Positions 1-32,481 of a stretch of 32,481 nucleotides of DNA are shown piece after piece. The first letter of the stretch is position 1. Each line of letters starts with the position of its first letter. The notes below the pieces were generated by a model. It did no database searches. It worked only from the letters and a program-made list of their open reading frames with translations, and had not been told where the DNA came from. Source of the stretch: Calditrichaceae bacterium (GTDB lineage: Bacteria > Calditrichota > Calditrichia > Calditrichales > Calditrichaceae); NCBI GenBank assembly GCA_024762535.1, contig JANTHG010000010.1:1-32481 (forward strand). Reading direction: 5' to 3'. The position numbers were made by a program, and so were the translations under genes.

Positions 1-1434
1 TACTTCTTTTAACGTACCGCTGGTCATTGCTTTGCGCGAAGGTAATTTGTAGAGTTGTGTCACAGCGGCTGGTGCATCGTCAAAGGCTTTGCGTGTTTTA
101 AAGATGCCTCCGCTAAAACAGGCGTCTGTTATCAACAGAGTGTGGTTGGTTTCAATACCGCGAATAAAATCAACTACTGTGGAGTTGGATATCCACTTAG
201 TACGGTTTTCGCGGATGGCATCGCTGGGCAGCCAGTAGCCCTGCTGAAATTTTTCATCCCAATAGCCATGCCCGGCATAAAAGATAAGTAAATTGTCCTC
301 TTTACGAATTTTTTTACTCAGTTGATCAAAATGTTCGATAATCTGATCGCGGGTAGGATTTTTAAGCAGAATGACATTTTGTGGTTCAAACGTATATTTT
401 GATGTTAATATGTTTTGGATTTCTTCTGCATCCTGAACCGGTTCGTCCAGATCGCGTATGGAACGGCTGGCATAATCTTCCACGGCAATAATTAAAGCAT
501 AATACTTACCGGAACCCAATTGAATTTTATCTTGCAGGTTATCCGTAATAGCGGGTGCCACCGTTTCATTTCCATCGCGGACAATAGTAAATGTTTCATT
601 GGCCACATTGTTTTTGGTATCCCGCGCGCGGACGTGAATTTGGTTTTCTCCTACAGCCAGCATGGCTTCCGCCCAAAAGCTGCCATCCGCCGAAAGGTGT
701 GCATTGGCGCCGTTTACAAGTACTTCGAAAATACCGCTCTCATCAGTGGCTTTTCCACGGACAACAATTTTTTTGGAGGTCATGCGCATACCGCGGGTAA
801 CGGCCGGTTCGGTAATAACAATGGATGGAGGCGTGGTATCCGGTTTGCGTGATGGACGATTAGCGAGTACGGGCGTCGGGTTTTTGGCCGCTTTTTTACC
901 GCTGGGAACCACTTTGCCTTCCGCATCAAAATTGACGGCAAATTTACGAAAACGGGTACGCCAGTAAATCCAGGTGTTTTTACGTAACGTGGGCGTTTTA
1001 TGCTCCGGTGGTAAACCAAGGGAAAGAATCACCGCTTTTTTGGACATTCCCGGGCGAATCTTACCAAGCCGAATTCCCTGAATTTCATCGGGTGTCAGGT
1101 CGGCTGTATTTTCTTCGAAGGTCTTATCTGTAAAAGCGCGTCCTAAAAATGTACCGATGGAAACCTTGCCGTGGTATTTTTTATTGAATGAGATTACAAA
1201 ACGTTCTCCGGTATCCACTACCGTAAACATTATGGAAGGCTGACGGCCGTTTTTTATTTTCAGGTCCGCCACACGGGTTCCTGCCGGAAGAATTTTACCG
1301 GTTTTGAAATTAATAGCCTGTACTTTGGCCGGATTGGTGTACCACCAGTTAAATACCGTGTATTTAACCTGAGCAAAGCTAAAACCCCAGGCAAGCAGAA
1401 CAAACAGTAAAATGAGTTTAAAATGGGTACGCAT
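1..1434 (-). CDS. Secreted caspase-like (C14) protein with BamE-like and Ig-like domains, partial
   Basis: The frame is open from an ATG at 1434 to the window edge (478 codons, C-terminus missing). A signal peptide covers about residues 1-22 and ends SFAQ. Residues about 120-175 resemble the small BamE/SmpA fold (a Gly-Met-Ser-Lys-Lys-Ala-Val stretch, then LGLPPE). An Ig-like domain starts with DTTPPS at residue 199 and runs to about 290. A caspase/metacaspase p20-like domain starts near residue 309 (KYYALIIAVEDY). The catalytic pair is visible: His389 in FYAGHG and Cys439 in TDACFSGG, 50 residues apart as in caspase-fold peptidases. The last residues (RKAMTSGT) also fit the family. A likely promoter and a purine-rich ribosome site (AGGGGAAG) lie upstream. 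Family and catalysis are well supported; the BamE-like call is tentative. A secreted caspase-like enzyme probably acts in the periplasm or outside the cell; its substrate is unknown. Confidence 0.85.
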   Translation of the reverse strand, partial: MRTHFKLILLFVLLAWGFSFAQVKYTVFNWWYTNPAKVQAINFKTGKILPAGTRVADLKIKNGRQPSIMFTVVDTGERFVISFNKKYHGKVSIGTFLGRAFTDKTFEENTADLTPDEIQGIRLGKIRPGMSKKAVILSLGLPPEHKTPTLRKNTWIYWRTRFRKFAVNFDAEGKVVPSGKKAAKNPTPVLANRPSRKPDTTPPSIVITEPAVTRGMRMTSKKIVVRGKATDESGIFEVLVNGANAHLSADGSFWAEAMLAVGENQIHVRARDTKNNVANETFTIVRDGNETVAPAITDNLQDKIQLGSGKYYALIIAVEDYASRSIRDLDEPVQDAEEIQNILTSKYTFEPQNVILLKNPTRDQIIEHFDQLSKKIRKEDNLLIFYAGHGYWDEKFQQGYWLPSDAIRENRTKWISNSTVVDFIRGIETNHTLLITDACFSGGIFKTRKAFDDAPAAVTQLYKLPSRKAMTSGTLKEV

Positions 1435-1465
1435 TGATCTTCCCCTGCAAAATGATTATAACACT

Positions 1466-1493
1466 ATTATACTTAATTCTTAGCAGAAAGCAA
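1466..1493 (-). promoter_or_regulatory. Candidate sigma-70-type promoter of the caspase-like gene
   Basis: On the minus strand TTGCTT (1493-1488) and a perfect TATAAT (1471-1466) are separated by 16 bp. The predicted transcription start is about 25 nt before the ATG at 1434. A second TATAAT (1460-1455) has no matching -35. The -35 matches the consensus at only three positions, so this is a sequence-level prediction. Confidence 0.4.
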
Positions 1494-1539
1494 TATGTTC
1501 TTCCGCACAGTTTAATAAATTCTTCCGTTTATTATTTAC

Positions 1540-3876
1540 TTATCGGACAAAAAAACGCGATGTTAAATTAAAAAAGAATTTTCGCCGGGATTGATAGGTT
1601 AAACGCCAGGTGGCATCTAAGCGTAAAAAGGTAAAAATATTTCCAACTGAAATACCGGCTTCGGCTAACGGTTTGTTACCTATGCGCAGCGTATTAAAAT
1701 TTTGACTGTCCGTTTCTACGGCATTCAGCCAGCCTACATTGGCAAATAATAATAAATCCAGTTTGTTGTGTTGCAAATAAGGCGCATGCAGGATATTAAA
1801 AAGCGTATTTTTGAAATTGTTTTCCAGCGCAACCACCAAGTAACGATTCCCCAAAAAACGATCTTCTGTAACAGAACGAAACAGCACAGGATTGCCGAAA
1901 CTGCCGTATGCGCCCGGTAAATGGAAAAAATATTGCGGCGGCGCTTCATTGCTTACCTTTCCTGCGTTGAGCCGGACAAAAAAGTTTATCCAGGGCGGCG
2001 CTTTTCGGAACAGGGTGAAATAACCGTAAAATCGTTCGAAGGACTGAGACGTACTGCTTATATTTTTAAAATAGTAAAAGTTAAAGTCATAAAAATCCTG
2101 AGACATATCCGGCGCGACTAGCCAGCCGAAATCAAAATATTTCAAATCATCCGCGCTGAGATGCCATTCCATTAAATCAAAACGGGCGGATGTAGCGAGG
2201 AAAGGGCTTCGCGGCAGTACATTTCCTTTCCAGGCTACCCGGTTTTGCGCCGGTTTATCCCAGCGGTTAAAATAGGTAACGCCCACACGCACCTCATCTG
2301 TAAGCTTCCATTCGGCGCCCAATTTTAATTCTCTGCGATACAGATAGTCGGCATAATCATTATGCCTGCTCAGGGTTTGCAGGGTAATATCGCCTGCATT
2401 GTAGCGGTAAAAACCATCAGCAAACACGAGCCGGTCTTTAAAACCAATTTCAGTTTTTAATCGCTTTCGATTCCACAGTGTTTCTGTTTGAACTTCAAAC
2501 ACCGGACGTTTATCTGCAAACCCGTATCCTCCAATGGCTTTAATCCGCAGGTCTTCCCAGGTACGGCGTGAGTCCATTCCAATACCACCGTAATGCCCCT
2601 GCACGCGGTTAAAATGGTAAAAATCGTAGAACTGGGTAATCAGCAGTTTGTCAAAATTGGCCATTGCCCACATGGCGCTTTTGGTAACCAGACTGCTGTG
2701 AGTAACCGCACTGTCAATAAAACTCATAGCCTTACGCTCTTCGGTATCCAAAGGAATGGTTTGCTCTTCATCCCAAATGGCGCGGCTTTGTTTTTCGGGC
2801 AGCAGACGGTAACGTAACTGGTTTTCATCAAACAAATGTTTAAAGCCGGGTTGATTGATTTTATAGCCGGAAATAAGAGCATGCTGTTCCCAATAGATAT
2901 ACGGCAATCCCGGAATATCTAAACTGATACGGCTGTTCATGCGCAGCTCTGTGGGAAACCAGTATTGCTGATTAAAAGAACGGAATTTCTGAATTATATG
3001 AATTTGATCACGTAGTTTGGTGATAATGCGCCGACCTCCGTTTAACTCGCAGGCAATTACCGCAAACACTCCGTCCACTATGCTCATGGTTCCGCTGAAC
3101 AGAGGCAGGGAATTGTTTTTCGGTTTAAAGCGAATATTAAAAACCATCCGGTTATTCAGAAAGGTGGTATCACGCATGGCATACGCATAGTAGTTCAGCG
3201 CTTTGGAACTCAAAGGACTGAGCACACGCATTTCATCAAACGTAAGAGATTCTTCGAGAAGGTTGGGAATACGGCCAACGGCCAACACATTGGTCAGCTG
3301 ACTAAAATTCTTGCTTTGCCGGCTGGCAATGATTACTTCCTGAAAACGGTCCGGCTGGGCAAAATAACCGGTGGATTTGGTTTCCAGTATTCCGCCAATC
3401 ATACGTTTTTTGATTTTAGTATCCACGCGGATGATGGTTTTTTGATAGGCTTCATATTCATAATTCCGAATGGAAGCCAAATAATGTTTTTTATTTTCGA
3501 TGGTTTGTGCGACAATTTCCTCAGCGTCGTTGTAGTGCCGTGCAAACACGTAAATGGCTGAGCCCTCCAGAGTATGCTCCTGCAGGATAACGGTTTTTTG
3601 CAGGCTCTGGCCGCTTGTGAGATGCACATGAAGTGTATCATTTAAAAAACCGATGTAACTAAAAACAATCTCATGTTCCGCAGCAGATAGCCGAAGCTGG
3701 TAATATCCGTCACTATTCGTGATGGTGCCCTTATTGGCGCCCGTAAGATAGACATTCACTCCGGGAAGGGGTTCATGCGTAGGGCTGAATACATATCCGC
3801 TAAGCGTTTGAGCGTTTAAGCAGGCAGCTATGAAAAACGGCAGCAGAAAAAAACGAATGACAGTATTAGATAACAT
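1540..3876 (-). CDS. DUF5686-type outer-membrane protein with carboxypeptidase-regulatory-like domain
   Basis: The protein has 778 residues. A signal peptide (about 1-22, ending LNAQ) is followed by a carboxypeptidase regulatory-like beta-sandwich at about 23-105 (LSGYVF, PLPGVNVYL, SDGYYQL, FSYIGF). The long remainder is rich in alternating aromatic and polar strands and ends in an aromatic-rich stretch closing FFVR, typical of an outer-membrane barrel. This architecture matches the DUF5686 family found next to carboxypeptidase-regulatory domains in Bacteroidota and relatives. It is not a TonB receptor: no plug domain or TonB box is seen. The ATG at 3876 has a GAGG unusually far upstream (about 13 nt). 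It is on the same strand as, and 105 bp upstream of, the caspase-like gene. The molecular role of the family is unknown; transport or surface anchoring are guesses. Confidence 0.75.
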   Translation of the reverse strand: MLSNTVIRFFLLPFFIAACLNAQTLSGYVFSPTHEPLPGVNVYLTGANKGTITNSDGYYQLRLSAAEHEIVFSYIGFLNDTLHVHLTSGQSLQKTVILQEHTLEGSAIYVFARHYNDAEEIVAQTIENKKHYLASIRNYEYEAYQKTIIRVDTKIKKRMIGGILETKSTGYFAQPDRFQEVIIASRQSKNFSQLTNVLAVGRIPNLLEESLTFDEMRVLSPLSSKALNYYAYAMRDTTFLNNRMVFNIRFKPKNNSLPLFSGTMSIVDGVFAVIACELNGGRRIITKLRDQIHIIQKFRSFNQQYWFPTELRMNSRISLDIPGLPYIYWEQHALISGYKINQPGFKHLFDENQLRYRLLPEKQSRAIWDEEQTIPLDTEERKAMSFIDSAVTHSSLVTKSAMWAMANFDKLLITQFYDFYHFNRVQGHYGGIGMDSRRTWEDLRIKAIGGYGFADKRPVFEVQTETLWNRKRLKTEIGFKDRLVFADGFYRYNAGDITLQTLSRHNDYADYLYRRELKLGAEWKLTDEVRVGVTYFNRWDKPAQNRVAWKGNVLPRSPFLATSARFDLMEWHLSADDLKYFDFGWLVAPDMSQDFYDFNFYYFKNISSTSQSFERFYGYFTLFRKAPPWINFFVRLNAGKVSNEAPPQYFFHLPGAYGSFGNPVLFRSVTEDRFLGNRYLVVALENNFKNTLFNILHAPYLQHNKLDLLLFANVGWLNAVETDSQNFNTLRIGNKPLAEAGISVGNIFTFLRLDATWRLTYQSRRKFFFNLTSRFFVR

Positions 3877-4067
3877 GGTTAAAAATAACCTCGGAAATCA
3901 TAAAGTACAAATAGCAAATAAACAATACTCAATGTGTTGTTTTAAAAATTTCGGAAATTTGTAGGGTTGTAGCTTCGGACTTTTTTTGTTTAACTAAACA
4001 GTTCTCTGTTTGCACAACTTTACTTCTGAATGTAGATTAACACAAACCTAAACCGAAGAGGATTGGC

Positions 4068-4430
4068 ATGAATCAAAATACCATCGATTTAAAACAAATG
4101 CTCTTTTTAATCCATGACCAAAAGGATATGGAAGCGAACTTCATTCTGGATGAGGGCTGCACCATTGAAACCGAGAACCCCAAGCCTTTGATTAAGGTGC
4201 TCAATTATTTATTCAATTTTATGGCCCAATTTACAGAGCAGCCAATGGAAATTTCACTGGACCTGATGTCCGATTCTTACCGGCTTACGTTTTTATCTTT
4301 TTGCGATTTACAGGAAGTACCGGCCATCAGTGACCAATTGGCCGATGCTCTAAACGATTATAACGCCGCATTCACTCTAACCAACCATGCCGGTCAGTAT
4401 TTACAGCTTGTTATTACGTTTAAGCGTTAA
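4068..4430 (+). CDS. Small protein of unknown function (120 aa)
   Basis: This 120-residue acidic protein has no signal peptide or membrane segment, so it is probably cytoplasmic. GAGGA stands 8 nt before the ATG. The pattern PLIKVLNYLFNF, then MEISLDLM, then a final QYLQLVITFKR resembles a small alpha/beta fold with the helix-strand order of histidine-kinase-type ATPase (GHKL) domains, but no nucleotide-binding Asn, Gly or DxG boxes are seen. That similarity is an impression only. It is transcribed divergently from the DUF5686 gene and its last 11 bp overlap the end of the convergent glycosyltransferase gene. I do not recognise the family. Confidence 0.75.
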   Translation: MNQNTIDLKQMLFLIHDQKDMEANFILDEGCTIETENPKPLIKVLNYLFNFMAQFTEQPMEISLDLMSDSYRLTFLSFCDLQEVPAISDQLADALNDYNAAFTLTNHAGQYLQLVITFKR

Positions 4431-5586
4431 GGTACGGCCGCGCCAAATCCAGCATTTTGCGGATTCGTGGAAGTAAAAGATGGTCTTTACGTACGCGGGC
4501 CGCAGTCCGCTCTGCTAAAATCTGCCGCTGCGTTTCGTGCTTTAAATAATAGCGTACCTTATCCTGCATTTCTTCTTTGGAACGGTACACAGTCAGTTCT
4601 GTTTTTTCATCGAATAAATCTGCTAACGTCTCTTTCCAGTCGGTCAGCAAAAAACCGCCGGACAGCGGTATATCAAAAACGCGCAGATTTACACTGGTGT
4701 GTAGCTGGGTACTGGAAATGTTCAAATTTACAGCCGAAGCATTATAGATGAACGGCGCCGCGCGATGCGCATCCACCGGCGGATGCAATTCGGCCTGCAC
4801 TCCGGTTTCGGGCCAGTGTGCATCCCCAAACACAACCGGCCTATCCAGTACATTGAGGAACTCCACCCGTTTTTCCCCTGTGCTTCGTCCCGCCACATAA
4901 CCGGCATAATGATATAATTGCGCTTCCGATTTAAACCGCTGCCGTTGTTCCTGCACAATAAAGGAAACCAATGATTGTTTAGCCGGATTCCAGCGTTGCA
5001 GAGCAAGCTCTTTGTACAAGCCGGGATAGGTGGGATGATTCCAGCGTTCCTGCGCTTCGTAAAAGGTGTTGCCCACAAAACATACACGGTTGTTTAAAAA
5101 TGCGTAGCGATTATTCTTAAAAGAAATATCCGGATTTAGAGCCGTAGCTGTTGGCAGATAAAAACAATGCTCGAATCCAAATTCTTTGAGCACAGGCAGG
5201 TCTGTGGGTTCAAAGCTGAATATGATTGTGTTTGGCCGGGCCTGTTTTCGCACATCCTGCAAAATAAAACGAAAGTCGTCGAGATACCAGAACAGAACCG
5301 GGATTTGCAATTCATTTAATATGGAGGCGATTTTCCCATCCGGGTCAAACCCCATGTGGTTGGTTCCCATGATGCAATCTGGCTTAAACGCCACAGATAC
5401 CTTCAAAATAGCATCCAGCATTTCCTTAGGCCCTTTATCCACCGGCAGGGAATGGACAGTATGCCCCAAAGCGTTCAGAACCTCAATGGTCTCGTTCTGT
5501 AAAAAATAATTATTATTTAAATACAGAATGCGTAGTTGTTCGGAAGCGCCTTTTTTATAAGAAAAATATTCTTTTAACCCGGACAT
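4420..5586 (-). CDS. CgeB-like glycosyltransferase
   Basis: This 388-residue protein has the two-part layout of the CgeB/DUF3880 glycosyltransferase group. The N-terminal Rossmann-like half starts with RILYLNNNYF at about residue 18 and continues through FKPDCIMGTNHMGFD and VLFWYLDDFR. The C-terminal half contains the group's donor-side signature (LNISSTQLHTSVNLRVFDIP, then SGGFLLTDW and LFDEKTELTVY). These GT-B enzymes transfer sugars from nucleotide sugars to surface glycans, proteins or spore-coat-type targets; the acceptor here cannot be read. No signal peptide is present, so it is cytosolic. It lies 26 bp downstream of the M23 endopeptidase gene and is probably co-transcribed with it, which suggests a cell-envelope role. 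Confidence 0.8.
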   Translation of the reverse strand: MSGLKEYFSYKKGASEQLRILYLNNNYFLQNETIEVLNALGHTVHSLPVDKGPKEMLDAILKVSVAFKPDCIMGTNHMGFDPDGKIASILNELQIPVLFWYLDDFRFILQDVRKQARPNTIIFSFEPTDLPVLKEFGFEHCFYLPTATALNPDISFKNNRYAFLNNRVCFVGNTFYEAQERWNHPTYPGLYKELALQRWNPAKQSLVSFIVQEQRQRFKSEAQLYHYAGYVAGRSTGEKRVEFLNVLDRPVVFGDAHWPETGVQAELHPPVDAHRAAPFIYNASAVNLNISSTQLHTSVNLRVFDIPLSGGFLLTDWKETLADLFDEKTELTVYRSKEEMQDKVRYYLKHETQRQILAERTAARVRKDHLLLPRIRKMLDLARPYLNA

Positions 5587-5612
5587 TTGCGGCCTTTTTT
5601 TAATCTACCATT

Positions 5613-7838
5613 TTAAGGTTGATTCCCTGCCAAACGAAAGGTACGTATTTTTTCCGTTTCATTGCCCGCCCTGTCACGCACTAACACGCGTACCCGGTGT
5701 TTACCGGGGGCTACCTTCCAGTAAGGCCGAACCCGAACCAGCTCACGCTCCGGGTCCCATTCCGGTATTACAAAGCGGCCATCTACAAAAACCTGAATAT
5801 TCCGGTCGCTTCCGATACCGGCCAGGCTGTCCGTGGCTAAAAATTCGATGAGCGGCGTTTTATGGTACAGCTTTCCTGAACGGGGAAGGGTAATTGCAAT
5901 TTGTGGGGCTGTTGTGTCCGCTGCAAGTATATACGTTCCGAAGGAAGCAATGGAACGGGAAAAACGGTTGGCGGAAGACTCGTATTGCGCAGCTGACCAA
6001 GACAGTTTTCCGCGAGAAGACAAACGGCAAATCCCCACTTGTTTCGGATTTGGCGGTACGGAATCGGGAGTCATCTTCAAGATTAGACCGGAGCGAAATT
6101 TTTGCTGTTGTCCCCAAATACGGAAGGCCGGACTAAACAGCGGAACTGTATTTTGCACGGTATCCGGAATCACTTCTGTAGCTGTAAATAGTAAAGAATC
6201 GTACACAGAATGGGGAATGCTTTCCAAAGCAACACGGTCCTGTGCAAAATGCCATCGTTTTTTTTCTCCGGGAATCAGTACATGCACATCCTGAACCGTA
6301 TCTGCCAAAGTTTGTTGGCCGGATTGCAAACGCAGGGTTACAGGCCGTTCACCTTCAAACAGACGGGCGGGCAAGAGTGCTTGTAAGCTACTGCCCTTGC
6401 GCAATTGTGTGAGATTTTCCGTCAAATGACCGCGCCGTACATTAAGCGTAAGGGCAGGCAGGAACGGTACAGGCGCAATACGCGCCACCCAAAAAGTGCC
6501 AAAAGGATAAAAATCGAATGTTGGGTTTTCATCCGAATTTTGTTCCAATGAAAGCCTGGAACTGAGCGTGTCGCCGTTTTTCAGTTCCACTTTCAAGGTA
6601 AGTTCTGAAGCGAGTGAATCCGGTTGCAATCGAAAGAGCATGTTTTGATTGTCATCATTAAAAATCTGCCTTAAAATCTCAAAACGTTCTATTGTTTTTT
6701 GGCCTTGCGGCGTGCGTTCCCGAAAGCTCAGGGTTTTGAGGCCATTGGGCAGCTTCCATTCCAGAAAAAAGGCGTCATCTACGCGTCGCGCCATCGTTAT
6801 CTGTAAAGGGGCCGGCGTTTGCGGCGCAATCGTTCCTTTAATAAAACGGGTGTTTCCATAAAAATCGCTGATTTCTATCAGGAAGGGCAAAGGAGCGTTT
6901 TCAACCCGCAACAGGTCGTTGCCAAGGGAGCGGTCGTAAAAGGGCAGTTGATTAAAGGGCTCGATAAACAATTTATGAAACCGTTGATGCGTGGTTTTAT
7001 AGGTTGGGTAGTCGATATCCAAATCCACCTGGCCGGTCAGGTCAAAATCCAGCGTGTCATATTGAATATGAAAAACTTTGCGCCCATTCACCCAAAGTGT
7101 GCTGCGATAAAAACCGTATTTATTGTACACCTTGTCCGATTGGTCATAGCCGCGTACTGCAAGACCAACAATTCCCCTGGCCGTAATGGGCTGCGCCGGT
7201 TGTAAGGTATCGCCGGCTAAAGGTTTTAACTGAATTTTTTTAGGAAGAAAGGAATGGCCGACCATTGTGCCTGGTGTTCGCGGCAGAAGTAACAGAGATT
7301 GAATGGTAGGCGGTTTGTGGTCTTCTACAGGCGGGTAAAAGGCCAAAGGATTTAAAGGGTGCCCCGCGCTATCCCGGATTTCAAAATGCAGATGGGGCAC
7401 GCCGATGCCGGTTTGACCGGTAAAAGCCAGGGTTTCACCCTTTTTGACCCGCCATTGTTTAGGCCGCCAGGTAACGCTGTAGCGCTTTTTTTGAATCTGT
7501 ACTTTTCGTATTTCCGCTTCGATGGCTTTGGTAAAACGCTGCAGGTGCGCGTACACCGCAAAACGGCCGTCGTCTAATTTTAAATATAAAACCTTACCGT
7601 AGCCAAACGGGGAAACATGTATCTTGAAAATGCGTCCGTTGGATACCGCATACACGGGATACCCTTCGCGGTTCCAGGTTTTGATATCAATCGCCGAATG
7701 GTAGTGCCCGGGACGATATTCGCAGAAACCGGAACTGAGCGCCCGGCTGGCATTGGTGGGCCAGAGGTAATTTTGAGCGTTGAGGCTGAAAAAGGCAAGA
7801 AACAAGAAAATGTACGTTTTTATATTGAGTAAATGCAT
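5613..7838 (-). CDS. Secreted M23 (LytM-like) metalloendopeptidase with long beta-rich C-terminus
   Basis: The protein has 741 residues counted from the ATG at 7838; a TTG at 7853 in the same frame has no ribosome site. A signal peptide covers about 1-21 (SLNAQ). The M23 domain has all expected residues: His47 and Asp51 (HSAID), His98 (YAHL), and His149 and His151 (PHLHFEIRD). An insertion rich in Lys and Arg separates the YAHL and HLH parts. M23 enzymes cut peptidoglycan cross-bridges, or act as surface scaffolds when degenerate; this one looks active. About 570 residues follow, rich in beta-strand patterns, with an Ig-like domain near the end (DTTAPQIAITLPRSG to VRDRAGNE). Most M23 proteins are under 450 residues, so the tail is long. 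It lies between the acyl-CoA synthetase and the glycosyltransferase, all on the minus strand. Confidence 0.85.
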   Translation of the reverse strand: MHLLNIKTYIFLFLAFFSLNAQNYLWPTNASRALSSGFCEYRPGHYHSAIDIKTWNREGYPVYAVSNGRIFKIHVSPFGYGKVLYLKLDDGRFAVYAHLQRFTKAIEAEIRKVQIQKKRYSVTWRPKQWRVKKGETLAFTGQTGIGVPHLHFEIRDSAGHPLNPLAFYPPVEDHKPPTIQSLLLLPRTPGTMVGHSFLPKKIQLKPLAGDTLQPAQPITARGIVGLAVRGYDQSDKVYNKYGFYRSTLWVNGRKVFHIQYDTLDFDLTGQVDLDIDYPTYKTTHQRFHKLFIEPFNQLPFYDRSLGNDLLRVENAPLPFLIEISDFYGNTRFIKGTIAPQTPAPLQITMARRVDDAFFLEWKLPNGLKTLSFRERTPQGQKTIERFEILRQIFNDDNQNMLFRLQPDSLASELTLKVELKNGDTLSSRLSLEQNSDENPTFDFYPFGTFWVARIAPVPFLPALTLNVRRGHLTENLTQLRKGSSLQALLPARLFEGERPVTLRLQSGQQTLADTVQDVHVLIPGEKKRWHFAQDRVALESIPHSVYDSLLFTATEVIPDTVQNTVPLFSPAFRIWGQQQKFRSGLILKMTPDSVPPNPKQVGICRLSSRGKLSWSAAQYESSANRFSRSIASFGTYILAADTTAPQIAITLPRSGKLYHKTPLIEFLATDSLAGIGSDRNIQVFVDGRFVIPEWDPERELVRVRPYWKVAPGKHRVRVLVRDRAGNETEKIRTFRLAGNQP

Positions 7839-7947
7839 TCTATCAGGAACCAATTTAATTTTTATTAATGACGAGACAGAACTTGTTGTAACACAAGATG
7901 CGTTCCGAATTTTCCTTATCCGGTACTAAGACCTGTGACTATGTTTA

Positions 7948-10038
7948 TTATTTAAGCGTAGCCCGGGCATCCACGGCAATGGCAGTGTTGCGCTGTGCGG
8001 ACCAAATCAGAGGATTGATATCCATTTCCAAAATTTCCGGATGCTCGCTGAGCAGACGGCTAAAATTATGAATAATTTGAGCCAGCGTATTCCGGTCAAT
8101 CACATCGCGGCCGCGGGCGCCGTCAAACAGGGCCTGAGCTTTTATGTCGGACAACATATCCAGCGCTTCCTCCGGCGAAACCGGCGCCACCCGGAAGACC
8201 ACATCTTTTAACACTTCTACAAAAATACCGCCAAATCCGGCCATGACGACCGGTCCAAAGGCGTCATCCCGTTTACCGCCTAAAACCAATTCGCTGTTCC
8301 CTGTTAGTTGTTGCTGAATTAAAAACAAGGGCGCAACGTCTGCCGGCAATTTGGGAAATACGGCTTTGCGAATGGCTTCATAAGCAGTACGCAGAGCGGT
8401 TTCATTTTCAATATGCAAATGCAGCAGACCGGCGTCGCTTTTGTGGATGATTTGCGCATTAGCTGTTTTCAGTACTACGTTCCCACCGGTTTGTTCCAGG
8501 AAGCTGCGTAAATCATCCCATGAATCGCTAACCAAATAGGGAGCGACCGGAATATCATAATCTTGTAACAATTGAAATACTTCGGCTATTCCGGCCTGTC
8601 CGTTTGCTGCAGCCAGCATGGGCGAGCCGCTTTGCGCAGTTGTAGATTCGCTTTTGCCGGAACGCATTTTCCCCTGAAGTTCTTTATACTGCCACATGGT
8701 AGCCAAAGCAGCTACCGCGGATTCAGGATACGAATAGACAGGCAGGGAAAGGCGCTGAAATACATCCATACCCGCATGTTCATCCCTGTCCGCCATTAGA
8801 ACGGGAATGACTGTTTTGGCAGCCGACCGCATGACAGGTTCCAGTTTTTCGGCAATATCCCTCGGAGTGCAGTTGACCGGCGGTTTTACGATGATAAGCA
8901 GAATGGCATCGACTCCTCTATCCTGCAAAATAATTTCCGTTACGGCGCTATAGGTTTCTTCATTGGCTGAGGCAATCATATCCACGGGATTACCTTTAGC
9001 TGCTTCCGCCGGCAGGGCAGCTGTTAAGCGTTCGATGGTTTCGTCAGAAAACCGGGCCAGTTCCAGTCCGGCCCGCTCAATGGCATCGGTAGATAAAATG
9101 CCCGGTCCGCCGGCATTGGTAATCACTGCCACCCGCTTACCTGCAGGCAGGGGTTGCAACGAAAGAGCACGTGCCGCGTCAAACAACTCTTCTAAGCTGT
9201 CTTTTCGAATTATGCCGCACTGTTTTAAGAATCCATCCATAATATGTTCGGGATTGGCCAGCGCTCCGGTATGGGACGATGCCGCTTTATGGCCGCTCGC
9301 CGTTCGACCCGCCTTAACCGCCAATACCGGTTTGGCTGCTGTTAGTTCGCGGCTGACTTTACGGAATGATTCCGGTTTATCCACGCTTTCCATATACATG
9401 GTTACCACACGGGTATTCGTATCTTCTTTTAAAAATTCCAGTACATCCGTATCCGACAAGTCTGCTTTGTTGCCGGTACTCACAAAAACGGAAAATCCCA
9501 AATCGGTATGTGCATTCAGTTCCAGTACAGCCACTCCTAAAGCGCCGCTCTGAGATACATAGGCCACATGACCCGGAGCAGGCAGAGTCGGCGAAAAGGT
9601 TCCGTTAAAAGAAAATTTTGGATCCGTGTTAAACACACCCATACAATTGGGGCCGAGTACATTTAGGTTGTACTTTGCCACTAATTCATTTAATGCTTCT
9701 TCCCGCTCAATCCCCTCTCCACCTACTTCCTTAAATCCGGCACTGATTACTATTATATCTTTGATTCCCTTTTGCGCCAGTTCTTCTAACGCAGGCAGCA
9801 CATACTGATAAGCCAGTAAAATAATAGCCATATCAGGCGTTTCGGGTAGCGCATCTAAGGATGGATACACTTTGATGCCGTCAATGAAATCTGCTTTAGG
9901 ATTGATGGGGTAGATGGTACCGGTAAAACGCATGCGCACAACCGCCTCTAAAAACATTTTACCAAGGGAACCTTCTTTACGGGAAGCGCCGATTACAGCA
10001 ATCGCTTTAGGCTGAAGAATTTTGGATAAACGGGACAT
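7948..10038 (-). CDS. ADP-forming acetate/acyl-CoA synthetase, fused alpha and beta domains
   Basis: This 696-residue protein matches the fused ADP-forming acyl-CoA synthetase layout. A CoA-binding Rossmann domain begins at about residue 5 (AIAVIGASR). Succinyl-CoA-ligase-like domains follow (GPNCMG 129-134, YVSQSGALG about 160). The phospho-accepting His256 lies in SSHTGALAN. A C-terminal ATP-grasp domain starts at about 470 and contains His532 in IIHKSD, the counterpart of the beta-subunit histidine that carries phosphate to ADP. The enzyme turns acyl-CoA, ADP and phosphate into the acid, ATP and CoA, a substrate-level ATP source in fermentative bacteria and archaea. No GNAT domain is present, so it is not a Pat-type protein acetyltransferase. 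AGGAGA precedes the ATG by 5-6 nt. The acyl substrate cannot be decided from sequence. Confidence 0.9.
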   Translation of the reverse strand: MSRLSKILQPKAIAVIGASRKEGSLGKMFLEAVVRMRFTGTIYPINPKADFIDGIKVYPSLDALPETPDMAIILLAYQYVLPALEELAQKGIKDIIVISAGFKEVGGEGIEREEALNELVAKYNLNVLGPNCMGVFNTDPKFSFNGTFSPTLPAPGHVAYVSQSGALGVAVLELNAHTDLGFSVFVSTGNKADLSDTDVLEFLKEDTNTRVVTMYMESVDKPESFRKVSRELTAAKPVLAVKAGRTASGHKAASSHTGALANPEHIMDGFLKQCGIIRKDSLEELFDAARALSLQPLPAGKRVAVITNAGGPGILSTDAIERAGLELARFSDETIERLTAALPAEAAKGNPVDMIASANEETYSAVTEIILQDRGVDAILLIIVKPPVNCTPRDIAEKLEPVMRSAAKTVIPVLMADRDEHAGMDVFQRLSLPVYSYPESAVAALATMWQYKELQGKMRSGKSESTTAQSGSPMLAAANGQAGIAEVFQLLQDYDIPVAPYLVSDSWDDLRSFLEQTGGNVVLKTANAQIIHKSDAGLLHLHIENETALRTAYEAIRKAVFPKLPADVAPLFLIQQQLTGNSELVLGGKRDDAFGPVVMAGFGGIFVEVLKDVVFRVAPVSPEEALDMLSDIKAQALFDGARGRDVIDRNTLAQIIHNFSRLLSEHPEILEMDINPLIWSAQRNTAIAVDARATLK

Positions 10039-10211
10039 TTTTTCTCCTGTAACGTATCGATTTTAAAATAGAACCTTTTGCTCCAGTCCGTATAAATTAA
10101 GAAATTCTTTATTGAAAAACATAAAAACTCTTTCCGAGCCGGAGGAAATTAGAAATAATGCATGTTAAATTTTAAATGGAAAGTTTGTTGGTAAGAGAAG
10201 ACGGGAAATTT

Positions 10212-10232
10212 AACTGGGAACTGGGAACTGGG
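10212..10232. repeat. Three tandem copies of a 7-mer (AACTGGG)
   Basis: Three perfect head-to-tail copies of AACTGGG lie in the 256-bp gap between the receiver gene and the acyl-CoA synthetase gene. No hairpin is formed. It may be a simple slippage repeat; no regulatory role can be read. Confidence 0.8.
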
Positions 10233-10294
10233 AATTGCCCGATTCGGAATTACTACCTGTCTGAATTTATTGCAGAGAAACGGAGACACTATTT

Positions 10295-10651
10295 TTAGTG
10301 AACGACCTCCAGGATGTTGCTGTTCAGGACATTTAAATCGATGGGTTTTTGCAGAACACCTTTAACGCCAATCGATTCAAAATCTTCTTTGGAGTATTTT
10401 TGAAGAAACGCAGTAATAATTAATATGGGGAAATCTTTGTCATATTCCAGCGCTTTTTGAGAAAACTGCAAACCGTTCATAACCGGCATTTCCACATCCA
10501 CCACAGCTACATCGGGTTTATCGGAAAGGAAAAGGTCCAAACCCAGCTTACCGTTGGCGGCCTGTAACACTTCATGCCCCTTCATAGAAAGGAAATCGCT
10601 TAAAAATTCCCGGACTTCCGGTTGGTCATCTATGAGTAAAACTTTTATCAT
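10295..10651 (-). CDS. Single-domain response regulator (CheY-like receiver)
   Basis: The 118 residues make up one receiver domain with no output domain. The acidic pair Asp8-Asp9 (LIDDQ), phospho-acceptor Asp52 (VVDVEMPVMNG), Thr80 (LIITA) and Lys102 (LQKP) are all present, so it should be phosphorylated normally. Such proteins relay signals to motors, kinases or phosphorelays. No histidine kinase or chemotaxis gene is within the window, so its partner is encoded elsewhere. A strong GGAGG sits 3 nt before ATATG, a little close but clear. It is upstream of and co-directional with the acyl-CoA synthetase gene, with a 256-bp gap, and divergent from the P1 peptidase gene. Confidence 0.93.
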   Translation of the reverse strand: MIKVLLIDDQPEVREFLSDFLSMKGHEVLQAANGKLGLDLFLSDKPDVAVVDVEMPVMNGLQFSQKALEYDKDFPILIITAFLQKYSKEDFESIGVKGVLQKPIDLNVLNSNILEVVH

Positions 10652-10862
10652 ATGCCTCCAATCCTTAGTAATATAGGAACCTATTTAAATAAAAACAATA
10701 TCAAAACTTATAACTAATTGCTTTCTGGCTCGTATGATACATTTTAAAATTTATTCGGTTAATTATCACTTACTATTAAGACTTTATTTGTCCTGTAAAT
10801 AGTTTGCAAAAATCCCGCTCTGATTCGTAGATTGAAATATAAAAATTAAATTTGGAAAAATT

Positions 10863-11789
10863 ATGTTGTCACAGTTTAAAATAGGCCATTACACAAATAC
10901 GGAGCTCGCCACAGGCTGTACAGTCATTATTCCGCCGGAGACCAATGTAAGTAGTGCGGCAGCGCGCGGCGCGTCACCCGGTAGCCGGGAATATGCTTTG
11001 CTTTCACCCAAGCGTAAAATTGAACGTATTTCCGCCCTCGTTCTAACCGGAGGCAGCGCCTATGGGCTGAACAGCGCTCATGGCGTTATGGAAGCCATGG
11101 CGGCAGAAGGCAAAGGTTACCAAACCAATTATGGGGTCGTACCCATTATCCCGGCTGCCGTCCTTTTCGATAAAAACATTGGTTCCTCAAAAGCCTATCC
11201 CACCAATGAAGACGCCATTCAGGCCTACCATTCAGCTTCTTTTAATAATTTACAAATGGGAAACATTGGTGTCGGAACAGGAGCCACAGTGGGGAAATGG
11301 CGTGGAATGGAACACGCCATGAAAGGAGGACTGGGTATTGCCACAGTCGAACATCTTGGCATAACGGTTACAGCCATTACTGTTGTAAATGCAGTTGGTG
11401 ATGTCTTGAACTATGACGGAACGATTCTTGCCGGCGCTTATGATGCACAGGGATTTTTAGCGGACGGCCATCCGTTTATCCATTGGGACCAGCTACAAAT
11501 CGGGTTGGCAGAGAATACGGTGCTCAGCGCTGTACTGACCAACGCGAAAATCACAAAACAGCAGGCTCATTTTTTAGCGGAACGCGCGCACCACGGCATT
11601 GCACGACGGGTAGAACCATCGCATACCGGTTATGATGGCGATATTTGTTTTGTGGTTTCTTCCGCCCAAGTTCCTGCTAATTTGGATTTAACAGCCAGCC
11701 TGGTGGTGCATGCGGTGGAGGATTCCATCATCAACGGGGTAAAACAAGCGGCAACGCTGCATCACATTAAAGGATTATATGGAGCTTAA
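10863..11789 (+). CDS. P1/DmpA-family (S58) N-terminal-nucleophile peptidase or amidase
   Basis: This 308-residue protein has the P1/DmpA pattern: LTGGSAYGLNSAHGV at about 61-75, GNIGVGTGATVGK at about 133-145, KGGLGIAT and a C-terminal HTGYDGDICFVVS. These enzymes are made as one chain that cuts itself into two subunits and exposes a Ser or Thr nucleophile. The likely processing site is Asn218-Thr219 (AENTVLSAVLTNA), comparable with the Asn-Thr site of NylC-type nylon-oligomer hydrolases. Natural substrates include beta-aminopeptides and D-amino-acid peptides; the one here is unknown. There is no signal peptide, so it is cytoplasmic. The ribosome site is weak (GGAAAA). The last 11 bp overlap the next gene. 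Confidence 0.88.
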   Translation: MLSQFKIGHYTNTELATGCTVIIPPETNVSSAAARGASPGSREYALLSPKRKIERISALVLTGGSAYGLNSAHGVMEAMAAEGKGYQTNYGVVPIIPAAVLFDKNIGSSKAYPTNEDAIQAYHSASFNNLQMGNIGVGTGATVGKWRGMEHAMKGGLGIATVEHLGITVTAITVVNAVGDVLNYDGTILAGAYDAQGFLADGHPFIHWDQLQIGLAENTVLSAVLTNAKITKQQAHFLAERAHHGIARRVEPSHTGYDGDICFVVSSAQVPANLDLTASLVVHAVEDSIINGVKQAATLHHIKGLYGA

Positions 11790-12372
11790 CGGTACAATGG
11801 ATTTTATCTTTTCACAAATCGGGTTACTAAGGTTTACTATTTTTCTGGCCAGCGCACTCTTCTTTTTTATTGGTTATGGACTGGCACCGGTTGTCTATCA
11901 TAAAAATATTCGCTGGCTTCTGGCTTATCCCATGTGGATGGCTGAGAAAATTGAGAAATGGTCTAAACAGAGCTGGCACCCGGGAATAATTTTTTTATTT
12001 ATTTTCAGCATGAATCTGATATCGCTATCCGTAGATTTTTTTTCCGGATTAATTCCTTTGCTGCCTGTTGTGTTTGCGGTATGGACCGGTTTGAATGTGG
12101 GCCTGGTTTCCTTTCACACTTTAGAGGGAAATTTCTTTTATGCGTCCCTGTTTAATCCGGTTTCCCTATTTGAACTACCGGCCGTATTTAGCGCGTTTAC
12201 TCTGGCCTTTCAGTTTAATACCCGATTTTTCCCGGAATGGAAAATTGTAACGGTTCCTTCTTTGGAAGTCTATATGCAGGCCTTTTTGACCATCGTCCTT
12301 CCCCTGCTGCTGATTGGCGGGATAGTGGAAACCGCGTTAATTAAATTTATGGATAAAATGGAGCCTAAATAA
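11779..12372 (+). CDS. Integral membrane protein, possibly SpoIIM-like
   Basis: The protein has 197 residues and four or five hydrophobic segments (about 14-38, 70-95, 95-115, 130-150, 172-192). The stretch IPLLPVVFAVWTGLNVGL followed by FNPVSLFELPAVFSAFTLAF recalls the SpoIIM/DUF95 family, in which a Pro-His-Gly-x-x-Glu-hydrophobic-Pro-Ala motif follows an Asn-Gly stretch; here the His-Gly part is replaced. The family resemblance is partial, so this is a suggestion. The ATG at 11779 is preceded by AAAGGATT and overlaps the P1 peptidase gene by 11 bp, indicating translational coupling. A second ATG at 11797 lacks a ribosome site. The strong terminator just after the stop ends this two-gene operon. 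Confidence 0.8.
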   Translation: MELNGTMDFIFSQIGLLRFTIFLASALFFFIGYGLAPVVYHKNIRWLLAYPMWMAEKIEKWSKQSWHPGIIFLFIFSMNLISLSVDFFSGLIPLLPVVFAVWTGLNVGLVSFHTLEGNFFYASLFNPVSLFELPAVFSAFTLAFQFNTRFFPEWKIVTVPSLEVYMQAFLTIVLPLLLIGGIVETALIKFMDKMEPK

Positions 12373-12373
12373 A

Positions 12374-12399
12374 AAAAAGCGGCACAACGGCCGCTTTTT
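12374..12399. terminator. Bidirectional intrinsic terminator
   Basis: A perfect 10-bp stem (AAAAAGCGGC paired with GCCGCTTTTT) with the six-base loop ACAACG stands 2 bp after the stop of the plus-strand membrane gene and 37 bp after the stop of the convergent M36-like gene. The A-run and T-run flanks let it work on both strands. Confidence 0.9.
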
Positions 12400-12436
12400 A
12401 AGGTTTCTGCTTCACGCTTCTTCTTTTTCATAATCC

Positions 12437-15400
12437 TTACTTCAACAAAAGCATCTTTCGCATTTGCAGAAATTTACCGGAAACTAATTTGTAAAAATAG
12501 ACGCCGCTGGCAAACTGCCGCGCATCAATTTGTACGCTGTAAAAGCCGGCTTGCTGCGTGCGATTAAGCAATTCCGCTACTTTCTGGCCAAGCGCGTTGT
12601 ACACGTTCAGAGTTACATGTCCGGACTTCGGAATCTGATAACGAATGGTTGTCGTGGGATTAAAAGGATTCGGATAATTCTGCTGTAAAGCGTACTCTGT
12701 AGGCAATCCGTTTCCATATTTATCTGTTATATCCGAGACAATCGGCTCTAAAGAATAATTATTATTGGCTACCGTATCCTGGTTGACTGTTAAGCCGCTG
12801 TGTACACTGTCCGCTGTAGTATAACCGTCTTTATGCACTCTTACGGTGTACACGCCATCCGTTAAACCCGTAAATTCATAATAACCGCTTGCATCGGTTA
12901 AGGTGGTATCCGTTGCGTCTCCGCTGAGGTACACGGAAACGTCGCTGTCATCTTCGGTATCGGTTAAGTCCACACTGCCGCTGATGGCGCCTTTAGGCGT
13001 TGCCAGCAAATAGGCAACTGTGTTTTCCAGTAAGTTTTTGGCTTCGGTGCTACTGGTATTGGCGTCCAGATTATGGGCAAAATAAACTATCTGAGCCGAG
13101 GTTTCATCGGAATCATTATCATAAACTAAAACACCTGCATTGCCATTCTGATTTGCCGGCTCGTACACAATATAGGAATTCGCGTCCGGAGTCACCGCAT
13201 CCTGATCGCCATAGGCCGAGTAACTAACACCCATAGAAGATGGCAGCGTATTGGGCGTAGTAACAATGGGATGAGAACTCTGCCCACTTACCATTTGTAA
13301 ATTCCCGGAATTATCCGATTTCCAGGTGGTGGCATGCAGCACATTGGAAGCAAAGCTGGGATAACCCGGTGAACTTATGGCGTCATACCCTACTTCACCG
13401 CCTTCCACAAGCAATTTATGTGAACCGTCTGCGACCCAGTTTTCTAATTTATCTCGGTAGTTGCTGTCCGAAACCGGAGATGTGTTTGCGCCGCTGGATG
13501 AAATGATCAAATCGTAAGATGTAAAATCCTTATTCAGGGCAACGGCCACCGTTACTTCTTCGGTCGTGTAACCCAGATCATCCAGCCAGGTTTTAATATT
13601 GTCTGCGGATTTGCCGTAAGAATCTTTAGAACGGATCACCGTACCTTTTGGATCAGAATCCTGTTTGCCACTCGGATCGTCATCAATAATCAAAACACTG
13701 CCTTTGGAATCAATAATTTCAAAAGAAATAAAACCGCTGGCCGGTTCGCGGGAAGTGTTTTGATTCGTAGAAATGTCCTGCGCATAAATATAATAATGTA
13801 CCGAATCGCCAACGCTCAGGGATGAAGCAGAAATCGGGAAATCCGCTTCATATGTATCTCCGGAGGTGTTAAGCAAGGGGAATGTACTTAAATTATCGGT
13901 ACCGTTTACCTGATAGTAACAGATTACCGTATCAACGCCCATATTATCCGTTACCATGGCAGTAACGGTGGCAGGCCAGGTGGCTAAAGCTTGATCCGTT
14001 AGCGCCGTATGGGCAATTACAGGATTTTCGGTATCGGGACCTACATGAAAACTGTGATAACTGGTTGGTGCGTCTGTTGGATCGCTTGACACATTGTCAC
14101 CCGAATCGATTACCGAAATGTAGTATTCAATATCGATATTATTGCCCAGATCGGGAATGGTAGCCATATATTCATTGGCGTTAGCGGTAGGCGCCATCAA
14201 AATAGAATCAGTTAAGGCGGAAACGCCGTACACAACCCACATGCGGTTGGGATCCAGTGGATCGGCTCCGGCCGTAATGATCGCTACCACGTCGTAACCG
14301 CTGGCCGATTCTTCGGAATCGGTTAAAGGCGTGTGGGTAATGGTAGCCATATAATCTTCTTTGTTTACCAGGCCGTGCGCGTCAAAGGCATCAATGATAA
14401 TGCTTTTATGCGCGCCGCCGTACACATTTTCATCAGCCTGAATATACGCCTGGGCAGCATCCTGCAAACCGGGATCATAGCCCCAAATATAATGGGTTTC
14501 GATGAAATCTTTGTCCGTAACTTCCCGTCCCACCTGCGGCCAGATATCCATTAATGCCGATGACCAGATTTGACCACCGTCATGTCCGCTTACATAATCA
14601 GTCGGGTAGACCCAATCCAGGTCGCAACGCCGGCCATTCCAAAATTCATTGTGACCGTCCCAGGAAAAGACATATCCCCAGTTGTAATCATTTGTCGCAC
14701 GGGAGTATGAAGCGGCCCAATAATCGGAGCTGCCTTCCTGCAGCGACATGGTTTCACCGGAGTAAGACATACCACCGGTCAGGTTGGTCTGAAACGAGTG
14801 CGCGTGTTCATGCCAGATCACATCGGCGTCTTCAGAATCATCAACGCCGCCTTCACCGAGCGCCAAGTAGTTATCCGATGTAACATAGTGGGAGTTGTCA
14901 TCGCCACTTAATCCGTGCGGATCTACTTCGAAATTATGCTGTTTGGGCTCGTCGTAGCCTAAGTCCAGAATCAAATGGCGGGTGGATTTATCCACATGGT
15001 AGTAAGCCATTACCGACTCAAAACCCTGTTCATTCCGTGTAAAACGAAACTGAGAAGAGTCTGCCAGTTCCGGAAAGGTGTCCGACGGCGATTCCCAGTC
15101 TTTTAGAACGGCGTAAGGGCCTTCCAGTTTATATACGCCGCCCGAGTACGTAATATCTTTTAAAACCACTTCCATGCGTTCGTTGTTTAGTTCATTGGAA
15201 TCGGCATCATTATTATCTTTATAGGCGCCGCCATAAGTAACTCCGGCTGTAGTCAACGGATCCGGGTCCCAAACCAGGCCTTTGCCATCATGGTACATCA
15301 TCATATCTTTTACATGTACAATGGTACCTGTTGCTGTATTGACAAACACTTCCCAGTCGCCCATGGGTGCTTCTGTGGGCACTACCACCCGCCAGCACAA

Positions 15401-15976
15401 TTGGAAACCCTTGTTTGCTGTTTCCAGAATGGTTTGCTCGGCATATTGCCGGCCAATCAGCTTGCCGCTAACCTGTAAATAATCACGGGCAACCGAAATT
15501 GCTTGTGCTTGTGAAACGGATACCTGGGTGGAAAATGGCTTTTTCACGGGGCGATATTTGCTGGCTGCGAAGGTAACTTCATTCTTTTTGTTAAGCGTAA
15601 TAACCATGCGTGAAGCATACACCGGAATCCCTTTGTATTGCTGATCAAAAAAAACAGAAGTACCACCCTGTGTTTTTTTAACCGCTACGGTTTTTAAGGC
15701 ATCGCTGGTTACATCCACACCAAAACGTTCTGCCCGATCATTTATAAAGGCACGGGCAATGGTTTCCGCATTCCCTGAATATCCACCGACTTTTTGCGCA
15801 TATAAATAACGAATTACTCCGCTTTGAGCGTCTATTTTTCCATTGAAAGTGCGCAGGAGTTTATTGGTTCGGATATTATTTTTTTGTAAAGAAGAAGTAG
15901 GGATGGGCTTGTGTGCAAAACCAAGCTGAAGTGCTGCAAACAGAAAAATTAATAAGAATACGTAAAACCTGCGCAT
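12437..15976 (-). CDS. Secreted M36/M4-like metallopeptidase with type IX-style C-terminal sorting domain
   Basis: The protein has 1179 residues. A signal peptide (about 1-21) is followed by an FTP/PepSY-type propeptide (to about 200). The catalytic part has the zinc motif HEHAH at 389-393 and the third ligand Glu414 in QEGSSDYWA, 21 residues on, as in fungalysin/thermolysin-type gluzincins. Further domains follow: a beta-rich region, a ThuA/flavodoxin-like stretch starting SVLIIDDDPSG, and a carboxypeptidase-regulatory-like domain at about 1000-1085. The last 85 residues (1095-1179) are a type IX-style sorting domain with QNYPNPFNP near its start. The protein is therefore expected to be exported, cross the outer membrane by a type IX-like system and be attached or released. 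CAGGAGA precedes the ATG. It ends at the shared terminator. Its substrate is unknown. Confidence 0.9.
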   Translation of the reverse strand: MRRFYVFLLIFLFAALQLGFAHKPIPTSSLQKNNIRTNKLLRTFNGKIDAQSGVIRYLYAQKVGGYSGNAETIARAFINDRAERFGVDVTSDALKTVAVKKTQGGTSVFFDQQYKGIPVYASRMVITLNKKNEVTFAASKYRPVKKPFSTQVSVSQAQAISVARDYLQVSGKLIGRQYAEQTILETANKGFQLCWRVVVPTEAPMGDWEVFVNTATGTIVHVKDMMMYHDGKGLVWDPDPLTTAGVTYGGAYKDNNDADSNELNNERMEVVLKDITYSGGVYKLEGPYAVLKDWESPSDTFPELADSSQFRFTRNEQGFESVMAYYHVDKSTRHLILDLGYDEPKQHNFEVDPHGLSGDDNSHYVTSDNYLALGEGGVDDSEDADVIWHEHAHSFQTNLTGGMSYSGETMSLQEGSSDYWAASYSRATNDYNWGYVFSWDGHNEFWNGRRCDLDWVYPTDYVSGHDGGQIWSSALMDIWPQVGREVTDKDFIETHYIWGYDPGLQDAAQAYIQADENVYGGAHKSIIIDAFDAHGLVNKEDYMATITHTPLTDSEESASGYDVVAIITAGADPLDPNRMWVVYGVSALTDSILMAPTANANEYMATIPDLGNNIDIEYYISVIDSGDNVSSDPTDAPTSYHSFHVGPDTENPVIAHTALTDQALATWPATVTAMVTDNMGVDTVICYYQVNGTDNLSTFPLLNTSGDTYEADFPISASSLSVGDSVHYYIYAQDISTNQNTSREPASGFISFEIIDSKGSVLIIDDDPSGKQDSDPKGTVIRSKDSYGKSADNIKTWLDDLGYTTEEVTVAVALNKDFTSYDLIISSSGANTSPVSDSNYRDKLENWVADGSHKLLVEGGEVGYDAISSPGYPSFASNVLHATTWKSDNSGNLQMVSGQSSHPIVTTPNTLPSSMGVSYSAYGDQDAVTPDANSYIVYEPANQNGNAGVLVYDNDSDETSAQIVYFAHNLDANTSSTEAKNLLENTVAYLLATPKGAISGSVDLTDTEDDSDVSVYLSGDATDTTLTDASGYYEFTGLTDGVYTVRVHKDGYTTADSVHSGLTVNQDTVANNNYSLEPIVSDITDKYGNGLPTEYALQQNYPNPFNPTTTIRYQIPKSGHVTLNVYNALGQKVAELLNRTQQAGFYSVQIDARQFASGVYFYKLVSGKFLQMRKMLLLK

Positions 15977-16244
15977 AAAATCTCCTGATAATTAAATAAA
16001 CAGATTACAACTGGACTCTACCGGCTTTTCGATGGATGTGAAATGATACCATTTATAAGATATGATAACACGATTTGTTAATTCAAAATTTCCTCTTATC
16101 CCAGGGCGGGCGCCCGGAAAAGTTGTCCTGATCGTTCTAATAAATCAAAGGAAACGGTTTGATTAATCGATATTCCTACCCATAAAAAAATCGATTGAGC
16201 CATTTGATTAGAATAGATGTTTGCGAATTAAAATACATATTTTT

Positions 16245-17843
16245 TCAATTTGGTTCGTGATGAATGTCACCCATGTATTTACCTCTCTTTGACTGAATCT
16301 GCGCCATGGCGTGTTCTGTAAGGGCGGTAATGGTTAATGAAGGATTGACACCCGGATTTGCGGAAATGGCCGACCCATCGCAAACCAGCATATTTTGATA
16401 GCCATACACGCGATTGTTTTGATCAATCACACCGTCCTGGGCATGCTCACCCATAACGCAACCGCCAAGGATATGAGCGGTGGTGGGAATGCCGGCAATG
16501 GTCTCGGTAATCAGAGTAACGGGTTTGGCTTTTACTAAATCCGCATATTTTTTGGCCAGAGTCTGAGCTTCCGGAATAAACGCAGTGGGCGCCGGGCCGG
16601 CTTCCATAGTGGAATGCATGCCAAACCAGCTTCGCTTAAAACGCAGGGTACTGTTGATGGTTTGCATGAATAACAGAATTTGAGTACGCCTGGCAAAATC
16701 CCACACAAAGGCCAGACGCATATTTTGAAGGGGATGGCGTAGTAAATCCCCAAGAAGTTTTCCAAAACGTACTACAATATTTCGTCCGCTTACCATGGGT
16801 GCCAGCATCAACCGCCAAAAACCGGAACCGGAGGCATAGCGCACCGGTTCCAGATGGCTGTGTACATCGGTATGTAAAATACTGCCGATCGCTACACCGT
16901 CGGAAAAGGTGATATTTTTATCTAAGGTGGTGATACCAATAAGGCTTTCGGAATTGGTACGCACGCCGCCGCCCACCTTGTCCGATAAATTGGGAAGTGA
17001 ACCTTTTTTTAATTTGAGTAGTAAAGGAACGGTTCCCAGTACGCCTCCGGAAAAAACAATCCCTTTGGTTGATATGCGCCCTCTCTTTTTGAAAAGCGAA
17101 GTGGAACGACGCCAATATACTTCGTACCCATCCGAACCATCTTTGGCTCCAATGGGACGCACATCATACACTTCAGATTCTGCCTGAATCTGTGCGCCTT
17201 CTTTCTGGGCGAGATAGAGATAATTTTTATCTAATGTGTTTTTACCGTCAAACCGGCATCCGGTCATGCATCCACCGCAGAACGTACAGCCGCTGCGATC
17301 CGGCCCTTTACCGTCGAAAAAGGGATCGGGTATGGTTGTGTTTGGTTCGCCAAAAAACACCGCTACATCAGCCAGCTCAAATTCATCCGGCTTTCCGATT
17401 TCTTTAGCCAATGTTTCTAAAGCCAAATCGCCGGTTTCTTTTCGGGGGTTGCGAACGGCGCCCAGCATTTTTTTAGCCAAAGGATAAAAAGGTTCCAGTT
17501 CCGTTTTCCAGTCAGATAGATGAGCCCAACTGCCGGAGGTGAAAAAATCATCTTTGGGAACCGGGAGTGTGTTGGCGTACACCAGGGAACCGCCTCCTAC
17601 GCCCACGCCGGAAAGAATGGTAATATGGCGGAAAAAGGTGAGCTTAAAGAAACCGAAAAAGCGCAACAGCGGCAGCCACATCCAGCGCTTCACATTCCAG
17701 TTGGTTTTAGGGAAATCATTTGCTTTGAGTTCTTTCCCTTTTTCCAGAATCAGGACGCGGTAGCCTTTTTCCGAGAGGCGTAACGCGGAAACTGAGCCAC
17801 CGAATCCGCTGCCGATAATAATGTAATCGTAGTCGTGTGCCAT
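16245..17843 (-). CDS. GMC-family FAD-dependent oxidoreductase (cholesterol-oxidase-like)
   Basis: The protein has 532 residues. The FAD-binding GSGFGG lies at about 11-16 with the acidic end of the second strand at Glu34. SGVGVGGGSLVYAN at 79-91 is the second FAD contact of GMC enzymes. The C-terminus holds AHILGGCVMG and NPGVNPSLTITALTEHA, carrying the active-site His and Asn of the cholesterol-oxidase branch. A Cys cluster (Cys186, Cys189, Cys192, Cys196; CTFCGGCMTGCRF) stands in the middle; I recall similar clusters in related GMC enzymes, and it may bind metal or an Fe-S cluster. GMC enzymes oxidise alcohols to aldehydes or ketones; the substrate is unknown. No signal peptide is present. 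It lies 106 bp downstream of the aldehyde dehydrogenase gene on the same strand, suggesting a two-step alcohol-to-acid route. Confidence 0.88.
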   Translation of the reverse strand: MAHDYDYIIIGSGFGGSVSALRLSEKGYRVLILEKGKELKANDFPKTNWNVKRWMWLPLLRFFGFFKLTFFRHITILSGVGVGGGSLVYANTLPVPKDDFFTSGSWAHLSDWKTELEPFYPLAKKMLGAVRNPRKETGDLALETLAKEIGKPDEFELADVAVFFGEPNTTIPDPFFDGKGPDRSGCTFCGGCMTGCRFDGKNTLDKNYLYLAQKEGAQIQAESEVYDVRPIGAKDGSDGYEVYWRRSTSLFKKRGRISTKGIVFSGGVLGTVPLLLKLKKGSLPNLSDKVGGGVRTNSESLIGITTLDKNITFSDGVAIGSILHTDVHSHLEPVRYASGSGFWRLMLAPMVSGRNIVVRFGKLLGDLLRHPLQNMRLAFVWDFARRTQILLFMQTINSTLRFKRSWFGMHSTMEAGPAPTAFIPEAQTLAKKYADLVKAKPVTLITETIAGIPTTAHILGGCVMGEHAQDGVIDQNNRVYGYQNMLVCDGSAISANPGVNPSLTITALTEHAMAQIQSKRGKYMGDIHHEPN

Positions 17844-17949
17844 GGGTTTCCTCTCATCTATCCTGTAAACTTAAGCGTACAATAGTTGCCGTTTTTTTAA
17901 CAGCCCGCAAAGCCTTCAAAGATGCGCCAAGAAAATTGAAAATGGCAGA

Positions 17950-19536
17950 TTATTCTATAATCGTGTCTTTAAACATGCGCGGGAGAATTTTCATCAATGC
18001 CCACCATCCTTTAAAGCGCAGAATAGGCCCGCTACCAAACAAACCCGTCAAAAGGCCTTTTAAGCCGTTGTACAATTCCGCACTATACGGCTGCCACCAT
18101 AAATCACGGTTCAGATTGCCCAGCCAGTCATCTACAATAAACTGGGATTGCGTCATTTCCATAAATCCCGCTTCACCGTGTGTACGGCCTATGCCCGATT
18201 GATTAAATCCGCCCCAGGAGGTCTCCGCCAGACCGTGGCTCATTAAATGGTCGTTAATGGTTACGGCGCCCGCTTTGATTTGTGTGGCCAGCTTCTTCGC
18301 TTTAGCACGATTTGCAGACCACACCGAACCGGTGAGTCCGAGATAGGAATCGTTGGCCAGCTTTAGAGCCTGATCTTCGCTATCAAAAGGCATAACAGCG
18401 AGAACGGGGCCAAAGGTTTCGTGTTTCATTACATCCATATCATGAGTCACATCCATTAGAACCGTGGCAGGCATAAAATTTTTCCATTCCTTTTGCCCCG
18501 GCAGCTGAGACTGTGCCAGAATATGCGCTCCTTTGGTCAATGCGTCATCAATCTGTTTTTGAATGCTTTCCATTTGGCGTTCGGTGGTGATAGCGCCCAT
18601 ATCCACTTCAAAATCCCGGTCGTAGCCAACGCGGAGTCGCTCTGTTTTTTGTTTAAGCAGCTCGCAAAACGGAGCGTAAATATCGCGTTGTACATAAATC
18701 CGCTCCACGCCACCACAGGATTGACCGGCATTGGAAAGCCCCGCCCAAATTGCTCCGTTGGCTGCCCGTTCCAAATTGGCGTCCGCACAGACAATCATAG
18801 CATCATTACCGCCCAGCTCCAGGTTAAGGGGCGTTAGCGTATCGGCGGCTAACTTCATCAGGGCTTTTCCTACCGGTACGGAACCGGTAAAAAAGAGTTT
18901 ATCCACACCCGCTTGTAAAAATCCGGGTCCGGCCTCTCTTCCCGGAATGTTTACCAGTTGGAATAAATCTTTGGGCAGCTCTGCGGCTTCGAATACCTGT
19001 TTAAGAGTTTGCCCCACCATTTGGGTTTCGGACGCTGTTTTTAAAATAACCGCATTACCGGCCATCAATCCCATAATCACTTCGGAAAAGGGAATGGCAA
19101 AGGGATAGTTCCAGGGCGAGATAATACCCAGCACGCCGTAGGGCACGCGCCGTACTTCGCTGCGTTTGTTCAGAAAAGCGATATTTGCCGGAAATAATTT
19201 TTTAGTACGTAAAAATTTTGGCGCTTTGCGAATATAATAGTGGGTGGCCATAGCAGCGGGCAGCACTTCAGCGGCCAGGGCATCGATACGCAACTTGCCG
19301 GTATCCCGGGCAATGGTTTCCGCCAGTTCATCCGTGTGTTGGGTAAGATATTGAAGTACACCGTAAAAATAAGGCATGCGATCTTTTACAGATATCTGAG
19401 CCCATTTCTCCTGGGCACGGCGCGCCCGTTGTACCCGCTCCGGCAGATCGGCTACTCTGTCCAAAGGAATTTGTCCCAGTTTTTCACCGGTTACCGGATT
19501 TAGAGCAGTAGTATATGCGGCAGATGTTTCTGACAT
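17950..19536 (-). CDS. NAD(P)-dependent aldehyde dehydrogenase
   Basis: The protein has 528 residues counted from the ATG at 19536, which has GGGGAA 6-7 nt upstream. The open frame continues 45 codons upstream to 19671 but runs into repeat A, so the longer form is rejected. The catalytic Cys274 (NAGQSCGG) and general-base Glu240 (LELGGND) are 34 residues apart, as in the ALDH superfamily. PWNYPFAIPFSE and FTGSVPVGK also fit. The enzyme oxidises an aldehyde to the acid with NAD or NADP. The C-terminus carries a roughly 45-residue extension rich in Trp, Leu and Gly past the usual end (LKGLLTGLFGSGPILRF), possibly membrane-associating. It lies just upstream of the GMC gene. The substrate is not readable. 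Confidence 0.92.
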   Translation of the reverse strand: MSETSAAYTTALNPVTGEKLGQIPLDRVADLPERVQRARRAQEKWAQISVKDRMPYFYGVLQYLTQHTDELAETIARDTGKLRIDALAAEVLPAAMATHYYIRKAPKFLRTKKLFPANIAFLNKRSEVRRVPYGVLGIISPWNYPFAIPFSEVIMGLMAGNAVILKTASETQMVGQTLKQVFEAAELPKDLFQLVNIPGREAGPGFLQAGVDKLFFTGSVPVGKALMKLAADTLTPLNLELGGNDAMIVCADANLERAANGAIWAGLSNAGQSCGGVERIYVQRDIYAPFCELLKQKTERLRVGYDRDFEVDMGAITTERQMESIQKQIDDALTKGAHILAQSQLPGQKEWKNFMPATVLMDVTHDMDVMKHETFGPVLAVMPFDSEDQALKLANDSYLGLTGSVWSANRAKAKKLATQIKAGAVTINDHLMSHGLAETSWGGFNQSGIGRTHGEAGFMEMTQSQFIVDDWLGNLNRDLWWQPYSAELYNGLKGLLTGLFGSGPILRFKGWWALMKILPRMFKDTIIE

Positions 19537-19611
19537 GGCAATTCCCCAAAAATGGTTTTTAATGAATTTAATGAATTGTAAGAAAAAACAAAATTTTTGA
19601 AATTCTATGTT

Positions 19612-19855
19612 GAGGGATTGTTGATATAAACCCAATACAATACCGTCATTACGAGCGAAACAAACCCACATAGGATCACCACGTTGCTATCGCTCAATCC
19701 CCCCTTAGCAAAGGGGGGTAGGGGGTTGTAAAATCTGTATAATGCAATAATTGCCTATTAAAAAAATACCCCCCTTAGTCCGCCTTGATAGGAGGGACGT
19801 TATGGCAGCAACCACAACAGCGGTCGCAGGAGCGAGGGAATCGCTCCATTCAGGT
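19612..19855 (+). repeat. Composite intergenic repeat, copy A (degenerate)
   Basis: This copy fills most of the 333-bp gap between the ALDH and DMT-transporter genes. It starts near GAGGGATTGTTGATATAA and ends AATCGCTCCATTCAGGT. The C/G-run core at 19695-19761 aligns with copies B and C apart from a few changes, and includes a hairpin of CCCCCCTT and AAGGGGGG around AGCA. The flanking GTCATT-type modules are short and degraded. The right end is 14 bp from the DMT gene's stop codon. The rest of the gap (19537-19611, 19856-19869) shows nothing. Confidence 0.85.
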
Positions 19856-19869
19856 TGTAGGTCATTATT

Positions 19870-20721
19870 TCAGGCAGACAGCTCCGCACTAATCATGCCC
19901 ACTACAATCAGCAGGCCGCCCAGCCAGCCGGTAAGGGTTAGGGATTCTCCAGCGACAAGAAAGGCAAAAAGTGCAGCAAATACCGGTTCCATGGCAAAAA
20001 TCAGCGCGGTGCGGGCAGTGGTGGTAAAGCGCTGCATGGCCGTTTGCATTAAAAAGGTGAACACCGTCCCGAACAGACCAAGATAGATTAATGTTTCCCA
20101 GTGCCTGAGCGTAAGCTGCGGCCAGCTGAACCGGCTGAATGGCAAGGCAAGAACGGACAGTAGCGCTACTACCGTAAGCTGCACAGCCGTGAGTAAATAG
20201 ACATTGTGCCGGGTTGCAAATTGGCCGGTGTAAATCACATGAAAGGCTACTGCAACTGCGCAGATGAGTACCAGCAGATCGCCGTCATTCCAGTGCAGCG
20301 GATTGGCACCGGTCAGCAGAAGAAGGCCTACAACGGCAAAACCAATTCCGAACAGCACATTTTTGGATGAGCGTACCTTAAAAAAGAAAAAACCGAAAAC
20401 CGGCACCAGTACCACGGAAAGTCCGGTAATAAAACCGGCATTAGATGCGCTGGTGAACTGGATACCCCACATCTGAAATAAGTATGAAAGATAAAGTAAA
20501 GCGCCCAGCACGGCACCGTGTTGGAGCACTCCGTGATCCCACTCTTTACGAAATCGAAAAGCAAAGAGGTCCATCGCCACGGCGGCAATACTCAAGCGTA
20601 AGGCCATATACACGGGTAAAGGTACATCTACCAGCAGTAACTTGGAGATAATGAAGGTGGTGCCCCAGAAAAATGTTACGGAAAGCAAACCTAAATCGGC
20701 GCGGAGTTTAGAAATGGCCAT
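19870..20721 (-). CDS. DMT-superfamily transporter with two EamA domains
   Basis: The 283 residues show about ten hydrophobic segments arranged as two EamA repeats (about 10-140 and 145-280), the drug/metabolite transporter layout. The first repeat opens with GLLSVTFFWGTTFIISK and the second with DLLVLICAVAVAFHVIYTG. Such inner-membrane carriers usually export amino acids, amines or other small metabolites; the substrate cannot be read. The ATG at 20721 is 14 bp downstream of the trmJ-like gene's stop, so the two are probably one transcript. The start has no clear Shine-Dalgarno site, consistent with coupling. The 3' end stands next to repeat A. Confidence 0.9.
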   Translation of the reverse strand: MAISKLRADLGLLSVTFFWGTTFIISKLLLVDVPLPVYMALRLSIAAVAMDLFAFRFRKEWDHGVLQHGAVLGALLYLSYLFQMWGIQFTSASNAGFITGLSVVLVPVFGFFFFKVRSSKNVLFGIGFAVVGLLLLTGANPLHWNDGDLLVLICAVAVAFHVIYTGQFATRHNVYLLTAVQLTVVALLSVLALPFSRFSWPQLTLRHWETLIYLGLFGTVFTFLMQTAMQRFTTTARTALIFAMEPVFAALFAFLVAGESLTLTGWLGGLLIVVGMISAELSA

Positions 20722-20735
20722 AGACGGATTCTCGC

Positions 20736-21524
20736 TTAATGGATTTCCCGTTTAGAAGCAGAGAGGGAGTTGGCCTCCAGGTCGTGGATGCGTGTTTCGA
20801 AGATTTGCAGTAATTTGTGCAGCAAACGCACATCACGGTGCTCGGCCATGGAACGACCAATCAGGCGTCGGATGCGGGTAATAAAATTATCAATGCCGTC
20901 GCGTGGGACAAAATTTACAAGTCGCAACGCATCGTCCAAATGCTCATAAAACTTTTGCAGCTCATATTGGGAGGCTAGTTCGTACGCATAGGTTTGGTCT
21001 ACCTGATTCATTTTTTCAAAAAAAGTATGCGCGTACAACATCACCGCCTGGGATAGATTAAGTGAAGGGTTTTGCGTGGCCGTGGGAATGGTGGAATGGA
21101 GTTGACATTTCAGAATCTGTTCGTTGGTCATACCGGTGCGCTCCGGTCCGAACACGATGGCTACCGGCTGTTCCAAAGCGACAGGTAAAATTTTTTCACT
21201 GATTTCGGCCGGTGTAAAATAAGGGAATTTAAAATGCCGGCTGCGCATGGAAGTGGAAATCACCAGCCGTTTATCGGCAATAGCGTCATCAAAGGTTTGC
21301 ACAACCGTTGCTTTTTGTACAATATCCAAACTGCGGTGCGCCAGCATGCGTACTTCGGGCGTATCCAGTTCGCAGGGATTTACTAAAGTCAGTTTGTGAA
21401 AACCGCTGGTTTTGAGAGCGCGGGCCACGGAACCCACATTACCCGGCGACTCCGGCTCTACCAGTACAAAATGCAAATTATTACGAATCCGTTCAAACGA
21501 TTCGCTAAGCTCGGTTCGTTGCAT
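20736..21524 (-). CDS. trmJ: tRNA/rRNA 2'-O-methyltransferase of the SPOUT class, TrmJ-like
   Basis: The protein has 262 residues counted from the ATG at 21524, which has AGAGGA upstream. The open frame extends 29 codons further into repeat B, and that extension is rejected. The SPOUT motifs are complete: Asn29 and Arg35 in PGNVGSVARAL, FGPERTG at 125-131 and IPTATQNPSLNLSQA at 146-160, which form the knotted AdoMet site. Length and motifs match TrmJ (2'-O-methylation of position 32 of tRNA) better than the longer TrmH or RlmB, though an rRNA target cannot be excluded. The C-terminal helical part (about 175-262) fits the TrmJ dimer extension. It is followed by the DMT transporter gene at 14 bp. 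Confidence 0.85.
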   Translation of the reverse strand: MQRTELSESFERIRNNLHFVLVEPESPGNVGSVARALKTSGFHKLTLVNPCELDTPEVRMLAHRSLDIVQKATVVQTFDDAIADKRLVISTSMRSRHFKFPYFTPAEISEKILPVALEQPVAIVFGPERTGMTNEQILKCQLHSTIPTATQNPSLNLSQAVMLYAHTFFEKMNQVDQTYAYELASQYELQKFYEHLDDALRLVNFVPRDGIDNFITRIRRLIGRSMAEHRDVRLLHKLLQIFETRIHDLEANSLSASKREIH

Positions 21525-21562
21525 CACTTTCTTTCCTCTTAGTCGAGCGATTGTTGATATAA

Positions 21563-21645
21563 CGTCATTGCGAGTGACGCAGGAGCGAAGCAATCCCCAG
21601 GGGATCGCCACGTCGTTCGCTTACGCTCACTTCTCGCGATGACGA
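21563..21645. repeat. REP-like imperfect palindrome inside repeat B
   Basis: CGTCATTGCGAG at the left and CTCGCGATGACG at the right pair in 11 of 12 positions, and the centre is ATCCCC-A-GGGGAT, so the whole 82 bp can fold into one long imperfect hairpin. The GTCATTGCGAG...GAAGCAATC pattern resembles dispersed REP-like repeats known from several unrelated bacterial genomes. Confidence 0.75.
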
Positions 21646-21738
21646 ATGCGTTTCGTCCAATCCCCCCTTAGAAAAGGGGGTTAGGGGGTTGTAAAATCTG
21701 TACAATGCAATTTGTCCATTAAAAAAACACCCCCCTTA

Positions 21739-21760
21739 GTCCCCCCTTGACAGGGGGGAC
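21739..21760. repeat. Perfect C-run/G-run hairpin in repeat B core
   Basis: GTCCCCCCT and AGGGGGGAC form a perfect 9-bp stem around TGAC. The same stem occurs at 29632-29653 in copy C, while copy A (about 19778-19799) has a degraded version. There is no T-run after it on either strand, so it is not a standard terminator. Confidence 0.9.
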
Positions 21761-21874
21761 GTTATGGCAGCAACCACAACGGCGGTCGCAGTGACGAAGC
21801 AATCCCTCTGCAGATTGCCACATCGCTGTCGTGATGCGCGATGACGAATTGGAATCGCTCAAATCAGGTTTCCA

Positions 21875-22573
21875 TTATAATTTTATTTCTGTTTTATGTT
21901 TCAGCTCGATCTTTTGCGGGCTCAGATCTGCGCGGTAAGCCAGTAATTCCACACCGCCTGTCTGTACCTTTTTTAACGCGCCGGCATATGCGGGATCGAT
22001 ATGCACCGCAGGTTCAAAATGGCTGCCATCCGTACGCTGAATAGCAAACAGCATTACAGCCCGGTGTCCCTGAGCCACCATTTCCTGCAATTCATATAAA
22101 TGTTTTAAGCCCCGTTTGGTAACCGCATCCGGAAAACGGTACACACCATCCGCTTCGACCAGGGTTACATTTTTCACTTCCACGTAGCAGCGTTCGCGCT
22201 CCGATTCCAACAGAATGTCCACACGGCTGTTTTGGCCATACCCTACTTCCGTACGCAGCGAGGGGTACCCGCTCAGTTCGGGAATCCATCCGCTTTCAAT
22301 TGCTTCAACAGTTAGTTTGTTGGCCAAATGCGTATTGATGCCAATCCAGCTTACACCGTTGTGTACCAGTTCCCAGGTATATTTGAGTTTTCGTTTGGGG
22401 TTGTCCGCCCGGCTCAGGCGCACGTCCCAGCCCGGTTCCGCACAGGTTTTCATGCTGCCGGAGTTGGGACAGTGCGCCGTTACCACCTTTCCGTCTTCTA
22501 ACCTTACATCGGCTAAAAATCGTTTGTAGCGTTTAATCAACATTCCGCTAAGCAGATTTTGCTCAAATTGCAT
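21875..22573 (-). CDS. sfsA: SfsA family protein (sugar fermentation stimulation protein)
   Basis: The 232 residues are close to the usual length of SfsA (about 230). Family motifs are visible along the chain: KRYKRFLADV near the start (OB-like part), CPNSGSMKTC, INTHLAN, and the nuclease-like core SRVDILLES followed by CYVEVKNVTLVEADGVYRFPDAVTKRG, with the Asp, Glu and Lys of a PD-(D/E)XK-type site. SfsA was first described as a sugar-fermentation regulator in E. coli; its fold suggests nucleic-acid binding or cleavage. The ATG is 3 bp after the M16 peptidase gene's stop, so translation is probably coupled (AGGGGA lies about 12 nt upstream, inside the M16 gene). Repeat B begins 5 bp past the stop. 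Confidence 0.95.
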   Translation of the reverse strand: MQFEQNLLSGMLIKRYKRFLADVRLEDGKVVTAHCPNSGSMKTCAEPGWDVRLSRADNPKRKLKYTWELVHNGVSWIGINTHLANKLTVEAIESGWIPELSGYPSLRTEVGYGQNSRVDILLESERERCYVEVKNVTLVEADGVYRFPDAVTKRGLKHLYELQEMVAQGHRAVMLFAIQRTDGSHFEPAVHIDPAYAGALKKVQTGGVELLAYRADLSPQKIELKHKTEIKL

Positions 22574-22576
22574 GTA

Positions 22577-25411
22577 CTACTTTTTCCCCTGTTCCGGAAG
22601 CAGCACCACGCGTACATACACATCGGGATTGAGGAACGTGTTGGCCGTACGCATCACATCCTTCATGGTTTGCGCCTGAACCAGTTCGTTACGTTGTAAA
22701 ATACTTTCCGGCTTCTGTCCATTCCAGTAGGCCTGTTTTAAAGCGCTCAGCCAGAAATTGTTCTTTTTGAGGCTGGTTTCAAATTCCCGCGCGCTCATGT
22801 TTTTCACTTTTTGCAAATAGGATTCATCCACACCAAACTGGCGAATACTGTCTATTTGAGCAAACATATCAGCTGTGAGTTCATCCACGCGCTGTGGGTC
22901 ACAGCCAAACGATATGTTAATGGAATAGCGTTCTCTCGGAAAATGATTGGCGCGTACGCTAACGCCTACGCCATAGGTACCGCTTTTACTTTCGCGTAGA
23001 TATTCCCGCAGTTTAATCCGTAGCACACCCACAAAGGTATTTAACTCGGCTACGGTTTTATCGGACCAGTCAAAGCTGCCCGGAAAAATAAAATTATTTA
23101 AACTTTTCGGCTCAACACCTTTATGAAAAATATTAACCGTTTTCTTCTTCGGATAGGTGAAGGTGTTATTCGCCCAGGATTCTTTCCGGCCGTGTGTGGG
23201 CAGACCACCGAGATATTTTTCGACCAGCGGGCGCAAATGTTTTTTGGTGAAATTGCCTACAAATACAAAAGTAAAATCATCGGCATCGGCAAACCGCTCA
23301 CGATACACGCGAAATGATTTTTCCATATCGAGCTTATTCAGTGTTTTCAGAGAAAGCGGCTGAAAACGCGGGTGATGCTGCGTAAAAGTAGCGGTAACCG
23401 AATCCTGATAGGCCGCTTCGGGACTGCGGTCTTTGTTTTCGAGATAGGATTTTATTTTTGTTAAATAGGAGCGATAGGCGCTGCTGTCTTCCCTCGGCGA
23501 AGTAAATTCCAAATAGATAAGCTGAAACATGGTTTCAATATCCTGAGGCGAGGCCGAACCGGACATCCCCTCGGATAATTCACCGATATACGAGCCCACA
23601 TGGGCCATCTTTCCGGCCAGCTTTTTCTGCAACTGCACAGAACTGAAGGCGCCAAATCCACTGTTTCCAATAATGCCGGCAGCCGTTTTAGCGGCAAACA
23701 AATCCTCATCCGGAACCAAAGAATAGCCGCCCGGACTGAAGGCCGTAAAACTAATTTCATCATTCTTGAAATCCGTAGGCTTAAGAACCACTTTTACACC
23801 GTTCTGCAGCGTCCATTCGGTTACATCCAGTGTGTCAATTTTTTTTTCCGCGACTACTTTGCCGGCAGTCGGTTCCTGAGCGAGCAGCGGCTGGTCAACC
23901 GCATCATCTTTATATGGGGTTAGCTGAGCAGTTGCCACTTTTTGCTGAACAGCCATCAGTTCTTCTTTGGTCGGAACAGGTTGCCCCTCTTTTTGCGGAG
24001 CGGATACCACAAAAACCCGGTTATGCGGCTGAATCCATTTATCGGCCAGTTGATTTATTTCCTGCAATGAGATGCCCGGTAAAAAGCGTTTGTACATTTC
24101 AAATTCATAACCAATACCCGGAATCGGTTCATCGTTTAGGAAATTTCGCTTGTACTCATCAGCGTAGCGGCGCGATTCATTTTTATCCCGTTCCATATAG
24201 GCTTTTTGCATGGAACGCAGCATATCCTGTTTCTGGCGCATTAGTTCACTTTGCGTAAAACCGAATTCCGCTACGCGCTTTGCTTCGGTTAGCATGGCTT
24301 CGGTTGCACGCTCTAACTGCCCCGGGCGCGCCATAGTACTAACGGTGTAGGTTTCTGTTGGTCCCACAAACTGTCCGGCACCGGCATAGGCGTAAATAAA
24401 AGGCGGGTCTTCTTTTTGAGACAATTCCTGATAGCGCTGGTTCAGCAGGCCGGCGAAAATCCGTTTGACTATCCCTTTACGGTAATCGCCATCCGTTACT
24501 TCCTTTTCTAAGGGATAAACGTTAAACATACTTAGGGTTGTGCTGGTTGCTTCCGGGTCTGTGGCAATGGCGTACAAAGTCTCTTTATGCCCGGGCACGG
24601 AGTAGGTTTTGCGTACCGGCAGAGGAGAGGGATTGGTTAACGGTTCAAAATGGCGGCGAATCAATGCTTCCATTTTATCCACATCCAAATCACCTACGGC
24701 AACTACGGCCATTAAGGATGGATGATACCAGGTTTTGTAGAAACGGCGCAGGGTTTCGTGTTTAAAGGTATCCAGCACTGCTTTTTGTCCGATAGGCAAT
24801 CGCTGAGCGTAACGGGAGTCTTTAAGAATGATTGGCAATTGTTTATCCAGCATACGCTGCTGTGCGCCGCGTCCCAAACGCCATTCTTCAATCACCACAC
24901 CGCGTTCTTTGTCGATTTCTTCATCATCATAAGTTACATGCGCGGCCCAGTCTTCTAGCACATAAAAACCCTTGTCTAAAACTTCTTCATCATCGGTGGG
25001 AATTTGCAGCATGTACACGGTTTCATCGAAGCTGGTGTAAGCATTTAAATCCGCGCCAAAACGCATGCCAACGGATTCCAGAAAATTAACCAGCGCCTGT
25101 TTATGGAAATGTTCCGAGCCGTTAAAGGCCATGTGCTCGCAAAGATGAGCCAGACCCTGCTGGTCATCGGTTTCCAGCACAGAACCGGCTTTAACCACGA
25201 GGCGCAGTTCTACCCGTTTTTCTGGCTTGGCATTGTGGCGAATATAATAGGTTAACCCGTTTTTAAGCGTTCCCTTGTGTACCAATGAATCAACGGGAAG
25301 CGTCCATTCGGAATAATCGGGTTTGGCCTGAGGTATTTTTGCCTGTTTTGGTGTGCAGGAAAAGAGTAAAGAAAGAAACAAAAGCGTTAGAATAAGTTGA
25401 ATCGATTTCAT
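22577..25411 (-). CDS. M16-family zinc peptidase, predicted lipoprotein
   Basis: The protein has 944 residues counted from the ATG at 25411, preceded by AGGAG; the longer frame up to 25543 is rejected because a clean lipoprotein signal begins here. The hydrophobic segment ends LLFSC, giving a lipidated Cys19. The inverted zinc motif HLCEH is at 89-93 and the downstream glutamate in KERGVVIEEW (Glu169 or Glu176) completes the site. The protein contains two M16 halves (about 50-480 and 550-940), the second without the zinc motif, as in PqqL-like and bacterial pitrilysin-like peptidases. It should sit on a periplasmic membrane face and degrade peptides. It is the first gene of the minus-strand run leading to sfsA. 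Confidence 0.93.
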   Translation of the reverse strand: MKSIQLILTLLFLSLLFSCTPKQAKIPQAKPDYSEWTLPVDSLVHKGTLKNGLTYYIRHNAKPEKRVELRLVVKAGSVLETDDQQGLAHLCEHMAFNGSEHFHKQALVNFLESVGMRFGADLNAYTSFDETVYMLQIPTDDEEVLDKGFYVLEDWAAHVTYDDEEIDKERGVVIEEWRLGRGAQQRMLDKQLPIILKDSRYAQRLPIGQKAVLDTFKHETLRRFYKTWYHPSLMAVVAVGDLDVDKMEALIRRHFEPLTNPSPLPVRKTYSVPGHKETLYAIATDPEATSTTLSMFNVYPLEKEVTDGDYRKGIVKRIFAGLLNQRYQELSQKEDPPFIYAYAGAGQFVGPTETYTVSTMARPGQLERATEAMLTEAKRVAEFGFTQSELMRQKQDMLRSMQKAYMERDKNESRRYADEYKRNFLNDEPIPGIGYEFEMYKRFLPGISLQEINQLADKWIQPHNRVFVVSAPQKEGQPVPTKEELMAVQQKVATAQLTPYKDDAVDQPLLAQEPTAGKVVAEKKIDTLDVTEWTLQNGVKVVLKPTDFKNDEISFTAFSPGGYSLVPDEDLFAAKTAAGIIGNSGFGAFSSVQLQKKLAGKMAHVGSYIGELSEGMSGSASPQDIETMFQLIYLEFTSPREDSSAYRSYLTKIKSYLENKDRSPEAAYQDSVTATFTQHHPRFQPLSLKTLNKLDMEKSFRVYRERFADADDFTFVFVGNFTKKHLRPLVEKYLGGLPTHGRKESWANNTFTYPKKKTVNIFHKGVEPKSLNNFIFPGSFDWSDKTVAELNTFVGVLRIKLREYLRESKSGTYGVGVSVRANHFPRERYSINISFGCDPQRVDELTADMFAQIDSIRQFGVDESYLQKVKNMSAREFETSLKKNNFWLSALKQAYWNGQKPESILQRNELVQAQTMKDVMRTANTFLNPDVYVRVVLLPEQGKK

Positions 25412-25617
25412 TGGGTCTCCTATGGTTAAATAGATTGAATTTGGTAAGTTAACGGACTTGCCAGCATCTTGCAAACACTTTATTACGATTGCAGGACAGC
25501 ATACAGAGTACACGGGATGACTAAGGAATATTTTTGAATACATCCAATAGGTATATTTATAGTTTTGTTTTTTCTCATTTTGTGTTTGCTATATCATAAT
25601 TTGTAGCAAATGGCCTG

Positions 25618-25645
25618 TTAGCCCCATCGTTTTCGATGGGGCTAA
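25618..25645. repeat. Perfect 12-bp hairpin in the 356-bp divergent gap
   Basis: TTAGCCCCATCG and CGATGGGGCTAA pair perfectly around TTTT. The gap (25412-25767) separates the divergent M16 and membrane-protein genes, so this is not needed as a terminator, and no T-run follows. It could be a leader hairpin of the plus-strand gene, an operator, or a dispersed repeat. Nothing else is clear in the gap. Confidence 0.85.
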
Positions 25646-25767
25646 ACCCAAAACTAATATTAAACAGCCTTGTTTAAAGCCGATAGCTTTGCATCCTCTG
25701 CTTGCATTTGCAAACTTTATCGCTTAAAATAGGATTGGTAAATCGCTACTTAATACAGGACCTTCTG

Positions 25768-26646
25768 ATGAAGGAACGCACCTTCTCGTTTGTGGATAAC
25801 AGCTTTGACCGCCTGGAATCCTGGTGGGAATCAGAAAAAATGCACGCCCGGGTGGGCTACACGCTGGTCTTTGCTTTTCTTGCCGCTTTGGTTCTTATCG
25901 AACTGAATCGTCAGGGATGGCTGCCGGCTTCTGTAGCACATAAGCTGCCGGTGAATCATTTTCATGCGGTGGGATTTGTTTTCAATTTACTGCTTATTAT
26001 CGAAGTGATCGCACTCGTATTCAGTCTGGTGCATTCCGTATCCGAATCCGTTGGCAAGCAATTCGAAATTTTATCGTTGATATTACTGCGCTCCACGTTT
26101 AAGGAATTTGTCCACTTTACGGAACCCATTCACTGGACGAAATTATCCGAGCCCATTTACCATATTTTGGCGGATGCAGTGGGCGCACTGGTTATTTTTA
26201 TCATTCTGGGTTTTTACTACAAACTGCAAAAACACCAGCCTGTTATTTGTGACGAGCAAGAAAAAAACCGCTTTATCCTTTCCAAAAAAGCGTTGGCGCT
26301 TATTCTGCTATTCGTATTCACAGCTATCGGTGTTGTGTACTTGTGGGATTTGTTTGACGGCCTTCCAACGTTTGACTTTTTCGCTATTTTTTACACGATA
26401 TTAATTTTTTCAGATATCCTGGTTGTACTGATTTCGTTGCGCTATAATTACAATTATTTTACCCTGTTCCGTAATTCCGGTTTTGCGCTGACTACCGTGG
26501 TTATTCGCCTGGCACTCACAGCGCCGCCTTACATTAATCTTATTTTCGGTATTTCCGCTGCTTTGTTTGGTATTTTACTGACACTGGCCTACAATATCAT
26601 GGCACCCGACGAGGCCACAGTTAATCCAGAGGAAGCGAAAAAATAA
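25768..26646 (+). CDS. Polytopic membrane protein of unknown function
   Basis: The protein has 292 residues counted from the ATG at 25768, with AGGA about 8 nt upstream; an in-frame TTG at 25702 is a poorer start. About seven hydrophobic segments are visible: near 29-46, 70-90, 137-157, 175-195, 205-225, 235-250 and 255-275. The short charged N-terminus (FSFVDNSFDRLESWW) is probably cytoplasmic. Between the second and third segments is a conserved-looking amphipathic stretch (SVGKQFEILSLILLRSTFKEF). I do not recognise the family. The last 26 bp overlap the end of the convergent metalloprotease-fusion gene. No function is proposed. Confidence 0.8.
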   Translation: MKERTFSFVDNSFDRLESWWESEKMHARVGYTLVFAFLAALVLIELNRQGWLPASVAHKLPVNHFHAVGFVFNLLLIIEVIALVFSLVHSVSESVGKQFEILSLILLRSTFKEFVHFTEPIHWTKLSEPIYHILADAVGALVIFIILGFYYKLQKHQPVICDEQEKNRFILSKKALALILLFVFTAIGVVYLWDLFDGLPTFDFFAIFYTILIFSDILVVLISLRYNYNYFTLFRNSGFALTTVVIRLALTAPPYINLIFGISAALFGILLTLAYNIMAPDEATVNPEEAKK

Positions 26647-29434
26647 ATTCGTGTCGCGCTTTTTTCTGCACAAAAGGATAGGAAAAACGGTAGCCCATTT
26701 CCAATTCTACAGGAAATGAAAACCAGAAATGGTCGAACAGTATCTCCATTCCGGCCGACTGCCGATAGGTTCGACCCGACTCCCCAAACACTTTTCCCGC
26801 ATCGTAAAAGAGATTGGCTCTTACGCGTTTCAAATAGAACCAGGCGCTAAGGTTCCAGTCCGGATAGAAGAGGGGCAATGCATAATCGGCGCTAAAAAGA
26901 GCGGACTGTTTATGGAAGCTAAAGGAATATCCGCGCGGAAAGGGCAAATAAGAGGGGAAGCGGTAATTCAGCGGATGTTGCCATTCGTACCCCAGGGTAA
27001 TCCGGAAACTGTGATGTTTAAAAAGACCCGGGAAATAGAGCCGCGCTCTACCCCAAAAATGCGCGCCTGTGTAATCTCCGGAAAAGGGTGTGTGCTCAAA
27101 CAACGCTTCTGCTATCTGTGCCCATTGCCGGCGTACATCTTTTAAGGCATAGGCCCACACTCTTGCAAAGGATAATGCATAGCGCAAAGGATAAAAGGAA
27201 CCGTTATTGACTTCAAAGTACAGCGGAATACGGCGATTCTCTACCTGAATGCTCTGTACCGCAACGGATAATTGCAGCTGACGCCGGCAACTGCCGGTAG
27301 AAAAATTGAAAGGAAGATGTACGGCGGCCGTCAACATATTTTCCGCCCAACTGTCCGTAACTGAACCACCGGAAGTTGTTTTATATTGTGCGGAACGGTA
27401 CAAACGCTGCGCGCCAACTTCCACAATGGGATACCAGCCGCCATACGAAAAACCGGCCTGATACCCTAATTGCTTTTCCTGTTGATTGTAAAAAAGTCCT
27501 GCGCTAGCAGCTGCTGTATTTAACACATTATTCGATAAAACGATGACGCCTGTGTTCAGCGAATCTGGTGAAATCAGCCAGCTATGAAAGTGAAACAGAT
27601 GCCGGAAGGGATGGTAATCCTTAACAGGATATTCGATGTGCGGCACGTGGTCATCACTCAGAATTTCTTGTCCCTGTTCCTGTTGTACAAAGGAATCGCT
27701 AAAGGCAATGCTGCGGTCTTTCACCTGTTCCAGGTCTTTCCATCTATCGGGATTCAGTCCCATTTTGGCCGCCCGAAAGCCCAGTGCCGCATAGTCATTA
27801 AAGAGTAAACTGTCTCCGTTTAGACTGATGGCAGGATTGAAGGCGCCAAAGGGTCGGGAGGTTACCTGAAAAACATGGCCGGAGGAAGGATGTAACGCGT
27901 AAATACTGTAAATACCGGAATAGCCGGAGCTAAACAGCACATAGTCCTTCCAGAAAACCGGTGTCATCATACCCAGCCAGTTGGCCGGCAACACGTCGCG
28001 CATGGTTCCGCTTTTTACATTGAGCACCGTTAAAGCTTTGCCTTCCGCTGATTGACGGGTAAAAACGATTTTTTCCCCATCAGCAGACCAGGAAGGCGTC
28101 TTAATCCGAAAGCCCTCCGGAATGGAGAAGCGCTGCACTACCTTACCATCCTTAGTATTAAGGATAACCAATCGGGTTTTCCGACTGACCGTAAATTCCA
28201 CCGCTGCAATCTGCCGGCCATCGGCCGAAAGTACAGGCGTAAAAAATTTACCATGCCGGGTTAGCCGTTTGGTTTGAGCGGTATTAAGATTGTACACCAG
28301 GATATCCGAATAATTTTGTTTGCCCCAGCGCCACTGTGCCCGGTATTCGGCCCAACAAATCAGGGAATCGCGCACCGAAATGCGGTCCATCGGTACAATC
28401 TCTTTAAGATCCTTTTCGGTACCGGTTTTGGTTAACAACGTCAGAGAAGGTGCATCGGCAATGCCGCTTTTTAGAACCACATACCCGCTATCTGTCTGCT
28501 GTGGGTAGGAGTAATTGGTGTAATCGTCTAAGGATTGCGGCGAAAGCATTTGTAAGGGCGTTTCCGGCAGGCTGTCTACCTGAGCCGTCCACAAGGAATC
28601 GTATTCATTGAGCGTGCGCTCGTAAAGCGTTGGCGCGTTGATGCCTGTTATGCCACGCACCGAAGCGGAAAAAGCAAAAGGGAAAAAGGAAAGAAAGGTG
28701 CTGCGCCGCAGGATATCGGCCCAAACTCGCGGGTAAAAATATTTCCGCGCGTAGCTGACCTGTAAAAAGCCGTAGGGATAGGGATTGGGCACATAGTCTT
28801 TGTAGGAACCGAACAGGGTGGTATAATAGGAATAACGCTTACCGCTAAGTTCCAGTGCACGGATTTCCATATCAAAATCCGCTTTGCGTCCGCGTCCGCC
28901 TTTACTGAGAGCGGTTTCCATGAATACGGCGTCCCCTTCCCAGAACCAGCGTGGAATCAGAGCTGAACTCACCAGCAGCGGCCCCAGCTCGCCGGCTACC
29001 AGTCCCCAAAAATAACGGTTAAGTCCGCTCTGGGACAAACGGCGATACTGGGCCACATGCCGCATTTCGTGCGAGGCCAGCAGGGCATACCAGCTTCCGT
29101 CATCCGAGCCGGTTAAAAAAGGCGTGCCGTAAAATTCGCTGCGCAAGGGTGCCATAGTTACATAACCGTTGGCAATCACACTGTTGGTGCTCAGTAAAAG
29201 CGGCAGTCGGCTAAAGGGCGCAGGCATTGTTTTTTGCTCCGCCGGATACACCACTTCCAAACGATTGGCCAAATGCAAGGCCTGCTGTCGGATAGAATCG
29301 GGAAAGATTAAATCGAAGTGTTTGGTAGCAATGGTTTTCCACTGTACCGATGGCGGATCCTGGCTTGCGTCCAGCGATTGTGAAAAAACCAACATTGGAA
29401 GAAGAACGAACAATATCCAAATAAAAGATTTCAT
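26621..29434 (-). CDS. Secreted peptidase-MA-like / TolB-propeller / surface-antigen-barrel fusion
   Basis: The protein has 937 residues counted from the ATG at 29434, which has CGGAG upstream. A signal peptide covers about 1-20 (VFSQS). A gluzincin-type domain (about 30-270) has HEMRH at 122-126 and the third-ligand candidate Glu166 in WFWEGDAVF, the peptidase-MA arrangement. Next is a TolB/WD40-like beta-propeller (about 300-580), with repeats of the type SADGRQIAAVEFT, WSADGEKIVFTRQ and SLNGDSLLFND. The last 270 residues resemble the C-terminal barrel of surface antigen/Omp85-type proteins (GYEWQHPLNYRF, LFYDAGKVFGESG, final FIFSLPLD). The zinc site looks intact. It is expected at the outer membrane. 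Repeat C lies just upstream. Confidence 0.82.
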   Translation of the reverse strand: MKSFIWILFVLLPMLVFSQSLDASQDPPSVQWKTIATKHFDLIFPDSIRQQALHLANRLEVVYPAEQKTMPAPFSRLPLLLSTNSVIANGYVTMAPLRSEFYGTPFLTGSDDGSWYALLASHEMRHVAQYRRLSQSGLNRYFWGLVAGELGPLLVSSALIPRWFWEGDAVFMETALSKGGRGRKADFDMEIRALELSGKRYSYYTTLFGSYKDYVPNPYPYGFLQVSYARKYFYPRVWADILRRSTFLSFFPFAFSASVRGITGINAPTLYERTLNEYDSLWTAQVDSLPETPLQMLSPQSLDDYTNYSYPQQTDSGYVVLKSGIADAPSLTLLTKTGTEKDLKEIVPMDRISVRDSLICWAEYRAQWRWGKQNYSDILVYNLNTAQTKRLTRHGKFFTPVLSADGRQIAAVEFTVSRKTRLVILNTKDGKVVQRFSIPEGFRIKTPSWSADGEKIVFTRQSAEGKALTVLNVKSGTMRDVLPANWLGMMTPVFWKDYVLFSSGYSGIYSIYALHPSSGHVFQVTSRPFGAFNPAISLNGDSLLFNDYAALGFRAAKMGLNPDRWKDLEQVKDRSIAFSDSFVQQEQGQEILSDDHVPHIEYPVKDYHPFRHLFHFHSWLISPDSLNTGVIVLSNNVLNTAAASAGLFYNQQEKQLGYQAGFSYGGWYPIVEVGAQRLYRSAQYKTTSGGSVTDSWAENMLTAAVHLPFNFSTGSCRRQLQLSVAVQSIQVENRRIPLYFEVNNGSFYPLRYALSFARVWAYALKDVRRQWAQIAEALFEHTPFSGDYTGAHFWGRARLYFPGLFKHHSFRITLGYEWQHPLNYRFPSYLPFPRGYSFSFHKQSALFSADYALPLFYPDWNLSAWFYLKRVRANLFYDAGKVFGESGRTYRQSAGMEILFDHFWFSFPVELEMGYRFSYPFVQKKARHEFIFSLPLD

Positions 29435-29530
29435 GAGCGCTCCGTTACACAAATTATGTAGCCTTTTTTGTGAACCAACAGGATGTTGTTTTCGTGTTTG
29501 AACAGCGTTAAAACATCACTCACAACTTAA

Positions 29531-29839
29531 ATTGAGCGAATCCCTCGTCATCACGAATCGCGACAGCGATGGGACGATTTTCAGAGGGATTGCTTCACTC
29601 TTGCGACCGCTGTTCTGGTTGCTGGCATAACGTCCCCCCTGTCAAGGGGGGACTAAGGGGGGGGGGTTAATGGACAAATTGCATTGTACAGATTTTACAA
29701 CCCCCTAACCCCCTTTTCTAAGGGGGGATTGAGCGATAGTAACGTGGTGCCCCCCTGTGGGATTGCTTCATCCCGCTCACACGGGATTCGCAATGACGAT
29801 AAGGGGTTGGGGTTATATCAACAATCGCTCCATTCAGGT
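29531..29839 (-). repeat. Composite intergenic repeat, copy C (inverted relative to A and B)
   Basis: This copy occupies most of the 428-bp gap between the metalloprotease-fusion and recQ genes. Read on the minus strand it starts ACCTGAATGGAGCGATT and TTGATATAA, like A and B, and ends ATTCGCTCAATTTAAGT. The 65 bases at 29667-29731 are identical to copy B. The core has a run of ten G (29657-29666) where B has a shorter C-run interrupted by A. The end at 29839 is 23 bp from the recQ stop codon. The part of the gap at 29435-29530 holds no recognised feature. Confidence 0.87.
29632..29653. repeat. Perfect C-run/G-run hairpin in repeat C core
   Basis: GTCCCCCCT and AGGGGGGAC pair over 9 bp around GTCA, the same stem as at 21739-21760 with the loop reversed as expected for the inverted copy. 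Confidence 0.9.
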
Positions 29840-29862
29840 ACAAATTATTTTTAGTGTAATTC

Positions 29863-31308
29863 TTATTTCTCTTTGTCTTCGTCATTATCGCAAGCCCCGC
29901 AGGTTGCCGGGTGATCTACGCCAAAATATTCATGAATAAAAGCCTTTCGGCAGGTGTCTAATTTGGCGTACTGCATCATTTTGTAGAGCTTCATCTGCTC
30001 GTTTTTCAGCTTTTGTTCCAGAAACGAATCTTCGGTTAAATGCTCGGGCAGGGAACGAACCACCCGGATATTTTTGTTTTCTATGCTGCCTTCCACCACA
30101 GCCCAACGGTCTAAAAGGGAAAGTACGGTTTCCGCACGGAAATCCCTGCGATTTTTAAAGGTGAGCTGTTCCTTAAAATAATCCATTCCCTCAGCATTCA
30201 CCCGTTCCCCTTCCGAAAGCAGCAAATTGTAAGCGCGATGGTAAAATTCAGCCGTAGGGTTGTTCCATTTAATAAATTCCATCTGGATATTCAAATCCTG
30301 TTCGTCATATAACAACACACAGGCCGAAGGCTTGCCATCCCGTCCGGCGCGTCCGATTTCCTGATAATAGGATTCCAAAGAACCGGGAATTTCAGCATGA
30401 ATCACAAAGCGGATATCTTCTTTATCGATGCCCATACCAAAGGCATTGGTCGCCAGCACCAGCTGATTCTTCCCCTCCATAAATTGATTTTGCACCTGTT
30501 TGCGTTCCCGGTTTTCCAGTTTGCCGTGGTAAACGAGGTGGGGAATGCCTTTGGTTTGCATCAGGGCGCTCATGGATTCCAGACTCTTTATCAAAGAAAA
30601 ATAGATGATACCGCTGCCCGGATAAGCCTTCAGCAATTCCTGAATAGCTGCCAGCTTTTCATCTTCACCCCACACATCCCGTACTTCCAAAAAGAGGTTG
30701 GGACGATTGATGCCTTCGTTAAAAACCGTTACTTCCTGCGGCTGCAGCCCCAATTGCCGGATAATATCCTGCTGCACATCCGGCGTGGCTGTGGCGGTGA
30801 GTGCAATGGTTAGCGGCTGATGCATTATTTGGCGAAACTCTGCGAGACGTGTGTAATCGGGACGGAAATCATGTCCCCATTCGCTGATGCAATGCGCTTC
30901 GTCCACGGCCAACAAACTAATTGTACGTTTGGATAAAACCTCGATGAATTCTTGTTTGCGGAAGCGCTCCGGCGTAACAAACAGCAGCTTGTATTTCCCC
31001 TCTGCCACATTACGGTAGCGACGTTCACGTTCTTCTTTTGTTAAAGTAGAATTGATAAAGGCGGCGTCTATCTTCTTTTTTTGCAACTGGTCTACCTGAT
31101 CCTTCATCAGAGCGATAAGCGGTGAAATTACCAGAGTTAAATCATCCAGCAGCAGAGCGGGAAGCTGGTAGAGAATGGATTTACCTGAGCCGGTGGGCAT
31201 CAGCGCCAGTACATGCCGGCCATTTAAAACTGTTTTTAAAATCTCTTCCTGCCGGCCGCGAAAGGACGAATGGCCGAAATGGGTTTGTAAGGCTTGTTGT
31301 AGATTCAT
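29863..31308 (-). CDS. recQ: Short RecQ-type ATP-dependent DNA helicase
   Basis: This 481-residue protein has the complete RecQ helicase core: Gln20 in FRGRQEEIL (motif 0), Walker A with Lys43 (PTGSGKS), DEAH at 136-139 followed by CISEWGHDFRPDY, TATATP (motif III), ATNAFGMGIDK (motif V) and QEIGRAGRDG (motif VI). RecQ unwinds DNA 3'-to-5' in recombination repair. The protein stops after the zinc-binding subdomain; the winged-helix and HRDC domains of E. coli RecQ (about 610 residues) are absent. In the zinc site Cys453, Cys470 and Cys473 have the E. coli spacing, but Asp476 replaces the fourth cysteine. It is monocistronic as far as seen, with repeat C at its 3' end. Confidence 0.93.
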   Translation of the reverse strand: MNLQQALQTHFGHSSFRGRQEEILKTVLNGRHVLALMPTGSGKSILYQLPALLLDDLTLVISPLIALMKDQVDQLQKKKIDAAFINSTLTKEERERRYRNVAEGKYKLLFVTPERFRKQEFIEVLSKRTISLLAVDEAHCISEWGHDFRPDYTRLAEFRQIMHQPLTIALTATATPDVQQDIIRQLGLQPQEVTVFNEGINRPNLFLEVRDVWGEDEKLAAIQELLKAYPGSGIIYFSLIKSLESMSALMQTKGIPHLVYHGKLENRERKQVQNQFMEGKNQLVLATNAFGMGIDKEDIRFVIHAEIPGSLESYYQEIGRAGRDGKPSACVLLYDEQDLNIQMEFIKWNNPTAEFYHRAYNLLLSEGERVNAEGMDYFKEQLTFKNRRDFRAETVLSLLDRWAVVEGSIENKNIRVVRSLPEHLTEDSFLEQKLKNEQMKLYKMMQYAKLDTCRKAFIHEYFGVDHPATCGACDNDEDKEK

Positions 31309-31469
31309 GTGTATCCCGATTACTATTGTTAGTTCAATATACGCATTATTTTAGTGCGTTTCGAGCAGGAAAGCAAAAAGCCGGTATATCCGGTGCTTTT
31401 GTTCCTTGAACAAGGCCGGTGCACACACTATATTCAATCCGTACCGTTTAACTCCTTCTGTATTATGAA

Positions 31470-31476
31470 AGGGGAG
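31470..31476 (+). promoter_or_regulatory. Shine-Dalgarno site (AGGGGAG) supporting a TTG start at 31483
   Basis: AGGGGAG stands 6 nt before TTG at 31483. The in-frame ATG at 31465 and GTG at 31354 have no such site upstream. Other genes in this window have clear GGAGG-like sites, so the TTG start is preferred. Confidence 0.6.
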
Positions 31477-31482
31477 TGCGCT

Positions 31483-32214
31483 TTGGGAAAAACCGACTTA
31501 AAGTCACCTTTTGCCGAGCCGGGGATGAGGCTTTTAATACTTGGAGTATTTGCAATCGCCATGGCCGCTCTCGAAGCCATCGTTGTTGTTTATCTCAGGC
31601 AGTTATATTATCCCCGTGGTTTTGATTTTCCACTAACGCTGCTATCACCCTACATGGTTTCTCTGGAATGGCTACGGGAGGCAGCAACCATCGTTATGCT
31701 GGTAGCCATTGGGCTACTTGCCGGCAAAAATCCGCTTCAAAAACTGGCCGGTTTTTTATACACCTTTGCCATCTGGGATATCTTTTACTATCTGTGGCTA
31801 AAACTTCTTTTGGACTGGCCGCCTTCTCTTCTCACATGGGATGTGCTTTTTCTGATTCCCGTTCCCTGGATTGGGCCGGTTTTGGCTCCGGTCATCTGTT
31901 CATTAATAATGATTTTATTCGCCTTCCTTATCCTCTATGTTCAAAACAGCGGCCATTCGTTAAAAATAACCCTGTCCGAATGGGCTTTATTGATCACCGG
32001 CTGCTTAGTAATTTTATTTACGTTTATGCGCGACTATTCCGGCATTATTCTCCGTGAAATATCTCTGTCCGGAATAAGCGACGTAAGCCATAACCAACAT
32101 CTTTGGAATGCGCTTGCACAATATCGACCAGTTGATTTTAACTGGCTGCTTTTTGCCTTTGGAGCAAATTTCATTCTGCTGACGCTTGTGTTAATTTTCA
32201 AACGCACACGGTAA
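31483..32214 (+). CDS. Polytopic membrane protein of unknown function
   Basis: The protein has 243 residues from the TTG at 31483 (249 if the ATG at 31465 is used). About six hydrophobic segments are visible: LLILGVFAIAMAALEAIVVV near the start, then segments near 65-80, 88-105, 115-150 (broken by Pro), 163-180 and 215-235. WDIFYYLWLKLLLDWP and VPWIGPVLAPV suggest re-entrant or short loops. I do not recognise the family. It is followed 31 bp later by the WG-repeat gene on the same strand, so the two are probably co-transcribed. It starts 174 bp from the divergent recQ start; the gap holds no clear promoter that I would call. Confidence 0.75.
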   Translation: MGKTDLKSPFAEPGMRLLILGVFAIAMAALEAIVVVYLRQLYYPRGFDFPLTLLSPYMVSLEWLREAATIVMLVAIGLLAGKNPLQKLAGFLYTFAIWDIFYYLWLKLLLDWPPSLLTWDVLFLIPVPWIGPVLAPVICSLIMILFAFLILYVQNSGHSLKITLSEWALLITGCLVILFTFMRDYSGIILREISLSGISDVSHNQHLWNALAQYRPVDFNWLLFAFGANFILLTLVLIFKRTR

Positions 32215-32245
32215 TTTAAACATCTATTTATAATGGAGCTGAATC

Positions 32246-32481
32246 ATGCATCAAAGAAAACATCGTTATCCTTTGATATTATTTGTACTCATCCTTGTTT
32301 CAGTAACCTTCTGCAGCCGGCAGGTCCAAGACACGTATCTCATAAAAATTCATTCTGACGAAACAAGTGCTCCGGGTGCTTGCGGATACATCAACACAGC
32401 AGGCGATACCGTAATAGCATTGGGCACCTACCTGTTTTGTTACACAGATACCTTAAAAAATTTTGCCATTGTAATGAAAAA
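32246..32481 (+). CDS. WG-repeat protein with lipoprotein-like signal, partial (runs off window)
   Basis: The frame is open from the ATG at 32246 (GGAG 7 nt upstream) to the window end, giving 78 codons. A signal segment (LILFVLILVSVTFC) ends at Cys23; the residue before the Cys is Phe, unusual for a lipobox, so lipidation is uncertain. CGYINTAGDTVIALGTYLF followed by LKNFAIV matches the WG/KWG beta-repeat pattern (GYI-x-x-x-G-x-x-V-I, later an aliphatic FAIV). WG repeats form beta-rich, probably surface or periplasmic, binding domains of unknown ligand. More repeats would be expected beyond the window. Confidence 0.7.
   Translation, partial: MHQRKHRYPLILFVLILVSVTFCSRQVQDTYLIKIHSDETSAPGACGYINTAGDTVIALGTYLFCYTDTLKNFAIVMK

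Follow-up and report, generated by a model that had tools for sequence, protein, structure and literature searches.

What kind of element are the three similar segments (A, B and C) that lie between genes in this DNA, and which enzyme would have moved them? The window, the whole stretch of 32,481 nucleotides that was analysed, is one entire contig (C10) of genome G000, a 3.27-Mb assembly in 317 contigs that is 89% complete. A preliminary description had read the segments as three copies, with C in the opposite orientation, of a composite, non-autonomous mobile element bounded by terminal inverted repeats. The three copies and the inversion of C were reproduced by a repeat search, and the reading as a mobile element is supported by dispersed copies, defined ends and a 5-bp target duplication. 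We consider it highly probable that A, B and C are non-autonomous MITE copies whose CCTRARTYGAGCGATT ends are those of an insertion sequence, of the IS1380 family, that belongs to this family of bacteria; this assignment connects a repeat family that had no name with one particular family of transposases.

On reading A, B, C and about 30 other copies, the true left end was placed at CCTRARTYGAGCGATT and the true right end at AATCGCTCMATTYAGG, and the elements therefore start about 8 bp outside the left ends given earlier, which had missed the terminal CCTRARTY octamer (Table 1). Similarity does stop at the terminal repeats, as had been proposed, and was not seen to continue past them into the flanking genes. 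The interior of A consists of a hairpin repeat, M1, in truncated form and a module, M2; the interiors of B and C consist of M1, M2 and then a second, partial M1. M2, the C/G-run core, is common to all three elements and is also found elsewhere outside these ends; it is thus a separate module, in agreement with the earlier description of the element as composite.

Table 1. Elements, interior modules and target duplications located in the window.
Feature	Position	Strand	Description
Element A	19604..19854	+	251 bp; left end decayed TCTATGTTGAGGGATTG, right end AATCGCTCCATTCAGG
Element B	21537..21868	+	332 bp; TCTTAGTCGAGCGATT...AATCGCTCAAATCAGG; between spoU and sfsA
Element C	29526..29838	-	313 bp; CCTGAATGGAGCGATT...ATTCGCTCAATTTAAG; inverted relative to A and B
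Module M1 in B	21563..21650 (approximate limits)	+	hairpin repeat CGTCATTGCGAG...CGATGACGA
Module M2 in B	21659..21790 (approximate limits)	+	two inverted C/G-run hairpins, joined by GTAAAATCTGTACAATGCAA
B target duplication, left copy	21532..21536		TTTCC
B target duplication, right copy	21869..21873		TTTCC; perfect
C target duplication	29521..29525		CACAA; 4/5 bases match TACAA
C target duplication, other copy	29839..29843		TACAA

All three elements are intergenic, with genes on the same strand, and they were rightly described as non-coding: none has a coding frame of its own, and only the N-terminal extensions of neighbouring open reading frames run in. The extension of spoU (GTG at 21611) enters B and that of the aldehyde dehydrogenase gene (ATG at 19671) enters A, giving the longest reading frames artificial N-termini (21525-21611 from B for spoU and 19537-19671 from A for aldehyde dehydrogenase). 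No counterpart of the spoU extension was found in the sequences of relatives. This is a practical hazard, in that automatic gene calls for both genes extend the N-termini into the elements.

A, B and C belong to a dispersed family, of which this bacterium has dozens of copies. In a search of the genome for further copies, an 18-base left end gave 57 matches at ≤3 mismatches compared to 5 for the reversed control, and an extended, 26-base left end gave 41 matches compared to 0; whole-element similarity was found in 61 matching stretches across the genome. The two-ended copies of G000 are 72–416 bp in length and have no internal open reading frame of their own. M2 is present in 10 of these 24 copies, and the others contain one or two M1 hairpins, with one copy being just 72 bp.

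Target duplication was evaluated by comparing the k bases to the left with the k bases to the right of two-ended copies, for k = 2–9, against shuffled pairings; for the right end of each copy, the position that best fitted the consensus was used, and copies that had been read twice, once on each strand, were manually reduced to one. At k = 5, it was found that 160 of 220 bases matched in 44 two-ended copies, compared to 106.8 expected (z 9.0, 0 of 5000 shuffles), and 14 pairs were perfect, compared to 1.9 expected. The other lengths (k = 2–4 and 6–9) were near chance, with z values of −0.4 to 2.0. The 5-bp signal was present both in G000 (z 6.0) and in other genera (z 5.4), and the duplicated target was A+T-rich, the perfect targets being TTAAA, TAATA, TAAAA, TTAAT, TTTAT, TTATA, TTTTA and TTTCC. 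Of the elements in the window, B has a perfect duplication and C one that matches in four of five bases, whereas none was recognisable for A, which is flanked by GAAAT and TTGTA.

Sites without an element were sought in relatives. Other genomes of the family have sfsA and spoU in the same order, and in 9 of the 12 relatives with a readable junction, the gap between the two genes is about 0–20 bp, whereas in the window, B sits between them. The remaining three relatives (G005, G009 and G010) have other sequence at this junction, namely, unrelated inserts of about 145–315 bp (L131, L127 and L138, respectively). Deleting B together with one TTTCC gives TAATGGAAAGAAAGTGATG, which consists of a stop codon, a 13-bp spacer with a ribosome-binding-like GGAAAG and a start codon. 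Judged from these gene orders, B splits a near-abutting sfsA-spoU pair, with an empty site at the level of genes and not base for base because the comparison genomes included none of the same genus. The case of A is weaker: in one relative, G010, eamA and the aldehyde dehydrogenase gene are neighbours separated by about 50 bp that contain no element, which suggests an empty site at the gene level, the spacer itself not being alignable. For C, the recQ neighbour and the gene order are not conserved in relatives.

An IS1380-family enzyme was proposed because of the CCTARATT ends and the 5-bp duplications, as in ISEcp1. This member of the IS1380 family has a left inverted repeat CCTAGATTCTACGT, a right inverted repeat that is the reverse complement of ACGTGGAATTTAGG and, as in the family described here, ends that begin with CCTARATT and direct repeats of 5 bp (PMC7864471). 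Unlike ISEcp1, A, B and C have no transposase, are only 251–332 bp long and have ends that differ after the first 8 bases (GAGCGATT). A target duplication of 4–5 bp is expected of an IS1380-derived element, and 5 bp was found.

The Pfam IS1380-type domain PF13701 is present in 8 of 21 genomes of the order, and in relatives a transposase of this kind (NF033539/PF13701) lies beside the same ends. In G002, a PF13701 match on contig C348 adjoins an end that was located independently by pattern search; the 468-aa open reading frame matches the NCBIfam IS1380 transposase model NF033539 at 219.8 bits (cut-off 180), with AATCGCTCAATTTAGG downstream. Only a single end can be recognised at this full-length gene (L114), with rearrangement on the upstream side. 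Another locus of G002 (L081) is an internally deleted derivative, in which both ends are present and the first and last parts of this gene lie between them; internal deletion of an insertion sequence is the usual start of a MITE. In G011, an IS1380 transposase remnant is preceded on its upstream side by CCTAAGCTGAGCGATT, at a distance of about 115 bp, and there are nine such ends in that genome. The ends of the family therefore match those of IS1380 insertion sequences at the G002 and G011 loci. Seven identical ends CCTAAATTGAGCGATTGTTGAAAATT in G004 all lie no more than about 130 bp from the edge of a contig (L140, L147, L151, L155, L159, L162 and L165) and probably belong to one multicopy insertion sequence that was lost in assembly, the gene itself not being seen. 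A scan of named genomes with the transposase gave a match to the G002 assembly alone. From these loci, the mobilising enzyme is likely to be an IS1380-family transposase. No IS1380 transposase was found in G000, at 89% completeness, by family (PF13701) or by protein search, and we therefore infer, from the relatives, that such an enzyme moved the copies in this genome; most of these copies are probably decayed and inactive now.

According to this explanation, the two ends would be bound, and the unit moved, by an IS1380-type transposase that came from elsewhere, and insertion would duplicate 5 bp of an A+T-rich target. The interior would be passenger DNA, made up of M1 hairpins, of which there are often two, with the C/G-run module M2 present in one subfamily. 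A, B and C have the same M1-M2 junction at different targets, which indicates that the M2-bearing composite moved or multiplied as a unit.

Duplications of 5 bp are not exclusive to IS1380. A different DDE transposase family that makes them (Tn3-, IS1634- or ISH3-like) could have moved the elements, with the IS1380 linkage in G002 and G011 due to chance insertion, and the failure to find an IS1380 gene in G000 is in keeping with this. However, an end adjoins an IS1380 gene in each of these two genomes independently, and the layout of the left end is shared, with CCTAARCTGAGCGATTTTTTT standing about 115 bp ahead of the ATG; by shuffling, the probability of a 16-base match at ≤3 mismatches in that stretch of 200 bp is about 0.002. 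Furthermore, the terminal CCTAAATT also ends an IS1380 element of G001, which has a TTTAA duplication at one copy, as well as the right end of ISEcp1. We therefore regard a different DDE family as improbable.

Insertion by a RAYT-type Y1 transposase does not produce a target duplication, and the clear 5-bp duplication argues against the view that A, B and C are REP/BIME-like hairpin arrays spread by such an enzyme or by recombination, with the terminal repeats being part of a long hairpin. The interior is indeed rich in hairpins (predicted folding energy of B, −150.9 kcal/mol; z −8.0), and G000 has one RAYT (PF01797), but this gene is not intact and has other REPs (CCCCATCGTAAACGATGGGGCTAAC) on its flanks, and the interior varies among genera while the ends are constant. 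This origin of the elements is very unlikely, although a REP/RAYT route may account for M1 and M2 themselves. The strong predicted folding and the position of all three copies between same-strand genes would also suit functional RNA or terminator structures kept for regulation, with mobility secondary or ancient. An Rfam model search of the elements gave no match, however, no terminator-like site was found inside them, and promoter-like counts were at the shuffled level. Given also that the interior varies from copy to copy and that there is nothing at the sfsA-spoU junction in nine relatives, a regulatory role as the explanation has, in our estimate, the smallest chance of these alternatives. 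The RAYT of G000 was itself considered as the mobilising enzyme and rejected, since the REP on either side of this gene, which lies on contig C20, is a different one. This locus (L050:2026-2369; G000:C20:12725-13068), a frameshifted RAYT with REP-like CCCCATCGTAAACGATGGGGCTAAC repeats on its flanks, represents a separate REP system.

The IS1380-derived family was compared with known small elements. Correia elements (CREE), the Tn3-derived TIMEs and the IS1182-derived MITEPye1 are likewise small and non-coding, with inverted IS-like ends and target duplication (PMC4133298; PMC11578231), and the family of A, B and C differs from them in having ends of the IS1380 type. A limited search of the open-access literature found MITEs of the Tn3 and IS1182 types and none derived from IS1380, and a search for the M1 sequence returned unrelated papers only. 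As in REP/BIME sequences, M2 consists of two inverted C/G-run hairpins and a joining spacer; unlike them, the pair is carried inside transposon ends, and the RAYT of G000 is flanked by other REPs. The features of a MITE that were tested were found, and the elements are best classed as a new family of IS1380-derived MITEs with a familiar mechanism.

The least ordinary feature of the family is the swapping of cores, in which the same ends enclose different hairpins in different bacteria. The same IS1380-type ends surround a GTGGCTGAGCTTGTCGAAGCC hairpin in G011 and M1-like variants in G009; of two cores in G010, one is M1-like and the other has TTCCC/GGGAA hairpins. Conversely, M2 occurs without these ends at four loci (L017, L018, L022 and L024), between CTGTCCTAAATAA-type ends. 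It is possible, though in our judgement rather doubtful, that the IS1380-type ends are an interchangeable frame for varied hairpin families and that M2 passes between the unrelated frames CCTRARTYGAGCGATT and TGTCCTAAATAA. If so, hairpin repeats would spread by hitchhiking in, and exchange between, transposon frames and not by RAYT enzymes alone, and a real exchange of cores would be a second route, besides RAYT, for short palindromic repeats across bacterial genomes.

The second frame around the M2 core at the four loci above (G000 contigs C215, C198, C106 and C57, respectively) reads CTGTCCTAAATAATCAAGACACC / TTTGTGTTCTTTATTTAGGACAG, and ends like TGTCCTAAA are also present in G002 (L081). 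By eye, no definite target duplication was made out in four copies of this frame. A hairpin, GTAAGGATTCAATGCTTTGAATCCTTAC, is often found directly to the left of the element, mostly with GATA between the two (L058, L062, L067, L069 and L080).
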